From NCBI RefSeq assembly GCF_014138265.1, contig NZ_JACGXL010000008.1:124001-188000 (forward strand): a DNA stretch of 64,000 bases, in the 5' to 3' direction. The notes beneath the pieces were generated by a model. It did not search any database and was not told the DNA's origin. It saw only the letters and a list, made by a program, of their open reading frames with translations. This stretch comes from Dokdonella fugitiva (GTDB lineage: Bacteria > Pseudomonadota > Gammaproteobacteria > Xanthomonadales > Rhodanobacteraceae). Both the position numbers and the translations under genes were made by a program. Positions 1-64,000 of this stretch are shown here, piece by piece. Positions within the stretch are counted from its first letter, which is position 1; the number at the start of each line of letters is the position of its first letter.

Positions 1-421
1 CGTGCGGCTTGCCGAGGCGACTGAACATGATGCGCAGCATCGCGTTCGCGTCGGTCGCGGTGCCGACGGTCGAACGCGGGTCGCCGCCCATGCGCTCCTG
101 GTCGACCACGATCGCGGGGGTGAGGCCGTCGAGCACGTCGACGTCGGGGCGCGCGAGCGTCGGCATGAAGCCCTGCACGAACGCGCTGTAGGTCTCGTTG
201 ATGAGCCGCTGCGACTCGGCCGCGATCGTGCCGAACACGAGCGAACTCTTGCCCGAGCCCGACACGCCCGTGAACACGGTCAGCCGCCGCTTCGGGATCG
301 CGACGCTGACGTCCTTGAGGTTGTTCACGCGCGCGCCGTGCACGCGGATGAGGTCGTGGCGATCCGCGGCGTTCGTCGTGTTCGATGCGGCGGATGCCGG
401 TGTGCGCGTGGATTTGCTCAT
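1..421 (-). CDS. UvrA-like excinuclease ATPase, N-terminal part (cut by window edge)
   Basis: The first 140 residues of a UvrA-family ABC ATPase are visible; the rest lies beyond position 1. The Walker A motif GVSGSGKSS sits at about residues 53-61 in the usual UvrA context, and after it comes the family's post-Walker segment. UvrA proteins bind damaged DNA and load UvrB in nucleotide excision repair. The stretch with [12 protein letters not shown] and [17 protein letters not shown] is closer to the shorter UvrA paralogues (UvrA2/drug-resistance type) than to housekeeping UvrA, so the gene symbol is withheld. The ATG at 419-421 was chosen because it is the first start before the conserved [16 protein letters not shown] block. 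It is transcribed away from an inverted-repeat element just upstream. Confidence 0.85.
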
Positions 422-459
422 CGTGGGCTCGGTCCGTGGTCCAGGGGGATCGGGATTTC

Positions 460-632
460 GTAGGGTGGGACGCAGCGGCACGACGACGCACGTATGCGCG
501 AGCCGCGCCACTGCGAGTCCCACCGGGAGCAACAGCGTGCGTCCGTAATGGCGTCCTAGGAAACGCGGTGGGACTCGCGGTCGGACGTCGGTGCACTCGC
601 GCGCCGTGTCGAGCCGCTGCGTCCCACCCTAC
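460..632. repeat. Nested inverted-repeat element, copy 1
   Basis: The outer arms are GTAGGGTGGGACGCAG at 460-475 and its exact reverse complement at 617-632. An inner pair, CGAGTCCCACCG at 514-525 and CGGTGGGACTCG at 566-577, lies between them. The same two-level palindrome recurs at 1635-1754, so this is a mobile or replicated non-coding element of MITE/REP type. There is no transposase gene nearby. Confidence 0.7.
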
Positions 633-639
633 ATCCGAC

Positions 640-662
640 CTCTCCCGCGAGCGGGAGAGGGG
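640..662. repeat. Palindromic repeat of the CTCTCCCGC family
   Basis: A short hairpin of the form CCTCTCCCGC-ga-GCGGGAGAGG lies just past the 3' end of the VOC gene. It belongs to the same family found at more than a dozen intergenic sites in this window. It may terminate or stabilise the transcript, but it has no U-tract. Confidence 0.6.
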
Positions 663-669
663 GAACCCG

Positions 670-1080
670 TCACGCGAGCTGCTGGATACGGATCATGTTG
701 CCCGCAGGATCGCGCACCGCGCAGTCGCGCACGCCGTACGGCTGGTCGGTCGGTTCCTGCACGACCTCGACGTCCTTGCCCTGCAACTGCTCGAAGTCGC
801 CGTCGAGGTCCCTGGTCGCGAACAGCACGATGCCGAACGTGCCCTTCGCCATCATCTCGGCGATCGTGCGGCGCTCGTCGTCGGTGACGCCGGGGCTCGC
901 GTCGGGCGGGTACAGCACGATCGAGGTCGCGGGCTGGCCCTTCGGGCCGACCGTGATCCAGCGCTTGCCGCCGTAGCCGACGTCGTTGCGCACCTCGAAG
1001 CCGAGCTTGTCGCGGTAGAACGCGAGCGCCGCGTCCGGGTCGTTGTGGGGGAGGAAGCTCGCGTGGATCTGGATGTTCAT
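670..1080 (-). CDS. VOC (glyoxalase/bleomycin-resistance) family protein
   Basis: A 136-residue protein with the single-module pattern of the vicinal-oxygen-chelate superfamily. It starts MNIQIHASFLPHNDPDAALAFY, continues with DKLGFEVRNDV, and ends with a metal-site-like VRDPAGNMIRIQQ. Family members are metal-dependent lyases, dioxygenases or binding proteins; the substrate cannot be read from the sequence. It lies 43 bp downstream of an AraC-family regulator gene on the same strand, so the two probably form a transcription unit in which the regulator controls its neighbour. Confidence 0.85.
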   Translation of the reverse strand: MNIQIHASFLPHNDPDAALAFYRDKLGFEVRNDVGYGGKRWITVGPKGQPATSIVLYPPDASPGVTDDERRTIAEMMAKGTFGIVLFATRDLDGDFEQLQGKDVEVVQEPTDQPYGVRDCAVRDPAGNMIRIQQLA

Positions 1081-1123
1081 GGCAGGGCACTCATCGGTGG
1101 TGGAGGCCGTGATGCTAGGCGGC

Positions 1124-1558
1124 TCAGGACACCGGCGCTTCTCGATTCCTGATCGGTCGCGTCACCTGCTTCTCGACGCAGGACGGGATCCCCGGCGCCG
1201 CACCCTCGACCTGCTGCGCGCGGTACGCGCTCGGCGGCATGCCGACCAGCTCGGCGAAGCGCGTGCTGAACGTGCCGAGCGAGGCGCAGCCGACCGCGAA
1301 GCACGCGTCGGTCACGCTCGCGCCGCCGCGCAGCAGCGCCATCGCGCGCTCGATGCGCCGGGTCATGAGGTAGGAATAGGGCGACTCGCCGTAGGCGAGC
1401 TTGAACTGCCGGCTCAGGTGACCCGCCGACATGTGCGCGCCGTGCGCGAGTGCTTCGACGTCGAGCGGCTGCGCGTAGTCGCGATCGATGCGATCGCGCA
1501 CGCGGCGCAAGCGCGCGAGATCGCGCAGCTGTGTCTCCGGGGCGGTGCGGTGGGTCAT
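1124..1558 (-). CDS. AraC-family transcriptional regulator (DNA-binding domain only)
   Basis: A 144-residue regulator made of little more than the two-helix-turn-helix AraC domain. The first helix-turn-helix region includes VEALAHGAHMSAGHLSRQF and the second SVTDACFAVGCASLGTFSTRF. It lacks the usual N-terminal cupin sensor domain, so its signal input is unclear. An upstream in-frame ATG at 1723 would add 55 residues translated from the repeat element, which look non-native; the ATG at 1556-1558 is preferred. It precedes the VOC-family gene in the same orientation. Confidence 0.85.
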   Translation of the reverse strand: MTHRTAPETQLRDLARLRRVRDRIDRDYAQPLDVEALAHGAHMSAGHLSRQFKLAYGESPYSYLMTRRIERAMALLRGGASVTDACFAVGCASLGTFSTRFAELVGMPPSAYRAQQVEGAAPGIPSCVEKQVTRPIRNREAPVS

Positions 1559-1634
1559 CGATGCGAGCGTGCCATGCGCGCGCGGGGTGCTCAAGCGCGG
1601 GGAGTGCGCGTTCGCTCCCATGCTTGTGCAGTTC

Positions 1635-1754
1635 GTAGGGTGGGACGCAGCCGCGCAGCGGCGAGTCCCACCGTCAGCGCGAACGGCACCGGTGGGACTC
1701 GCGATGCGGCTTATCGCCACCATCGGGAACGTCGCGCGCTGCGTCCCACCCTAC
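1635..1754. repeat. Nested inverted-repeat element, copy 2
   Basis: The outer arms GTAGGGTGGGACGCAG (1635-1650) and its exact complement (1739-1754) are identical to those of the copy at 460-632. They enclose the same inner GAGTCCCACCG/CGGTGGGACTC pair with a shorter loop. It lies directly upstream of the AraC gene and may contribute to its leader. Confidence 0.7.
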
Positions 1755-1800
1755 GCGGCTGTTGGCGTTCGTCCGCGAGCGGTCGCTCGGGCGCGAGTGA

Positions 1801-1980
1801 CGTTCCCCTCTCCCGCTTGCGGGAGAGGGCTGGGTGAGGGCAATCGGAGCCTGGCGTCTCGATGGGATTCAGCCGCGAGCATGCACGGTGTCGAGTGGCT
1901 CGCGATCGATACGGCTCGCTTCGTTTCCCCTCACCCGCGCCTGCGGCGCGACCTCTCCCGCGCGCGGGAGAGGTGAACCG
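1801..1980. repeat. Pair of composite CTCTCCCGC-type palindromes
   Basis: Two divergently placed copies of the composite intergenic repeat flank about 90 bp of unique sequence. One is CTCTCCCGC-tt-GCGGGAGAG followed by GGCTGGGTGAGGG. The other has CCCTCACCCGCGCC, the GCGCC..GGCGC hairpin and then a second CTCTCCCGC..GCGGGAGAG hairpin. The 560-bp gap between the AraC and hydrolase genes contains these repeats, the element at 1635-1754 and the promoter-like site at 1988, and no gene that I can support. Confidence 0.6.
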
Positions 1981-1987
1981 CCTGCGC

Positions 1988-2020
1988 GGTCGCTAAAGAA
2001 CCTGACAGCGCCCCCGACCC
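1988..2020 (+). promoter_or_regulatory. Promoter-like element with GGTCGCTAAAG core
   Basis: GGTCGCTAAAG is followed by a CTGACAGCgCCCC tract upstream of the hydrolase gene. A near copy occurs at 8354 upstream of the 49-aa protein gene. TAAA, 15 nt, then CCCGACCC resembles a weak sigma-28 (FliA) promoter (TAAA-N15-GCCGATAA). The -10 match is poor, so this is only a candidate. Confidence 0.3.
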
Positions 2021-2118
2021 CTTCGATGGTCCACTGCACCCGTCGGCACACCGCCGTCGACGCCTCGCGATGACACCGTGCACCGCGCCGCGCTGAATCC
2101 ATCCATCGAGGACTTGCC

Positions 2119-2976
2119 ATGAACGCCACGCGCACCTCCACGCAGTACGCACAGACCCCGTCCGGCCGCATCGCCTACGTCGAACAGGGCGAAGGCCCGG
2201 TCGCGCTGTTCGTGCACGGCGTGCTGCTCAACGGACATCTGTGGCGCCACCAGCTCGCCGGGCTCGCCGACGTGCGTCGCTGCATCGCGCCGGACCTGCT
2301 CGCGCACGGCGCGACCGAGATCGACGCCGCGCAGGACGTCTCCGTCACCGCGAACGCGCGCATGCTGCGCGAGTTCCTCGACGCGCTCGGCATCGACACC
2401 GTCGACCTCGTCGGCAACGACAGCGGCGGCGGCATCGCGCAGATCTTCGCCGCGACGTATCCCGAGCGCGTGCGCAGCCTCGTGCTCACCGACTGCGACA
2501 CGCACGACAACTGGCCGCCCGAAGCGTTCAAGCCGTTCCTCGCGATGGCCGCGAGCGGCGGCTTGCGCGGCGCGCTCGACGCGATGCTGGGCGACAAGGC
2601 GATCTACCGTGCCGAGTCGGCGCTCGGGCCCGCCTACGAGGACGCGAGCGCGGTCAGCGACGCGACGATCGAAACGTACCTGCGCCCGCACGTGCGCAGC
2701 GAGCAACGCACGCGCGACCTCGAGCGCTTCCTCGCCGCGTTCGATCCCGTGCATACCCTGCGCGTCGAACCCGGCCTGCGCACCTTGCGCGCACCGACCT
2801 TGATCGCGTGGGGCACCGACGACATCTACTTCGACGTCGCCTGGTCGAAATGGCTCGCCGACACCATCCCCGGCACGCGCCAGCGCATCGAATTCGACGG
2901 CGCGCGCATCTTCTTCCCGGAAGAGCGCCCGCAGGCGTTCAACGAGGCGGTGCGTGCGCATTGGCAGGCCGCCTGA
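2119..2976 (+). CDS. Alpha/beta hydrolase with Asp at the nucleophile position
   Basis: A 285-residue alpha/beta-hydrolase-fold protein. The oxyanion HG motif is FVHGVLLNG at about 31-39. The nucleophile elbow reads LVGNDSGGG, placing Asp101 where serine hydrolases have Ser, as in haloalkane dehalogenases and related Asp-type members. An acidic residue lies in WGTDDIYFD. The usual catalytic His of a GHF-type motif is absent: the matching region reads GARIFFPEERP with Ile264 there. The activity is therefore uncertain, and it could be a non-canonical hydrolase. A GAGGA Shine-Dalgarno sequence precedes the ATG. The gene stands alone between repeat-rich gaps. Confidence 0.85.
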   Translation: MNATRTSTQYAQTPSGRIAYVEQGEGPVALFVHGVLLNGHLWRHQLAGLADVRRCIAPDLLAHGATEIDAAQDVSVTANARMLREFLDALGIDTVDLVGNDSGGGIAQIFAATYPERVRSLVLTDCDTHDNWPPEAFKPFLAMAASGGLRGALDAMLGDKAIYRAESALGPAYEDASAVSDATIETYLRPHVRSEQRTRDLERFLAAFDPVHTLRVEPGLRTLRAPTLIAWGTDDIYFDVAWSKWLADTIPGTRQRIEFDGARIFFPEERPQAFNEAVRAHWQAA

Positions 2977-3013
2977 ACGAAACCCCCGTCACGCATCGCG
3001 GCACCGCCTCTCC

Positions 3014-3085
3014 TGTGGGAGCGGCGGAAGCCGCGATGCTCTTCGACACCCCAGCCTACGCATCGCGGCTGAAGCCGCTCCTACA
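3014..3085. repeat. Inverted pair of GTGGGAGCGGC-type palindromes
   Basis: TGTGGGAGCGGCGGAAGCCG at 3014 onward faces its complement (CGGCTGAAGCCGCTCCTACA, ending at 3085), so that the pair forms a long hairpin between two genes. This is the second abundant REP-like family of the window; further copies are at 6589, 12394, 27494, 31608, 31728 and 36713. Confidence 0.65.
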
Positions 3086-3111
3086 ATGCCCATCATCCTG
3101 AAGGAATTCCG

Positions 3112-3909
3112 ATGACCCTCGCATCCACCCCTCGCTCCACCGCCGCCGCCAAGGCGGACACGTTCCACGCACTGCACGTACGCGGCCGCCCGTTCGTCCT
3201 GCTCAACGCCTGGGACGCCGGCAGCGCCGCTGCGGTCGCCGCCGGCGGCGCGCCCGCGGTCGCGACCGGCAGCTGGTCGGTCGCCGCCGCGCACGGCGTC
3301 GCCGACGGCGAACAGTTGCCGCTCGACCTCGTCATCGACAATGCGCGCCGCATCGCCAGCGCGGTCACCGTGCCGGTCAGCATCGACCTCGAAAGCGGCT
3401 ACGGCGCCGACCCCGCCGGCGTCGCCGCGACGATCACGCGCGTGATCGCCGCCGGCGCGATCGGCTGCAACCTCGAGGACAGCGAACCCGTCGACGGCTC
3501 GCTGCGCGACATCGCCGTGCAGGTCGCGCGCATCCGCGCCGCGCGCGCGGCCGCCGCCGCCGCGCTGCCGCGCTTCTTCATCAACCTGCGCACCGACGTG
3601 TTCTTCCGCAAGGGCGTCGCGCACGACGTGGCCGCGGTCGAGCTCGCGCTCGAACGCGCACGCGCGTACGCCGACGCCGGCGTCGACGGCCTGTTCGTTC
3701 CCGGCCTCGCCGATCCCGCGCTGATCGAACGCCTCGCGACCGCCTCGCCGCTGCCGCTCAACATCATGGCGACCTCCGCCACCCCGCCGCTCGACGTGCT
3801 TGCGCGCTGCGGCGTCGCCCGCGTGAGCCACGGCCCCGGCCCGTACGCGCAGGTGATGCAGGCGCTGCAGGCGCAGGCGCGCGAGGTGTATGCGGCGACG
3901 TCCGCGTAG
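3112..3909 (+). CDS. Isocitrate lyase/PEP mutase family protein
   Basis: A 265-residue TIM-barrel protein of the isocitrate lyase/phosphoenolpyruvate mutase superfamily. Typical signatures are FVLLNAWDAGSAAAVAAGG near the N-terminus, the DLESGYG metal-binding segment, and GCNLEDSEP. The catalytic Cys-containing loop of isocitrate and methylisocitrate lyases is not apparent, which suggests an oxaloacetate decarboxylase- or phosphonopyruvate-hydrolase-like member acting on a small 2-oxo acid. The exact substrate cannot be deduced. The start ATG is preceded by GAAGGAA about 8 bp upstream. It is a single-gene unit downstream of a REP hairpin. Confidence 0.88.
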   Translation: MTLASTPRSTAAAKADTFHALHVRGRPFVLLNAWDAGSAAAVAAGGAPAVATGSWSVAAAHGVADGEQLPLDLVIDNARRIASAVTVPVSIDLESGYGADPAGVAATITRVIAAGAIGCNLEDSEPVDGSLRDIAVQVARIRAARAAAAAALPRFFINLRTDVFFRKGVAHDVAAVELALERARAYADAGVDGLFVPGLADPALIERLATASPLPLNIMATSATPPLDVLARCGVARVSHGPGPYAQVMQALQAQAREVYAATSA

Positions 3910-4069
3910 GGCGGGCTCAAGCCCACTGTGCGCAGCGTCGAGGGTTGGAGAACGGTGGGCCAAGGCCCACCCTAGCGTCACGACCGCCCGCCATCGGATA
4001 TGGAGATGCGCGCGGCATGGCCGCTCTGATAGGGTCCGCACACTCCATGTCCTGCAGGCGGCGATCGCG

Positions 4070-4483
4070 ATGGCGACGGCTCCCGGTGTAGTGACGTATC
4101 GCTCCGCGTTCGGCGTGGCGGCCACGCTCGACCGCCTTGCCGATCTCGCGCAGGCGAAGGGCCTCGCGGTGTTCGCGCGCATCGATTTCGCACGCGACGC
4201 ACGCGCGTCCGGCCTCGAGCTGCGCGAGGAGCAACTGCTGCTCTTCGGCAACCCGAAGGCAGGTACGCCGCTGCTGCAGGTGTCACCCGGCGTCGGCCTC
4301 GACCTGCCGCTGAAGGCGCTCGCCTACCAGGACGCGGAGGGCGCGACGTGGATCGCGATCAACGCGCCCTCGTACATCGTCGCGCGTCACCGCGTGCCGG
4401 CCGACCTCGAGGCGAACATCGCCGGCGCGATCGCGCTGGTCGAAGCGGCGGCCGGCATCGATCGTGCGCGGAGTACGTCGTGA
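4070..4483 (+). CDS. DUF302 domain protein
   Basis: A 137-residue protein that matches the DUF302 pattern: an N-terminal beta/alpha segment (FGVAATLDRLADLAQAKGLAVFARIDF), then ELREEQLLLFGNPKAGTPLLQ and LDLPLKALAYQDAEGATWIA. The function of the family is unknown; related proteins are often encoded near redox or metal-stress genes. The upstream in-frame extension to 3890 was rejected because it reads through a palindromic repeat. The DUF305 gene follows after about 200 bp on the same strand. Confidence 0.82.
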   Translation: MATAPGVVTYRSAFGVAATLDRLADLAQAKGLAVFARIDFARDARASGLELREEQLLLFGNPKAGTPLLQVSPGVGLDLPLKALAYQDAEGATWIAINAPSYIVARHRVPADLEANIAGAIALVEAAAGIDRARSTS

Positions 4484-4673
4484 GCGACCGTTCGCGCATG
4501 TGTGCGTCGTTCGCCGGTGGCATCGCCGGCCCCGGCAAGGATGGGCGCGCCGTTGCCGCGTCGCGAAGGATGCCAGCGATCATCGCGAACGCCGGTCTCG
4601 TCCGCACTCGGCATGCGCACGCGCGCGGTCGGGCGACGGTTGCGATCGAAGGCACCGATCGCGAGCACTGAAT

Positions 4674-4680
4674 AAGGAGA
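4674..4680 (+). promoter_or_regulatory. Shine-Dalgarno site for the DUF305 gene
   Basis: AAGGAGA ends five bases before the ATG at 4686. It decides the start over in-frame upstream codons that would extend the ORF to 4464. Confidence 0.7.
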
Positions 4681-4685
4681 ACCCC

Positions 4686-5066
4686 ATGTCGATGTGGCGA
4701 CGCTCATCGATGTTCGCCGTGGCGCTGGCCGTCGGTGTCGCCGGCGGACGCTTCGCCGGCGCGGGCGACGACGAGAAGGCGTTCCTCGACGCCAACGCGG
4801 CAGCGATGGACGCGATGATGGCCGGCATGGCGATCCAGCCGAGCGGCGACGTCGACGCGGACTTCGCCGCGATGATGATCCCGCACCACGAAGGCGCGAT
4901 CGCGATGGCGAAGGCGGAATTGCAGTACGGCACGAACGAACGGCTCCGGCGCATCGCGCAGGAAATCATCGTGGAGCAGCAGCAGGAAATCGCCGCGATG
5001 CGCCTCGCGCTCGCATCGGCGCCGGCGAAGACCGCGGCCGCCACCCCGCCAGGAGGAACGCCATGA
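4686..5066 (+). CDS. DUF305 family exported protein
   Basis: A 126-residue protein with a signal-peptide-like N-terminus (SSMFAVALAVGVAGGRFAGA) followed by one DUF305 unit. The family's histidine motif is intact as DFAAMMIPHHEGAIAMAK, followed by the helical segment RRIAQEIIVEQQQEIAAMR. DUF305 proteins are ferritin-like four-helix proteins often found with copper or other metal-handling genes. The stop codon overlaps the start of the next gene (ATGA at 5063-5066), so both are translationally coupled, and a shared role with the beta-propeller protein in the periplasm is likely. Confidence 0.88.
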   Translation: MSMWRRSSMFAVALAVGVAGGRFAGAGDDEKAFLDANAAAMDAMMAGMAIQPSGDVDADFAAMMIPHHEGAIAMAKAELQYGTNERLRRIAQEIIVEQQQEIAAMRLALASAPAKTAAATPPGGTP

Positions 5067-6508
5067 TCCGCACGTGCATCACCACGATCGTCGCCTTGTC
5101 GTGCGCAGGCTCGGCCTGGGCCGGCCAGGCGCCGCTGGCATCGTCGGCGAAGGATGTCACCGTCAGTGCGCACGACCGCGTCTACGCGGCCGAGCAGTTC
5201 TCCAACACGGTGTCGGTCATCGACCCGAGCACGAACCGGACGCTCGGCGCGATCCGGCTCGGCGATCCCGCGCCGGGCAACCTGAGTCCGTTGTATCGCG
5301 GTCAGCTGCTCGTGCACGGGATGGGCTTCTCGCCCGACGCGAAGACGCTCGCGGTCGTCTCGATCGGCAGCAATTCGGTGACCTTCATCGACACCGCCAG
5401 CAACGCCGTCAAGCACACCACCTACGTCGGCCGCTCGCCGCACGAAGTGTTCTTCACGCCGGACGGTACGGAAGCGTGGGTCACGGTGCGCGGCGAGGAC
5501 TACATCAGCGTGATCGATCCGGCGACATTCGAGGAGCGCCGGCGCATCACGGTACCGAACGGTCCCGGCATGCAGATCTTCTCGCCCGACGGCAAGTACG
5601 GCTACGTGTGCTCGTCGTTCACGCCCGAAACGGTCGTCGTCGAGGTGAAGTCGCACGCGATCGTCGGTCGCGTGAAGCAGGAGAGTCCGTTCTGCCCCGA
5701 TCTCGCGGCGACGCCCGACGGCAAGCAGGTGTGGTTCACGCTCAAGGACGTCGGCAAGGTGCAGGTGTTCGACGCACGACCGCCGTTCGCGCCGCTCCGC
5801 ACGATCGACACCGGGCCGATCACCAACCACGTCAACTTCGCCGTGACGCCGAAAGGTTCGTTCGCGTACGTGACCATCGGCGGCCTGAACCAGATCAAGG
5901 TGTTCAGGACCGACGACTTCTCGCAGGTCGCGACGATCGCGGTCGGTGCATTGCCGCACGGTATCTGGCCGTCCGGCGACGGCACGCGCATGTACGTCGG
6001 CCTCGAGAACGCGGACGCGGTCGCCGCGATCGACACCGCGACCCAGGCCGTCGTCGCGACGATTCCCGCGGGCCAGGCGGCCCAGGCGCTCGTCTACGTG
6101 CCGAACGCGGTGCCGGACGGCGACGGCCTGCAGAACCTCGTGCCGCCGAAGAGCATCGCGTCGGGTGTACACATCGCGCTGTCCGCGCCGGGCGAAAAGA
6201 CCGCGACGACCTCGGTCGCGCTGTTCGACCAGGGCCTGATCCAGGTGCTGCAGGCCGCGGTCACGGGGCTCAAGCCGAAGCAGCCGTACACGCTCGCGCT
6301 CAGCACGCAGCGCGAACGCGCCGACGCCCTGCAACCGCTCGCGCACTTCACGACCAACCCCGCGGGTGCGGCCGTCGTCAACATGCTCGGCCCGATCCGC
6401 CAGGTCGTGAAGGCGGACGCGGCGCCGTCGCGCCGTTACCTCGTGATCGTCGCGGGCGACGCGGCGAGTGCGGGCGAGCTCGTGCAGATCCAGCAGGCCG
6501 ATCGCTGA
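5063..6508 (+). CDS. YncE-like beta-propeller protein
   Basis: A 481-residue exported protein. A signal peptide (TTIVALSCAGSAWA) is followed by repeated blades of the YVTN/YncE type, such as SNTVSVIDPSTNRTLGAI, GSNSVTFIDTASNAV, EDYISVIDPATFEERRRI and NADAVAAIDTATQAVVATI. The C-terminal ~120 residues (from about VPDGDGLQNL) are a separate all-beta domain. Such proteins act as periplasmic binding or scaffold proteins. The start at 5063 is fixed by AGGAGGA at 5051-5057 and by the ATGA overlap with DUF305; a longer in-frame ORF from 4694 is an overlap artefact. Confidence 0.88.
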   Translation: MIRTCITTIVALSCAGSAWAGQAPLASSAKDVTVSAHDRVYAAEQFSNTVSVIDPSTNRTLGAIRLGDPAPGNLSPLYRGQLLVHGMGFSPDAKTLAVVSIGSNSVTFIDTASNAVKHTTYVGRSPHEVFFTPDGTEAWVTVRGEDYISVIDPATFEERRRITVPNGPGMQIFSPDGKYGYVCSSFTPETVVVEVKSHAIVGRVKQESPFCPDLAATPDGKQVWFTLKDVGKVQVFDARPPFAPLRTIDTGPITNHVNFAVTPKGSFAYVTIGGLNQIKVFRTDDFSQVATIAVGALPHGIWPSGDGTRMYVGLENADAVAAIDTATQAVVATIPAGQAAQALVYVPNAVPDGDGLQNLVPPKSIASGVHIALSAPGEKTATTSVALFDQGLIQVLQAAVTGLKPKQPYTLALSTQRERADALQPLAHFTTNPAGAAVVNMLGPIRQVVKADAAPSRRYLVIVAGDAASAGELVQIQQADR

Positions 6509-6588
6509 CGCCAGTTGCACCGATCGCGGCGCGGTGTGTCGAAGGTGGAGCGGCGGCACGCGCCTTGCGCGTACCTGTGAAGCCGAAG

Positions 6589-6668
6589 AGCATCGCGGCT
6601 TCCGCCGCTCCCACAGAAAGCGTGCACGCGCATGCGGCTGTCGTGGGAGCGGCGGGAGCCGCGATGCT
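6589..6668. repeat. Inverted pair of GTGGGAGCGGC-type palindromes
   Basis: AGCATCGCGGCTTCCGCCGC (start at 6589) and the facing GTGGGAGCGGCGGGAGCCGC (start at 6643) form a hairpin between the beta-propeller gene and the AraC gene. No coding potential is evident. Confidence 0.6.
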
Positions 6669-6713
6669 CTCCCTCCCCATCGATGCAACCATGCGATGTG
6701 AGAGCATGCACCG

Positions 6714-7559
6714 ATGAGTGCCTTCCGCATCGACCCGCTCCTGCGCACCGACACCGTCGTCGTCTGGGACACCGTCTGCGACGGCAGCGGCGACCATGCG
6801 AGCGACGCGCCGTGGCGCGCGGCGCCGCACCTCGTGTTTCCGTACCGCGGCCTGTGGGTGCGCCACGACGGCGACGAACTCGCGGTCGCCGAAGCAGGGC
6901 AGGTGCTGCTGTCGAACGCGCACGTCGACTACCGCACGCACCATCCCGTGCAGGGCGGCGACGCGAGCCTCGTCGTGCAGGTCGAGGAAACGATGCTGCG
7001 CGAACTCGCGCCGCTCGCGCTGATGCGCGATGCCGAGGCGTTCGCGTTCGCCGAGCAGCGCCTGCGCCTCGACGCGCGCGCGTCCGCGCTCGTCGCGATG
7101 CTGCGCCACTCGTTGCGCGAGGCGATCGCCGAACCGCTCGAAGCGGAAAGCCTCGCGCTCACCCTCGTCACGCGCTCGCTCGGGCCGCGCACCGCGCACG
7201 TCGCCGGCTCCACCGCCGGCCGCCAGCGCCTCGCCGACCGCACCAAGCTCGTGCTCGCGAGCGACCTGTCGCGGCGCTGGACGCTCGCCGAGATCGCCGC
7301 GGAGATCGGCGTCTCGCCCGTGTACCTCACGCAGGTGTTCCAGCAGGTCGAAGGCCTGCCGCTGTACCGCTACCAGCTGCGCCTGCGCCTCGCGCGCGCC
7401 CTCGATCGCATCGGCGACGTCGACGACCTCGCGCGCCTCGGCCTCGAACTCGGCTTCTCCAGCCACAGCCATTTCAGCGCCGCGTTCCAGCAGGCCTATG
7501 GGCGATCACCGTCGGAATTCCGCGAAGCGGTGATCGCGCGCAGGCAGCGCAAGGACTGA
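6714..7559 (+). CDS. AraC-family transcriptional regulator
   Basis: A 281-residue regulator with an N-terminal sensing region of about 170 residues (cupin-like, PHLVFPYRGLWVRHDGDE and LSNAHVDYRTHHPVQGG) and a C-terminal AraC domain. The first recognition region reads WTLAEIAAEIGVSPVYLTQVFQ and the second LARLGLELGFSSHSHFSAAFQQAYGRSPSEFR. The arrangement is that of effector-responsive AraC activators of unknown ligand. It is monocistronic, preceded by a REP pair and followed by the triplicated repeat block. Confidence 0.9.
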   Translation: MSAFRIDPLLRTDTVVVWDTVCDGSGDHASDAPWRAAPHLVFPYRGLWVRHDGDELAVAEAGQVLLSNAHVDYRTHHPVQGGDASLVVQVEETMLRELAPLALMRDAEAFAFAEQRLRLDARASALVAMLRHSLREAIAEPLEAESLALTLVTRSLGPRTAHVAGSTAGRQRLADRTKLVLASDLSRRWTLAEIAAEIGVSPVYLTQVFQQVEGLPLYRYQLRLRLARALDRIGDVDDLARLGLELGFSSHSHFSAAFQQAYGRSPSEFREAVIARRQRKD

Positions 7560-7567
7560 TCCGCGAC

Positions 7568-8310
7568 GTAGGGGGCCTGGCCCACCGCAGTGCATTTCCG
7601 CACGTTGCGCAGGGCGAGTTGCTGCGCATTCACCTCTCCCGCGAGCGGGAGAGGTCGCGCCGCAGGCGCGGGTGAGGGGAATCGGAGCGAGGCTTCGACG
7701 CGCGTGCAATGCTGCGCTCCGCATTCCCTCACCCCAACCCTCTCCCGCAAGCGGGAGAGGGGGAATACGCGGGCGGGTTTGCGCCCGGCGTCACGCGCGA
7801 ACTGCGTAGGGAGGACCCTGGCCCACCGCTGTGCATTCCGCACGCCGTGCATTTGCGCACGTTGCGCAGGGCGGGCTGCTGCGCATTCACCTCTCCCGCG
7901 AGCGGGAGAGGTCGCGCCGCAGGCGCGGGTGAGGGGAATCGGAGCGAGGGCTTCGACGCGCGTGCAATGCTGCGCTCCGCATTCCCTCACCCCAACCCTC
8001 TCCCGCACGCGGGAGAGGGGAAATGCCCGGCGCGGGTCGCGCCCGGCGTTGCGCGCGAACTACGTAGGGAGGGCCCTGGCCCACCGCTGTGCATTTGCGC
8101 ACGCCGTGCATTTGCGCACGTTGCGCAGGGCGGGCTGCTGCGCATTCACCTCTCCCGCGAGCGGGAGAGGTCGCGCCGTAGGCGCGGGTGAGGGGAAACG
8201 GAGCGAGGGCATCGACGCGCGTGCAATGCCGCGCTCCGCATTCCCTCACCCCGACCCTCTCCCGCAAGCGGGAAAGGGGACCACCTGGCGCGCGCAGGTT
8301 TGCGCAAGAC
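7568..8310. repeat. Three tandem copies of a composite ~250-bp repeat
   Basis: Units begin with GTAGGGnGGnCCTGGCCCAC at 7568, 7806 and 8064. Each contains in the same order a GTGCATT..GCACGTTGCGCAGGGC stretch, a CTCTCCCGC..GCGGGAGAG hairpin, the CGCGCCGCAGGCGCG hairpin, a GACGCGCGTGCAATGC segment and a second CCCTCTCCCGC hairpin. Spacings are 238 and 258 bp. This fills the 875-bp gap between the AraC gene and the 49-aa gene; no gene is supported here. The open frames through it arise from the repeat itself. Confidence 0.8.
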
Positions 8311-8353
8311 GCGATCACCTTTTCGCTCGCGGGGCAACGCGCTGCGGGCGCCC

Positions 8354-8386
8354 GGTCGCTAAAGATTCCGACAGCACCCCGCCGCG
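8354..8386 (+). promoter_or_regulatory. Promoter-like element with GGTCGCTAAAG core, second copy
   Basis: GGTCGCTAAAGATTCCGACA (start 8354) repeats the element at 1988, including the following GACAGCnCCCC tract. It lies 50-80 bp ahead of the small cysteine-rich gene. A weak sigma-28-like spacing (TAAA-N15) is present, but the -10 half is not convincing. Confidence 0.3.
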
Positions 8387-8434
8387 GATCGGCGCACACT
8401 TCACCCCTCATCCACACCACCATCGGAGCCTGCC

Positions 8435-8584
8435 ATGACCCAGAAGACCTGCGCCGCCTGCGACTGCCCGCTCGACGACACCGCGATCAACGTGAAGCTC
8501 GGCGGGCGCACCGTCGAGGTGTGCTGCGAGGAGTGCGCGACCAAGCTCAAGGAAGCCTACGTCTCGGCGTCGACGAAGGAGTGA
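8435..8584 (+). CDS. Small cysteine-rich (YHS/TRASH-like) protein
   Basis: A 49-residue protein with paired cysteines: CAACDC near the N-terminus and VCCEECATKLKEA near the C-terminus. The spacing and the CC-x-x-C-A-x-K tail resemble YHS/TRASH metal-binding domains, so a zinc- or copper-binding role is inferred. Codon use fits the genome (third positions almost all G or C) and GGAGCC precedes the ATG, although the Shine-Dalgarno match is weak. The promoter-like site at 8354 lies upstream. It could act alone or as a metallochaperone; no partner gene is adjacent. Confidence 0.7.
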   Translation: MTQKTCAACDCPLDDTAINVKLGGRTVEVCCEECATKLKEAYVSASTKE

Positions 8585-8719
8585 GTTCGGCGGAATCCGT
8601 AGCCTCGTCGCGCGATCGCATCGGGATCGCGCGATGGGCTCGCGGCTCCGTGTCGAACACGGTTCGCCGATGCGCGCATTCGTCCCGTGCGGCGTGGCGT
8701 GTTCGCCGAGCCTCCGCGC

Positions 8720-9661
8720 TCAGCGCGCGGCGGCCGGCGGGGGCTCCTCGAGCATCGTCGCCGACGGTACGAAGAACAGCGTCCCCGTGACCGCTGTGCT
8801 GAAGTCGAGCAGGCGATCGTAGTTGCCGGGCGGGCGGCCGACGAACATGTTGACGAGCATCTGCTCGATGCGTGCGGGCGAGCGCGCGTAGCCGCAGAAG
8901 TAGGTGCCGTGCTCGCGCTTCGCCGCGTCGCCGAACGGCATGTTGTCGCGCACGATCTTCAGCTCCTCGCCGTCCTCCTCGATCGTGGTCAGCGCGCTGT
9001 GCGCGTAGCTCGGCTTGGTCGCGTCGTCCATCTCGATGTCGGACAGCTTGCTGCGGCCGATGAAGCCCTCCTGCTGCTCGACCGGCACGCGGTTCCAGCG
9101 CTCGACGTCGTGCAGGTACTTCTGCACGATCACGTAGCTGCCTCCGGCGAACGCGGCGTCCTCGTCGCCGATGAGCGTCGCGTCGAGCGCTTCCTGCGCG
9201 ACCGGGTTCTCGGTGCCGTCGACGAAACCGAGCAGGTCGCGGCTGTCGTAGTAGCGGAAGCCGTGCACCTCGTCGGCCGCGGCGACCGCGTCGCCGAGGC
9301 GCTGCATGAGCTGCGTCGCGAGTTCGAAGCACGCGTCCATCGCCGACGCGCGGATGTGGAACAGGAGGTCGCCCGGGGTCGACGGCGCGTGGTGCTGGCC
9401 GCGCACTTCGCGGAACGGATGCAGACCCGCGGGCCGCGGACCGGCGAACAGGCGATCCCACACCTCCGAACCGACGCCGACCACGCACGACAACGCACCT
9501 TCGGGGTTGCGGAAACCGACCGCGCGCACGAGCCCGGCGACGTCGCCGAAGAGTTCGCGCACGCGATCGAGGTGCGCGGGCGCGCGATCGAGCGTGACGA
9601 CGAGGAAGATCGCCGAGCGGGTCAGCGGCGCGACGACCGCTTGCGGGACGGGTGCGGACAC
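8720..9661 (-). CDS. Dyp-type peroxidase
   Basis: A 313-residue haem peroxidase of the dye-decolorising family, close to the YfeX type in length. The hallmark GxxDG motif is present as GFVDGTENP with Asp148 as the distal acid, and the likely proximal haem ligand is His221 in KPSYAHSAL. There is no Tat or Sec signal, so the protein is predicted to be cytoplasmic, where YfeX-like enzymes oxidise porphyrinogens or dyes with H2O2. The gene ends close to the mscS-like gene but is transcribed separately; both lie on the minus strand with a 28-bp gap between this start and the stop of the upstream channel gene, so co-transcription is plausible. Confidence 0.92.
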   Translation of the reverse strand: MSAPVPQAVVAPLTRSAIFLVVTLDRAPAHLDRVRELFGDVAGLVRAVGFRNPEGALSCVVGVGSEVWDRLFAGPRPAGLHPFREVRGQHHAPSTPGDLLFHIRASAMDACFELATQLMQRLGDAVAAADEVHGFRYYDSRDLLGFVDGTENPVAQEALDATLIGDEDAAFAGGSYVIVQKYLHDVERWNRVPVEQQEGFIGRSKLSDIEMDDATKPSYAHSALTTIEEDGEELKIVRDNMPFGDAAKREHGTYFCGYARSPARIEQMLVNMFVGRPPGNYDRLLDFSTAVTGTLFFVPSATMLEEPPPAAAR

Positions 9662-9689
9662 GGGAGCTCCTGGGATGGGGTATCGCTCA

Positions 9690-10238
9690 CTACGCGCTGG
9701 GCGCTGCGGGGGTCTTCGCGATGCGCAGCACCGCGCTGTTCATCATCACGTTGTTCGGCACGACGAGGTCATTGCCGTCGGCGTCGACGAGCACGGTGAA
9801 CGCGAGCGAGATGAGCTTCACCTTCGCCGGGATCACGCCGACCGGGCTGTACAGGCGCACCTCGTCGCCGACGCGCAGCGCGTGCGACATGACCAGCGAC
9901 AGGCCCGCGATGAGGTTGCCGAGCGTGTCCTGCGCGGCGAGCCCGACCACGATCGACAGCACGCTCGCGCCCGCGAGCAGCGCGGTGCCGACCGCGCGCA
10001 GCGCCGGGATCATGTGCGCGAACAGCACGAGGCCGAACAGGTAGACGAGCCATTGCACGAGCGTGCTCGCGAAGCGCAGCGCGGTGACATCGGTGAGGCG
10101 CTCGCCGATGCGGCGCGTCGCACGCCGCACGAGCACGTTGACGAGCGCGGCGAGCGCGAACACGAGCACGCCGAGCGCCGCCGCACCGGCGATCGAATCG
10201 CGCTCCAGCAGCCGCGTGGCGGCGATGAGGTGATCCAT
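9690..10238 (-). CDS. Small MscS-family mechanosensitive channel
   Basis: A 182-residue membrane protein with three hydrophobic segments at about 18-38, 56-76 and 84-112. The last is the pore-lining MscS helix (SVLSIVVGLAAQDTLGNLIAGL), followed by a short beta domain (VGDEVRLYSPVGVIPAKVKLISLAFTVLVD and NDLVVPNNVMM). It lacks the C-terminal cytoplasmic vestibule of E. coli MscS (286 aa), as do other short MscS homologues. It is expected to release solutes on hypo-osmotic shock. The ATG at 10236-10238 was chosen; upstream in-frame sequence is repeat DNA. The Dyp peroxidase gene follows 28 bp downstream. Confidence 0.88.
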   Translation of the reverse strand: MDHLIAATRLLERDSIAGAAALGVLVFALAALVNVLVRRATRRIGERLTDVTALRFASTLVQWLVYLFGLVLFAHMIPALRAVGTALLAGASVLSIVVGLAAQDTLGNLIAGLSLVMSHALRVGDEVRLYSPVGVIPAKVKLISLAFTVLVDADGNDLVVPNNVMMNSAVLRIAKTPAAPSA

Positions 10239-10361
10239 GGCGCGTCGGTTCCGTCGCGGGAAAGGCGGCGTCGTGCCGGTTGTCGTGGCGGCATCATAGC
10301 GACGGGTATTCGCGCACGGTAGGCGTGCGGCAGGAGCGCAGCGCGTGCGCGACCCCGCACC

Positions 10362-10885
10362 CCCTCTCCCGCTTGCGGGAGAGGGTTGGGGTGAGGGCGA
10401 TCGGAGCGAGGCATGCCGTGCAGAAGCGCTCCACCGCGATCGTGGTCGCGACATGCGGCTCGCGTGGCGCACCGGAGAGGTGAAATTGCCGCTCGCGGCG
10501 CGCATACGCGAGCGCCGAGATGTCCCCCTCTCCCGCAAGCGAAAGATGTTCCCCCTCTCCCGCTTGCGGGAGAGGGCTGGGGTGAGGGCCATCGGAGCGA
10601 GGCATGGCGCCTGAAAGCGTCCTCCGTCGCGATCGTCGTCGCGCCGCCTGACTCGTGCGATGCATCGCTTCGGGTCCCGCCGTGCGATGCATCGCTCCGG
10701 GTTTCCCTCACCCGCGCCTGCGGCGCGACCTCTCCCGCAGGCGGGAGAGGTGAAATCAGGCGGTGACGCGCGTACGCGAACGCGAGATGTCCCCCTCTAC
10801 CGCAAACGAAAGATGTTCCCCCTCTCCCGCTTGCGGGAGAGGGCCGGGGGGAGGGCCATCGGAGCGAAGCACCGCGCGCAAACGA
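10362..10885. repeat. Cluster of CTCTCCCGC-type composite palindromes
   Basis: At least four hairpins of the family occur here (near 10368, 10555, 10728 and 10818). Several are followed by GGGTGAGGGCnATCGGAGCG and an intervening GATGTCCCCCTCT..CGAAAGATGTTCC segment that itself is repeated (10520 and 10790). The direct repeat GTGCGATGCATCGCTnCGGG also occurs twice (about 10655 and 10682). This fills the 734-bp gap between the divergent mscS-like and cbpA genes; no gene is supported. Confidence 0.7.
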
Positions 10886-10972
10886 CGCATGCGGCCATCG
10901 GTCGCATGGCGTGGACGCGCCGCCGCCGTCGCGCTATACCGGCAACGCTGGATCGCGAAGGAGACCGCACCG

Positions 10973-11878
10973 GTGGCCAACCCCTACACCGTCCTCGGCG
11001 TCGAGCCGGGCGCGAGCGCGGCAGACATCACCAAGGCCTACCGCCGCCTCGCGCGCAAGCTGCATCCGGACCTTAACCCCGGCGACAAGGCCGCCGAGGA
11101 GCGGTTCAAGGATGTCGCCAACGCGTATCGCCTGCTCAACGACGCGGACAAGCGCCGCCGCTTCGACGCCGGCGAGATCGACGAGAGCGGCGCCGAGCGG
11201 CCGCAGCAGCGCTACTACCGCGACTACGCGGGCTCGCAGCAGGCCGACGGCTACGGCAACGACGACGGTTACGCGGATTTCGCCGAAGGTGACGACGTCT
11301 TCGCGGACCTGCTGCGTCGCGCGCGCCAGGCGCGCGCGAGCCAGCCCGGTCACGACCTCCGCTACCGCCTGCCGGTTTCCCTCGCCGATGCGATCAGCGG
11401 CGCGAAGCGTCGCCTCGAACTGCCGTCCGGCGACACGCTCGACGTGACGATCCCGCCCGGCATCGTCGACGGCCAGATCCTGCGCCTCAAGGGCAAGGGC
11501 GAACCCGGCGGCAGCGCGAAAGCGCCCGCGGGCGACGCACTGATCGAACTCGAGGTACTCGACGACCCGCGCTTCACGCGCGAAGGCGACGACCTCACCT
11601 ACGAGCTGCCCGTGTCCCTGCGCGAAGCCGTGCTCGGCGAACGCGTGCGCGTGCCGACGCCGACCGGCGAAGTGACGATGACCGTGCCGCCCGATTCCAA
11701 CAGCGGCACGAAGCTGCGCCTCAAGGGCCACGGCGCACCGCGTCGCGGCGGCGGGCGCGGCGACCAGTTCGTGCGACTCAAAATCGTGTTCCCGCGCGGC
11801 GACGCCGCGCTGCGCGAATTCGTCTCGACCTGGGATGCCGGCAAGGCGTTCAACCCGCGCGAGGAGTCCGCCCGATGA
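10973..11878 (+). CDS. cbpA: DnaJ-family co-chaperone CbpA
   Basis: A 301-residue co-chaperone starting at GTG 10973, supported by AAGGAGA at 10958-10964. The J-domain occupies residues 1-70 with an intact HPD motif ([10 protein letters not shown]). A linker rich in Tyr, Gly and Asp follows (about 75-120), then two DnaJ C-terminal beta-sandwich domains (from about [12 protein letters not shown]). There is no zinc-finger (CxxCxGxG) domain, which separates CbpA from DnaJ. It stimulates DnaK ATPase and binds curved DNA in E. coli. Its stop codon overlaps the start of the next gene, a CbpM-like regulator, as in the classical cbpA-cbpM operon. Confidence 0.9.
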
Positions 11879-12345
11879 TGATCGACCTCGAACAATTCCT
11901 CGCCGAGTCCGGCATCGACGGCGTCGTGCTCGAGCGCTGGTATGCGCGAGAATGGATCGTCGCGGGACGCGGCGTGCTCGCGCCGGGGGACGCGTCGGCG
12001 CGGAGCACGGCGTCAGCGAGCGGCGCCGCGTCGGCAAGTGGCGCCGCGCGTGTCGCATCGGGAAGCGGCGTCACGCGTGCCGCATCGGCAAGCGGCGCCT
12101 CGCGTGCGGCATCAGGAAGCAACGACGCGCATGCCGCGGATGATGCCGCGGCACGCATCGGCGAACCGCGCAGCGAAATCTCCGACATCGACGCGGCCCG
12201 CGCCGTGTTCATCCGCGACCTGCAAGGCGACTTCGGCGTCAACGACGAAGGCATCGACCTCGTGCTCCACCTCGTCGACCAGGTGCACGGTCTGCGTCGC
12301 GCGCTCGCGGTGTTGCGCGACGAGTTCGGCGCGTCGCGCGGTTGA
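11875..12345 (+). CDS. cbpM: CbpM-like chaperone modulator with a repeat insertion
   Basis: A 156-residue protein overlapping the end of cbpA by four bases (ATGA). The N-terminus ([26 protein letters not shown]) and the C-terminus ([43 protein letters not shown]) match the MerR-like CbpM family that inhibits the CbpA J-domain; E. coli CbpM is about 101 residues. The extra ~50 residues in the middle are low-complexity Ala/Ser/Gly built from four 9-residue units encoded by 27-nt tandem repeats at 12028-12135. The insertion should be a flexible loop between the two functional helical parts. Confidence 0.82.
12028..12135 (+). repeat. Four tandem 27-bp coding repeats inside cbpM
   Basis: In-frame units at 12028, 12055, 12082 and 12109 encode [27 protein letters not shown] and ASGSNDAHA. 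An incomplete related unit precedes them. The repeats are imperfect at DNA level, so this is not a very recent expansion. Confidence 0.8.
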
Positions 12346-12393
12346 GTGACCCTTGCGGCGTGACGCGCAAGCGCGCCGACTTCGTGCGAGCCC

Positions 12394-12680
12394 TGTAGGA
12401 GCGGCGGAAGCCGCGATGCTTCCCGCCGATCACCTCTCCCGCTCGCGGGAGAGGTCGCGCCGCAGGCGCGGGTGAGGGAAACCCGGAGCGCAGCGCTCCG
12501 ACGAAAAACGCCCACGTGCCAGAGGAACCCACGCGCCTTCGTGCGCATACCAGCGGGAGCGGGTTCAGCCGCGAAGCACGCTCCTGGCGCCCTCAGCCGC
12601 GATGCGCTTCACCGTCACCTCTCCCGCTCGCGGGAGAGGTCGCGCCGCAGGCGCGGGTGAGGGAAACCCGGAGCGCCGCG
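12394..12680. repeat. Mixed REP-like palindromes downstream of cbpM
   Basis: One GTAGGAGCGGCGGAAGCCGC element (12395) is followed by two copies of the composite CTCTCCCGC..GCGGGAGAG / CGCGCCGCAGGCGCG / GGGTGAGGGAAACCCGGAGC repeat, at about 12431-12489 and 12617-12675. No gene is evident. Confidence 0.65.
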
Positions 12681-12717
12681 CCCGACGACGTATGCAACAT
12701 TCCTACCGCCGCCGCGA

Positions 12718-13090
12718 TGCGCCTCCCAGCCCCATCCATGCGCCTCCAACCCGCACCGATCCCGCTCCAAGTCGCACGCATGCGCCTCCCGATGCGCACT
12801 CTTGCGACTCCGAGCGCCATCGTTGCGACTTCGCGCGGCACCGGAGCGACTCGGAACGGCATCGCTGCGACTTCGACCCGCACCGTTGCGACCCCAAACC
12901 GCACGCGTGCCGCTTCAACCCGCACCTCTGCGACTCCCGACCCGCAACGTTGCCGCTCCAACCCGCACCGGTCCCCCTCGAAGTCGCACGCATGCCGCCC
13001 GAACCCGCATCGCTGCCGCTCGAACCCGCACCGCTGCGCCTCCAAACGGCACCGCAGGCGCGCCGACCCCCACGCACGCCGCCGCAACCC
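12718..13090. repeat. Degenerate 21-bp tandem repeat array
   Basis: About eighteen imperfect units of 21 bp follow each other, with a core close to CCGCACCGCTGCGACTC. Examples begin at CGCCATCGTTGCGACTTCG, CGGCATCGCTGCGACTTCG and CCGCACCGTTGCGACCCCA. Since 21 is a multiple of three, all frames on both strands stay open and translate to heptapeptide repeats (one plus-strand frame gives HRCD-type units). I see no ribosome-binding site or conserved domain and call it a non-coding tandem array. Confidence 0.65.
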
Positions 13091-13138
13091 GCATCACCGC
13101 ACCCACGCGTGCGGCACATTCCCCAAATCCCGGGCATG

Positions 13139-13162
13139 AAAAAAGCCGCATCGCTGCGGCTT
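13139..13162 (-). terminator. Rho-independent terminator for the 155-aa gene
   Basis: Read on the minus strand, the perfect stem GCCGCA-gcga-TGCGGC is followed by six T residues. It lies about 28 bp beyond the stop of the minus-strand gene at 13190. It is the clearest intrinsic terminator in the window. Confidence 0.85.
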
Positions 13163-13189
13163 CAGTTTCCACACCGGTAACGCCCCGCG

Positions 13190-13657
13190 CTACGCGGCTT
13201 GCGCCTCCGTCGATCGCGCCTTCTTGGCGAAGCGCGACCCGAGCGACGCACGCAGACCCTCCAGGCTCTGGTTGCGACCCGACACCTTGAGCAGAGCATA
13301 CCCCTGCAGCGCCGTCGACATGATGTCGCTACCCAGCGCCACCTCCGTATCCGAAGCCCGCGCCGACAACCGCGCCAGGCGCTGCAGGCGCGGACGCAGC
13401 GCATCCAAGGTCGCAAGATCCAGCTCCGCCTCCGGCAAGCCGAGACCCGGATTCACCACCTGCGGGTTCTGCCCCAGCAGCGACAACGTCTGCCGGCAAA
13501 ACGCCTCGGACTTGTCGCCCATCCGCGGCACCGTGCGACGCTGCTGCGGACTCAGCGACACCATCCCCGCGAGGTTGCTTTCCAGCGCCGCCAGCGCCGC
13601 ATCCACGGCGGCGATCTGGTCGGAGGTGAGGTTCATCGAAACGAGGTTCTGCGTCAT
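13190..13657 (-). CDS. Conserved hypothetical protein, 155 aa
   Basis: A soluble helical protein of 155 residues starting MTQNLVSMNLTSDQIAAVD. It includes GMVSLSPQQRRTVPRMGDKSEAFCRQT and ends with a long helical segment (LRPRLQRLARLSARASDTEVALGSDIM). I recognise this as a recurrent bacterial hypothetical family without an assigned function. There are no membrane segments or signal peptide. GGGAGAGAG precedes the ATG at 13655-13657, and a strong terminator follows. It marks the left edge of the defence island on the same strand, but its GC-rich codon use is that of the core genome. Confidence 0.75.
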   Translation of the reverse strand: MTQNLVSMNLTSDQIAAVDAALAALESNLAGMVSLSPQQRRTVPRMGDKSEAFCRQTLSLLGQNPQVVNPGLGLPEAELDLATLDALRPRLQRLARLSARASDTEVALGSDIMSTALQGYALLKVSGRNQSLEGLRASLGSRFAKKARSTEAQAA

Positions 13658-13784
13658 AGCTACTCTCTCCCAGTTCCAAGGGTGATCCCGTCCAGGCCCC
13701 GATGGCTCGGGCGGGGTGCCTTGCGGCACGGGAGGGATTGGAACAGGGGGTGATCTCAAATCCTGCGACGTAACGCGAACATGG

Positions 13785-14270
13785 TCAGCCGAGGTCCGAA
13801 TCTTCCTTGACCGTGGGGTCCTGCAGCCATCGATCGATCAGCTGCCAAGATATCCCCGCGCGATCGTTCAGAACGGAAATCGTGTCCGTCATTGTCAGCT
13901 TTTCCCAATCCTTGGGGTTCGTGACCAGATCGGCGTAGTGGCCCAGTACTTCGATCTTCCGAAAATGCCGGAACCAGGCGCCAATCGCCGCTTCGGGCTC
14001 CCTGACGTAATTATACTCGCCCACAACCCGCACGAGCGCGGTCGGATGGTGATGGGCAATGATCAGAACGATGTCGCCGATGGCCATCTCGTGCGCAAAG
14101 TCCCAGTAGTCCCTTTGGTCCTGCGGGATGCTCTCGCGGCTGACGTCCGTGAGGTCGCCCGGTGGATTCTCGAAGTCGAGCCCGATGTAACCCAGCCCGA
14201 GGGACAACATCGCATGTTTCACCGATCGAGCACTGTCCGCTGGGTGAAGCTGCATTCGCCAATATCTCAT
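13785..14270 (-). CDS. PUA/EVE-like small protein downstream of a DUF262 nuclease
   Basis: A 161-residue protein opening MRYWRMQLHP. Its core pattern is FAHEMAIGDIVLIIAHHHPTA, then VRVVGEYNYV, then WFRHFRKIEVLGHYA. This order (GD-hydrophobic strand, V-x-G-x-Y, then HFRKIEVL) resembles PUA-like/EVE domains that read modified bases and are often fused to or encoded beside modification-dependent nucleases. The assignment rests on pattern only. It starts 13 bp after the DUF262 gene, with GGGAGGGAG as ribosome site, so the two are co-transcribed and likely partners. It ends the six-gene restriction operon. Base composition is lower in GC than in the flanking genes. Confidence 0.65.
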   Translation of the reverse strand: MRYWRMQLHPADSARSVKHAMLSLGLGYIGLDFENPPGDLTDVSRESIPQDQRDYWDFAHEMAIGDIVLIIAHHHPTALVRVVGEYNYVREPEAAIGAWFRHFRKIEVLGHYADLVTNPKDWEKLTMTDTISVLNDRAGISWQLIDRWLQDPTVKEDSDLG

Positions 14271-14283
14271 CGCTCCCTCCCGC

Positions 14284-15996
14284 TCATTGGCCGTGTGTGC
14301 CTACTTCGACGAACTGGTTCAGTCTGTCGGCGACTCGCTTGCGACGCTCGCGAAGAAACTCTCTGTATGAGGAGATCCTCAGCAGATCATGGTCGGTCGG
14401 GATGCATTGGGCGTCGAATGCGCTCTGCCCTGCGTTCTGCACGAAGGCTTGCAAGTATTGATCGGGTGACTTGTCGCTGATCTGTCGGTTCGTCTTTCCG
14501 GAGATGAACGACAGATTGGCGATGTCATCCGCGTCACGCGCACTGTAGTCCGCTGCCTTGAGCACGGCTTTCGGAAATATGTGATGGAACTGCAGTCGAT
14601 GGCTGGTCCCCCAATGATCCAGCGAGATGCGGAGATTCGATCGCCAGTCCTTGGCTCCAGCATCGTTGAAGGCGAGGAACATCGTCTTGAAGATGGCGCT
14701 GCGTTGATTGCGACCTTCCAGTTCCTCGGGCGTCACATCGAGGCGGCCGACCTGAAGACGCAGTCGCTCGATCATCTCGGACACGCCGCCCTTCTGGCGA
14801 AGCGAAGCGAGATCCTGATCCAGCAGTGTTTCGCTGGAGCCGCGCGAGAAACGGCCCTTCAGATTCGACACTAACGTCCAGAAGCGGAGCTTGGCTGCTT
14901 CTTCGGGCGTGAGGTTGTAGTCCCGCTTGGCGCCGAAGAAGGCGAGGGCGATGAGGATGAAGGGCGACGACAACAGCGCTGGGCTGGTGATACCCACATT
15001 GCTGCGAATGAAGTTCAATGCGAACTCCATACCTCGGACGCTGTCGATCCACGCGGCCTGCAGGGTCGCTAGTGACAGCCCCGCTACGGTCTGGAATCGC
15101 GACTGACCTGTGGCGAATGCCACGAGATTCTTCAGGTGGATGCCAAGGTCGAGATCGAAGCCTTTGTCGGCACACGCCTTCTGAAAGGCAAGGAACGTCG
15201 CCAAAGAGTTGCGCCACTTGGCAGTAATCTGTGCCAAGGCCAAGTCCGAGCTTCTCAGCTTCGCTCCGAGAGAATTGACACGAACGAATATCTCGGTGAC
15301 CTCGTCATAGCCGAGCGTCCGCTCGAGCACGTCCATTCGATAGACATACCGACGTACGCCACGAAGGCGGGCCAAGCGAGCGCTGTACTTCTCAAGCCTC
15401 GGGTCATCCATGCTGCTGACGCCGGCGGCCTTGAGCAGCGCCGTATCGCCTTGGCTCTTGAACACGTCGGAAACGCGCACCCAGTTCGGCAGAAGCTCCA
15501 GCTTCTTGGTCGCAACGACGAAAGCTCGCTTGTTCAGACGAGCCATCAGTTCATCCTCGCTGGCATCCTCCTCGCCTTGCTCGGGCGCATCGTCGTCGAT
15601 GTCCGCCTCTTCGTCGACTTCCGTCACGAAGGCCAGTTCGTCCGGGTGCTCCAGATTGAAGAGAAGATCGATGGGCTTCTTGCGGTGGCGCACCTTTACG
15701 GGTTCGCCGCGAATCACGGCTGACAGGGAGGTGAGTCGTTGTTGGCCATCGAGAAGTAACCGAGTCGTCTGATATGGACTCGCTTGCTGAGAGACGCCGA
15801 ATTCGCGCAATGGCACAGCTTCATCGGTTTCCCATAGCAGAATCGCGCCGGAGGGATATCCGCGATAGAGCGAGTCGATGAGATCTCGGACGCGAGTCGA
15901 TTGCCACACGTATTGACGCTGCATTTCGGGCAGGCGCAACTCGCCGCGTTCGATCATTCCCACGAGCTCTTCGACCGTAGCTTCTGCTTTCGCCAT
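14284..15996 (-). CDS. DUF262/HNH nuclease (GmrSD/SspE-like)
   Basis: A 570-residue protein. The N-terminal DUF262 (ParB-like NTPase/nicking) domain carries the hallmark DGQQR at residues 83-87 and FVRVNSLGAKLRSSDLALA further on. An acidic linker (about 125-150) separates parts of this domain. The C-terminus has an HNH-type site, LQFHHIFPKA with His471-His472 and Asn494. This order is that of GmrSD, BrxU and SspE enzymes, which restrict phage DNA carrying modified bases or act with phosphorothioation systems. It starts 32 bp after hsdR in the same operon, and a PUA/EVE-like gene follows. I infer a second DNA-modification-sensing restriction activity added to a type I system. Confidence 0.85.
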   Translation of the reverse strand: MAKAEATVEELVGMIERGELRLPEMQRQYVWQSTRVRDLIDSLYRGYPSGAILLWETDEAVPLREFGVSQQASPYQTTRLLLDGQQRLTSLSAVIRGEPVKVRHRKKPIDLLFNLEHPDELAFVTEVDEEADIDDDAPEQGEEDASEDELMARLNKRAFVVATKKLELLPNWVRVSDVFKSQGDTALLKAAGVSSMDDPRLEKYSARLARLRGVRRYVYRMDVLERTLGYDEVTEIFVRVNSLGAKLRSSDLALAQITAKWRNSLATFLAFQKACADKGFDLDLGIHLKNLVAFATGQSRFQTVAGLSLATLQAAWIDSVRGMEFALNFIRSNVGITSPALLSSPFILIALAFFGAKRDYNLTPEEAAKLRFWTLVSNLKGRFSRGSSETLLDQDLASLRQKGGVSEMIERLRLQVGRLDVTPEELEGRNQRSAIFKTMFLAFNDAGAKDWRSNLRISLDHWGTSHRLQFHHIFPKAVLKAADYSARDADDIANLSFISGKTNRQISDKSPDQYLQAFVQNAGQSAFDAQCIPTDHDLLRISSYREFLRERRKRVADRLNQFVEVGTHGQ

Positions 15997-16028
15997 TCTT
16001 CTCTCCCCTGATGCGACGTATCGGTTGC

Positions 16029-19000
16029 CTAAGCCGCGCGTTCGTTGATGCCGGAAAGGATGGCGACGATGGCGTCGGCATCACCATCAGCGAATGCGCC
16101 GTCCAGCCCCTCATGATGGACTGTAGTGAACGGGGGCTCGTACAGTTGGCCCGCTTCCATCGTTCCGTGCCGCGTCAGGCGCTCGATGATCATTTCGACG
16201 AACCGGATCTGGCGGCTGGTGTATCGGTTCTTGTCGAGGAACTGGCCGAAGGCTTCCTTCGCCGCTCCCCTGTCGAGACCGACCAACGATCGGATGAAGC
16301 GCGCCAGCGGCTGACCGGACCCGAAGCACTGTTCGAACCGTTCGCGGCTTTCGACCGGCTCGGATTCGTATACGAAGCGCTCCAGTTCGCGCAGGTCGGT
16401 CGGCGTCAGCGGGCGGTTGTGTCGCAGCTTGGCTATGGCGATGTGGTGCTCGTTGGCACGGATGAAGGCCTCGACCTTGCGCCGGTACTGCGCCAGGTTG
16501 ATGCCCGTGCTGAAGTCGAGCAACTGCACCTCGGTGGAGGAGCCAATCTCATCCCTGAGGACGGAATAGACGGGTGCAAAGGACCTGCGCTCGATGAACT
16601 GGATCAGCCCGCGAAGCTTGCGGCGCGCCGATTCGATCATCGGCAAGGTGATGTCTTTCCAGAACGCCTCGGTCTGAAGCTCCGCGATCAGCGGAAGTTG
16701 CGCCTTGATCGCCGGGATGGTTTCGTGGGCTTCCAGGCCGGCGGCCAGTTCGATGACCTTGTCGCGGTAGGTCATGAAGTCGCGCGTGGCCTTGACCAGT
16801 GCAAGCTGCAGGTTCAGGCAAATGAGATCGAACAGCTTGGCCGTGATGTGCTCGGGATCCTGCTGACTCGGCAGCCCGGCGACATGATCCCTGAGCTCCA
16901 CGAACGCCGTCTCGTCGAGTGAATTCCATTGCTTCCTGTCGGCAAAGCGGACGACGTGCTCGCGTTCGGTGCGCACGATGAAGTTGTCGAGATGCATCGC
17001 CGACACTTCCGCGTGCAGTTGCGCGATGAGGTCTCCCCGCAGGCCTTCGGCGCGGGTGTAGCCGGCGCCCTTCTCGGACGTGCCATCTTTGCGGTCGCCG
17101 CGCGACGGTCGGAGCAGGGCCAGCAGCTCCAATCGTCGCTTGAACAACCGTTTGCCCAACGGTTCGCTGAGGGGCGACACCGCGCCAGCCGGGTTCTCGT
17201 TGAAGTATTCAAAGTTGCCGCAGAAGTCGAAGATGTAGAACTCTTTCTTGTCCTCACCCGGGCCGAACAGGTCCGGGCACAGGCGCGTGCCTCGCCCGAT
17301 CATCTGCAGAAACTTGACCTTCGAGCGCACGGACTTGAAGAAGACCAGGTTCACCACTTCGGGAACGTCGATGCCGGTGTCCAGCATGTCCACCGAGATC
17401 GCGATCTGCGGCAGCCTGGCCACCACGCTGAAATCGTCGATCAGGGTCTGTCCGTACTTCACCGCGTGGGTGATGACGCGGGCGAATTCGCCCTTCAGGT
17501 GCGGATAGTGATGATCGAAACGCCGGGCGATGAACTCGGCGTGCTTCTGGTTGACCGCGAAGATGATGGTCTTGCCCAGCTTGTCGCCGCCTTCGACCTT
17601 CAGCCCGTGCCCCATCAGGTGCTGGAGCATCAGGTCGACGGTGCTCTCGTTGAACAGCTGTTTGTTGACCTCGGAGGCGTGCACCTCGTCGGGCGGCTCG
17701 CCGCCCTCGTCGCGGTCGCCCCAGTCCAGCGATTCCCAGTGCTCCTGTTCTTCCGGCGGCAGGTCGTCATACCTGATGCCCTCGCGCACGAACTTGATCG
17801 GCACCGAATGCGCCCTCGGGGGCACCAGGTGACCGTCGGCCACGGCCTCGTCCAGCCCATAGGCATCGGTGGGCACGCCGGTTTCCAGGCCGAACAGGTG
17901 GTAAGTGTCGCGGTCCACCTCGTCGCGCGGGGTGGCGGTCAGCCCGACCAGGTAGCTGTCGAAGTAGCGGAAGATCGCGCCGTACTTCTGATACACGCTG
18001 CGATGCGCTTCGTCGATGATGATGAGGTCGAAGTGGCCGACACCGTTCCTGCGGCGTGCGCCCTCCATCTCCTCGATCAGGCCCATCATCGTCGGGTAGG
18101 TGGACAGGTACACGCGGCCCTGTCCGTCCTTGTCCGCAACCAGGTTGACCGGGCTGGAGTCCGGTAGATGCGCCTTGAAAGCGTTGGTCGCTTGTTTCAC
18201 CAGTGCTACGCGATCGGCGAGGAACAGCACGCGCTTGACCCAGTTGGCGCGCATCAGCAGTTCGACCAGCGCGATCGACATGCGGGTCTTGCCGGTGCCG
18301 GTGGCCATGGTCAGCAGGCCGGCGCGGCGGCCCTGCGCCAATGACTCGGCCATCGCACGAATGGCGCGGTGCTGGTAGGCGCGCTCCACGATCGCATTGT
18401 TGATCTTCAGCGCGCGCGGGTCCGTCTGCAGCTGGCGGCGCTGGATCGCGAGTTCCAATTCCTCACGGCTGTAGAAGCCCTGCACCTCGCGCGGCGGCGC
18501 GCGGCGGTCGTCCCACAGCCAGGTCTTGTGGCCGTTGGTGCAGAAGATCAGCGGCCGCTGGCCCTTCATCTTTTCCAGGCAATCGGCGTAGAGCTTCGCC
18601 TGCTGCCGACCCACGTCCGGGTCGCTGAAGCTGCGCTTGGCCTCGACCACCGCCAACGGCTTGCCGTCCGCGCCCCACAGCACGTAGTCGACGAAGCCCT
18701 CGCCCGGTCCGTTGGGCATGCCGGTGACTGGCACCTCGATGGCCGCGTTCTCGCCGATGACCCAGCCGGCCTCGCGCAGCAGTACGTCGATGTAGAAACG
18801 ACGGGTGTCGGCCTCGTCGTAGTCATGCGTGTCAGGCACGACGATGTTGGCGGCCTTGGCCTGCGCGAGTTCGGCGCGTAATGCCGCCAGCTGTGCGTTG
18901 ACCTGCGCCAGCGCAGCCTCGCGGTCCGCCAGCGTGGCATTGGCCTCGGCGATGGACGCCTCGCGCGCCTCGATCTTGGCATGCTGCGCCTCGATCTCAT

Positions 19001-19499
19001 GGCGGAACTTGGTTTCCTGCTTCTTCAACTCGTCGCGCGTGAAGCCGACCGCCTCATCTGCGCGCACGAGATGTGGCACGCGTTTGTCGTTCCACTCGGC
19101 GCTGAGGCTCTTGGGATCGCTGGCGCGGGTGTAGGTGCGCGCCAGCCAGAACAGCACGTGGAACAGCTCGCGCACCAGCCGCAAGGCGTCCCCGCTGCCG
19201 ATGCGCTGGTTGGAATGCACCGCCTGGTTGCCCAGCTTCTGGATCAGCCGCGCCTTCTGTTGGATATGCGGCGGCAGTAGGCGCTCGAACGCGGGCTGGG
19301 TCAGGAGCACACCCAGGCCGGTGTCGTACGGCATCCGCAGGTCGCGGTCGTTCTCGTACAGCCAGTGCACCGCCTGCTCCAGCGCATGGCGGGTGCGCAT
19401 GCAGCAGGCACGTGGATCGGAATGGACCAGTTGCTCCGCACCTTTCGCCGGCTCGTAGAGCGGTTTGAATTCGGATTGGAGGAACTGGAAGTTGCTCAT
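16029..19499 (-). CDS. hsdR: Type I restriction enzyme R subunit HsdR
   Basis: A 1156-residue motor/nuclease subunit. It has an N-terminal DUF4145-like region (1-130), a coiled coil (about 153-218), a PD-(D/E)XK nuclease (Asp271, then VVEAK with Glu286 and Lys288), Walker A ATGTGKT (399-405), DEAH (496-499), helicase C motifs (QMIGRGTRL) and an EcoEI-type C-terminal domain. HsdR translocates and cleaves DNA that the HsdMS complex finds unmethylated. The ATG at 19497-19499 was chosen over one 12 codons upstream because AAAGGAG is correctly spaced and the upstream gene stops just before. All catalytic motifs look intact. Confidence 0.93.
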   Translation of the reverse strand: MSNFQFLQSEFKPLYEPAKGAEQLVHSDPRACCMRTRHALEQAVHWLYENDRDLRMPYDTGLGVLLTQPAFERLLPPHIQQKARLIQKLGNQAVHSNQRIGSGDALRLVRELFHVLFWLARTYTRASDPKSLSAEWNDKRVPHLVRADEAVGFTRDELKKQETKFRHEIEAQHAKIEAREASIAEANATLADREAALAQVNAQLAALRAELAQAKAANIVVPDTHDYDEADTRRFYIDVLLREAGWVIGENAAIEVPVTGMPNGPGEGFVDYVLWGADGKPLAVVEAKRSFSDPDVGRQQAKLYADCLEKMKGQRPLIFCTNGHKTWLWDDRRAPPREVQGFYSREELELAIQRRQLQTDPRALKINNAIVERAYQHRAIRAMAESLAQGRRAGLLTMATGTGKTRMSIALVELLMRANWVKRVLFLADRVALVKQATNAFKAHLPDSSPVNLVADKDGQGRVYLSTYPTMMGLIEEMEGARRRNGVGHFDLIIIDEAHRSVYQKYGAIFRYFDSYLVGLTATPRDEVDRDTYHLFGLETGVPTDAYGLDEAVADGHLVPPRAHSVPIKFVREGIRYDDLPPEEQEHWESLDWGDRDEGGEPPDEVHASEVNKQLFNESTVDLMLQHLMGHGLKVEGGDKLGKTIIFAVNQKHAEFIARRFDHHYPHLKGEFARVITHAVKYGQTLIDDFSVVARLPQIAISVDMLDTGIDVPEVVNLVFFKSVRSKVKFLQMIGRGTRLCPDLFGPGEDKKEFYIFDFCGNFEYFNENPAGAVSPLSEPLGKRLFKRRLELLALLRPSRGDRKDGTSEKGAGYTRAEGLRGDLIAQLHAEVSAMHLDNFIVRTEREHVVRFADRKQWNSLDETAFVELRDHVAGLPSQQDPEHITAKLFDLICLNLQLALVKATRDFMTYRDKVIELAAGLEAHETIPAIKAQLPLIAELQTEAFWKDITLPMIESARRKLRGLIQFIERRSFAPVYSVLRDEIGSSTEVQLLDFSTGINLAQYRRKVEAFIRANEHHIAIAKLRHNRPLTPTDLRELERFVYESEPVESRERFEQCFGSGQPLARFIRSLVGLDRGAAKEAFGQFLDKNRYTSRQIRFVEMIIERLTRHGTMEAGQLYEPPFTTVHHEGLDGAFADGDADAIVAILSGINERAA

Positions 19500-19506
19500 A
19501 GTGTCG

Positions 19507-20343
19507 TCACTCCTTTCCACCCCAATAGACGGCACCAGAATCGAAGTTATCCCTGAGATAAGGCGTAAATCCGGTCAGCACGACAGACAACGCAATCAAA
19601 TCCTTCATGCCTATCGATCTAAGTGCCCCCTTCGGACTCCCAGCATGCCTGATACCAGGGTAATCCGAAGCGAACCCGTATAGATTAGAAAGTGAGTTGC
19701 GCAAAGCACTGTGCGGCCAACTCTTAAGCTCCCCGCAAATTGCACCCAATTGCCTACTCCGAACGCCCGCACAGGTAGCACCAAACGCCTCCAATAAGTT
19801 CATTTGCTTCTGAATGATTGTTTTAATGCGCCCATCCGAGGTGTCATCGCGCAGATCGCGCAATGCCTCATCGAACTCATTGAGCAGCGAAGACAAATGA
19901 TCGTCACCTTCAGATGCTTTCTGAATATCACTTGCGAGCGCGGAAAAGATCCCAGGAAGCGTGGGGCAGAGCACGCAAGGGGCACGTAACTTATAGCGAA
20001 GGCTGTACTTTTCAATAAACTTGGTCAGCAGCAGCACATAAAACTCAGCAATCGCCTCACCAGCCAAGTCACCGACAATGAAGTGTGCCTCCTCAAAGAA
20101 CTCCACGAGCCGACGCTCAGACGCCAAGTCTGTTGGAGCTATCGCCTTGAAAGCCTCACGGCTCTGATCCTGATCGTCGACGATATCCGCCAACTGTTCG
20201 AGCGTAGGCGCTACTAGTAGGGCTTCAGAAAGTTGGCGGTAAAGCTCACAGAAGATGTCGACTGGAATCCCTTCGCTCGAGATTAGCGGCTCCCATATCG
20301 ACGCCCACGATTCAGGCCATACAGCGATCAATTCGCCGCGCAT
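19507..20343 (-). CDS. Unknown protein embedded between hsdS and hsdR
   Basis: A 278-residue soluble, mostly helical protein. Its C-terminal portion, with SNLYGFASDYPGIRHAGSP followed by a helix (MKDLIALSVVLTGFTPYL), recalls the C-terminal helical domains of abortive-infection proteins with HEPN-like folds, but a canonical Rx4-6H motif is not clear. A Cys pair (CVLC) occurs mid-protein. The start overlaps the end of hsdS by 16 bp and its stop lies seven bases before hsdR, so it is part of the operon. Codon use is markedly richer in A and T than elsewhere. It may be an accessory anti-phage effector comparable in position to PrrC; function unproven. Confidence 0.75.
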   Translation of the reverse strand: MRGELIAVWPESWASIWEPLISSEGIPVDIFCELYRQLSEALLVAPTLEQLADIVDDQDQSREAFKAIAPTDLASERRLVEFFEEAHFIVGDLAGEAIAEFYVLLLTKFIEKYSLRYKLRAPCVLCPTLPGIFSALASDIQKASEGDDHLSSLLNEFDEALRDLRDDTSDGRIKTIIQKQMNLLEAFGATCAGVRSRQLGAICGELKSWPHSALRNSLSNLYGFASDYPGIRHAGSPKGALRSIGMKDLIALSVVLTGFTPYLRDNFDSGAVYWGGKE

Positions 20344-21488
20344 GACTGTCCCTCGGAGATAAAGAACTTCTGCTGGAGAGATAAAAACAGTTGCTCTAGT
20401 TGGGCTTCCTGCCTAGCGGAAGCATTGCATTGCCGCGCAATTGCTGCGGCCATACGACCAAATGCTTCCTGATCGCCCTTCGCTGGAGCCATGATTGCCA
20501 GCTTCTCAAACTTTCCCTTGTTCAATATTGGAAGGGTTGTGGATGCACCTTGATGAGCGATTTCGTCACCCAAGAAACGCATTGCATGGTAGCCGTACAC
20601 CGGGTCAACTTGATCGTGCCACGTGACGGAATTTATCTGCTGGTTGAATGCGCTCTCCCTCGTCACGAGCCCCATCTTTCCGATTGTTGCGCCGATGCAG
20701 CATACGAGAGTGCTTCCGGCCGCTGCGATTCGGCTCAAGAGTGCGCCATCCGAGGTCACAGTCCGCCGGGATTCCGCGACCACTCCACCAAGATCTCCAG
20801 GCGTAACAAAGGGTATCGGACCGTCGAATACGCCGGCTGCAGAAGAAGGCGGAGTTCCACCCGTCTGAACCTTTGCCAATTCGCTCAGCGGCTTTTGTGG
20901 CCATCCTTTGGGATTTCTAGCTGGGTCACCAAACATCTCGACAAATACGGATTGCAGCAACTCATCGAGTTTGGCGATGACCTCGCGGCGCTTGGCGCGC
21001 AGCGCGTCGGCACTGTCAAGAATTGCCGCAATATGGCGCTGCCCTTGCACGGGAGGCATTGGTACCTGGATCTCGCGGAAATCGTCCTTTGTCAAAACCC
21101 TTCGACGGCTGACCGCGCCGCGCATGCGCGCTTGGTATGCGCTGATCGCTTGAGGCGAACGCAAATATCGCTCTAGATAACTGATATCAACTCGATCCGG
21201 ATCCAGTATGCGCCAAACATCGTATGCCGGACTTACTGCGGCCCCTGGGTACCTCCTCTGGAATCCCAGGACCCCCTCATCAATCGGAAATCCAACGACC
21301 AACTCATTGAAGGCGACGTACTTGTATCCAGATATCTCGCTACTTGCGATTCTCTTCTTGAATCGCTCCGCCTGATCTATCAATCCATCACGCATTGTGA
21401 TCGACATGATTGGGATGTCGCGCGCGCCAACTTTTTCACGCCCAGAAAGCTCGATGAGCTCCCCGAGCCGTACGGTCGGGACACTCAT
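20328..21488 (-). CDS. hsdS: Type I restriction specificity subunit HsdS
   Basis: A 386-residue DNA-recognition subunit with two target-recognition domains. The first is at about 5-175 and ends in the conserved helix region PMPPVQGQRHIAAILDSADALRAKRREVIAKLDELLQ region. The second begins around NPKGWPQKPLSELAKVQTGGTPP and ends with a shorter helical segment to the C-terminus. TGGTPPS and IPFVTPGDLG are typical of the second domain. It determines the bipartite target sequence for both methylation and cleavage. The ATG overlaps the last codon of hsdM (ATGA). A/T-rich codon use relative to flanks fits horizontal exchange of specificity domains. Confidence 0.92.
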   Translation of the reverse strand: MSVPTVRLGELIELSGREKVGARDIPIMSITMRDGLIDQAERFKKRIASSEISGYKYVAFNELVVGFPIDEGVLGFQRRYPGAAVSPAYDVWRILDPDRVDISYLERYLRSPQAISAYQARMRGAVSRRRVLTKDDFREIQVPMPPVQGQRHIAAILDSADALRAKRREVIAKLDELLQSVFVEMFGDPARNPKGWPQKPLSELAKVQTGGTPPSSAAGVFDGPIPFVTPGDLGGVVAESRRTVTSDGALLSRIAAAGSTLVCCIGATIGKMGLVTRESAFNQQINSVTWHDQVDPVYGYHAMRFLGDEIAHQGASTTLPILNKGKFEKLAIMAPAKGDQEAFGRMAAAIARQCNASARQEAQLEQLFLSLQQKFFISEGQSCAAN

Positions 21489-22992
21489 CGCAGCATCCCC
21501 TGCAACTCCTCCACACCCTGCATGATCTCGGCTTCGAGTACCTTCAGCGCTGCCAAGATCTTCTGCGGCGGGTCGTACTGCGTCGCCACATGCACTGCCT
21601 GCTTGTAGCGGTTGATCGACAGGTCGTAGTCGTTGCCGGCAATCTCGGCCTTGGGCACCAGGAAGCTCTGCTCGGTGCGGACGCGGTCCGCTTCCTTGCC
21701 GCGATGCTGCCAGCGCTGTCGGATGTCCGGAAGGTTGTTGTGCTCGTGCTTGGTCGCGTCCAGCGGGTTGCGCTTGTCGTCTAGCGAGTAGCCGTCGGCC
21801 TGCATGTCGTAGAACCAGACCTGGTCTGTGCCGCCGGAGTTGGTCTTAGTAACAGCAGGATGGCGGTGGACACGCCGGCATAAGGGCGGAACACGCCTGA
21901 GGGCATTGAGACGATGCCGTCTAGTTTGTGCTCCTCCACCAGCATACGGCGCAGGGTTTTGTGCGCGGTGCTGGAGCCGAACAGCACGCCGTCGGGCACG
22001 ATCACCGCGGCGCGGCCGCCGGGCTTGAGCAGACGCAGGAACAGGGCCAGGAACAGCAGCTCGGTCTTCCTGGTCTTGACCATCTGCTGCAGGTCCTTGG
22101 CTGTGCTCTCGTAGTCCAGCGAACCGGCGAACGGCGGATTGGCGAGAATCAGGCTGAACTGCCCTTCCACTCCGGCATGGCTCTGGCTCAGCGAGTCGCG
22201 GTTCTCAATGGCCGGGTTCTCCACGCCGTGCAGCAGCATGTTCATCGAGCCCACGCGCAGCATGGTGCTGTCGAAATCGAAGCCGTGGAAGGTGTCGTGG
22301 TTGAAGCGCTTCGCCGCCTTCTTGTCGGCGTAGATCTCCTGCTGGTGGTGCTGGTGCAGGTACTCGCTGGCGGCGACGAGGAAGCCGGCGGTGCCGCAGG
22401 CCGGATCGCAGATGGTGTCGGACGGCTTGGGCGCCATCATCTCGACCATCAGCTTGATGATGTGGCGCGGGGTGCGGAACTGGCCGTTCTGCCCGGCAGA
22501 GGCGATCTTGCCGAGCATGTACTCGTACAGGTCGCCCTTGGTGTCGCGGTCCTCCATCGGTATGGCGTCGAGCATGTCCACCACCTTGGCCAGCAGCGCC
22601 GGCGTGGGGATGGTGAAGCGCGCGTCCTTCATGTGACCGGCGTACGTGGATTCGTCCTTGCCGAGATCCTTGATGAAGGGGAAGACCTTGTTGGCCACCA
22701 CGTCGTACATGGCGGCTGCGTCTCCCATCTGCTTGAAGACGTGCCAGCGCAGCTTCTGCTGCTTGCTGTTGAAGATCGGATTTTCGATGGGTTTCCCGGT
22801 GCGGGCGGCCTTCTTCTCCTCGCGAGTCTGGATCTCGTCAAGGCGCTTGATGAAAAGCAAGTAGGTCATCTGCTCGATGACTTCCATCGGGTTGGAGATG
22901 CCGCCGCTCCAGAAGGCGTTCCAGATGGCGTCGACCTGGCTCTTGATGCTGCCTGTAATCACGATTCGTCCGTCGTTCGCTGAGCGATGCAT
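21485..22992 (-). pseudogene. hsdM: Type I methyltransferase subunit HsdM, split by a frameshift
   Basis: The N-terminal ~400 codons encode an N6-adenine methyltransferase: an N-terminal helical domain (AIWNAFWSGGISNPMEVIEQ), motif I DPACGTAGF and the catalytic NPPF (LANPPFAGSL). At about 21851 the frame ends in a wrong tail after STAILLL. The next frame continues correctly with TKTNSGGTDQVWFYDMQADG to the stop at 21485, which overlaps hsdS. One missing base in the CTGCTGTTACTAAG stretch explains it. The tail lost by the upstream frame holds the C-terminal HsdM helices. Either a true inactivating mutation or a sequencing error. The start is 22992 ATG, or a GTG at 22962 that gives the common VITG..SQVD start. 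Confidence 0.85.
21838..21858 (-). other. Frameshift site in hsdM
   Basis: Reading the minus strand, CTGCTGTTACTAAGACC lacks one base compared with the expected CTG-CTG-TTn-ACT-AAG-ACC. The frames to either side of this point are both conserved HsdM protein sequence. Confidence 0.75.
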
Positions 22993-23115
22993 GATGATAT
23001 CGGCGAGGCTCCGGCTTTGCGAAGGCGGCCCTCGCGGGCGGCGCTGCAGCGCACCAGGCGTGACGTGGCGGGTATGCGCTACGCTCGGGGAACATCTCCA
23101 GCGTGCATTCGACAC

Positions 23116-23757
23116 ATGCATGGTCGCTATGTCGTAGAAGGACCCGAAGGCGCGTTCGAGCCCGGATCTCGTGGGCGTGTGCTGGCCAATCTTCGGCGAA
23201 TCGTGCGCGTGCGCGACATGCAGCGAGCCGAGTCCGATGCGCTGCTGGCCCTGATGGATGCCTTGATCGAAGAGGTCAGCGAGGCGCAGCGGTTCACGAC
23301 GCCGGACCTATGCCGATGGCATCGCCAATGGTTGGCGCCGATCTATGGTTGGGCGGGAGCGTATCGCGAAGTCAACATGGCCAAGGCGGGCTTTCCGTTC
23401 GCAGCAGCGAACCGCATTTCGGATCTGATGGCCGGGTTTGAGTGGGATGTTCTTCGTGTCCACACGCCGTGCCGCGATATGGACACGGATCGACTGGTGA
23501 CAGCACTCGCGATGACGCACGCGGAGTTCATCTTGATCCATCCCTTTCGAGAAGGAAATGGCCGCTTGGCGCGTGTCATGAACACGCTGATGGGGCTGCA
23601 GGCCGGTTTGCCCGCGCTGGACTATGGCGGCATTCGCGGTGTCGCGAAGCGTCGCTACATCGCCGCCATTCACGCGGCCATGGACAGAGACTACGAGCCG
23701 CTCGAGGCCGTATTCCGATCCGTGATCAAGCGGACTTTGAAGGGCGTGAGCGCTTGA
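23116..23757 (+). CDS. Fic-domain AMP-transferase-like protein
   Basis: A 213-residue Fic protein with a complete active-site motif, HPFREGNGRLAR at 142-153 (consensus HxFx[DE]GNGRxxR), including the catalytic His142. A beta-hairpin flap segment (YREVNMAKAGFPFAAANRI) precedes it. Fic enzymes transfer AMP or other phospho-groups to target proteins such as gyrase. No inhibitory [ST]xxxE[GN] motif is found within the protein, which argues for a separate antitoxin (class I). The gene is divergent from hsdM with a 123-bp shared upstream region. An earlier ATG at 23074 could add 14 residues. Confidence 0.88.
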   Translation: MHGRYVVEGPEGAFEPGSRGRVLANLRRIVRVRDMQRAESDALLALMDALIEEVSEAQRFTTPDLCRWHRQWLAPIYGWAGAYREVNMAKAGFPFAAANRISDLMAGFEWDVLRVHTPCRDMDTDRLVTALAMTHAEFILIHPFREGNGRLARVMNTLMGLQAGLPALDYGGIRGVAKRRYIAAIHAAMDRDYEPLEAVFRSVIKRTLKGVSA

Positions 23758-23920
23758 CCGGCTTGGAGGTCCCGACCTGTGTTCTAGCCGGGAACTTAGT
23801 GCCCTTGAAAGGCGCGCGGATGCCTTCGATCGCAGACGATGTCGAAACCGTCACGAAGACCGCGTTCTTTCGCTTCGTGGGCGTCGAGAGGTACTTGTTG
23901 CTGCGAGAAAGGCTGGTCAT
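23726..23920 (-). CDS. Candidate Fic antitoxin (small convergent ORF)
   Basis: A 64-residue ORF on the opposite strand whose end overlaps the end of the fic gene by 32 bp. It contains VSTSSAIEGIRAPFKG; Ser28-Ser-Ala-Ile-Glu32-Gly33 fits the [ST]xxxE[GN] motif by which FicA/VbhA-type antitoxins insert a glutamate into the Fic active site. The rest is basic (KRK, KRSRPSK) and short, as are these antitoxins. A clear Shine-Dalgarno sequence is missing, and the tail-to-tail arrangement is unusual because class I antitoxin genes normally precede fic on the same strand. It is therefore a candidate, not a firm call. Confidence 0.55.
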   Translation of the reverse strand: MTSLSRSNKYLSTPTKRKNAVFVTVSTSSAIEGIRAPFKGTKFPARTQVGTSKPVKRSRPSKSA

Positions 23921-24101
23921 GGAACGATGCTAGCAGAACGCTGCAACGTATGTAGGATTGAGTGCGGACAACATCAAGATGGTTCCCGCTTGCGCTGGAA
24001 TGACGGCGGGCGGGTGTTGCACGCAGTGTAGGTGCTGCGCATTTGGGTGGTGCGGAGCGCGAGGTACCGGCGATACGCGTGTCGTGCGAGTGCGCGGTGC
24101 T
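23921..24101. other. Intergenic gap with a VIPAQAG-type repeat fragment
   Basis: The segment near 23980-24012 (GGTTCCCGCTTGCGCTGGAA and TGACGGCGGGCGGG) is a fragment of a dispersed proteobacterial repeat whose shadow translation contains VIPAQAG. No gene is supported between the candidate antitoxin and the tetR gene. Confidence 0.4.
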
Positions 24102-24686
24102 TCAGCGCGGCACCAGCGTCTCGATGAAATCGCGGATATACGCCTCGAACTCCTCATGACTCATCCGCGGCTGCCCAATTCTGGACAGCTGCACGAACCC
24201 CACGTACGCCGAGTACGCCAACCGCGCCCGATTCGCCGCATGCGTCGGATCAAACCCCGCATGCCGGAACGCTTCCGTCAGGAATGCAATGCGCCGCGCT
24301 GAAACACGTTCGACGACCGGCCCGATCAGCGGCTGGTCCAGCGCGCGGAACAACGCCGCGAGCACCGCATGCGAGGGGCGCTTGTGGCTGACCTGGCGCA
24401 CGAGTTCGCGCAGGCGTTCGCGCGGGTCGGCGATCGCGCCGGTGGGGACGAGGACGTCCTGCTCGTCTTCGCGTTCCCAGCGGTCCAGCGCGGCCTGGAT
24501 GAGGGCTTCGCGGGTGGTGAAGTGCCAGTAGAAGCTGCCCTTGGTGACGCCGAGGCGGCGAGCGAGGGGTTCGACCGCGACGGCGGCGAGGCCGCTTTCG
24601 GCGAGCGTCTCGAGGGCGGCGTGTTCCCAGTCGGCCGCGGAGAGGCGGGGCTTGGATTCGGCTTTCGCGGCGGCGTCCGTGTTCAT
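24102..24686 (-). CDS. TetR-family transcriptional regulator
   Basis: A 194-residue repressor with an N-terminal helix-turn-helix of TetR type (ALETLAESGLAAVAVEPLARRLGVTKGSFYWHFTTREALIQAALDRW). The C-terminal domain is a variable ligand-binding helical bundle ending EEFEAYIRDFIETLV. It lies divergent from fadE, with palindromes in the shared 319-bp region, so it probably controls fadE and itself in response to an acyl-CoA-type ligand. This is inference from location. The ATG at 24684-24686 was chosen because upstream in-frame sequence has no TetR similarity. Confidence 0.88.
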   Translation of the reverse strand: MNTDAAAKAESKPRLSAADWEHAALETLAESGLAAVAVEPLARRLGVTKGSFYWHFTTREALIQAALDRWEREDEQDVLVPTGAIADPRERLRELVRQVSHKRPSHAVLAALFRALDQPLIGPVVERVSARRIAFLTEAFRHAGFDPTHAANRARLAYSAYVGFVQLSRIGQPRMSHEEFEAYIRDFIETLVPR

Positions 24687-24778
24687 CGGTTCAGTGTGCC
24701 TGAGGCTCGGTGCAATGAGAACCGCGTCACGGGTAGCGGCGATATGATTTCCCGGCATTTCAAGCGCGTATCCATTCC

Positions 24779-24797
24779 ATACGCATGCGTATTGACT
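24779..24797 (+). promoter_or_regulatory. Palindrome ATACGCATGCGTAT overlapping a -35 box
   Basis: A perfect 14-bp palindrome (24779-24792) abuts TTGACT (24792-24797), the -35 hexamer of the predicted fadE promoter. An extra GCGTAT half-site lies at 24766. Its size and place fit a TetR-family operator for the divergent regulator gene. Confidence 0.5.
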
Positions 24798-24820
24798 GGC
24801 CTCGGAGGCGACCCCATACT
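24792..24820 (+). promoter_or_regulatory. Predicted sigma-70 promoter of fadE
   Basis: TTGACT and CATACT are separated by 17 bp, a near-consensus spacing. Transcription would start near 24827 and give a leader of about 180 nt that includes the 18-bp palindrome at 24835. Confidence 0.45.
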
Positions 24821-24834
24821 GGCTCGTACAGGAA

Positions 24835-24852
24835 CCCTGAACATGTTCAGGG
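24835..24852. promoter_or_regulatory. Perfect 18-bp palindrome downstream of the fadE promoter
   Basis: CCCTGAACATGTTCAGGG is fully self-complementary and is flanked by a further ACTGGC (24818) .. GCCAGT (24860) inverted pair. It could be an operator or a leader hairpin. Confidence 0.45.
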
Positions 24853-25005
24853 GCCGCGCGCCAGTACGGCGCGTTCGCAACCCCGGGCACGGCCCGTGAT
24901 GCGAAGCCGCGAACGGCCCGTGCCGCGCGCGGCGAACACGCCCCGATCCGGGCGTGTCGAATCGAAGGTGGCCTCGCGCCATCGCTTCTTCGCCAGGAGT
25001 TCGTC

Positions 25006-27474
25006 GTGACTGCATTCCTTCCGTTCCTCGCCGCACTCGTCGTGTCGCTGTACGCGGCTTTCGCGCGCGTGCGCCTGTTGCCGTGGTCGATCGCGACCGC
25101 AGTGGCGATCGTCGGTGTCGGCGTCCTCGCCGGGTCATCGGCGCTCGCGATCGCGGTGCCGCTGGTGTTGCTCGCGCTCGTCGCGGTGCCGCTCAACCTC
25201 GTCGGCTTCCGTCGCCGCAAGCTCAGCGCGCCGGCGCTCGCGGCATTCCAGAAGGTGACGCCGCAGTTGTCGCCGACCGAGCAGATCGCGCTCGACGCGG
25301 GCACGGTCGGGTTCGAAGGCGAACTCTTCAGCGGCAAGCCGGACTGGAAGCAGCTCCTGAAGCAGCCGAAGCCGGAACTCTCGGTGGAAGAACAGGCGTT
25401 CCTCGACGGCCCGGTCGAGGAACTCTGCGCGATGGTCAACGACTGGCAGATCACGCACGAACTCGCGGACCTGCCGCCGGAGATCTGGGACTTCCTCAAG
25501 AAGAAGAAATTCTTCGGCATGATCATCCCGAAGGAATACGGCGGCCTCGACTTCTCCGCGCTCGCGCAGTCCGCGGTGCTGCAGAAGCTCATGGGCATCT
25601 CCGGCTCCTTGTCCTCGACGGTCGGCGTGCCGAACTCGCTCGGCCCGGGCGAGCTCCTCATGCACTACGGCACGCAGGAGCAGCGCGACTACTACCTGCC
25701 GCGCCTCGCCGACGGCCGCGAGATCCCGTGCTTCGCGCTCACCGGCCCGTACGCGGGTTCGGATGCGACGTCGATCCCCGACTACGGCATCGTCTGCAAG
25801 GGCGAGTGGAACGGCGCGAACGTGCTCGGCGTGCGGCTCACGTTCGACAAGCGCTACATCACGCTCGCGCCGATCGCGACCTTGTTCGGCCTCGCGTTCC
25901 GCATGCACGATCCGGATCACCTGCTCGGCGACGTCGAGGACATCGGCATCACGCTCGCGCTGCTGCCGCACGACACCAAGGGTCTCGAGTTCGGTCGTCG
26001 CCATTTCCCGCTCAACGCGGCGTTCCAGAACGGCCCGGTGCGCGGCAAGGACGTGTTCGTGCCGCTGTCGCAGCTGATCGGCGGCGAGGCGATGGCGGGG
26101 CAGGGCTGGCGCATGCTGGTCGAATGCCTGTCGATCGGCCGCGGCATCACCTTGCCGTCGAACGCGGCGGGTGCGGTGAAGGCGGGCGTGATCGCGTCCG
26201 GCGCGTACGCGCGCATCCGCAAGCAGTTCGGCATCGCGATCGGTCGCTTCGAAGGCATCGAGGAAGCGCTCGCGCGCATCGCGGGGCATTCCTACCAGAT
26301 CAGCGCGCTGTCCAAGGCGAGCGCGGCCGCGGTCGATCGCGGCGAGAAGCCCGCAGTGCCGTCGGCGATCGCGAAGTACCACGCGACCGAACTCGGTCGC
26401 GAGGTCGCCAAGGACATCATGGACATCCACGGCGGCAAGGGCGTGCAGCTGGGGCCGAGCAACTACGCCGGCCGCGGCTGGCAGACCTCGCCGATCGCGA
26501 TCACGGTGGAAGGCGCGAACATCATGACGCGCAGCCTCATGATCTTCGGCCAGGGCGCGATCCGCTGCCATCCGTACGTGCTGCGCGAGATGGAAGCGCT
26601 GAAGATCTCCGACTACCGCGAGAAGCTGAAGGCGTTCGACGCGGCGCTGTGGGGCCATGTCGGCTTCGCGATCTCCAACGCGGTGCGCAGCTTCGTGCTC
26701 GGCGTCACGTTCGGCAAGATCGGCCGCGTGCCGGGCGATGCGTACACGAAGCGCTACTTCCGCAAGCTCAATCGCTACGCGGCGGCGCTCGCGCTGGTCG
26801 CGGACACCTCGATGCTCGTGCTCGGCGGCAAGCTCAAGTTCAAGGAGAAGCTGTCGGCGCGCCTCGGCGACGTGCTGTCGAACCTCTACATCGCGAGCGC
26901 GATGCTCAAGCGCTACGAGGACCAGGAGCGCCCGGTCACGGACCAACCGTTGCTCGCGTGGGCGTTCCACGACTGCGTCTACCGCATGCAGGGCGCGCTC
27001 GACGGCGTGCTGCGCAACTTCCCGGTGCGGCCGGTCGCATGGGTGCTGCGCGCGCTCGTGTTCCCGTTCGGTCGCCGCGAGGAGGCGCCGTCGGACCGCC
27101 TCGGCCACCGCGTCGCGGCGATCCTCTGTGCGCCGGGCGAAGCGCGCGATCGCCTCGCCGAGTGGGTCTACCTCACGCCGAACGCGAACAACCCGGTCGG
27201 CCGCATGAACGCGCTGCTGCCCGATGTGATCGCGGCCGAGCCGGTCGAGCGCAAGTTCCTCAAGGCCGCGAAGGCGGGCGAACTCGCCGGCTACGACTGG
27301 GACAGCCAGCTCGCCGACGCGGAAGCGAAGGGCGTCATCGACGCGGCCGAACGCGCGCTGCTCGCGCGCGTGCGCGCGGCGACGTTCGAGTTCATCTCGG
27401 TCGACGACTTCGACCCGGCGGAACTCGCGGCCGGCAAGCGCACGAAGCCGTCGTCGCTGCGCTCGGTGGCCTGA
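25006..27474 (+). CDS. fadE: Acyl-CoA dehydrogenase FadE
   Basis: An 822-residue enzyme of the long FadE/YafH class, matching the usual length of about 815. Two or three N-terminal hydrophobic segments (to about residue 68) tether it to the membrane. The FAD-dependent acyl-CoA dehydrogenase domain follows, with ITHELADLPPEIWDFLKKKKFFGMIIPKEYGGL and CFALTGPYAGSD, and then a C-terminal DUF1974 region with its YREKLKAFDAALWGHVGFAI segment. It catalyses the first oxidation of fatty acyl-CoA in beta-oxidation and passes electrons to the ETF encoded at 36.8-38.6 kb. GTG start with AGGAG at 24995-24999. Divergent from a TetR regulator. Confidence 0.94.
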   Translation: MTAFLPFLAALVVSLYAAFARVRLLPWSIATAVAIVGVGVLAGSSALAIAVPLVLLALVAVPLNLVGFRRRKLSAPALAAFQKVTPQLSPTEQIALDAGTVGFEGELFSGKPDWKQLLKQPKPELSVEEQAFLDGPVEELCAMVNDWQITHELADLPPEIWDFLKKKKFFGMIIPKEYGGLDFSALAQSAVLQKLMGISGSLSSTVGVPNSLGPGELLMHYGTQEQRDYYLPRLADGREIPCFALTGPYAGSDATSIPDYGIVCKGEWNGANVLGVRLTFDKRYITLAPIATLFGLAFRMHDPDHLLGDVEDIGITLALLPHDTKGLEFGRRHFPLNAAFQNGPVRGKDVFVPLSQLIGGEAMAGQGWRMLVECLSIGRGITLPSNAAGAVKAGVIASGAYARIRKQFGIAIGRFEGIEEALARIAGHSYQISALSKASAAAVDRGEKPAVPSAIAKYHATELGREVAKDIMDIHGGKGVQLGPSNYAGRGWQTSPIAITVEGANIMTRSLMIFGQGAIRCHPYVLREMEALKISDYREKLKAFDAALWGHVGFAISNAVRSFVLGVTFGKIGRVPGDAYTKRYFRKLNRYAAALALVADTSMLVLGGKLKFKEKLSARLGDVLSNLYIASAMLKRYEDQERPVTDQPLLAWAFHDCVYRMQGALDGVLRNFPVRPVAWVLRALVFPFGRREEAPSDRLGHRVAAILCAPGEARDRLAEWVYLTPNANNPVGRMNALLPDVIAAEPVERKFLKAAKAGELAGYDWDSQLADAEAKGVIDAAERALLARVRAATFEFISVDDFDPAELAAGKRTKPSSLRSVA

Positions 27475-27493
27475 CAGGCTCGACACATCGCCC

Positions 27494-27565
27494 CTGTGGG
27501 AGCGGCGGAAGCCGCGATGCTTGTTCGAGCATTCAAGAGCATCGCGGCTTCCGCCGCTCCCACAG
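27494..27565. repeat. Inverted pair of GTGGGAGCGGC-type palindromes
   Basis: CTGTGGGAGCGGCGGAAGCC and its mirrored copy ending CCGCCGCTCCCACAG are separated by about 18 bp and form a long near-perfect hairpin after fadE. It may act as a 3' stabiliser; it has no T-tract. Confidence 0.65.
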
Positions 27566-27623
27566 GGATCCATCGGGGGCGCCGGGGTGAGGCGCGAATC
27601 GCGCACTCGATGAGGAGACGCGG

Positions 27624-28094
27624 ATGAGTTCCCAAGCGCTGAACCTGTTCCGCCGCCACGGCCGCTCCGCGTGGGGTCGCTGGCTCGTCTCGCGCGCGAT
27701 CTGCTGGCGCGCGCCGTACTTCGCGTCGATCGCGCCGACGATCGAAGTGCTCGAGCCCTGGCGCTGCGTCGTGCGCATCCGTGACCGGCGCCGCGTGCAC
27801 AACCACATCGGCACGGTGCATGCGATCGCGCTGTGCAACATGGCCGAACTCGCCGGCGGCCTCGCGACGGACGCGACGATCCCCGACGCGATGCGCTGGA
27901 TCCCGAAGGGGATGAGCGTGCGCTACCTCAAGAAGGCGAAAGGCCCGATGACCGCGACCGCGCGCGTGCCGGCGATCGCGGCGGCGGCGAGTGGCAGCGA
28001 AGTGCACGTCACGGTCGAGGTGCAGGACGCGGGCGGCGAGGCGGTGTTCGACGCCGACATCACGATGTGGATCTCGCCGCGCAAGACGCAGTGA
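27624..28094 (+). CDS. DUF4442 hotdog-fold protein (thioesterase-like)
   Basis: A 156-residue protein of the DUF4442 family, which has the hotdog fold of acyl-CoA thioesterases such as PaaI. Typical segments are YFASIAPTIEVLEPWRCVVRI, NHIGTVHAIALCNMAELAGGLATD and KGMSVRYLKKAKGPMTATA. The NHIGTVHA stretch supplies the likely active-site His and Asn-type residues. Substrate unknown; a role in removing acyl-CoA intermediates near fadE is plausible but unproven. Starts at an ATG with GAGGAGA upstream. Confidence 0.85.
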   Translation: MSSQALNLFRRHGRSAWGRWLVSRAICWRAPYFASIAPTIEVLEPWRCVVRIRDRRRVHNHIGTVHAIALCNMAELAGGLATDATIPDAMRWIPKGMSVRYLKKAKGPMTATARVPAIAAAASGSEVHVTVEVQDAGGEAVFDADITMWISPRKTQ

Positions 28095-28304
28095 CGCGCA
28101 GCATCGTCCGTAGGAGCGCACCCTGTGCGCGACAGGCGTCGCGACGCTGCGAGGGCGCGTTATCGCAAGCGGCTTGGGGGAGACCTTGGACGCGCGCGGT
28201 CGCGCACAGGGTGCGCTCCTACGGTTGTCACGTCGCTTCGTGACACATCGTCGCAGCGTGGGATACTTGCCGCGCGGCAATCCGCCGCGCCAGGGGCGCA
28301 TTGC

Positions 28305-28742
28305 ATGGACCCATTCCTCCAGGCCGCGATCGACGAAGCGAAGGCGGGCCTTGCCGAAGGCGGCATCCCGATCGGTTCGGTGATCGTGCACGAGGGACGC
28401 ATCATCGGCCGCGGCCACAACCGCCGCGTGCAGAAGGGCAGCGCGATCCTGCACGGCGAGATGGACGCGCTCGAGAACGCGGGGCGCCATCCGGCCAAGG
28501 TGTACCGCGAGAGCGTGATCTACACGACGCTGTCGCCGTGCCCGATGTGCAGCGGCGCGATCGCGCTGTACGGCATCCCGCGCGTGGTCGTCGGCGAGAA
28601 CCGCTCGTTCATGGGCGAGGAAGCGTGGCTGACGAGCCGCGGCGTCGCGATCGAGGTCGTCGACGATGCGACCTGCGTCGCGCTCATGCACGACTTCATG
28701 CGCGACAAGCCGGAGCTGTGGAACGAGGATATCGGCGTCTGA
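28305..28742 (+). CDS. Nucleoside/cytosine deaminase (FCY1-like)
   Basis: A 145-residue zinc-dependent deaminase. The zinc site is intact: ILHGEMDA with His50 and catalytic Glu52, and SPCPMC with Cys79 and Cys82. The sequence from GGIPIGSVIVHEGRIIGRGHN through VVVGENRSFMGEE is closer to yeast-type cytosine deaminase than to TadA, so a base-salvage role (cytosine or a related base) is likely. The ATG at 28305 was chosen; the upstream extension reads through an inverted repeat (GTAGGAGCGCACCCTGTGCG near 28111 and its mirror near 28205). Single gene. Confidence 0.88.
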   Translation: MDPFLQAAIDEAKAGLAEGGIPIGSVIVHEGRIIGRGHNRRVQKGSAILHGEMDALENAGRHPAKVYRESVIYTTLSPCPMCSGAIALYGIPRVVVGENRSFMGEEAWLTSRGVAIEVVDDATCVALMHDFMRDKPELWNEDIGV

Positions 28743-28781
28743 TGCCGGGAGGCTGTGCGACAGCCTCGAACGAGCGTGAAG

Positions 28782-29630
28782 CTACCCGCGCAACGCCTGC
28801 GCATGGTGGCGCAGGTGGTCTTCGACGAAGCTCTGGATGAACCAGTAGCTGTGGTCGTAGCCGGCGCGGCGGCGCAGGTCGAGCGCCTGGCCGGTCGAGC
28901 GGCAGGCGCGTTCGAGGAATTCGGGGCGCAGTTGCACGTCCAGGAATTTGTCCGCGTCGCCCTGGTCGACGAGCAGGGTGCCGGGGAAGCGTGCGCCGTC
29001 TTCGATCAGTGCGGTCGCGTCGTACGCGCGCCACGCGTCGCGATCGTCGCCGAGGTAGCGCGGGAACGCCTTCTGTCCCCACGGCACCTGGATCGGCGCG
29101 GCGATCGGCGCGAACGCGGACACCGAGCGGTAGCGCGACGGGTTCTTCAGCGCGATCGTGAGCGCGCCGTGGCCGCCCATCGAATGGCCGAAGATCGACG
29201 CACGCGTCGTGTCGAGCGCAGGGAACCGTGCCGCGAGCAGCGCGGGGAGTTCGTCGACGACGTAGCCTTGCATGCGGAAGCGCGACGCGAACGCGGGCGT
29301 GGTCGCATCGAGGTAGAAGCCGGCGCCTTCGCCGAATTCCCAGTCGCCGGTCGCGCCGTCGATGCCGGTGTCGCGCGGGCTCGTGTCGGGCGTGACGAGT
29401 GCGATGCCGAGTTCGGCGGCGACGCGCTGCGCGCCGGCCTTGATCGCGAACGTCTCCTCGGTGCAGGTGAGTCCGGCTAGGTAGTACAGCACGGGCGCCT
29501 TCGCGCCCGGCGCGAGCGGCGGCAGGTAGACGCCGAAGCGCATCGCGCCGGCGGTCGTCGCGGAGGCGTGGCGGTAGAAGCCTTGGGTGCCGCCGAAGCA
29601 GCGTTGTTCGGACAGTGTTTCGAGGGACAT
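28782..29630 (-). CDS. fghA: S-formylglutathione hydrolase
   Basis: A 282-residue esterase of the FghA/esterase D family. It hydrolyses S-formylglutathione to formate and glutathione, the second step of glutathione-dependent formaldehyde detoxification. The serine nucleophile is Ser150 in FGHSMGGHGAL; the acid is Asp227 in DQGDADKFLD, and the catalytic His lies in GYDHSYWF. The N-terminus (LSEQRCFGGTQGFYRHAS) is typical. The partner formaldehyde dehydrogenase gene (adhC/frmA) is not in the window. The ATG at 29628-29630 was chosen over one 31 codons upstream on family length. Confidence 0.93.
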   Translation of the reverse strand: MSLETLSEQRCFGGTQGFYRHASATTAGAMRFGVYLPPLAPGAKAPVLYYLAGLTCTEETFAIKAGAQRVAAELGIALVTPDTSPRDTGIDGATGDWEFGEGAGFYLDATTPAFASRFRMQGYVVDELPALLAARFPALDTTRASIFGHSMGGHGALTIALKNPSRYRSVSAFAPIAAPIQVPWGQKAFPRYLGDDRDAWRAYDATALIEDGARFPGTLLVDQGDADKFLDVQLRPEFLERACRSTGQALDLRRRAGYDHSYWFIQSFVEDHLRHHAQALRG

Positions 29631-29752
29631 GAGGCGATCGTTCGCGGGCGATCCGCCATCCTCGGCCATGTCGGCGCGCTCACGCAAGGCCGGTCGCGAC
29701 GCGCCGACGCGTGCGGCTATCATTGCGCGCTTCCGCCCGAGAGCCGTGCCGC

Positions 29753-30241
29753 ATGCCCTACACCCCGATCGTCGCGACCCTCGGCTACGTGCTCTCGCCG
29801 GATCGCCGTCGCGTGCTCATGATCCATCGCAACACGCGCCCGGGCGACCATCACCTCGGCAAGTACAACGGCCTCGGCGGCAAGCTCGATCCGCACGAGG
29901 ACGTGCTCGCGGGCATGCGTCGCGAGATCCGCGAGGAAGCGGGCATCGAATGCACGGCGCTCGAGCTGCGCGGCACGATCAGCTGGCCCGGCTTCGGCAA
30001 GCACGGCGAGGACTGGCTCGGCTTCCTCTTCCTCGTCACCGCGTTCGAAGGCACGCCGCTGCCGGCGAACCCCGAGGGCACGCTCGAATGGGTCGACGTC
30101 GACCAGCTCGACACGCTGCCGATGTGGGAAGGCGACCGCCACTTCCTGCCGCTCGTGTTCGACGGCGATCCGCGCCCGTTCCACGGCGTGATGCCGTACG
30201 AGGGCGGGCGCATGCTGTCGTGGAGCTGTTCGCGCGTGTAG
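29753..30241 (+). CDS. NUDIX hydrolase (MutT/8-oxo-dGTPase-like)
   Basis: A 162-residue NUDIX enzyme. The NUDIX box is complete, running from GGKLDPHED to REIREEAGI, with the metal-binding REIREE core. The N-terminal ATLGYVLSPDRRRVLMIHRN and the later LPMWEGDRHFLPLVFDGDPRPFHGVMPYEGGRMLSWS are typical of 7,8-dihydro-8-oxoguanine triphosphatases (MTH1-like), which clean oxidised nucleotides from the pool. The gene is divergent from fghA and ends 7 bp from the convergent transporter gene. Confidence 0.88.
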   Translation: MPYTPIVATLGYVLSPDRRRVLMIHRNTRPGDHHLGKYNGLGGKLDPHEDVLAGMRREIREEAGIECTALELRGTISWPGFGKHGEDWLGFLFLVTAFEGTPLPANPEGTLEWVDVDQLDTLPMWEGDRHFLPLVFDGDPRPFHGVMPYEGGRMLSWSCSRV

Positions 30242-30248
30242 CGGCGAC

Positions 30249-31523
30249 TCACGCGCGTGGCGATGCGTCCTTGCGCGCAGCCCCTGCATCGAGTAGCCGC
30301 GCGGTCTGCCAGCCGATCGAGGCCGAACTCGCCGCGGCGACGACGGTGAGCAGCGCGAGCATCGGCGAGGTCGCGCCGAGCAGGCGCAGGCCGTTGAGGC
30401 CGCCGTTGACGACGACGTCGCCGAAGCGCCAGACCGAGGTGTCGATGAAGTTCTTGGTCTTGTAGCGCGTCTCGGCGTCGACCTGCGTGTAGAGCGAGTC
30501 GGACGCGGGCTTGAAGATGCCGTACGCGCTCGCGCGCGTGACCACCGCGACGACCGCGATCCATGCGCCGCCGAACAGCGCGAACAGCGCGAGCATGATC
30601 GCCTTGACGATGCCGTCGAGCGCGAGCGCGGCGGACGGGCCGACACGCATCATCAGGATGCGCGTCGCACTGAGCTGGAACGCCGCCTGCAGCACGTTGA
30701 CCCACAGGTCGATGTTCGCGGAGAAATTGATGCGCGCCTCGCGCGTCGTGTTGACGACGCCGTTGTAGTCGATGAGGAACGCGTAGATGACCGTGCCGAC
30801 CGCGTCGCCGAGCAGCATGAGCAGGGCCATGCGCCGCATCAGCGGCGACTTCAGCGTTTCGATCGCGCCGCCGAGGAAGCTGCCGCCGATGATGCGTTCG
30901 TCGCGATGCTCGTCGCCGACCACCGGATGCGCCTTCGACCAGCGCGCGAGCGCGAACACGCAGCCGATCGCGAGGCCGAGCAGCAGCGAGGAGACGACGA
31001 GCAGGCCCGGCACGCCGGTGATGTCGTTGAGCACCTTGGTGAGCACGGGCCCCGCGATCGCACCGGCGGCGCCGCCGAGCGCGATGACCGGGAACAGCCG
31101 GTGCGCCTGTTCGGCGTCGAACAGGTCGGCCATGAAGCTCCAGAACACCGCGACGACGAACAGGTTGAACACGCTGACCCAGACGAAGAACACCGAGCCG
31201 AGCACGCGCGGGCCGATCGTGTCCTGCAGCTGGAACAGCGGGATGAACGCGATCATGCCGAGGATGAAGAACGCGTAGACGACCGGCACGAACACGCGCC
31301 GTGGATAGCGCGCGACGAGCGCGCCGTACAGCGGCGTCAGCGAGATCGTGCCGATGAACGTCGACAGGTAGAACAGCGGCAGCGCGGTCGAGCCGACCGC
31401 CGCGGAGAGCTGGTCGCGCACCGGGCGCAGCACGTAGTAGGCCGCGAGCACGCAGAAGAAGTAGGCGAACGCGACCGCGACGGCGAACCATTCGTGCTGC
31501 TGGATGGCGGGGCGTTTCGGCAA
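30249..31523 (-). CDS. NTT-like MFS nucleotide/metabolite transporter
   Basis: A 424-residue inner-membrane protein with about 12 hydrophobic helices. The opening EWFAVAVAFAYFFCVLAAYYVLRPVRDQ and the loop ARYPRRVFVPVVY match the Npt1/Npt2 (ATP/ADP translocase-related) group within the major facilitator superfamily. In free-living bacteria the substrate of this group is not settled. A TTG start at 31521-31523 is preferred because AGGA lies seven bases upstream and the ATG at 31664 lies in a repeat. It converges on the NUDIX gene. Confidence 0.8.
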   Translation of the reverse strand: MPKRPAIQQHEWFAVAVAFAYFFCVLAAYYVLRPVRDQLSAAVGSTALPLFYLSTFIGTISLTPLYGALVARYPRRVFVPVVYAFFILGMIAFIPLFQLQDTIGPRVLGSVFFVWVSVFNLFVVAVFWSFMADLFDAEQAHRLFPVIALGGAAGAIAGPVLTKVLNDITGVPGLLVVSSLLLGLAIGCVFALARWSKAHPVVGDEHRDERIIGGSFLGGAIETLKSPLMRRMALLMLLGDAVGTVIYAFLIDYNGVVNTTREARINFSANIDLWVNVLQAAFQLSATRILMMRVGPSAALALDGIVKAIMLALFALFGGAWIAVVAVVTRASAYGIFKPASDSLYTQVDAETRYKTKNFIDTSVWRFGDVVVNGGLNGLRLLGATSPMLALLTVVAAASSASIGWQTARLLDAGAARKDASPRA

Positions 31524-31607
31524 GCGGGATTCCTCGCGGACGCGCAAGCCTAGCACGCACGCATGGATCGCTCGTGCATCGCGCGACTCGCCGCGCTGGT
31601 GTGGAGG

Positions 31608-31754
31608 AGAGCATCGCGCCTTCCGGCGCTCCCACAAAAGCAGCGGCGTGATCGCGATGAGCACTCCTCAGCGCGATGAGCACTCCTCGCCACAGCACGG
31701 CGGCGCGCGCGCGACGGGCGCGCCTCCTGTGGGAGCGGCGGGAGCCGCGATGCT
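31608..31754. repeat. Two facing GTGGGAGCGGC-type palindromes
   Basis: AGCATCGCGCCTTCCGGCGC followed by TCCCACA (from 31608) and TGTGGGAGCGGCGGGAGCCG (from 31728) bracket about 90 bp. That stretch includes a direct repeat, GCGATGAGCACTCCTC, at about 31653 and 31673. No gene is apparent. Confidence 0.55.
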
Positions 31755-31772
31755 CTTTGCGCGGCCGCGAGG

Positions 31773-32585
31773 TTACGCGAGCACCTCGACCGGATCGCCG
31801 ACGCGCACGACGCCGTGGCCGCGCGGGATGAGGTTCTGGCCGAAGGTGACGCCGTCGGGCGAGCGGCGATAGGTGGTGAGCGTGCGCAGCGGTTCGCCGG
31901 CGGGGTCGCGTTCGCCGCGGTCGAAATCGACGGTCGTGAACACGCAGCGCGTGCACGCCTTCGCGACCTCGAACTCGACCTCGCCGACGCGGATGCGCTT
32001 CCAGCCGTCCTCCGCGTGCGGCGCGGTGCCGGCGACGACGAGGTTCGGGCGGAAGCGCAGCATCGGCACCGGGCGTGCGAGCTTCGCGTTGAGGTGGTCG
32101 AGCGCGGCCTGCGAGATGAGCAGCAGCGGGAAGCCGTCGGCGAAGCTCACGAGGTCGTCGTCGGTGCCGTAGCGGCCCTCGTACTTCGCCTTGAGCTTGC
32201 GCGTGCAGGCGTCGTCCATGTGCACGAGGCGCAGCGGCTGGCCGAGGAATTCGCCGAGCCAGGCGTGCGCGGCGGCGTCGGCGAGCAGCGGCGTGACGTC
32301 GGCGCCCCAGACCGCGGTGGCGACGCGCTCGCCGTCGCGCGGCGCGGCGACGCGCAGGGTCGGCATGCCGGGGGCGTCGAGCCGCAGCGCATCGCCGTCG
32401 GGACGTGCCGCGACGAGCGTGAGCCGCGCGAGCTGGCGGCCGGTGACGAACACGCCGTTGGCGTCGACGACCATCCAGCGGCGATCGCCGGCGAGGCCGC
32501 GCGCTTCGACGCTCGCCGAGTCGACGCGCAGCGGCGCGCCGGATTTGAGCGGGAACAGGTGCAGGGCGGAGAGGGTCGCATCCAT
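31773..32585 (-). CDS. MOSC domain protein (YcbX-like)
   Basis: A 270-residue protein with an N-terminal MOSC_N beta-barrel (LSALHLFPLKSGAPLRVDSASVEARGLAGDRRWMVVDANG) and a C-terminal MOSC domain. The conserved cysteine region is EVAKACTRCVFTTVDFDRGER. Proteins of this kind (YcbX, mARC) bind molybdenum cofactor through a cysteine and reduce N-hydroxylated bases; this one lacks the ferredoxin domain of YcbX. The start ATG at 32583-32585 excludes an upstream repeat that keeps the frame open. Confidence 0.88.
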   Translation of the reverse strand: MDATLSALHLFPLKSGAPLRVDSASVEARGLAGDRRWMVVDANGVFVTGRQLARLTLVAARPDGDALRLDAPGMPTLRVAAPRDGERVATAVWGADVTPLLADAAAHAWLGEFLGQPLRLVHMDDACTRKLKAKYEGRYGTDDDLVSFADGFPLLLISQAALDHLNAKLARPVPMLRFRPNLVVAGTAPHAEDGWKRIRVGEVEFEVAKACTRCVFTTVDFDRGERDPAGEPLRTLTTYRRSPDGVTFGQNLIPRGHGVVRVGDPVEVLA

Positions 32586-32627
32586 CGGGCCATTGTGCCT
32601 CACGGCGTCGCAAGGATCGCCTTCCCT

Positions 32628-32745
32628 TCTCCCGCTTGCGGGAGAAGGTGCCGAAGGCGGATGAGGGAACACCGTGCGAGGCTTTCGCAGGCCTCCCTCG
32701 CCCGCGCCTGCGGCGCGACCTCTCCCGCAAGGCGGGAGAGGTGAA
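32628..32745. repeat. Two CTCTCCCGC-type palindromes
   Basis: CTTCTCCCGCTTGCGGGAGA (32630) and, further on, GCCTGCGGCGC and CTCTCCCGCAAGGCGGGAGA (from about 32705) are two members of the composite repeat family, between the divergent MOSC and GMC oxidoreductase genes. Confidence 0.6.
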
Positions 32746-32825
32746 ATCGAGGGCCACGCGAGGATCGGGGTCCCTGCGCCGGCTTCTGGAGTAATGGCTC
32801 TAGCGCCTCCGCATACGCTCGGTCG

Positions 32826-34412
32826 ATGACCTCGAGCTACGACTACGTGATCGTCGGCGCGGGCTCCGCTGGCTGCGTGCTCGCGAACCGCCTCAGCGCG
32901 AATCCCGCGAACCGCGTGCTGCTGCTCGAAGCCGGCGGACGCGACTGGCACCCGTTCATCCACATGCCCGCCGGCCTCGCCAAGCTCGTCGGCAAGAAGG
33001 GCGTTAACTGGGACTATGACACCGAGGCGGAGCCGAACCTCGGCGGGCGGCGCCTGTGGTGGCCGCGCGGCAAGGTGCTCGGCGGCTCGAGTTCGATCAA
33101 CGCGATGTGCTACACGCGCGGCGCGCCCGGCGACTACGACGCGTGGGCGCTCGCGAGCGGCGATCCGCGCTGGGCGTGGTCGCAGGTGCTGCCGGTGTTC
33201 AAGCGCAGCGAAGGCAACGTGCGCGGCGCGGACGCGTGGCACGGCGCGGACGGCGAACTCACGGTGTCGCCGCTACGCCATCACAACGTGCTGTCGCAGG
33301 CGTTCATCGACGCCGCGGTCGACGCCGGCCACGCGCGCAACGACGACTTCAACGCGGACACCCAGGACGGTTTCGGCTACTACGCGGTGACCCAGCGCGA
33401 CGGCGCGCGCTGTTCGACCGCGGTCGCGTTCCTGCGTCCGGCGCTCGCGCGCGCCAATCTCGAGGTGCGCACGCGCGCACTGGCGACGCGCGTCGTGCTC
33501 GAAGGCGGCCGCGCGGTCGGCGTCGCCTACCGCCATCGCGGCAAGGCCGAACGCGCGGAAGGCGGCTGCGTGATCCTCGCCGGCGGCGCGATCAATTCAC
33601 CGCAGCTGCTCATGCTGTCGGGCATCGGCCCGGCCGACCATCTGCGCGAGCACGGCGTCGCGGTCGCGCTCGATCGCGCCGGCGTCGGCGCGAACCTGCA
33701 GGACCACCTGGACATCTGCACGCTCGTGCGCTCCACGCGCGCGGTCACCTACGACAAGACCAACGACGTCGCGGTCGCGCTGCGCTTCCTGCTCAAGCGC
33801 GACGGCATCGGCAGCTCGAACATCGCCGAGGCGGGCGGCTTCGTGCGCTCGCGCCTGGCGCCCGACTCGCGCTGCGACATCCAGTTCCACTTCGTGCCTG
33901 CACTGCTCGACGACCACGGCCGCCACCGCCTCGACGGCTACGGCTACACCGTGCACGCGTGCCACCTGCGGCCGAAGAGCCGCGGTGCGATCCGCCTGCG
34001 TTCGGCCGACCCGGCCGCGCCCGCGGCGATCCACCCGAACTACCTCGGCGACGGGGATGGTTTCGACTTGCGCATGATGGTCGAAGGCGCGCGGCTGTCG
34101 CGCGAGATCCTCGCGCAGGACGCGTTCGCCGCGTATCGCGGCGAAGAGATCTTCCCCGGCGCGGACGCGAAGAGCGACGCCGACCTCGCCGCGTTCGTGC
34201 GCCGCAAGGCCGAGACGATCTACCACCCGGTCGGTACCTGCCGCATGGGCAAGGACGACGCGTCCGTGGTCGACGCGGAACTGCGCGTGCGCGGCGTCGA
34301 GGGCTTGCGCGTGGTCGACGCCTCGATCATGCCGACGCTCGTCGGCGGCAACACGAACGCACCGACCGTGATGATCGCCGAGCGCGCGGCCGACCTGCTG
34401 CTCGTACGCTGA
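32826..34412 (+). CDS. GMC-family FAD-dependent oxidoreductase (choline dehydrogenase-like)
   Basis: A 528-residue flavoenzyme. The FAD-binding fold is at the N-terminus (YVIVGAGSAGCVLANRLS). The GMC signature regions are RGKVLGGSSSINAM and GAINSPQLLMLSGIGP. The active-site His is in ETIYHPVGTCRMG, and VDASIMPTLVGGNTNAPTVMIAERAADL completes the C-terminal signature. It oxidises an alcohol, possibly choline or a longer-chain alcohol; betB or betI genes that would argue for betaine synthesis are absent nearby. It appears monocistronic. Confidence 0.92.
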   Translation: MTSSYDYVIVGAGSAGCVLANRLSANPANRVLLLEAGGRDWHPFIHMPAGLAKLVGKKGVNWDYDTEAEPNLGGRRLWWPRGKVLGGSSSINAMCYTRGAPGDYDAWALASGDPRWAWSQVLPVFKRSEGNVRGADAWHGADGELTVSPLRHHNVLSQAFIDAAVDAGHARNDDFNADTQDGFGYYAVTQRDGARCSTAVAFLRPALARANLEVRTRALATRVVLEGGRAVGVAYRHRGKAERAEGGCVILAGGAINSPQLLMLSGIGPADHLREHGVAVALDRAGVGANLQDHLDICTLVRSTRAVTYDKTNDVAVALRFLLKRDGIGSSNIAEAGGFVRSRLAPDSRCDIQFHFVPALLDDHGRHRLDGYGYTVHACHLRPKSRGAIRLRSADPAAPAAIHPNYLGDGDGFDLRMMVEGARLSREILAQDAFAAYRGEEIFPGADAKSDADLAAFVRRKAETIYHPVGTCRMGKDDASVVDAELRVRGVEGLRVVDASIMPTLVGGNTNAPTVMIAERAADLLLVR

Positions 34413-34530
34413 TCGCTCCCGCCGAGTCCGCGTCGCGCGATCGGTCGAGCGCCGCCGAGGCCTCCTCGCCATCGCCCGACCGGCGTAGACTCCGCGTTTC
34501 GGGCGGATGCCCGGTTCCGCGGGAGGGCGG

Positions 34531-35616
34531 ATGAACGCGACGGTGATCGACGACGGCGTGGGCCCGGCGCCCGCGGTGGGACAGGCTGTGCCGCGCACGA
34601 CCGACCACCGCTTCGAGTTCAGCGGCGATGCGCGCGAGTACTTCCGCATCTGGATCGTCAACCTCGCGCTCGGCATCGTCACGCTCGGCATCTATTCAGC
34701 CTGGGCGAAGGTGCGCACGCAGCGCTACTTCTACGCGAACACGCGCGTCGCGGGCGCGCCGTTCGACTACCAGGCGCAGCCGCTCGCGATCCTCAAGGGC
34801 CGCCTGATCGCGCTCGTGCTGTTCGGCGGCTACGCGCTCGCGGGGCAGTTCGACGTGCGCGTGCAGCTCGCGCTCGCGCTGCTCATCGCACTGCTCGCGC
34901 CGTGGCTGGTGGTGCGCGGTGCCGCGTTCCGCGCGCGCTATTCGGCCTGGCGCGGCATCAACTTCCGCTTCGTGCCCGACTACAAGCAGGCCTACATCCG
35001 CTACCTCGCGTTGTACCTGTTCGTGCCGTTCACGCTCGGCCTGCTGTATCCGTTCGTGAAGGCGAAGCAGAAGGCGTTCCTGGTCGAGCAGCATCGCTAC
35101 GGCGGCGTGCCGTTCCGCTTCACCGCGACGCCGGGCGATTTCTATCCGTCCTATCTCGCCGCGTTCGCCTGCGGCTTCATCTGGTCGATGCTGTTGTCGT
35201 TCGTGATGGTCGGCGCCATCGGCAGGCACGTGTCCGTCGACGGGACGCCGCCGCCGATGCTCGTCTACGGGTTCCCGTTGCTGATGTACGCGGGCTATTT
35301 CGTGATCTTCGCGTTCCTCAACGCGTCGATCTCCAACCTCGTCTACAACGCGGTCCGCCTCGACAACCACCGCTTGCACTCGACCCTGCGCGGTTCGAAG
35401 CTGCTGTGGATCTATGCCAGCAATACGCTCGCGATCCTCGCCAGCATCGGCATGCTGATTCCGTGGGCGATGATCCGCCTCGCGCGCTACCGCGCCGAGT
35501 GCCTGACCCTGCTGCAGGCCGGCGATCTCGACGCGTTCGTCGCCACCGCGCAGACCGACGTCGACGCGACCGGCGCCGAGATGGACAGCGTGTTCGACAT
35601 CGACATCGGCCTGTGA
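34531..35616 (+). CDS. YjgN/DUF898 family membrane protein
   Basis: A 361-residue inner-membrane protein of the DUF898 family. The repeated family motif is seen as FEFSGDAREYFRIWIVNLALGIVTLGIYSAWAKVR and FVPFTLGLLYPFVKAKQKAFLVEQHRYGG, and the C-terminal half has further helices (about 215-250, 255-285 and 310-335). Function unknown. The start 34531 has GGGAGGG directly upstream and is preferred over the ATG at 34507. It overlaps the following M48 peptidase gene (GTGA), a pairing that suggests a joint membrane-quality or stress role. Confidence 0.86.
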   Translation: MNATVIDDGVGPAPAVGQAVPRTTDHRFEFSGDAREYFRIWIVNLALGIVTLGIYSAWAKVRTQRYFYANTRVAGAPFDYQAQPLAILKGRLIALVLFGGYALAGQFDVRVQLALALLIALLAPWLVVRGAAFRARYSAWRGINFRFVPDYKQAYIRYLALYLFVPFTLGLLYPFVKAKQKAFLVEQHRYGGVPFRFTATPGDFYPSYLAAFACGFIWSMLLSFVMVGAIGRHVSVDGTPPPMLVYGFPLLMYAGYFVIFAFLNASISNLVYNAVRLDNHRLHSTLRGSKLLWIYASNTLAILASIGMLIPWAMIRLARYRAECLTLLQAGDLDAFVATAQTDVDATGAEMDSVFDIDIGL

Positions 35617-36662
35617 ACGCGCGCCGCGCGCTCTACTTCGACGGGCGCAGCAGCCGCGCGCACGCGGTCGAGGCCGCGATCGACGGCGGCGAACTCGCCC
35701 TGCACGGTGACGGCGTCGCGCGTCGCGAGCCGCTGTCGGCCCTGCGCATCACGGCGCGGCTCGGCCGCACGCCGCGCACGATCGCCTTCGCCGACGGCGC
35801 GCAACTCGTGCTCGACGACGCCGACGATCTCGATGCGGCGTTCGCGAGTGCCGATCGCGTGCAGTCGTGGGTCGACCGCATCGAGCGGCGCTGGCGCAGC
35901 GTCGCGCTCGCCCCGGCGATCAGCGTGGCCACGGGCGTGCTGTTGCTGCAGTTCGGCGTGCCGTGGGGGGCCGAGCGCATCGCGCGGCGCATGCCGGCCA
36001 CGGTCGAAGCGGGCCTCGGCCGCAGCGTGCTCGACCAGCTCGACCGCTGGGCGTTCGAGCCGAGCACGCTGCCTCAGGCACGCCGCGACGCGCTCGCGCA
36101 GCGCTTCGCCGACCTGCTCGAACCGGGCGAGGACGCGTCGGTGCGGATCGCGTTCCGCCATGCGCCGAAGATCGGCGCGAACGCGTTCGCGTTGCCGGGA
36201 GGCACGATCGTCTTCACCGACCAGCTCGTCGCGCTGGTCGGCGACGAGCGCGAGTTCCTCGCCGTCGCCGCGCACGAACTCGGCCACGAGCGGCATCGGC
36301 ACACGCTGCGCCAGGCGCTGCAGGGCTCCGCGGTCGCGGTGCTCGCCGCGTTGTTCGCGGGTGACGTGAGTTCGGCGGGTTCGGTCGTCGTCGCGGTGCC
36401 GACGTTCCTGCTCGACGGCCACTACTCGCGCGCGTTCGAGAGCGAAGCGGACGAGGCGGCGTTCGCCACGCTCGTCGCGCACGGCATCTCGCCGCGCTGG
36501 TTCGCGACGATCATGCGCAAGCTCGAGGCCGAGGCGTCGGACACGACGGAGCTTCCGTATCTGTCCTCGCATCCGCCGACGGCAGGGCGCATCGCGCGCG
36601 CGGAGCGCCTCGCCGACGGCTTCGAAGCGGCACTGCCGGCGCAGCACGCGGCGGTGCATTGA
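35613..36662 (+). CDS. M48-family metallopeptidase
   Basis: A 349-residue zinc peptidase starting at GTG 35613, which overlaps the stop of the YjgN-like gene. The N-terminal ~90 residues form a small beta domain (LYFDGRSSRAHAVEAAIDGGELAL), and one hydrophobic helix follows at about 97-117. The M48 catalytic domain has HELGH at 221-225 with the third ligand Glu278 in FESEADEAA. The end has the LSSHPPTAGRI motif of this family. It resembles BepA/HtpX-type membrane-associated proteases and should act in the periplasm or at the membrane. A REP pair follows. Confidence 0.9.
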   Translation: MNARRALYFDGRSSRAHAVEAAIDGGELALHGDGVARREPLSALRITARLGRTPRTIAFADGAQLVLDDADDLDAAFASADRVQSWVDRIERRWRSVALAPAISVATGVLLLQFGVPWGAERIARRMPATVEAGLGRSVLDQLDRWAFEPSTLPQARRDALAQRFADLLEPGEDASVRIAFRHAPKIGANAFALPGGTIVFTDQLVALVGDEREFLAVAAHELGHERHRHTLRQALQGSAVAVLAALFAGDVSSAGSVVVAVPTFLLDGHYSRAFESEADEAAFATLVAHGISPRWFATIMRKLEAEASDTTELPYLSSHPPTAGRIARAERLADGFEAALPAQHAAVH

Positions 36663-36712
36663 CCGTGATCGCGTCCTTGATGCCGATGCGGCATTGGATC
36701 GCGCCGGATATC

Positions 36713-36783
36713 GTGGGAGCGGCGGAAGCCGCGATGCTTTCGAGGATCGAAGCTGAAGCATCGCGGCTTCCGCCGCTCCCACA
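36713..36783. repeat. Inverted pair of GTGGGAGCGGC-type palindromes
   Basis: GTGGGAGCGGCGGAAGCCGC and its mirror ending GCGGCTTCCGCCGCTCCCAC form a hairpin with a loop of about 18 bp between the convergent M48 and etfA genes. Its location suits a bidirectional transcript end. Confidence 0.65.
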
Positions 36784-36800
36784 GTGTCGTCGTCGTGCGA

Positions 36801-37748
36801 TCAGCCGACCGCGCTGGTCAGTTCCGGCACGAGCTTGAACAGGTCGCCGACGAGGCCGTAGTCGGCGATCTCGAAGATCGGCGCCTCGGCATCCTTGTTG
36901 ATCGCGACGATCGTGCCCGCGTCCTTGATGCCGGTGAGGTGCTGGATCGCGCCGGAGATGCCGATCGCGACGTACAGCTCGGGCGCGATGATCTTGCCGG
37001 TCTGGCCGACCTGCAGGTCGCTCGGCACGTAGCCGGCGTCGACCGCCGCGCGCGACGCGCCGACCGCGGCGCCGAGCTTGTCGGCGAGCGCGTAGATGAT
37101 CTTGAACGCGTCGGACGAACCGAGCGCGCGGCCGCCGGAGACGACGCGCGCGGCGCTCTGCAGGTCCGGGCGATCGCTCTTGCCCTGCGCGAGGCCGACG
37201 AAGCGCGTGTGGCTCGGCAGCGCGACGTCGAGCGCGAGCGCTTCGACCGGCGCCGCATTCGCGCCGCTCGCCGCAGCCGCGTACGAAGCCGTGCGCACGG
37301 TGCCGACGAGCACGCTGCCGGCCGGTGCTTCGACCGTGACGATCGCGTTGCCGGCGTAGATCGGGCGCTTGAACGTGTGCGTGCCTTCGACCGTGGAGAT
37401 GTCCGACACCTGCGCGACGCCGAGCAGCGCGGCGACGCGCGGCAGCACGTCCTTGCCGAACGTCGTCGACGGCGCGAGCACGTGCGTGTAGCCGGCCTTC
37501 GCGGCCGCGGCGACCTGCGGCGCGACGACGGCGGCGAGCGCGTGCGCGTTCTCGGCGCGCGCGACGGTGAGCACCTTGGTGACGCCGTCGAGCTTCGCCG
37601 CTTCCGCCGCGATCGCGGCGGGATCGGCGGCGAGCACGAGCACGTCGATCGCGGCGGCCTGTATGTCCTTCGCGCAGGTGACGCAACGCGCGGTGCTCGG
37701 GTTCAGCTTGCCGTCGAGGTGTTCGGCGACGATGAGGATCTTGCTCAT
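36801..37748 (-). CDS. etfA: Electron transfer flavoprotein alpha subunit
   Basis: A 315-residue ETF alpha subunit. The N-terminal domain begins [17 protein letters not shown]. The C-terminal FAD-binding domain holds the family's signature: [23 protein letters not shown], then [15 protein letters not shown], then [21 protein letters not shown]. With EtfB it collects electrons from acyl-CoA dehydrogenases, including FadE of this window, and passes them to ETF-ubiquinone oxidoreductase at 49-50.7 kb. It is the second gene of an etfB-etfA unit, with 153 bp of repeat-containing sequence between the two. Confidence 0.95.
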
Positions 37749-37780
37749 GGCGGTTACCGTCCGATCGATCAATTTACCTC

Positions 37781-37897
37781 TCCCGCTTGCGGGAGAGGTC
37801 GCGCCGCAGGCGCGGGTGAGGGGAAACTTGCGAAGCGTCGCGAGGGCATCCCCTCGGCGCTCCGCGCCACCTGCTCCCGCGAGCGGGAGAAGGGAAC
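37781..37897. repeat. CTCTCCCGC-type repeats between etfB and etfA
   Basis: CCTCTCCCGCTTGCGGGAGA at 37777 onward, the GCGCCGCAGGCGC hairpin and a CTCCCGCGAGCGGGAG hairpin near 37875 lie inside the two-gene unit. Structures here could make etfB mRNA more stable than etfA mRNA, or adjust the ratio. Confidence 0.55.
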
Positions 37898-37901
37898 AGC
37901 A

Positions 37902-38648
37902 TCACACCAGGCCCTTGGCCTTCAGCGCGGACACGAGTTCCGCGACGTCCTTGACCATCACGCCCTTGCTGCGCTTCGCCGGTGGGGCGTAGTGCGTGGT
38001 CTTGAGGTGATCGCCCGATTCGACGCCGAGGCTCGCGAACTCGATCGTCTCGATCGGCTTCGCCTTCGCCTTCATGATGTCGGGCAGCTTGATGAAACGC
38101 GGCTCGTTGAGGCGCAGGTCGGTGGTGATCACGGCCGGCAGGTCGACCTCGATCGTCTCGAGGCCGGCGTCGACTTCGCGCGTCACCTTCGCCGCGTTGC
38201 CTTCGACCTCGACCTTCGAGGCGAACGTCGCCTGCGGGCGGTCCCACAGCGCGGCGAGCATCTGGCCGGTCTGGTTGCAGTCGTCGTCGATCGCCTGCTT
38301 GCCGAGCAGCACGATCTGCGGCTGCTCCTTCTCGACGAGCTTGAGCAGCGCACGCGCGGCGGTGAGCGGCTGGATCGCCTCGCCGGTGACGACGTGGATC
38401 GCGCGGTTCGCGCCCATCGCGAGGCCGTTGCGGATGTGCGCCTGCGCATCGGCCGGACCGATCGTCGCGACGATCACTTCGGTCGCGATGCCCTTCTCGC
38501 GCAGGCGCAGCGCTTCCTCGAGCGCGATGTCGTCGAACGGGTTGGCCGACAGCTTGACGCCGTCGGTGACCACGCCGGAACCGTCGGGCTTGACCTGGAT
38601 GCGCACGTTGTAGTCGACGACGCGCTTGTAACCGACCAGGATCTTCAT
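37902..38648 (-). CDS. etfB: Electron transfer flavoprotein beta subunit
   Basis: A 248-residue ETF beta subunit. It starts MKILVGYKRVVDYNVRIQV and carries VKLSANPFDDIALEEALRLRE, LGKQAIDDDCNQTGQMLAALWDRP and the recognition-loop region LRLNEPRFIKLPDIMKAKAKPIE, all typical. It binds AMP and forms the heterodimer with EtfA. The start at 38646-38648 follows AGGATC-type sequence on the minus strand, and sixteen upstream codons that keep the frame open were excluded. A 485-bp gap with unusual repeats lies upstream. Confidence 0.95.
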   Translation of the reverse strand: MKILVGYKRVVDYNVRIQVKPDGSGVVTDGVKLSANPFDDIALEEALRLREKGIATEVIVATIGPADAQAHIRNGLAMGANRAIHVVTGEAIQPLTAARALLKLVEKEQPQIVLLGKQAIDDDCNQTGQMLAALWDRPQATFASKVEVEGNAAKVTREVDAGLETIEVDLPAVITTDLRLNEPRFIKLPDIMKAKAKPIETIEFASLGVESGDHLKTTHYAPPAKRSKGVMVKDVAELVSALKAKGLV

Positions 38649-38772
38649 CGGGTGTCGAACCTCGCTGGGAAGCCGCGCGGCGCGAAGCCGGCGCAAAGAG
38701 GCGCGATTTTAGCGGAAAGCGGGGCGGCGCGGGCTGCGGCGGCGCGCCGCGGCGGAGAATGGCGTCGCCGGC

Positions 38773-39035
38773 GGGTTTTCCACAGGCGGCGTGGACAGGC
38801 CTGTGGACAACCCGTGGGCGGCACTGCGGACACGCCCGTGCCATGCGGCTGTCAAGTGGATTGGACAGATAGCGACCATGCGCGACCGTCGCGACGTGTC
38901 GTCGCGGCGCTGCCCGCGCGTCGCGTGGAGAGGCGTGCGCAGCGACGGGTTTTCCACAGCACGCGTGGATGGCCCTGTGGACAAGCTCTGGATCGAGATG
39001 CGGAAACGACGCGCTGATGCGGCTGTCAAGCAGGG
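38773..39035. repeat. 174-bp direct repeat with DnaA-box-like pairs
   Basis: Two units, offset by 174 bp, share TTTTCCACA (38776-38784; 38950-38958), the facing TGTGGACAA 26 bp further (38802-38810; 38976-38984), and ATGCGGCTGTCAAG (38843; 39017). The nonamers differ by one base from the DnaA box TTATCCACA and face each other within each unit. The 485-bp gap between etfB and the next gene holds this repeat and no gene that I can support. Confidence 0.65.
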
Positions 39036-39133
39036 GTGCGCAAACCTTGACCAGTGCGGCTCGATTCGCGCGCGCCGACCCCGCGCGACCCGCGCTCGCG
39101 TAGAGAGAGTGCCTGCCTGCCGGAGACGCGACG

Positions 39134-39763
39134 ATGAAACGGTATTGCCTGCCCTGCGCGCTCGTGCTCGCGACGGCGTTCGCCGGATCGTTCGCGCACG
39201 CCGTCGACGTCGCCAAGGTGCCCGTGCGTGTCGACGACGGCGCGGCGCGCATCGACGCGCCACCGCGCGTCGCGCGCAAGGGCATGACCTGGGGCGTCGG
39301 CGTGCGCGTGTCGGCCGATCCGGGCATCGTGTTCGTGAGCTGCCACGGGCGACCGGCGATCGGCGGGCACGGCTGCGACGCGTACCAGGGTGACACGGCG
39401 TGCAGCGCGAAGCGTCCGGTGCTTTGCGTCGAGGTCGACGGCCGCGCGCGCCCGGATGGCATCGCGACGCCGCCATCGGGCGGCGTCATGCACGCGGGCT
39501 TCTACTCGGGCTGGGCGCACGGGCGCGTCGCGCTGACGCGCGCGGTGCGCGGCGATGCGTTCGCGCGGCGTTCGGACGCGGACGCGTACTGCGCAGCGCG
39601 ACTCGGCGCGGGCTGGCGCGTCGCCGAGCACCACGACGGCGTCGACGAACAGGGTGGCCACGGCGGCTGGGGCTTCGTCGCCGAAGGACGCATCGCATCG
39701 CGCTCGCGCTTCTGGGTCGCCATCGACGACACCGGAGCGAACTGCTGGGACCCGAGGCGTTAG
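39134..39763 (+). CDS. Exported hypothetical protein with cysteine pairs
   Basis: A 209-residue protein with a clear signal peptide (MKRYCLPCALVLATAFAGSFAHA). The mature part has six cysteines in oxidisable spacing (SCHGRPAIGGHGCDAYQGD, ACSAKRPVLCVEVDG, AYCAARLGAGW, NCWDPRR) and a GGWGFVAEGRIASRSRFWVAIDD segment. It is therefore probably a disulfide-bonded periplasmic or secreted protein. I do not recognise the family. Its stop overlaps that of the convergent ATP-grasp gene by four bases. Confidence 0.7.
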   Translation: MKRYCLPCALVLATAFAGSFAHAVDVAKVPVRVDDGAARIDAPPRVARKGMTWGVGVRVSADPGIVFVSCHGRPAIGGHGCDAYQGDTACSAKRPVLCVEVDGRARPDGIATPPSGGVMHAGFYSGWAHGRVALTRAVRGDAFARRSDADAYCAARLGAGWRVAEHHDGVDEQGGHGGWGFVAEGRIASRSRFWVAIDDTGANCWDPRR

Positions 39764-40656
39764 CGCCGCGCGCGCGCGATCACCGCAGCGGCGAAGCGAG
39801 CGGCCGAGCCGGCCGCGTGCGCGAAGAACAGCGACGGCTCGGCGAGCTCGAGTTCGAGCAGGCGGGGCGAGCCGTCGGTGTCGTGGATGAGGTCGACGCG
39901 CGCGTAGAGCAACGGCGCTTCGAACGGAATGGCCGCGAGCACGGCCGCGGCGAGTGCGCGTTCGGCATCGTCGGGCGTGCGCGCGCGGATGTCCTCGGCG
40001 GCGAACAGCGCGTCGGTCGGGCCGTCGCCGCGACGCAGCAGCGGCCCCTTGCGGATCGCGTGGCTGTAGGCGCCGTCGACATGGATGAGCGCGGTTTCGC
40101 CGTGCTCGTCGACACGCGCGAGGTAGGGCTGCAACAGCACGCTGCGGCGCGCGTCGAGCAGGCGCGCGACGTGCGCGACCGCGGCGTCGCGCCGCTCGCG
40201 CGCGTGGCGCTGCGCGTCGCGCGAGCCGGCGCCGACGCTCGGCTTGACCACGAACTCGGCCGCGTCGGTGCGCGCGAGGAACGCGTCGAGCGCAGTGGCC
40301 GCGTCCGCGCCGGGTTCGACGAACGTGCTCGGCACGATCGCGACGCCTGCACGCTCGAGATCGGCGAGGTAGTGCTTGTCGGTGTTCCAGCGCAGCACGT
40401 CGAGCGGGTTGCACAGGCGCGTGCACGCGGCGACGCGCGCGGCCCAGGCGAGGAACTCGGGCAGGCGTTCGGCGTAGTCCCAGGTCGAGCGCAGCAGGGC
40501 GAGGTCGAAACGCGCCCAGTCGACCGCGGCGTCGTCCCAGTCGACGATCGCGACGTCGGCGCCGGCCGCGCGCAGCGCCTCGCGCAGCGGCGCGAGGTCC
40601 TCGTCGAGCGGGCGCGCGGCAGCGACGGAGACGAGGGCGATCAGCGGGGCGGTCAT
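39760..40656 (-). CDS. ATP-grasp domain protein (RimK-like)
   Basis: A 298-residue protein with the ATP-grasp order. The N-terminal Rossmann-like part is LIALVSVAAARPLDEDLAPLREAL with RSTWDYAERLPEFLAW. The ATP-binding central part has FVVKPSVGAGSRDAQRH, LLQPYLARVDEHGETALIHVDGAYSHAIRK, and the metal site lies in YARVDLIHDTDGSPRLLELELAEPSLFF. It resembles glutathione-synthetase-like or RimK-like ligases of unknown substrate. The ATG at 40654-40656 was used. It converges on the exported hypothetical gene with overlapping stops. Confidence 0.85.
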   Translation of the reverse strand: MTAPLIALVSVAAARPLDEDLAPLREALRAAGADVAIVDWDDAAVDWARFDLALLRSTWDYAERLPEFLAWAARVAACTRLCNPLDVLRWNTDKHYLADLERAGVAIVPSTFVEPGADAATALDAFLARTDAAEFVVKPSVGAGSRDAQRHARERRDAAVAHVARLLDARRSVLLQPYLARVDEHGETALIHVDGAYSHAIRKGPLLRRGDGPTDALFAAEDIRARTPDDAERALAAAVLAAIPFEAPLLYARVDLIHDTDGSPRLLELELAEPSLFFAHAAGSAARFAAAVIARARR

Positions 40657-40802
40657 CGGGCGGTCCGGCGGCGGCAAAGCGGCGAGCCTAGCCGATCCGC
40701 GTCGCGCTGCGCAGCGGCGTGCCGGCGGCACCGCCGCGTGCGACCATGACCGGGCGCCAGGGGGCGCTCAGGGGAGGGGCGCCGCAACGCGGCGCCGTGC
40801 GC

Positions 40803-42035
40803 ATGCGGCTACGACTCACGTTCAACCTCATCCTCGTCGCGGTCTTCGTGATCGGCATCCTCGTCGCGGGCTGGCATTACCACGCGCAACTGCAGCGCGA
40901 CGCGATGGACGAGGTGCGGCACAACTCGCAGGTGCTGATGGAAACGGCGCTGGCGATCCGCAGCTACACGACCGACCAGATCAAGCCGCACCTCGATCCG
41001 CTCAATGCCGAGCGCTTCCTGCCGCAGACGGTGCCCGCGTTCGCCGCGACCGAAACGCTGCATCGCCTCGGCGACCGCTATCCCGGCTACGTCTACAAGG
41101 AATCGGTGCTCAACCCGACCAATCCGCGCGATCGCGCGAACGAATGGGAACGTTCGCTGATCGAGCAGTTCCGCGCCGACGCCGGCCTCGGCGAGCTCAG
41201 CGGCATCCACGGCGAGGGCGTCGAGCAGTCGATGTACGTCGCGCGCCCGATCACGATCAGGCAGGCCGCGTGCCTGAAGTGCCACAGCACGCCGGACGCG
41301 GCGCCGGCGACGATGCGCGCGGTGTACGGCGACGCGAACGGCTTCGGCTGGAAGCAGGACGAGACGGTCGGCATGCAGCTCGTGCGGGTGCCGGTGCTGT
41401 ATCCGCTCGAGAAGGCGCGGCGCGCGTTCAACACCTTCATGCTGTCGCTCGCCGCCGTGTTCGCGCTCATGTTCGCCGGCCTCAACCTCGCGCTCGAGCG
41501 ACTCGTGATCGTGCCGATGGCGCGGGTGAACCGTCGCCTCGAGGAACTCGCGACGAAGGACTTCCTCACCGACCTCGTCAATCGCCGGCGCTTCTTCGAG
41601 CGGCTCGAGGCGGACATGGCCGAGGCGCGCATCAAGCACCTCGGCCTGTCGGTGGTCATCTTCGACCTCGACTTCTTCAAGCGCATCAACGACACGTTCG
41701 GCCACGACAGCGGCGACTCGGTGCTGCGCCACACCGCGCTGCGCGTTCGCGAGCTGCTGCGCAGTTCCGACTGCGCGGCGCGCTTCGGCGGCGAGGAGTT
41801 CATCCTCCTGCTGCGCGAGACGCGCATCGACGCGGCGATGGCGATCGCCGAGGCCGTGCGCGGCAAGATCGCGGGCGCGCCGTACGAGGTCGTCGGCGCG
41901 GTCAGCGCGAGCTTCGGCGTCGCCGAGTGGAATCATCGCGAGGACGCACGCGAGCTGATCAACCGCGCCGACAAGGCGCTCTACCAGGCCAAGCAGGACG
42001 GTCGCAATCGCGTCGTGCGCGCGCCCGAAGCGTGA
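40803..42035 (+). CDS. Diguanylate cyclase with c-type haem (DUF3365) sensor
   Basis: A 410-residue membrane signalling enzyme. Transmembrane helices at about 5-24 and 209-232 enclose a periplasmic DUF3365/Tll0287-like domain that binds haem covalently at CLKCH (157-161). The cytoplasmic GGDEF domain has the active-site GGEEF (329-333), and an allosteric I-site RSSD (320-323) five residues before it. It should make c-di-GMP in response to redox state or a gas such as NO or O2. The start 40803 puts the first helix at the very N-terminus; the in-frame ATG at 40719 adds a low-complexity leader. Confidence 0.9.
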   Translation: MRLRLTFNLILVAVFVIGILVAGWHYHAQLQRDAMDEVRHNSQVLMETALAIRSYTTDQIKPHLDPLNAERFLPQTVPAFAATETLHRLGDRYPGYVYKESVLNPTNPRDRANEWERSLIEQFRADAGLGELSGIHGEGVEQSMYVARPITIRQAACLKCHSTPDAAPATMRAVYGDANGFGWKQDETVGMQLVRVPVLYPLEKARRAFNTFMLSLAAVFALMFAGLNLALERLVIVPMARVNRRLEELATKDFLTDLVNRRRFFERLEADMAEARIKHLGLSVVIFDLDFFKRINDTFGHDSGDSVLRHTALRVRELLRSSDCAARFGGEEFILLLRETRIDAAMAIAEAVRGKIAGAPYEVVGAVSASFGVAEWNHREDARELINRADKALYQAKQDGRNRVVRAPEA

Positions 42036-42056
42036 TCGCGGCGCGCGTCGCGCGCC

Positions 42057-43616
42057 TCAGTCCAAGCCGTCGGCGAAGATGAGGTCGACCACGACCTCGA
42101 CCGCGCCGATGTCGCAGCCCGCGCCCTGCGGGCGCGCGAAGCCGCGCTGATCGAACGCTTGCGTGCAGTCCTGCGGCGCGATCGCGTCGATCGCTGCGCT
42201 GCCTGCGCCCGGCAGCATCGTCGGCGTCGTGCCGCCGTTGTCCTGCAGCGGGCCGAGCGCGTCGCTCGCGCTCGAGATCAGGTTGCCGCTGCCGGTCCAC
42301 GCGACGCTCGCGGCGATGTCGCCGCCGGCGGGCGCCGTGTTGCCCGATACGATCGAGTGGTCGATGGTCGCGCTGGCGCCGTCGCCGCCGCCGATGCCGC
42401 CGTTGGCGATGTCGGAATGGTTGAGCGACAGCGTCGCATAGTCGAGCTGGAGCGTCGCGCCGGTCGCGAGGAAGATGCCGCCGCCGTCGCGGTAGCAGTG
42501 GTTGCCCGCGATCGTGCTGTTGGACGCGGTGAGGGTGCCGTTCAAGCGCACGCCGCCGCCCGTGTAGCGCGCGGCGTTGCCGGCGACGGTGCTGCCGGTC
42601 AGCGTGATCGTGCCGGTGGCGCCGTGGATGCCGCCGCCGTCGTAGTAGGCCTCGTTGGCGGACACGACGCTGCGCCTCACCGTGGTGATGCCGTTCGACT
42701 GGATGCCGGCGCCGAGCTTGGCGGCGTTGCCGCTGATCGTGCTGTCGACGACGTCGAGCGTGCCGTCGGCGCGGATGCCGCCGCCGCCGCCGACCGGCCA
42801 GACCGAATTGTTGCTGATCGTGCTCGCCGCGATCGTCACGTGGCCGGAATGCGAGTAGAGCCCGCCGCCGGCATAGGCGGTGTTCGCGTCGAGGGTGGCG
42901 TGCGTGAGCGTGACCGCACCGGTCGACGACGCGATGCCGCCACCGACGTTGTCCGCCTGGCTGAGACTGACCGTACCGTCGACGAGCATGAGGTCCGCCG
43001 CGACCATGCAGATGCCGCCGCCGTCGGCGCGACCGTCGCAGAGGCCGGCACGGGCGAAGCCGTTGCGGATCGTGAGCCCGTGCAAGGCGAGCGAACCGCC
43101 CGCGGGCGCGATGTCGCGAAGGATGCCGAACGTGGCGACGGCGCTGCCCGGTCGCTCAATCACGACGCCGTCGGCGAACTGGTTCGCGCCGTTGCCGCGC
43201 CATTCGCTGCCGTCGATCACCAGGTGCGCGGCGCTGACGACGAGCGTGCCGCCGACGTTGCCGCTCGCGTCCGCCGAGTCGGCCAGCATGATCGTGCCGG
43301 GCGTCGGCGCGCCGCTGATCGCCGACGCGGCGAACGTGATCGTGTCGCCACTGCCGAATGCAGCGCCCGAGTTCACGCAGTCGCCTTCGAGCGCCGCGGT
43401 GTTCATCGAGAGGATCGCCTGGCGCAGCGTGCAGGTGTTCGCGGCCGCGGGATTCGAGTCGTCCGGCGACGTGACGTCGATCGTCGCGGCGATTGCGGGC
43501 AGGGCGGTGAACCCGCCGATCAGCCCGGCGGCGACGAGCGCGCGCAGCAGGGGCGTGCGGTGTCCAAGCGCGACGACCGTCGCGGCGGCGAAATCGGATC
43601 CGTTGGGCAGCATCAT
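42057..43616 (-). CDS. Exported right-handed beta-helix 'choice-of-anchor' protein 1
   Basis: A 519-residue exported protein starting at MMLPNGSDF, with a signal sequence ([21 protein letters not shown]). The N-terminal CSLREA-like region reads [16 protein letters not shown]. Repeated short beta-helix rungs follow, e.g. [42 protein letters not shown] and [21 protein letters not shown]. Its [25 protein letters not shown] block is typical of choice-of-anchor Q proteins. It ends [10 protein letters not shown], a motif shared with other exported proteins of this window. Likely surface-attached or secreted, possibly polysaccharide-binding. Confidence 0.85.
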
Positions 43617-43770
43617 GTCCTCGGCGATGGAGTCGGCGGGCAGGAGCGTGAGACCACGTGGCCGCGGCAGCAACGTCGCCCGTGTACCTCTTACGCGCTC
43701 CGGCATCGAAAACCCGAAGCATCGCCGGCGACCGCGCTACCATCGCGCGTCGTCCACGCGGAATCCGTTC

Positions 43771-44856
43771 ATGCCCCGTCCCGCCGTCCTCGTCGTCCTC
43801 GCGGCCGTCATGCTCACGGGCACCGCGCGCGCGTTCGCGCAGAACCCCGATCCGCTCGACATCCGCGCGTGCACCGCGATCGGCAACGACGCGCAACGCC
43901 TCGCCTGCTACGACCGCGCGACGCACCGCGACGATCGCGAGGCGCAGCGCGCGGCCGACGCGCGCATGCGCGGCAGCGGCGTGTTCGCGCAGCCGGGCAC
44001 GAACGCGGCGACGGATGTCGCCGCCGGGGAATCGTCGTCGCGCGCGTCGTCGCAGCTCGATCGCCGCTGGGAGCTCGACCCGGCGAGCAAGCTCGGCACG
44101 TTCAACTTGCGCAGTTACCGGCCCGTCTACGTGATGCCGTTCTTCGCCACGAGCAAGCTCAACACGCAGCCGCAAAGCCCGAACCCGGACAACAGCGTCG
44201 GCGAGCGCGCGCACCTCGACAACATCGAGGCGAAATTCCAGCTGAGCCTGAAGACGAAGGTGCTGCAGGACGTGCTCGGCAACGGCGACCTCTGGGTCGG
44301 CTACACGCAGTCGTCGCGCTGGCAGGTCTACAACAAGGACGAGTCGCGGCCGTTCCGCGAGACCGACTACGAACCCGAGGCGTTGCTCGTGTTCGGCACG
44401 AACTACCAGGCCTTCGGCTGGAACGCGCGCCTGTTCGACGTCGGCATCAACCACCAGTCGAACGGTCGCAGCGATCCGTACTCGCGCAGCTGGAACCGCA
44501 TCGTCGCCGACATCGGCCTCGAGCGCGGCGACTGGACCATCGTGTTGCGGCCGTGGTGGCGCATCCCCGAATCGCGTGGCGACGACAACAACCGCGACAT
44601 CGGCGACTATGTCGGGCGCGGCGAAGTGCAGCTCGTGCGCAACTGGAACAGCCAGACGTTCGGCCTCACCCTGCGCCACTCGCTGCGCGGCGGCGACGCC
44701 AACCACGGCTCGGCGCGCTTCAGCTGGAGCGTGCCGCTCGCGGGCAGCCTGCGCGGTTACGTCGAAGTATTCCACGGCTACGGCGAGAGCCTGATCGACT
44801 ACAACCACGAGGCGACCTACGTCGGCGTCGGCCTCTCGCTGCTCGACTGGTACTGA
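43771..44856 (+). CDS. pldA: Outer-membrane phospholipase A (OMPLA)
   Basis: A 361-residue outer-membrane protein with a signal peptide ([18 protein letters not shown]). The mature N-terminus has about 80 extra residues, with a conserved [19 protein letters not shown] motif, before the 12-stranded barrel. The catalytic motif is [17 protein letters not shown], with His228, Ser230 and Asn242 as the triad counterparts of E. coli His142, Ser144 and Asn156. It hydrolyses outer-membrane phospholipids when dimerised with Ca2+ and helps lipid asymmetry. It ends with the aromatic residue typical for Bam recognition (LLDWY). Confidence 0.92.
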
Positions 44857-44934
44857 TCGGCGACACTTGCGCGGCGCGTGCTCCGTGCGCGCGCGAGCGA
44901 CATGTAAAGAGGCTCGCGTGCGCGCTCGCAGCAA

Positions 44935-44963
44935 CCGGAGCGAATGGGAATTGTGCCTATAAT
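44935..44963 (+). promoter_or_regulatory. Promoter of the small exported/collagen-like gene pair
   Basis: A perfect TATAAT at 44958-44963 is rare in this GC-rich DNA. The region 17 bp upstream (CCGGAG) is a weak -35. Transcription would begin near 44970 and run into the coupled genes at 45034 and 45348. Confidence 0.45.
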
Positions 44964-45033
44964 GCGGCGGTGCGACGGCGGGCCTGCGGCCCGCTGCCGT
45001 GCCACTGGGGCATGGTTTCTACAGGGGACAATC

Positions 45034-45351
45034 ATGGATCACCGGAACACGGCTTCGAGCCGCGTGCGCCTTGTTGCGTGCGTCGCGGTGCTTTCGTTGT
45101 GGGCGACGGCAGCGACATCGGCGACCGACGGCGCCGGCGGATTCGCGATCACGCAGAGCCTCGTGTCGAACGGCGGCGGTTTCATGCACGACACCTGCTA
45201 TCGCCTGCTCTCGGCGGTCGGCCAGCCCGTGCTTGGCACGCTGCGCAACAGCGAGTTCGTCCTTTCGTCCGGTTTCCTCGCCGACTCGGCGTCGACCGAC
45301 GACAAACTCTTCCGCTCCGGATTCGAAAACAGCACGGGGATCTGCAAATGA
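45034..45351 (+). CDS. Small exported protein with C-terminal LFRSGFE motif
   Basis: A 105-residue exported protein. A signal peptide ([19 protein letters not shown]) is followed by [35 protein letters not shown], a motif seen in small secreted proteins of this bacterial group, and the end reads [23 protein letters not shown] at 45022 supports the ATG at 45034 over the in-frame ATG at 44944. Its TGA overlaps the ATG of the collagen-like gene, so the two proteins are coproduced and may work together at the surface. Confidence 0.8.
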
Positions 45352-46760
45352 CCACTTTCCGATCGAATGCGCTTCGTGCCCTCGTTCCCGCGATCGCACT
45401 CGCGCTCGCACAACCGGTGTTCGCGGCGCCGCAACTGCCCGACTTCAACTACCAGGGCCGGCTCGAACAGAACGGCTATCCCGCCAACGGCAACTATGCG
45501 CTGACGTTCTCGCTGTGGGATGCGGCGACCGGCGGCAACCAGATCGGCACGACCATCAGCGAACCGTCGTGGCCGGTCGTCAACGGCGTGTTCTCGATCA
45601 ACCTCGCGTTCACGGGCGCGTTCGCGGGCCAGCAGAGCTGGCTCGAAGTCAGCGTCAACGGCGCGACGCTCGGGCGCCAGCCGATCACGACGGCGCCGGT
45701 CGCGCAGTTCGCGCTGACCGGCAATGTCGGTCCCGCGGGCCCGACCGGCCCCGCGGGTGCGCAGGGCGCGACCGGCCCGGCCGGTGCGCAAGGCGCGACG
45801 GGTGCGACGGGTGCGGCAGGGCCGATCGGCGCGACGGGTCCGCAAGGCGCGACCGGCAACGCCGGACCGACCGGCGCGCAAGGTGCGACCGGTGCGCAAG
45901 GTGCGACCGGTCCGGAAGGCCCGGTCGGTGCGACCGGCAGCACGGGACCGATTGGCCCGATCGGCATTCCGGGCCCGCCGGGACCGGTGGGTGCGACGGG
46001 AGCGCAAGGCGCGACGGGTGACATCGGTGCGACGGGTCCGCAGGGCGCGACCGGTGCGACCGGTGCGCAAGGCATCGCGGGTCCCGCGGGACCGACCGGT
46101 CCGCAGGGCGTGCAAGGCATCGTCGGTCCGCCGGGCGCGCAGGGCGTCGCGGGTCCGACCGGCGCGCAGGGCGCGACCGGTCCGCAAGGCGCAACGGGCA
46201 ATGCGGGCGCGACAGGTTCCACGGGTGCGACGGGTGCCACCGGGGCACCCGGCGCGACGGGTCCCGCGGGTCCCGCGGGACCGACCGGACCGGCGGGCAG
46301 CGGCAAGTACGCGGTCCGCATCAACGGCACATTGAGCACCGGGCTCGCACGGCCGTTGTATCCGGTCAACCTCGCCGGCTACAGCGGCGCGGTCGCGCTG
46401 ATCTCGCCGCAGGGCTACATCGTGCAGATCGACGCCGGCGGCACGATCGGCGGATCGGGCACCGCCACCTACGCGAGTACCGATTGCAGCGGCCCGGCCC
46501 TTGTCGTCAACAGCACGGTCAGTCCGGGCGGCGTGGTTTCGCTCGGGCAGTTGAACAAGCTCTACTACGTGCCGCGCACGGGTGCGACGGTATTGACCGA
46601 CCCCACGCCAGGAAGCCGCTCGAACACGGCGAACACCTGCGCGTCGTACACGACGCAGATCATCGGCACCGTCTATTCGGCGCCGCTCAACGTACCGGCC
46701 ACGACCGGCATCGATCCCGTGGTCGAACCGGTCACGGTGACGATCGACTACGTGCCCTGA
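45348..46760 (+). CDS. Exported collagen-like protein
   Basis: A 470-residue protein: signal peptide ([19 protein letters not shown]), an N-terminal globular domain of about 95 residues ([23 protein letters not shown]), a collagen-like stretch of 64 uninterrupted Gly-X-Y triplets from Gly125 to residue 316, and a C-terminal domain of about 150 residues with two cysteines. The triplets are rich in Gly-Ala-Thr and Gly-Ala-Gln and have few charged residues. Such rods trimerise and project domains from the cell surface. It is coupled with the upstream small exported protein; the last 13 bp overlap the convergent gene. Confidence 0.9.
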
Positions 46761-48211
46761 GCCACGCGGTCCGCGGCGCCGTTGCGCGCCGCGGACGCGG
46801 CAGTGAACCCACGCGGCGACGCTGGCGACGTCGCCGCGCCGTCGAAGCCGTTCGCGAAGATCGCGTCGGCATCGCCGATTTCGACCGCACCCGCGTCGCA
46901 GGCGGCACCGCCGTCGCCGTCGCCATCCTGTGGACGCGCGACGCCGCGCTGGTCGCTCGCGCTGCACGCGGCCGCGCCGTGGTCGATCGCGTTCGCGCCG
47001 GGCCGGTGGGTGCGCGTGAATCCGCCGTTGTCGGCGAGCGCGCCGAGGCCGGGATCGACGTCGAGCTGATCGTCCGGCTGCGCGTCGAAATGACAGCGCG
47101 TGCTGTCGCCGATGATGTTGCCGCCGCCGATCGAACGCGCGCTCGCGCAGTCGTCGGCGATCCAGCCGGGGCCGTTGCCGGACAGGATCGTGTTCGTGAG
47201 CTCGGTCAGGCCGAAGCCGCCGTGCACGTCGTGGATGCCGCCGACGTTGGCGATCGAGCCGGATGCGTGGTTGCCGGTGATCGTCGAGTCGACGATCACG
47301 AGGCGCGTGCCGCCGTCGTTGAGGATCGCGCCCGGATCGCCCGCGTTGCCGCTGATCGTGACGTTCTCGAGCCGCACCACGTCGCCCTGGTTGAGGTGCA
47401 GCGCGCCGGAGAAGCGCGCAGCGTTGTTCGCGACGAGCGTGCGGCGCAGGGTCACCGGTGCGAAGCCGTCGACGGTGAGCGCGCCGCCGTAGTCGGCGCG
47501 GTTGTCGCTGATCTCGCTGTCCTCGAGCACGAGGCAGCTGTCGGCACCGTCGGTCGCGATGCCGCCCGCGAACGCCGAGCCCGAACCGATCGGCGCGGGA
47601 TCGGTATTGCCGATGACGCGCACGTGATGGCCGACGAGGCAGCCCGTGTTGTCGATGCCGGCGGCGCCGAAGAACGCCGTGAGGTGGTTGTCGCGCACGT
47701 CGACGTGCGCGAGCTCGACGTTCGCGCCGGTGCCGACGCGCAATCCGGCGCCGTGCTTCGTCGCCGGCGGCTGCGAGCCTGGGCCAAGCGCGCCGTTGCG
47801 CAGGGTGAGTCCTTCGACGCGCACGTGGCGGGCGCTCGCGGCGGGGCGGACGTCGAGCACGCGATCGAGCGCGCCGCCGTCGATGATCGACGCTTCGGCG
47901 CCTGCGCCTTGCAGCACGAGATCGTCGTCGACGTCGAGGTCGCCGCTCGCCGCCGCATCCTCGTCGCTGCCCGCGCGCGTGAGCGCGTAGGTGCTCGCGT
48001 CGAGCACGATCGTATCCTCGCCGGCGAGCGCGTTGCTCTCCTGTATCGCCGCGCGCAGGCTGCAATGGCCGCCCGCGTCGGCGCAGAAGCCGTCGCCGGG
48101 CATCGCGTCGACGGTGTCGTCGGTCGTGTCGGGTGCGAAGGTGGCGGCGCAGGCGCCGCCGCTCGCGAGTGCGACCGCGAGCGCGTGGATCAGGTGTCGC
48201 TGCTGGATCAT
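46748..48211 (-). CDS. Exported CSLREA/choice-of-anchor protein 2
   Basis: A 487-residue exported protein: signal peptide ([16 protein letters not shown]), CSLREA-type region ([21 protein letters not shown]), then beta-helix rungs ([57 protein letters not shown]), and the typical [24 protein letters not shown]. Near the end it has DAIFANGFD, the same motif that ends protein 1 at 42057. Here 30 more residues follow and run into the end of the collagen-like gene, which suggests that an original stop was lost. It may be cell-surface exposed. Confidence 0.85.
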
Positions 48212-48582
48212 GTCCTCCTCCTGGCGCGGCGGCGCCTCGCGTCAGCATGACGGAATCCGGCGCTCGAACCCGTCACGCGTGCAGCCCTCGAGTGGGCTCA
48301 GGGGGTTCGTTGCGGCGAGAGGGCCAGAAGGATGCCGACGAGGTGGCCGGCATCGTGCAAGGACCAGGCGAATGCAAGGCCGAGCCGGGAGAATGATGCT
48401 GCTCGTGTCGAACGCAGCCTGCGTCAGTGGCCGGGGTCAAAGCAGCCCATGGGATTGGAGCGCGCTCAGGGGGCGGAGTTGTGCACGGACGCGAGCGAAG
48501 AAGTCGTCCGGACGAGGTAATGGCAATTGGAGGGTGCCCCGGGTTCCGCCCGCCAATCCGTTCGCGCTGAGCGCAGCCCGCG
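48212..48582. other. Intergenic gap without recognisable features
   Basis: This 371-bp stretch between the choice-of-anchor gene and the GIY-YIG gene shows no convincing ORF, terminator or member of the two palindrome families. Segments around 48405-48440 and 48560-48600 share GCCTGCGTCAGTGGCCGGGG-like wording (GCAGCCCGCGTCAGCGGGCG), perhaps a degenerate repeat. Confidence 0.4.
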
Positions 48583-48885
48583 TCAGCGGGCGGAGTCGAA
48601 GCGCCTGCGCGGTCCCTTCGCCAGGTGACGAAGGGCATCCCAGTCGCCGCGGACATAGGCGAGCTTCTTCGCTCGGCTCCAGCCTTTGAGTTTTCGCTCG
48701 GCGGCAATGGCTTCGTAGCGGGTCTCGAACGGCTCGGCATGAAGGATGTTCAAGGGGCGGCGCGTTGCCGTATAGGAGCCGTCCGTGCCCGCGTCGTGCT
48801 GTTGCATCCGCAGGTCGAAATTGTCGGTATGGCCGACATACAGGCTGTGGTCGGCGCATTCGAGGATGTACACGGTGAAGACCAT
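48583..48885 (-). CDS. GIY-YIG nuclease family protein
   Basis: A 100-residue single-domain GIY-YIG protein. The signature strand reads VYILECADHSLYVGHT, followed by DLRMQQHDAG..SYTATRRPLNILHAE, then EAIAAERKLKGWSRAKKLAYV. The family's Tyr, Arg and Glu positions (YVGHT, LRMQQH, FETRYEAIAAERKLKGW) are kept. Such small UPF0213/YhbQ-like proteins are widespread and may nick damaged or branched DNA, but few have tested functions. The ATG at 48883-48885 was used; the frame upstream is non-coding. Confidence 0.88.
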   Translation of the reverse strand: MVFTVYILECADHSLYVGHTDNFDLRMQQHDAGTDGSYTATRRPLNILHAEPFETRYEAIAAERKLKGWSRAKKLAYVRGDWDALRHLAKGPRRRFDSAR

Positions 48886-49033
48886 GGCGCTCCTTCGCAC
48901 AGTCCGATGTGGTCGTCCGGGGCCATATGATGACGACGAGATTGGCGCTTCGTCGGCGTGGAGGCCCTTCGACTCCGGCCTTCGGCCTGCGCTCAGGGCG
49001 AACGGAAAAAATCCTTCGCGCTGATCGCAGCGG

Positions 49034-50671
49034 TCACAGGTTCTGGTAGTTCGGACCGCTGCCGCCTTCCGGCGTGGTCCAGGTGATGATCTCGTACGGG
49101 TCCTTGATGTCGCAGGTCTTGCAGTGCACGCAGTTCGCCGCGTTGATCTGCAGGCGCTTGCCGGCGCCGTCGGCGACGATCTCGTAGACGCCGGCGGGGC
49201 AGAAACGCTGGCAGGGATTGCCGTATTCCTCGACGCACTTGGTGATGCAGATGTTCGTGTCGGCGACCTTGAGGTGGACCGGCTGGTCCTCGTCGTGCTC
49301 GGTCGCGGCGAAGTAGACGCCGGCGAGGCGGTCGCGCGGCGCGAGCGTGCGCTCGACGTAGTCCGGTTGCGCCGGCGAAGGCGCGTTCGCTCCCGGCTGC
49401 GTCGCCGCGGTCGCGGCATCGATCGTGTCGAGCGAACTCCAGTCGGCGTGGTTCTTCAGCGTCCACGGCGACAGGCCCTGCGTCACCGTTTCCCAACCCG
49501 CGTTGGCGAGGCCGAACCAGAGGCCCTTGTTGAAGCCGGGGCGGATGTTGCGCACCTTCTTCAGTTCCGTGCCGACCTTCGACGCGCGCAGCTTCGCGTC
49601 CCAGCCCGCGCTCGCGTTCGTCGCCGCGACGTGATCCGCCGCGAGCATGCCCGAGCGCAGCGCCTGGTGCGTGCCCTTGATCTTCGGCACGTTCATGAGC
49701 CCGGCCGCGTCGCCGACGAGCAATGCCCCCGGCATCTCGACCTTCGGCAGCGACTGCCAGCCGCCTTCGATCAGCGCGCGCGCGCCGGCCGACACGATCG
49801 TGCCGCCGTCGAGCAGCGGCTTGACCAACGCATGGTTCTTCAGCTGCTGGAACGCCTCCCACGGCCGGAACAGCGGGTCGGCGTAGTCGAGGCCGGTGAC
49901 GAAACCGATCGCGACGCGATCCTTGTCGAGGTGGTAGATGAAGCTGCCGCCGTAGGTCGCGGTGTTCAGCGGCCAGCCGAGCGTGTGCATGACCTTGCCG
50001 GCTTCGGCGCGGCCCGGCGGCAACTGCCACAGTTCCTTGATGCCGATGCCGTAGGTCTGCGGGTCGCTGTCCTTGTCGAGCGCGTACTTCGCGATGAGCT
50101 GCTTGCTGATCGAACCTCGGCAGCCTTCGGCGAGCACGGTCAGCGGCGCGCGGATGTCGATGCCTTGCGTGTAGCCGGGCTTGTGGCTGCCGTCGCGCGC
50201 GACGCCCATGTCGCCGACGCGCACGCCGCACACCGCACCGTGCTCGTCGAACAAAGCCTCGGCCGCGGCGAAACCCGGGTAGATCTCGACGCCGAGCGCT
50301 TCGGCCTGCGGCGCGAGCCATGCGCAGAGTGCGCCGAGCGAGACGATGAAATTGCCGTGGTTGTGCATCTGCGGCGGCGTCATCGGCGACTTCGTCGCGC
50401 GCACCGCGTCGTGCAGGAACCAGAACTCGTCCTTCTCGACCGGCACGCAGATCGGCGGCGGGTTCTTGCCCCATTCGGGCAGCAGTTCGTTGAGCGGTTC
50501 GGGCTCGATCACCGCGCCGGAGAGGATCTGCGCGCCGACCGTAGACGCCTTCTCGATCACGCAGACGCGGATGTCGGGCTTGAGCTGCTTGAGCCGGATC
50601 GCGAAGGCGAGTCCGGCCGGGCCGGCGCCGACGGTGACGACGTCGTACTCCATGATGTCGCGTTCGCTCAT
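49034..50671 (-). CDS. Electron transfer flavoprotein-ubiquinone oxidoreductase
   Basis: A 545-residue membrane-associated flavo-iron-sulfur protein, the usual length for bacterial ETF-QO. FAD-binding fold: YDVVTVGAGPAGLAFAIRL and the later GALLVGDAAGLMNVPKIKGTH. The C-terminal [4Fe-4S] domain carries the cysteines in ITKCVEEYGNPCQRFCPAGVYE and INAANCVHCKTCDIKDP. It takes electrons from the EtfAB dimer and reduces ubiquinone, so it links beta-oxidation (FadE) to the respiratory chain. The ATG at 50669-50671 was chosen by family length. The gene is divergent from the amidase gene. Confidence 0.95.
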   Translation of the reverse strand: MSERDIMEYDVVTVGAGPAGLAFAIRLKQLKPDIRVCVIEKASTVGAQILSGAVIEPEPLNELLPEWGKNPPPICVPVEKDEFWFLHDAVRATKSPMTPPQMHNHGNFIVSLGALCAWLAPQAEALGVEIYPGFAAAEALFDEHGAVCGVRVGDMGVARDGSHKPGYTQGIDIRAPLTVLAEGCRGSISKQLIAKYALDKDSDPQTYGIGIKELWQLPPGRAEAGKVMHTLGWPLNTATYGGSFIYHLDKDRVAIGFVTGLDYADPLFRPWEAFQQLKNHALVKPLLDGGTIVSAGARALIEGGWQSLPKVEMPGALLVGDAAGLMNVPKIKGTHQALRSGMLAADHVAATNASAGWDAKLRASKVGTELKKVRNIRPGFNKGLWFGLANAGWETVTQGLSPWTLKNHADWSSLDTIDAATAATQPGANAPSPAQPDYVERTLAPRDRLAGVYFAATEHDEDQPVHLKVADTNICITKCVEEYGNPCQRFCPAGVYEIVADGAGKRLQINAANCVHCKTCDIKDPYEIITWTTPEGGSGPNYQNL

Positions 50672-50799
50672 TGGCGGGCTCCGAAGCGCTGGCTGGATGG
50701 GCGCGCTATTGTCGGGGTTCGGCACGAGGGCGGCAAACGCGTGTTGCGCGCGGCCTGCGGGGCGCGGGCATAATCGGCTTCCGACCATGGAAGATGCCG

Positions 50800-52194
50800 A
50801 TGATGGACGCGCTCACCGACTCGAACCTGCGTGGCGCCGCCGCGTTCCAGCAACTGCACTGGTTCGCCAGCGGGCGCATCGACGCCACGCATCTCACGCA
50901 CGCCTACGCCGCCGCGATCGCGCGCGAGAACCCGCGCCTGAACGCGTACCTCGCGCTCGATCCGCGCATGGAGGAGCAGGCCGCGGCGAGCGACGCGCGC
51001 CGCCGCAGCGGTGGCATGATCGGTCGCCTCGACGGCCTCGCGGTCGCGATCAAGGACAACATCGACGTGTCCGGCCTGCCGACCACCGCCGGCCTGCCGA
51101 CGCGCCGCGCGCACGTCGCGCCCGCCGACGCGAGCGTGGTCGCGCGCCTGCGCGCCGCCGGCGCGGTCATCCTCGGCAAGACCAACCTCGACGAAGGCGC
51201 GCTCGGCACGTTCTCGGCGAACCCGCATTTCGGCGCCGTGCAGAACCCGCGACGCGCGGGCTACACCGCGGGCGGATCGTCGGGCGGTTCGGCCGCCGCG
51301 GTCGCGGCCGGCCTGTGCAGTTTCGCGATCGGCAGCGACACGCTCGGCTCGGTGCGCATCCCGGCGAGCCACTGCGGCGTGTTCGCGCTCAAGCCGACGC
51401 ACGCGGAGATCTCCACGCGCGGGATGGTGCGCGGCGCGCGGCGCCTCGACTGCATCGGCATCCTCGCGCGCGCGATCGAGGATCTCGCGGTCGTCGTGCA
51501 GGTGCTCGGCGCGCACGACCCGGCCGACCCGCGCTCGCGCCGCCGGCGCGTGCCGCTCGCGACGCCGGACTGGGAGCCGGGCAACCTGCGCAGTGCGTTC
51601 GCGCGCGACCTCGGCGCGCTCGGTGTGTCGACCGAGGTGCACGCGGTGTTCGATGCCGCGGTCGCGCGCATCGGCGACGCGTTCGGTCGCCGCATCGACA
51701 TCGATTTCAACGACCACGACCTCGGCCGCACGCGCCGCGCGGCGCTGCTCGTGATGGAGAGCGAGCTCGGCGTCGAATTCGCCGACGATCTCGCCGACGC
51801 GTCGCATCCGCTGTCGCCGCGGTTGCACGGGATGCTCGACTACGCGCGGCGCAAGTCGGCGGTCGACTACGCCGCGGCCGACCGTGCGCTCGACGCGACC
51901 GTGCTGAAGGCGCGGCGCGTGTTCGAGGACATCGACGTGCTCGTGCTGCCGACCGTGTCGCACGGCCCGTATCCGCTGGCGGACGGCGAGCGCGCCAACG
52001 ACGCCGACCTCACCGCGTTCGCGAGCCTCGCCGGTTGTCCCGCGGTGAGCCTGCCCATGGGCACCTTGCCCGACGGCATGCCGGTCGGCCTGCAGCTCGT
52101 CGGGCGACCCGGCGCGGACCTGCGCCTGCTCGAACTCGCGGCGATCTGCGCTGCCACGCTCGACAGCGCCCCGGCCTATCCCGTCGCACCCTGA
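50800..52194 (+). CDS. Amidase-signature family hydrolase
   Basis: A 464-residue amidase. The Ser-cisSer-Lys triad is in place: Lys85 in VAIKDNID, Ser160 in GYTAGGSSGGSAAAVAAG, and the nucleophile Ser184 in IGSDTLGSVRIPASHCG (the family's usual GSDTGGSIR is here TLGS). Substrate unknown; AtzF-, GatA- and indole-acetamide-hydrolase-like members share this fold. GGAAG at 50789 supports the ATG at 50800; a second ATG follows directly. CATAAT near 50770 may be its -10. The antiparallel gene upstream is ETF-QO. Confidence 0.88.
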   Translation: MMDALTDSNLRGAAAFQQLHWFASGRIDATHLTHAYAAAIARENPRLNAYLALDPRMEEQAAASDARRRSGGMIGRLDGLAVAIKDNIDVSGLPTTAGLPTRRAHVAPADASVVARLRAAGAVILGKTNLDEGALGTFSANPHFGAVQNPRRAGYTAGGSSGGSAAAVAAGLCSFAIGSDTLGSVRIPASHCGVFALKPTHAEISTRGMVRGARRLDCIGILARAIEDLAVVVQVLGAHDPADPRSRRRRVPLATPDWEPGNLRSAFARDLGALGVSTEVHAVFDAAVARIGDAFGRRIDIDFNDHDLGRTRRAALLVMESELGVEFADDLADASHPLSPRLHGMLDYARRKSAVDYAAADRALDATVLKARRVFEDIDVLVLPTVSHGPYPLADGERANDADLTAFASLAGCPAVSLPMGTLPDGMPVGLQLVGRPGADLRLLELAAICAATLDSAPAYPVAP

Positions 52195-52418
52195 GATCCG
52201 TCGATCGAGGCGGGCCTCCGCCTGGAGGCGGAGCGCCGGCGCGGGTATTCCCGCATCCTTACGATCTTTTTCCATTGGTCACAATCTCAGCTGGCCTGAT
52301 CTTTGCCTTAGGCCTGTAGACTCGCGAAAAATGTGAGCCAGTCGATGTTCCGGTCCGCCGTCGAGGCGTATTCCGGTCCGGGCGTCGAGTGTCGTCGGCC
52401 GACTGAAGGGGATCCAAG

Positions 52419-55400
52419 ATGCTGATTTCGAGCGGCCGCGTCGCGGCGCGGGAACGGTTTTCGTTGTCCGGGGCTACAGCACAGCTTCAAAAGCCGCTTC
52501 GGCACTCGATATCACTGAGTAAATCCCTTCGACGCATCGGTATGGGCGGCCTCGCGGCGCTGCTGGTCGGCATCACGTCTTCGGCGAATGCGGCCTATGT
52601 GCAGCGCTATTCGACCACGACGCGCGGCGCGATCACGTTCGTCGGCAATTCGCTCGGTCTGAGCCGCGCGGCCGGCAACGGCGGCCTCACGGCACCCGGC
52701 ACGGCCGACTCGATCGGCGCCCTGAGTACGACCAATACCGCGCTCCAGGTCGGCACCTACCCGGCCGGGACGACCGCTGACTGGCACCTGGACGGTTCCA
52801 GTGCGATTCTGACAATTCCTGCGGGCAGCACGATCATCCACGCCGAGTTGATCTGGGGTGGCTCGGAAGTCGGTGGTGCCGACGACGTCACGGCGTCGAT
52901 CGATACGCCGGTGACCTTCGCGATGCCGGGCGGCACGACGACGACGGTCGGTCCCAATGCGGCGGCATCGCAGGTCGGCGGGGGTCGCTACATCCGTGCG
53001 GCCGACGTGACCGACCTGGTGGTCGCCGCCGGGACCGGCACCTACACGGTCTCCGGCGTGCCGGCGACGCGCGGCAACACCGACACCGACAATGCGGCCG
53101 GCTGGACGCTCGCGGTCGTCTACAGCAACTCGACGCTCGCCGTGCGCAACATGACGATCTTCGTCGGCGCGGAGATCGGCGGTGCGGGGGCGGCGAGCGT
53201 GAGCGGGTTCTGCACGCCGTCGTCCGGCGCGCTCAACGGCCGCGTGCTGGTGACCGCGATCGAAGGCGATGCGAGCCGCACGGGCGACACGTTCCTGTTC
53301 GGCACGAGCGCGACGCTCACCAACGCCAATCGCCTGTCGGGTACCAACAACCCGATCGGCAACTTCTTTGCGTCGCAGATCAACGGCGACACCGGGGCGC
53401 TGGTCACGACCGGCACCTTCGGCACGCGCAACCACAACGCGGCGGCGGGAACCAACATCAGCGGCGGCCGCCAAGGCTGGGACATTACCAATGTCGACGG
53501 CTCGGCGCAGCTCGTCAACAACCAGACCATTGCGTACGCGCAGGGCACGACCACGGGCGACCAGTACACGGTCGCCGGCCTCGGCCTGCAGATCGACGTG
53601 TTCGCGCCGTCGTTCCCGGTCACGGTGAAGCAGGTCGACCGCACCTCGACTTACGTCGGCGACACGATCACCTACACCGTCACGCTCAACAACAACGGTG
53701 GTTCGACCGCGAACAACATCGTGTTCAACGATCCGGTGCCGGCGAACACGAGCTTCGTCGCGGGCAGCTTCAAGATCGACGGCGTCACGCAGGCCGGCGT
53801 GCTCTCGCCGGTCGGTGTCGCGATGGGCTCGATCGCGAACGGCGCGCAGAAGGTCGTCACGTTCCAGGTGCACGTCGATTCGTTGCCGGCGAGCCACGAA
53901 ATCACCAACTCCGCCAACTGGACCTACAACTACACCGCGTGCAGTTCGACGCTGCCGGGCTCGGTGACCACCAACGAAGTCAGCACGCCGATCCCGGTCG
54001 CCGATCTTTCGATCACCAAGACCGACGGCAGCGCGACCGCGACGCTGGGCGGTCCGATCAGCTACACGATCGTCGCGTCCAACGCGGGCACGGCGACCGC
54101 GACCGGCGCGATCGTGAGCGACACGATCCCGGCCGCGATCCTCGGTGCCACGTGGACCGCCGCCTACGCGGGTGGCGCGAGCGGCCCCGCGTCGGGCAGC
54201 GGCAACATCAATGCGAGCGTGAACCTGCCGACCGGCGGCACGGCGACGTTCACGGTCACCGGTACGGTCGACCCGGCCGCGACCGGCACGCTCGCGAACA
54301 CGGCCGCGATCGCCGCGCCCGTGGGCATCACCGATCCGAACACCGGCAACAACAGCGCGACCGACACGGACACGCTGTCGGCACAGGCGAACCTCGGCAT
54401 CACCAAGACCGACGGCGCCACGAATGCGACGCCCGGCGCGCCGATCACCTACACCATCGTCGCCAGCAACGCGGGCCCGAGCACGGCGACCGGCGCGACG
54501 GTGGCCGACACGATTCCCGGCAACATCACGGGCGCGACCTGGACCGTCGCCTACGCCGGCGGCGCGAGCGGCCCCGCCTCGGGCAGCGGCAACATCAATG
54601 CGAGCGTGAACCTGCCGTCGGGCGGTACCGCGACGTTCACCGTGACGGGTACGATCAGCGCGAGCGCGACCGGCACGTTGAGCAACACGGCGACGGTCAC
54701 CGTACCCGCCGGCGTGACGGATCCGACGCCGGGCAACAACAGCGCGACCGACAGCGACACACTGAACCCGAGCGCGAACCTGTCGGTCTCCAAGACCGAC
54801 GGCAGCACGACCTACACGCCCGGCGCGTCGATCACCTACACGATCGTCGCCGGCAACGCGGGCCCGAGCATCGCGAACGGCGCGACCGTCAGCGACACGA
54901 TCCCGGCGAGCATCACCGGCGCGACGTGGACCGTCGCCTACGCCGGCGGCGCGAGCGGCCCGGCGAGCGGCAGCGGCAACATCAACGCGAGCGTGAACCT
55001 GCCGGTCGGCGGCACCGCGACGTTCACCGTGACCGGCACGGTCGGCGCGGGCACCACCGGCTCGCTGTCGAACACCGCGACGATCGCCGTGCCCGCAGGC
55101 ACGACCGATCCGACGCCAGGCAACAACAGCGCCACCGACCTCGACACGGCCAATCCGCAAGCGAACCTCGGCATCACCAAGACCGACGGCGCGACGAGCG
55201 CGACGCCGGGTTCGCCGATCAGCTACACGATCGTCGCGAGCAACGCGGGCCCGAGCACGGCGACCGGCGCCACCGTGACCGACACGATTCCCGCATCGAT
55301 CACCGGCGCGGCATGGACGGCCGTCTACGCGGGCGGCGCGAGCGGCCCGGCTTCGGGCAGCGGCAACATCAATGCGAGCGTGAACCTGCCGGTCGGCGGC

Positions 55401-58400
55401 ACGGCGACGTTCACGGTCACGGGCACGATCAGTGCGACCGCGACCGGCACGCTCGCCAACACCGCGACGATCGCGGCACCCGCGGGCACGACCGATCCGA
55501 CCCCGGGCAACAACAGCGCGACCGACTCCGACACCCTCAATCCGTCCGCGGATCTCGCGATCACCAAGACCGACGGCGCCGCGAATGCGACACCCGGCAA
55601 TACGATCAGCTACACGATCGTCGCGAGCAACGCAGGCCCGAGCACGGCGACCGGCGCGACGGTGTCCGACACGATTCCCGCGAACATCACGGGTGCGACC
55701 TGGACGGCCGCCTACGCGGGCGGCGCGAGCGGCCCGGCGAGCGGCAGCGGCAACATCGCCGCGAGCGTGACGCTGCCGAGCGGCGGCACCGCGACGTTCA
55801 CGGTCACCGGCACGATCAGCCCGACCGCGACCGGCAGCCTCGCCAACACGGCGACGATCGCCGCGCCTGCGGGCGTGACCGATCCGACGCCGGGCAACAA
55901 CAGCGCGACCGACACCGACACGCTGAACCCGAGCGCGAACCTCGCGATCACGAAGACGGACGGCGCGACGAGCGCGACGCCGGGCAATGCGATCACCTAC
56001 ACGATCGTCGCGAGCAATGCGGGTCCGAGCACGGCGACCGGCGCGACCGTGACCGACACGATTCCGGCGAGCATCACCGGCGCGACCTGGACCGTCGCCT
56101 ACGCCGGCGGCGCGAGCGGCCCCGCGAGCGGCAGCGGCAACATCAGCGCGAGCGTGACCCTGCCGAGCGGCGGCACGGCGACGTTCACGGTGACGGGCAC
56201 GATCAGCGCGAGCGCGACGGGCACGCTCGCCAACACCGCGACGATCGCGGCGCCCGCGGGCGTGACCGATCCGACGCCGGCCAACAACAGCGCGACCGAC
56301 AGCGACACGTTGAACGCGAGCGCCGACATCCGCACGGTCAAGACCGGCCCGGCTGCGGTCGGTTACGGCGGTGCGCTCAACTACTCGGTCGTCGTGACGA
56401 ACCTCGGTCCGAGCGACGCGAACGGCACGACGTTCAGCGACGTGGTGCCAGCGAGCATCACGGGCGTCAGCGCGAACTGCAATACGCCGACCGGTGGCGC
56501 GGCGTGCGGCGCGGTCAACCTCGCGGGCAACACCGTGACGAGCACGATCACGACCTTGCCGAGCGGTGCCAGCGTCACCTTCACGATCGCCGGCACGGCA
56601 CCGACCAGCGGCGCGTCGGTCACCAACAGCGCGACCGCGAATCCGCCCGCCGGCACGACCGATCCATCGACCGGCAACAACACCGGTTCGGCGACGACGA
56701 ACCTGCTGCAGCCGCAGCTCACCGTGACGAAGGCGGCGACGCCGACGCCGTTCATCGTCGGCCAGCCGGCGAGCTACACGATCACCGTGTCGAACGGCGG
56801 CGCCGGCCCGACCGCGGGCAACATCACGATCGCCGATACGCTACCCGCAGGCATCACGCTCGCGAGCGCGAGCGGCACCAACTGGAGCTGCAGCGGGACG
56901 GGCACGCTGAGTTGCACCTACACCGGCACGATCGCCGCCGGTGGCAGCGCGACGCTCACGCTCGACGTCAACGTCGGCGCCGGCGCGGCGAACGGCAACA
57001 ACAGCGCGACCGCGAGCGGCGGCGGCGACCCGACCTGCCCGGCGCAGTCGCGCTGCACGGGCACGACGACGGTGCCGGTGAACCCGAGCGCGGACATCGC
57101 GATCGGCAAGAGCGTGGACAACCCGACGCCGAACGTCGGCGACGCGGTCACGTTCACGGTCACCGCGACCAACAACGGTCCGAACGCGGCGACCGGCGTG
57201 GCGGTCAACGACGCGCTGCCCAGTGGTCTCGCATTCGTCTCGGCGACGCCGTCGCAGGGCACCTACGACAACAACACCGGCGTGTGGGCGATCGGTGCGA
57301 TCGGCAACGGCGCGAGCGTGACGCTCGACATCGTCGCGACGGTGCTCACGCCGGGCGCGATCACCAACACCGCGACGAAGAGCGCGGGTGACCAGTTCGA
57401 TCCGAACGCGGGCAACAACGCGGGTTCGGCCTCGCTCAACGCGCAGCCGTCGGCCGACCTGCAGGTGAGCAAGACGGTCAACACCGCGACGCCGAACCTC
57501 GGCACCAACGTGACTTACACGATCACGGTGGTGAACGCGGGCCCGAACGACGCGACCAACGTCAGCGTCGACGACCTGTTGCCGGCCGGCCTCGTGTTCG
57601 TCTCGGCGACGCCGTCGCAGGGCGTCTACGACGACGGCGTCGGCCTCTGGACGATCGGCAGCGTCGCTGCAGGCGACACCGTCACGTTGCAGATCGTCGC
57701 GACCGTGACCCTGCCGGGCGACATCACGAACACCGCGACGGTCGATGCGGACGAGCACGATCCGAACACGACGAACAACACCGGCGGCGTGACCCTCAAC
57801 GGCCAGTCGGCCGATATCCAGGTGCTCAAGGGCGTCGACAACGCGAACCCGGTGCGCGGCGACACGGTCACCTTCACGATCACGGCGACCAACAACGGAC
57901 CGAGCGCGGCGACCGGCGTCGTGATCAGCGACCTGCTGCCCGCGGGCCTCTCGTTCGTCTCGGCGACGCCGAGCGTGGGCACCTACGACAACCTCACCGG
58001 CACATGGACGATCGGCGGCCTCGCCGCGAGCGGTGCGGGTGCGACCGCGACGCTGACCGTCGTCGCCGACGTCGACACCGACAGCGGCTTCACCAACACG
58101 GCGAGCCTCACCGCGATCGACCAGACCGATCCGAACCCCGCCAACAACAGCGCGAGCGTCGTCGTCACGCCGATCGCGAGCGCGGACCTGTCGATCACGA
58201 AGACCGACGGCAGCGCGAGCGCGACGCCCGGCGCGCCGGTCACGTACACGATCGTCGCGAGCAACGCAGGCCCGAGCCCGGCCAATGGCGCGACGATCAT
58301 CGACACGTTGCCGGCCCAGATCAGCGGCGCGAGCTGGACCTGCGTCGGCGCCGGCGGCGCGTCGTGTGCGTTCGCGAGCGGCGTCGGCGACATCAACACG

Positions 58401-61400
58401 CTCGCCGACATCCCGGCGGGCGGCAGCGTCACCTTCACCGTGACCGGCACGATCGCCGCGAACGCGAGCGGCACGCTCGCGAATACCGCGACGGTCGCGC
58501 CGCCCGCAGGCACCAGCGATCCCGACAACGGCAACAACAGCGCGACCGACAGCGACACGCTGAATGCGAGCGCCAACCTCGCGATCAGCAAGACCGACGG
58601 CAGCGGCACGGCGACGCCGGGCTCGCCGATCACCTACACGATCGTCGCGAGCAATGCGGGCCCGAGCGACGCGAACGGCGTGACCGTCACCGACGCGATC
58701 CCTGCGAGCATCACGGGCGCAAGCTGGACCTGCGTCGCGACCGGCGCCGCTGCGTGCACGAGCCCGAGCGGCAGCGGCAGCATCAACACGACGGTCGACC
58801 TCCCGGCCGGCGACAGCGTCACGTTCACGGTGATCGGCACGATCGCGCCGACCGCGACGGGTACGCTCGCCAACACGGCGACGATCGTGCCGCCGGTCGG
58901 CACGACCGATCCCGATCCGAACGACGACACCTCGACCGACAGCGACAGCCTCACGCCGCAGGCGGACCTCGCGATCAGCAAGACCGACGGCGCCACCAGC
59001 GCGACGCCGGGTTCTCCGATCAGCTATACGATCGTCGCGAGCAACGCGGGCCCGAGCACGGCGACCAACGCGACCGTCACGGACGCGGTTCCCGCGGCGA
59101 TCCTCGGCGCAACCTGGACCTGCGTCGGCGCCGGCGGCGCGACCTGCCCGGCGAGCGGCAGCGGCAACATCAACGCGAGCGTGACGATCCCGTCGGGCGC
59201 GAGCGTGACATTCACGGTGACCGGTACGGTCAGCGCGGCCGCGACCGGCACGCTCGCCAACACCGCGTCGGTGGCGGCACCGGCCGGCACGACCGATCCG
59301 AACGGAAGCAACAACAGCGCGACCGACAGCGACACGCTGGCAGCGAGCGCGAACCTCGCGATCAGCAAGACCGACGGCGCGGCGAGCGCGACGCCGGGCT
59401 CGCCGATCACCTACACGATCGTCGCGACCAACGCGGGACCGAGCAATGCGGTCGGTGCGACCGTTGCCGACACGATCCCGGCGAGCATCGCCGGCGCGAC
59501 CTGGGCCTGCGTCGGCGCGGGCGGCGCGACGTGCCCGGCGAGCGGCAGCGGCAACATCAACGCGACCGTGAACGTCCCGGTCGGCGGCAGCGTGACCTTC
59601 ACGGTGAGCGGCACGGTCAGCGCGAGCGCGACCGGCACGCTCGCGAACACGGCGACGATTGCGCCGCCGGCGGGCACGACCGATCCGACCCCGGGCGACA
59701 ACAGCGCGACCGACAGCGACACGCTGACACCGAGCGCGAACCTCGCGATCAGCAAGACCGACGGCAGCGCGAGCGCGACGCCGGGTTCGCCGATCAGCTA
59801 CACGATCGTCGCGAGCAATGCGGGTCCGAGCACGGCGACCGCTGCGGTCGTCGCCGACACGATCCCGGCGACCATCACGGGCGCGACCTGGACCGCCGCT
59901 TACGCCGGCGGTGCGAGCGGCCCCGCGTCCGGCAGCGGCAACATCAACGCGACGGTGAACATCCCGGTCGGCGGCACGGCGACGTTCACGGTGAGCGGCA
60001 CGGTCAGCGCGAGCGCGGCCGGTTCGCTGAGCAACACGGCGACGGTGGCGCCGCCCGCGGGCACGACCGATCCGACGCCGGGCGACAACAGCGCGACCGA
60101 TACCGACACGCTGACGCCGCAAGGCGACCTGTCGATCAGCAAGACCGACGGCAGCGCGAACGCGACCCCGGGTGCGTCGATCACCTACACGATCGTCGCC
60201 GGCAACAGCGGCCCGAGCAACGTGACCGGCGCGATCGTCGCCGATGCGATTCCCGCGAGCATCACGGGCGCGACCTGGACCTGCATCGGCGCGGGCGGCG
60301 GCACCTGTCCCGCGGGTGGCAGCGGCAACATCAATGCGACGGTCAACCTCCCGGTCGGCGGCACGGCGACGTTCACGGTGAGCGGCACGGTCAGCGCGAG
60401 CGCGACGGGCACGCTCGCGAACACGGCGACGATTGCGCCGCCGGCAGGCACGATCGATCCGACCCCGGGCAACGACAGCGCGACCGACAGCGACACGCTG
60501 ACGCCGAGCGCGAACCTCGCGATCAGCAAGACCGACGGCAGCGCGAGCGCGACGCCGGGTTCGCCGATCAGCTACACGATCGTCGCGAGCAATGCGGGTC
60601 CGAGCACGGCGACCGCTGCGGTCGTCGCCGACACGATCCCGGCGACCATCACGGGCGCGACCTGGACCGCCGCCTACGCCGGCGGTGCGAGCGGCCCCGC
60701 GTCCGGCAGCGGCAACATCAACGCGACGGTGAACATCCCGGTCGGCGGCACGGCGACGTTCACGGTGAGCGGCACGGTCAGCGCGAGCGCGACCGGTTCG
60801 CTGAGCAACACGGCGACGGTGACGCCGCCCGCGGGCACGACCGATCCGACGCCGGGCGACAACAGCGCGACCGATACCGACACGCTGAACCCGAACGCCG
60901 ACCTCGCGATCAGCAAGACCGACGGTGCCGCGAGCGCGACGCCGGGTTCGCCGATCAGCTACACGATCGTCGCGAGCAACGCAGGCCCGAGCAACGCCAC
61001 GGGCGCTACGGTCGCCGACACGGTGCCGGCGACCATCACGGGCGCGACCTGGACGGCCGTGTACGCCGGCGGCGCGAGCGGCCCCGCGTCGGGCAGCGGC
61101 AACATCGCGGCGACCGTGAACATCCCGGTCGGCGGCACGGCGACGTTCACGCTCGCGGGCACCGTGAGCGCGAGTGCGACCGGCAGCCTGGCCAACACCG
61201 CGACGATCGCGGCGCCGGCGGGCACGACCGATCCGACCCCGGGCAACAACAGCGCGACCGACACCGACACGCTGAATCCGCAAGCCGACCTCATGGTCAG
61301 CAAGACCGACGGCAGCGCGACGGCGACGCCGGGCAACACGGTCACCTACACGATCGTCGCGAGCAACGCAGGCCCGAGCAACGCCACGGGTGCGACCGTC

Positions 61401-64000
61401 GCCGACACGATCCCGGCGACCATCACGGGTGCGACCTGGACCTGCGCCGGCACCGGCGGTGCGACCTGTCCGGCGACGGGCAGCGGCAACATCAACGCGA
61501 CGGTGAACATCCCGGTCGGCGGCAACGCGACCTTCACCGTGACCGGCACGCTCAGCGCGACCGCGACCGGCACCTTGAGCAACACCGCGACGGTCGCCGT
61601 GCCCGCCGGCACGACCGATCCGACGCCGGGCAACAACAGCGCGACCGACACGGATACGCTGAGCCCGAATGCCGATCTCGCGATCAGCAAGACCGACGGC
61701 AGCGCGAGCGCGACGCCGGGCTCGCCGATCACCTACACGATCGTCGCGAGCAACGCGGGCCCGAGTGCGGTCACCGGTGCGACCGTCGCCGACACGATCC
61801 CGGCGACGATCACGGGCGCGACCTGGACTTGCGTCGGCGCGGGCGGTGGCACGTGCCCGGCGAGCGGCAGCGGCCCCATCGCGGCGACGGTGAACCTGCC
61901 GGTCGGCGGCACGGCGACGTTCACGCTGAGCGGCACGGTCAGCGCGAGTGCGACCGGCACGCTCACGAACACGGCGACGATCAGCGCGCCCGCGGGCACG
62001 ACCGATCCGACCCCGGGCAACAACAGCGCGACCGACAGCGACACGCTGTCGGGCAGTGCCGACATCGAAGCGCACAAGACCGGTCCGGCCAGCGTGACCG
62101 CCGGCGCGGCGATCGCCTACAGCGTCGTCGTCACCAACCACGGTCCGAGCGACGCGAACGGCACGACCTTCAGCGACGCGGTGCCGGCCGGCATCACGGG
62201 TGTCACCGCCAGTTGCGGTACGCCGACCGGCGGTGCCGTCTGCGGAACCGTCAACGTCGCGGGCAACAGCGTGACGAGCACGGTCACGACCCTGCCGAGC
62301 GGCGCGAGCGTGACCTTCACGATCGGCGGCACCGCACCGGCGGATCCGGGTTCGCTCGGCAACACGGCGAGCGCGCAGCCGCCCGCGGGTATCACCGATC
62401 CGGTGCCCGTGAACAACAGCTCGAGCGTGTCGACGACGGTCGACGCCTCGGCCGATGTCGCGATCGCGAAGACCGGCCCTTCCACGGTCGCTTCGGGTGC
62501 GCCGATCAGCTACACGCTCGTGGTCTCGAACGCGGGCCCGAGCGCGGCCGACGGCACGACGTACTCGGATGCGGTGCCTGCCGCGATCACCGGCGTGACC
62601 GCGAGTTGCGGCTCGCCGAGCGGTGGCGCGACCTGCGCCGCACCGACGATCGCCGGCAACACCGTCTCCGGCAGCGTGCCGACCCTGCCGGCCGGCGGCT
62701 CCGTCACGATCACGATCAGCGGCACCGCATCGTTCGGCGCGCAGTCGTTCACCAACACGGCGACGGTGACGGGACCGGTGGGCGTGCCCGACCCGAACGG
62801 CGCGAACAACAGCTCGAGCGTGACCACGTCGATCGGCGCGGCCGCCGACATCGCGCTGACCAAGACGGTCGACAACACCGCGCCGAACGTCGGCCAGACC
62901 GTCACGTTCACGATCACCGCGAGCAACTCCGGTCCGAACGACGCGAGCGGCGTCGCGGTCACCGACAGCCTGCCGTTCGGTTTGGGCTTCGTCTCGGCGA
63001 CGCCGTCGGTCGGCACGTACGTGCCGGCGACCGGCCTGTGGACGATCGGCGCGCTCGCGAACGGCGACAGCGCGACCCTGCTCATCGTCGCGAGCATCGA
63101 CGTGCCCGGCGCACTGACCAACACGGTCGCGGTGAGCGCTTCCGACCAGCCCGATCCGAACACGAGCAACAACTCGGCAGGCGCGTCGGTGAATGCGGGA
63201 GCGAGCGCGGACATCGCGGTCGCGAAGACGGTCGACGACGCGACGCCCAACGTCGGTGCGACGATCACCTACACGATCACCGCGAACAACGGCGGCCCGA
63301 ACGACGCGACCGGCGTCGAAGTCACCGACAACCTGCCGGCCGGCACGACGTTCGTCTCGGCGACGCCATCTCAGGGCACGTATGCGGGCGGCGTCTGGAG
63401 CGTGGGTGCGCTCGCCAACGGCGCGAGCGCGACGCTCGCGATCAGCGCGACCGTCGACGCAGCGGGTTCGATCGTCAACACCGCGACGATCACGCACGAG
63501 GATCAGTTCGATCCGGTCGGCGCGAACAACCAGGCCGGCACGACGATCAACGGTCAGCAGGCCGACCTCGGCGTGACCAAGACGGTCGACGATGCGGCGC
63601 CGGACGTCGGCGACAGCGTCACGTTCACGGTCACGGTGCACAACAACGGCCCGTCCGACGCGACCGGCGTCGCGCTCTCCGACGCGCTGCCGGCCGGCCT
63701 CGTGTTCGTCTCGGCGACGCCGTCGCAGGGTACGTACGACAACCTCGCGGGTGTCTGGACCGTCGGCACGCTGACCGCCGCGGGCTCCAGCTCGGGCGCG
63801 ACGCTGACGATCGTCGCCGATGTCGCGGCGGCCGGCGCGATGACCAACACGGCGAGCGTGAGCGCGTCCGACCAGCCCGACCCGAACGGCGCGAACAACA
63901 GCGCGAGCGCGTCGCTCAACGGCAATCCGCTCGCGGATCTCGTCGTCGCGAAGACGGGCCCGGCCACGGTCACGCCGGGTGACGACATCGCCTACACGAT
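52419..64000 (+). CDS. Giant exported DUF11-repeat protein (runs off the window)
   Basis: An uninterrupted frame of 3860 codons without stop at the window end. The start has AAGGGGA seven bases upstream; the signal peptide (GMGGLAALLVGITSSANA) lies at about 41-58. The first ~400 residues are a globular region (GAITFVGNSLGLSRAAGNGG, LTIPAGSTIIHAELIWGGSE) seen in surface proteins. A first DUF11-like domain begins near 53625. Then 26 complete units of about 118-131 residues start at 54000 and a 27th is cut off. Type units read AnLxITKTDGxxxATPGSPIxYTIVASNAGPS..TVTGTV..TANTATIAxPAGTTDPTPGNNSATD. Likely a surface adhesin or filament of beta-sandwich beads; export route unknown. Confidence 0.92.
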   Translation, partial: MLISSGRVAARERFSLSGATAQLQKPLRHSISLSKSLRRIGMGGLAALLVGITSSANAAYVQRYSTTTRGAITFVGNSLGLSRAAGNGGLTAPGTADSIGALSTTNTALQVGTYPAGTTADWHLDGSSAILTIPAGSTIIHAELIWGGSEVGGADDVTASIDTPVTFAMPGGTTTTVGPNAAASQVGGGRYIRAADVTDLVVAAGTGTYTVSGVPATRGNTDTDNAAGWTLAVVYSNSTLAVRNMTIFVGAEIGGAGAASVSGFCTPSSGALNGRVLVTAIEGDASRTGDTFLFGTSATLTNANRLSGTNNPIGNFFASQINGDTGALVTTGTFGTRNHNAAAGTNISGGRQGWDITNVDGSAQLVNNQTIAYAQGTTTGDQYTVAGLGLQIDVFAPSFPVTVKQVDRTSTYVGDTITYTVTLNNNGGSTANNIVFNDPVPANTSFVAGSFKIDGVTQAGVLSPVGVAMGSIANGAQKVVTFQVHVDSLPASHEITNSANWTYNYTACSSTLPGSVTTNEVSTPIPVADLSITKTDGSATATLGGPISYTIVASNAGTATATGAIVSDTIPAAILGATWTAAYAGGASGPASGSGNINASVNLPTGGTATFTVTGTVDPAATGTLANTAAIAAPVGITDPNTGNNSATDTDTLSAQANLGITKTDGATNATPGAPITYTIVASNAGPSTATGATVADTIPGNITGATWTVAYAGGASGPASGSGNINASVNLPSGGTATFTVTGTISASATGTLSNTATVTVPAGVTDPTPGNNSATDSDTLNPSANLSVSKTDGSTTYTPGASITYTIVAGNAGPSIANGATVSDTIPASITGATWTVAYAGGASGPASGSGNINASVNLPVGGTATFTVTGTVGAGTTGSLSNTATIAVPAGTTDPTPGNNSATDLDTANPQANLGITKTDGATSATPGSPISYTIVASNAGPSTATGATVTDTIPASITGAAWTAVYAGGASGPASGSGNINASVNLPVGGTATFTVTGTISATATGTLANTATIAAPAGTTDPTPGNNSATDSDTLNPSADLAITKTDGAANATPGNTISYTIVASNAGPSTATGATVSDTIPANITGATWTAAYAGGASGPASGSGNIAASVTLPSGGTATFTVTGTISPTATGSLANTATIAAPAGVTDPTPGNNSATDTDTLNPSANLAITKTDGATSATPGNAITYTIVASNAGPSTATGATVTDTIPASITGATWTVAYAGGASGPASGSGNISASVTLPSGGTATFTVTGTISASATGTLANTATIAAPAGVTDPTPANNSATDSDTLNASADIRTVKTGPAAVGYGGALNYSVVVTNLGPSDANGTTFSDVVPASITGVSANCNTPTGGAACGAVNLAGNTVTSTITTLPSGASVTFTIAGTAPTSGASVTNSATANPPAGTTDPSTGNNTGSATTNLLQPQLTVTKAATPTPFIVGQPASYTITVSNGGAGPTAGNITIADTLPAGITLASASGTNWSCSGTGTLSCTYTGTIAAGGSATLTLDVNVGAGAANGNNSATASGGGDPTCPAQSRCTGTTTVPVNPSADIAIGKSVDNPTPNVGDAVTFTVTATNNGPNAATGVAVNDALPSGLAFVSATPSQGTYDNNTGVWAIGAIGNGASVTLDIVATVLTPGAITNTATKSAGDQFDPNAGNNAGSASLNAQPSADLQVSKTVNTATPNLGTNVTYTITVVNAGPNDATNVSVDDLLPAGLVFVSATPSQGVYDDGVGLWTIGSVAAGDTVTLQIVATVTLPGDITNTATVDADEHDPNTTNNTGGVTLNGQSADIQVLKGVDNANPVRGDTVTFTITATNNGPSAATGVVISDLLPAGLSFVSATPSVGTYDNLTGTWTIGGLAASGAGATATLTVVADVDTDSGFTNTASLTAIDQTDPNPANNSASVVVTPIASADLSITKTDGSASATPGAPVTYTIVASNAGPSPANGATIIDTLPAQISGASWTCVGAGGASCAFASGVGDINTLADIPAGGSVTFTVTGTIAANASGTLANTATVAPPAGTSDPDNGNNSATDSDTLNASANLAISKTDGSGTATPGSPITYTIVASNAGPSDANGVTVTDAIPASITGASWTCVATGAAACTSPSGSGSINTTVDLPAGDSVTFTVIGTIAPTATGTLANTATIVPPVGTTDPDPNDDTSTDSDSLTPQADLAISKTDGATSATPGSPISYTIVASNAGPSTATNATVTDAVPAAILGATWTCVGAGGATCPASGSGNINASVTIPSGASVTFTVTGTVSAAATGTLANTASVAAPAGTTDPNGSNNSATDSDTLAASANLAISKTDGAASATPGSPITYTIVATNAGPSNAVGATVADTIPASIAGATWACVGAGGATCPASGSGNINATVNVPVGGSVTFTVSGTVSASATGTLANTATIAPPAGTTDPTPGDNSATDSDTLTPSANLAISKTDGSASATPGSPISYTIVASNAGPSTATAAVVADTIPATITGATWTAAYAGGASGPASGSGNINATVNIPVGGTATFTVSGTVSASAAGSLSNTATVAPPAGTTDPTPGDNSATDTDTLTPQGDLSISKTDGSANATPGASITYTIVAGNSGPSNVTGAIVADAIPASITGATWTCIGAGGGTCPAGGSGNINATVNLPVGGTATFTVSGTVSASATGTLANTATIAPPAGTIDPTPGNDSATDSDTLTPSANLAISKTDGSASATPGSPISYTIVASNAGPSTATAAVVADTIPATITGATWTAAYAGGASGPASGSGNINATVNIPVGGTATFTVSGTVSASATGSLSNTATVTPPAGTTDPTPGDNSATDTDTLNPNADLAISKTDGAASATPGSPISYTIVASNAGPSNATGATVADTVPATITGATWTAVYAGGASGPASGSGNIAATVNIPVGGTATFTLAGTVSASATGSLANTATIAAPAGTTDPTPGNNSATDTDTLNPQADLMVSKTDGSATATPGNTVTYTIVASNAGPSNATGATVADTIPATITGATWTCAGTGGATCPATGSGNINATVNIPVGGNATFTVTGTLSATATGTLSNTATVAVPAGTTDPTPGNNSATDTDTLSPNADLAISKTDGSASATPGSPITYTIVASNAGPSAVTGATVADTIPATITGATWTCVGAGGGTCPASGSGPIAATVNLPVGGTATFTLSGTVSASATGTLTNTATISAPAGTTDPTPGNNSATDSDTLSGSADIEAHKTGPASVTAGAAIAYSVVVTNHGPSDANGTTFSDAVPAGITGVTASCGTPTGGAVCGTVNVAGNSVTSTVTTLPSGASVTFTIGGTAPADPGSLGNTASAQPPAGITDPVPVNNSSSVSTTVDASADVAIAKTGPSTVASGAPISYTLVVSNAGPSAADGTTYSDAVPAAITGVTASCGSPSGGATCAAPTIAGNTVSGSVPTLPAGGSVTITISGTASFGAQSFTNTATVTGPVGVPDPNGANNSSSVTTSIGAAADIALTKTVDNTAPNVGQTVTFTITASNSGPNDASGVAVTDSLPFGLGFVSATPSVGTYVPATGLWTIGALANGDSATLLIVASIDVPGALTNTVAVSASDQPDPNTSNNSAGASVNAGASADIAVAKTVDDATPNVGATITYTITANNGGPNDATGVEVTDNLPAGTTFVSATPSQGTYAGGVWSVGALANGASATLAISATVDAAGSIVNTATITHEDQFDPVGANNQAGTTINGQQADLGVTKTVDDAAPDVGDSVTFTVTVHNNGPSDATGVALSDALPAGLVFVSATPSQGTYDNLAGVWTVGTLTAAGSSSGATLTIVADVAAAGAMTNTASVSASDQPDPNGANNSASASLNGNPLADLVVAKTGPATVTPGDDIAYT
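54000..56321 (+). repeat. DUF11 units 1-6 (type A, cysteine-free, 387 bp each)
   Basis: Unit starts at 54000, 54387, 54774, 55161, 55548 and 55935, all exactly 387 bp (129 aa). Each holds ATWTnxYAGGASGPASGSGN where other units have a cysteine pair. Confidence 0.9.
56322..58181 (+). repeat. DUF11 units 7-11 (KTGP, cysteine-rich and FVSATPSQGTY types)
   Basis: Unit 7 (56322) is the ADIxxxKTGP type with CNTPTGGAAC. Unit 8 (56715) has two cysteine pairs. Units 9-11 (57090, 57453, 57810) are the shorter FVSATPSnGTYD type of about 119-125 aa. Confidence 0.85.
58182..62057 (+). repeat. DUF11 units 12-21 (type A, mixed cysteine and cysteine-free)
   Basis: Unit starts at 58182, 58572, 58962, 59349, 59736, 60123, 60510, 60897, 61284 and 61671, spaced 387-390 bp. 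Units 12-15, 17, 20 and 21 have a WxCnnnxGGxxC-type pair; units 16, 18 and 19 have the cysteine-free YAGGASGP version. Units 16 and 18 are almost identical in DNA. Confidence 0.9.
62058..64000 (+). repeat. DUF11 units 22-27 (KTGP pair, three FVSATPS units, partial unit)
   Basis: Units 22 (62058) and 23 (62451) are of the KTGP type with ASCGnPxGGAxC. Units 24-26 (62844, 63207, 63561) are of the FVSATPS type. Unit 27 (63933) opens as KTGP type and is cut by the window end. The order copies that of units 7-11. Confidence 0.85.

Follow-up and report, generated by a model that had tools for sequence, protein, structure and literature searches.

A probable restriction island in Dokdonella fugitiva combines type I genes with a GmrSD-type nuclease and a possibly EVE-like small protein

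Results

A block of six restriction genes with a broken hsdM

The stretch of Dokdonella fugitiva DNA analysed here (64,000 nucleotides, hereafter the window) holds at 13785..22992 a block of six genes, all on the minus strand: hsdM, hsdS, a gene for a 278-aa protein, hsdR, a gene for a DUF262/HNH protein and a gene for a 161-aa protein. Neighbouring genes overlap by 4 and 16 bp or are separated by gaps of 7, 32 and 13 bp. The specificity gene hsdS (20328..21488, minus strand, 386 aa) matches Pfam Methylase_S with two specificity stretches (2.8e-16). HsdR (16029..19499, minus strand, 1156 aa, ATG at 19499), assigned through Pfam, PADLOC and a motif check, carries DUF4145 near its N-terminus and also HSDR_N, helicase and EcoEI_R_C domains, and the motifs D...EAK, GTGKT and DEAH are all found. 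The initial annotation of this DNA had described the same six-gene layout; its strand, overlaps, gaps and the HsdS, HsdR and GmrSD_N (Pfam) assignments hold, and its reading of hsdM as a single open gene does not.

The in-frame part of hsdM (21781..22992, minus strand) covers the N-terminal and catalytic regions, with Pfam HsdM_N and N6_Mtase, a PADLOC MTase_I match at 1.1e-154, and the motifs DPACGTAGF and NPPF. Near 21,850 the ORF in which it lies (21781-23121, with 23121 as its mechanical start) departs from the frame of hsdM; the final 100-odd residues are found in a different frame, within a 106-aa ORF (21485..21805, minus strand) that matches MTase_I profile positions 389-489 (E 2.5e-26). 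Comparison with two intact relatives places the switch at the same point (L031, 58.7/50.0% identity; L039, 36.9/37.7%). hsdM is broken by this frame change and is not one open gene, a feature that the initial annotation had missed. A pattern search of 21781-21905 found no homopolymer or short tandem repeat, so the change is unlike a phase-variable switch, and a repeat-driven frame switch was dropped from consideration because no tract lies at the site. The change could be a real mutation or an assembly error, which look the same in these data. HsdR, HsdM and HsdS occur together in one operon, as in type I systems, and an intact methyltransferase subunit is missing; it is doubtful whether type I restriction remains functional in the strain.

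Composition and insertion site

At 0.603, the GC content of the block is below that of the DNA on either side (0.703 upstream, 0.705 downstream); the lowest value elsewhere, in 9.3-kb stretches taken every 200 bases, is 0.694, in agreement with the lower GC claimed at the outset. The accompanying claim of deviating codon use is borne out in part: third-position GC is 0.56-0.57 in hsdS and the 278-aa gene, 0.74 in the DUF262 gene and 0.71 in the 161-aa gene, but reaches 0.86-0.87 in hsdR and hsdM, compared with 0.81-0.93 in three flanking genes. The DUF262 and 161-aa genes also have the same overall GC, 0.584 each; this shared composition and the 13-bp gap between them fit a joint arrival in the D. 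fugitiva genome.

Divergent from hsdM, and still within the low-GC block, lies a Fic/DOC gene (23119..23757, plus strand, Pfam Fic 1.7e-15; the start is provisional, the ORF opening at 22987). The type I operon of one other locus (L023) contains a Fic protein 46% identical to it. A 189-aa gene (13190..13759, minus strand), of which the D. fugitiva genome has several copies, lies at the insert's left border. A near relative (G671) carries, at the same site, a different type I system, a different DUF262 gene and an HNH_2 gene. With moderate confidence, and as part of the overall explanation given below, we take this low-GC block to be a horizontally gained and exchangeable restriction island.

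A predicted single-chain DUF262/HNH nuclease

The DUF262/HNH gene (14284..15996, minus strand) encodes a predicted HEC-05/BrxU-like protein of 570 aa. Its N-terminal part matches Pfam GmrSD_N (3e-28) and carries the motifs of that family, QR at 26, DGQQR at 83 and FxxxN at 237-241, which are also seen in the aligned relatives; further on, the close relatives keep the HH at 471 and the Asn residues that come after it. Asp83 and His471, which the initial annotation had singled out, prove in an alignment with relatives to begin DGQQR and HHIFPK, respectively. GmrSD_C (DUF1524) remains below threshold (E 0.014, 15.8 bits against a Pfam cut-off of 23). The best PADLOC match is HEC-05 (9.7e-48), which aligns over nearly its full length, pairing residues 3-564 of the 570 with profile positions 23-594 of the 600. 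A match was also obtained to a PDB chain of 7p9k (2e-13, 53 bits), a solved DUF262 protein that we take to be BrxU. Judged by its sequence, the protein is a single-chain GmrSD-type nuclease, and the window has one DUF262 gene where TgvAB has two adjacent DUF262 proteins. Five scans of viral contigs returned no relative of this protein or of the 161-aa family.

Ten other DUF262 loci were compared. Three came from the relatives search (L022, L023, L024), one from a same-site fetch (L074), one from a class search (L038), one from the search with the 278-aa protein (L031) and four from plasmids (L027-L030, records H21, H22, H23 and H30, which are 4 of the 60 listed among 174 found). The DUF262 gene lies inside a type I operon in four of the ten (L023, L024, L031, L074). 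In L028 a gene 63% identical to that of the window stands between type III mod and res, separated from them by 19 and 33 bp (PADLOC MTase_III 7.3e-189, REase_III 9.9e-281). The helicase-ATPase-methylase row of this locus had suggested Hma, which was dropped when PADLOC gave type III mod/res, a DrmD-like helicase and HerA. Around the remaining five (L022, L027, L029, L030, L038), a restriction-modification operon was not seen in the parts examined. A 'restriction endonuclease' gene lies 1.2 kb from the DUF262 gene in L030, and DEAD/DEAH helicases adjoin it in L029. The relative in L038 is a C-terminal fragment only, so DUF262 genes of this kind do decay.

The 161-aa protein and its relatives

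The last gene (13785..14270, minus strand) encodes a 161-aa protein of an unnamed, rare and scattered family that opens with YWxMQxHP; it was characterized through its relatives and a profile comparison with EVE, and has no Pfam or NCBIfam match. Nine distinct loci of the family were counted: L002 (genome contigs), L025 (genome samples) and seven from plasmids (H1 and H90, both Leptospira and counted once, H103-H107 and H109, of 28 records), with records H108, H111 and H113 left out of the count. Relatives stand alone near RelE/ParE or PIN toxin genes on plasmids, or beside pdxJ. Others occur in defence settings: in Proteus, 66 bp separate the gene from that of a type ISP enzyme, and in a Myxococcota genome it lies near vsr and a C5 (cytosine) methylase. 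In Arcobacter (L034), inside a type I-B CRISPR locus, the domain is fused as N-terminus to a Septu PtuA-like ATPase, and PtuB adjoins; unlike this relative, the window protein is free-standing and adjoins a DUF262 nuclease.

Several apparent relatives were rejected. Eleven Serratia loci (L003-L013, 11 of the 12 in one search) and L017 had 290-318 aa ORFs that matched over 68-75 residues; the two that were scanned, L003 and L017, are MPAB oxygenases, and the whole set of 12 was discarded as spurious. L102 proved to be tilS and was likewise discarded. The best model of PADLOC PDC-S02 matched two of ten members, with 5e-5 as the lowest E-value, and gave 0.002 for the window protein across roughly 60 residues, too weak for an assignment. 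In PHROGs one of ten members, not the window protein, matched the unannotated phrog_18282 (6e-4), and the phage records contained no relative of the window protein.

The initial annotation had called the protein EVE-like, and this stands weakly. The family profile scores 31.2 against EVE, compared with 23.9 for the best of 200 permuted decoys and 11.4-15.5 for five other families, but the hhalign probability is only 44-50% and falls to 9.8% with the four nearest members alone and 2.2% with the six distant ones. The profile alignment shows a common YWxM...P opening and an F..M..GD.V pattern, and stops at about residue 87. EVE proteins (PF01878; PMC7641849) are similar in size and in their defence neighbourhoods, while the window protein lacks a Pfam match, EVE included, above the cut-off. 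Hmmsearch of PDB chains with the family profiles (A1, A3) found no EVE chain and one weak unrelated chain each. Comparison with ASCH, for which four short rows of the seven found were used, gave no signal.

The 161-aa gene is present in 0 of the 10 other DUF262 loci and a DUF262 gene in 0 of the 9 other 161-family loci. In the available sample the co-occurrence check put forward in the initial annotation went against a recurring pair, and the view of the two genes as a conserved two-protein module is not supported. A search of the open-licence literature found no report of the pairing or of a PtuA fusion of this kind.

The 278-aa protein

No function is assigned to the 278-aa protein (19507..20343, minus strand), which resembles PADLOC PDC-S32 (5.6e-9) and matched no Pfam family. 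Its relatives in L031 and L039 are 35% and 32% identical, and one scan of viral contigs returned none. An origin from Abi_C found no support (score 17.0, equalled by 1 of 200 permutations, probability 1%, no Pfam match).

Discussion

A type I system with an embedded GmrSD-like gene is an arrangement already known elsewhere, and the 161-aa protein is the fresh part. According to PMC11411939, TgvAB is encoded within a type I cluster and restricts Tevenvirinae even with the HsdR nuclease site mutated; PMC4619093 gives type I genes as the commonest defence neighbours of GmrSD, RloF being one case. Neither precedent figured in the initial annotation, whose proposal that a DUF262/HNH enzyme beside type I genes plausibly covers modified DNA agrees with both sources. 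The window shares with the TgvAB cluster described there a GmrSD-type DUF262/nuclease gene and the same complementary logic; TgvAB, however, comprises two DUF262 proteins, both needed, whereas the window has one DUF262/HNH protein after hsdR, then an unrelated 161-aa protein, and a broken hsdM. RloF, in the Campylobacter jejuni type I loci that PMC4619093 describes, is likewise a DUF262 gene linked to hsd genes, in a slot between hsdS and hsdR, while the window gene is downstream of hsdR. HEC-05, which PMC11411939 equates with BrxU, also joins DUF262 to a His-Me nuclease in a single chain of about 570-590 aa; the window gene lies in a type I island and not in BREX or Hma, and the substrate of its enzyme is a prediction.

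The explanation that we favour, and consider somewhat probable as a whole, is a restriction island with an embedded modification-dependent nuclease and an accessory 161-aa protein. Cutting of unmethylated DNA would be, or have been, the task of the type I subunits (HsdS, HsdR and HsdM, the last now broken). The DUF262/HNH protein would be a type IV, GmrSD/BrxU-like nuclease that depends on modification, with a DUF262 part that binds and splits NTP and senses modified bases and a His-Me/HNH part that cuts, so that phages escaping HsdR through base modification would be attacked in turn. The 161-aa protein would most likely be an accessory that this lineage acquired together with the nuclease; it may read bases or act as a regulator, and would not be an obligate partner. 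The activity and substrate of the nuclease and any role of the small protein are in this respect predictions from sequence. GmrSD_N with its motifs, the HEC-05 and 7p9k matches, the type I and type III nestings, the same-site cargo of G671 and the TgvAB and RloF precedents are in favour; the GmrSD_C score, the single DUF262 protein where TgvAB needs two, the broken hsdM and the five loci in which no restriction-modification operon was seen weigh against it.

Other readings concern mainly the small protein. It may be stand-alone cargo, with a small defence, toxin-antitoxin or plasmid-stability role of its own, that merely adjoins the nuclease, a serious contender to which we give somewhat less than an even chance: the solitary relatives near toxin genes or pdxJ and the absence of the pair from the loci examined point that way, but the PtuA-like fusion, the type ISP enzyme and the C5 methylase with vsr are defence settings. 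That the two proteins form one enzyme, the small one reading the modified base and the large one cutting, appears unlikely. The 13-bp gap, the common orientation, a composition unlike that of hsdR, hsdM and hsdS, and the EVE similarity argue for it, and two-protein GmrSD-like systems (PMC11411939, PMC12137116) and rare EVE-GmrSD fusions (PMC7641849) are reported; yet the small gene is absent even beside four DUF262 relatives 63-74% identical to the window protein (one a fragment), and its own relatives in the nine loci counted lack a DUF262 neighbour.

The state of the island and the 278-aa gene invite two further readings. With hsdM out of frame, the complementary action of nuclease and type I system is perhaps gone from this genome, and the island could be a decaying relic in which no part is now selected as a system, for which the DUF262 fragment in L038 offers a parallel. 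We think this improbable: the other five genes are open, HsdR and the DUF262 protein retain the motifs checked, and an assembly error could account for the frame change. Less probable still is that the 278-aa gene between hsdS and hsdR encodes a guard similar to PrrC, which would respond to a block of the type I enzyme by killing or arresting the cell. The gene directly follows hsdS in all three loci compared (window, L031, L039) and precedes hsdR in the window, and PrrC is a precedent for a guard within a type I locus (PMC12707154). In L039, however, the relative closes an hsdR-hsdM-hsdS row and does not precede hsdR, the protein has no Pfam family, the Abi_C comparison was not significant, and similarity to PrrC was checked by Pfam and PADLOC scans only.

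The favoured explanation, a restriction island with an embedded modification-dependent nuclease, would add another, separately assembled case in which such a nuclease and a restriction-modification system are nested. At one chromosomal site, two genomes of a single genus carry different type I and DUF262 cargo, and this, together with the close nuclease relative within a type III system, suggests that what is favoured is the combination and not the individual genes. More speculatively, and with the odds against it, the 161-aa protein may be the founder of an unnamed family of EVE-like readers, a detachable sensor recruited by unrelated defence nucleases that would here widen or redirect the base range of a BrxU-like enzyme. 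If the family does read modified bases, this would explain how several unlike defence nucleases have gained a common sensor.

Organization of the island and its chromosomal site

From 22,992 down to 13,785 on the minus strand, the island reads hsdM, hsdS, a gene for a 278-aa protein, hsdR, a gene for a 570-aa DUF262 protein (14284..15996) and a gene for a 161-aa protein (13785..14270). Pfam assigned HsdM_N and N6_Mtase to the hsdM product, Methylase_S to that of hsdS and ResIII/HSDR_N/EcoEI_R_C to that of hsdR, which has a DUF4145 stretch close to its N-terminus; the 161-aa and 278-aa proteins received no family assignment in Pfam or NCBIfam scans. A Fic gene (23119-23757, plus strand; Pfam) adjoins hsdM and diverges from it. 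It is 46% identical to a Fic gene at 10897-11583 of another locus, L023, within a type I and DUF262 operon.

The initial annotation described six genes in a row on one strand, adjacent genes either overlapping (by 4 and 16 bp) or standing 7, 32 and 13 bp apart, and a GC content below that of the neighbours. Both descriptions were confirmed: the block has a GC content of 0.603, against about 0.70 on either side, and the lowest value among 9.3-kb stretches outside it (sampled every 200 bases) is 0.694. The single open hsdM of that annotation did not hold up. Two intact HsdM relatives, one from the Ruegeria TM1040 megaplasmid (L031) and one from another member of the class (L039), change from one frame of the window to another at about residue 390 or 403, so this gene consists of two ORFs. 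The main ORF (21781-23121, minus) encodes 446 aa including an N-terminal overhang, and the C-terminal ORF (21485-21805, minus) encodes 106 aa that fit positions 389-489 of the PADLOC model MTase_I. The pattern used revealed no repeat tract at the frame change (region 21485-21988); either a real mutation or an assembly error would explain it, and we prefer neither.

Third-position GC falls into three classes, at 0.56-0.57 for hsdS and the 278-aa gene, 0.71-0.74 for the DUF262 and 161-aa genes and 0.86-0.87 for hsdR and hsdM. Judging from these classes, the island appears to have been pieced together, and its DUF262 and 161-aa genes may share a common history. The same site could be followed in G671, the nearest of 15 genus members by its fadE protein (97%), whose flanks match those of the window at 90% over 787 bases on the left and 88% over 2,013 bases on the right. 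There, a different type I system runs in the opposite direction in the order hsdR-hsdS-hsdM, followed by a 757-aa DUF262 protein (GmrSD_N and SLFN_AlbA_2) and a 304-aa HNH_2 protein. Since the flanks match and the contents differ, one site holds unlike type I and DUF262 cargo in two genomes of the genus. In four further genus members (9.7-10.7 kb each), the right flank alone matches.

A 189-aa gene (13190-13759, minus) borders the island. Eight matches to it were found in the same genome, one of them with internal stops, and two in G671; there were none at E<=1e-20 in 14 other genus genomes and none in the plasmids searched. Six of the eight copies stand at the edge of a patch of low GC content that holds mobile or defence-like genes. 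Apart from the present island, the patches contain an AAA gene (L086), a DUF5131 gene (L089), a C5 methylase (L090), a HATPase/DUF4325 gene (L092) and, at L088, a tyrosine integrase with small ORFs behind it that appear integron-like. No obvious patch of this kind was seen at L087 and L091. A 49% copy is also found roughly 1 kb away from the type I and DUF262 operon of L024 (431-1114). The gene may be a marker of variable sites.

The DUF262 protein and its settings

The DUF262 protein carries QR at 26, DGQQR at 83, FxxxN at 237-241 and HH at 471, with Asn residues further on. It matches GmrSD_N at 3e-28 in Pfam, while GmrSD_C at the C-terminus scored 15.8 bits, under the 23-bit cut-off. Its best PADLOC model is HEC-05 (9.7e-48, almost full length). 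Its sole PDB match at E<=0.01 was 7p9k (2e-13, 'DUF262 domain-containing protein'; 7p9m is the identical sequence), which we take to be BrxU. The protein is uncommon in the genome samples: counting its own genome, it occurs in 4 of 61 related genomes (E<=1e-30) and in 2 of 274 genomes of the class (E<=1e-80). Some relative was present in 174 plasmid records, two of which hold one 60-80% identical.

Four of ten other DUF262 loci lie in type I operons, namely the G671 site (L074) and L023, L024 and L031, the last three with more distant DUF262 proteins. A fifth, on a Planctomycetes K2D plasmid (L028, 7095-13356), has a 63% relative between a type III methylase (7.3e-189) and a type III res gene (9.9e-281; both PADLOC), with 19 and 33 bp separating it from its neighbours and DrmD-like helicase, SIR2-like and HerA genes upstream; here, the subfamily of the island's DUF262 protein is nested in a type III system. 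No type I or III restriction-modification operon was found in the other five (L022, L027, L029, L030 and L038). In these, a 74% relative sits between DUF489 and HipA genes (L022), a 67% relative on a Rhizobium rhizogenes plasmid lies near a His-Xaa-Ser cluster (L027), and a fragment, 66% identical over the C-terminal half, is found near guaA (L038). The Ruegeria locus (L031, 9265-18443) resembles the window in hsdM (58%), hsdR (47%) and a 278-aa homologue (35%). Its DUF262/DUF1524 protein belongs to another family (PADLOC Orf5, then HEC-06) and occupies the slot ahead of hsdR. This type I lineage therefore seems to have acquired DUF262 genes on more than one occasion.

The 278-aa gene lies directly 3' of hsdS in all three loci seen (window, L031 and L039), and the PADLOC candidate PDC-S32 matches all three proteins. 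It is rare, occurring in the same genome and G164 among 369 class genomes and in one plasmid record. A guessed Abi_C domain failed on comparison. A candidate role, and the likeliest one, is that of a type I-linked guard or regulator. The slot recalls that of PrrC, which PMC12707154 places inside a type I locus; a PrrC-like guard is rather improbable.

The 161-aa family and the proposed two-gene module

The 161-aa family is rare in the genome samples. Among 274 class genomes it was found in the same genome and in G070 (51%), a third match being false; among 398 phylum genomes, in the same genome alone; and with a wider profile over 284 genomes, again in the same genome and G070, with a false third match. 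In a Myxococcota MAG (L002), a 56% relative precedes a C5 cytosine methylase gene and vsr, the G070 relative (L025/L016) adjoins pdxJ, and Leptospira interrogans plasmids (L014, L036) carry 34-35% relatives near ribbon-helix-helix/PIN genes. Small plasmids (L035, L040-L043) encode proteins of about 144 aa; four of the five lie near RelE/ParE or mobilisation genes, and in Proteus 66 bp separate the remaining one from a type ISP restriction/modification enzyme. On the Arcobacter cloacae plasmid pACLO (L034, 6001-8240), a 503-aa ATPase with a PtuA match (1.2e-68) has a domain of this family as its first 160 residues, and a PtuB-like protein (1e-36) comes next; the two stand between cas6 and cas7 within a type I-B cas operon. 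The window protein as query matched an Arcobacter record at E<=0.01. The Arcobacter domain connects both halves of the family: it matches the small-plasmid proteins at E 5e-13 to 4e-12, with 36-41% identity across some 95 residues, and the Leptospira protein at E 1e-4. An alignment of ten members conserves Y3, W4, M6, Q7, H9, P10, L24, G30, L31, F58, D66, A78, L79, W99, T128, I145 and W148.

This alignment was compared by hhalign with an EVE (PF01878) profile built from 12 of the 20 EVE loci found, and gave a score of 31-32 (E about 2e-4 for a single comparison, probability 44-50%). Controls reached at most 23.9 when the columns of the EVE profile were permuted (200 times), 14.1 when it was reversed and 11.4-15.5 with five other families, one of them ASCH, represented by four short rows. 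In one run the alignment extends from the very N-termini of both families (YWxM...P), and others span only about residues 39-87. Taken alone, the four nearest members gave a probability of 9.8% and the six distant ones 2.2%. The likeness to EVE is a real hint, short of a demonstration.

Previously, the DUF262 and 161-aa proteins were proposed to form a two-protein module complementing type I restriction, with recurrence of the pair elsewhere as one of its tests. Six-frame searches with HMMs from the ten-member alignment and from nine DUF262 proteins found no member of the 161-aa family in ten other DUF262 loci of 13.2-24.9 kb and no DUF262 in nine other loci of the 161-aa family, which span 2.4-20.4 kb (L014 and L036 counted as one). 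The sample is small, its small-plasmid stretches are mostly short and it covers part of the records found; among its loci are those of the nearest relatives found, four for DUF262 and three for the 161-aa protein. Within it, the absence of the pair counts against the module, which is left without backing from recurrence and which we regard as doubtful.

Relation to known systems

Published studies describe similar arrangements. Of all defence elements, type I genes are found beside GmrSD homologues most often, with RloF of Campylobacter cited as a case (PMC4619093). The tgvAB genes, nested in a type I cluster, protect E. coli from Tevenvirinae, also with the HsdR nuclease site mutated, and both DUF262 proteins are needed; the same source equates HEC-05 with BrxU and places HEC-05/06 in Hma loci (PMC11411939). 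GrwAB is also active on phages with 7-deazaguanine (PMC12137116), and EVE is reported to be associated with type I systems and, rarely, fused to GmrSD (PMC7641849). In light of these studies, the combination of type I restriction with a modification-dependent DUF262 nuclease is established, as is EVE near type I. The literature searched yielded no free-standing small protein of the 161-aa family beside a DUF262 nuclease, and no fusion of this family to PtuA.

The block is best seen as an exchangeable island of type I genes in which a putative BrxU/HEC-05-like nuclease is embedded, and its hsdM is broken in this genome. The part of it worth following is the unnamed 161-aa family.
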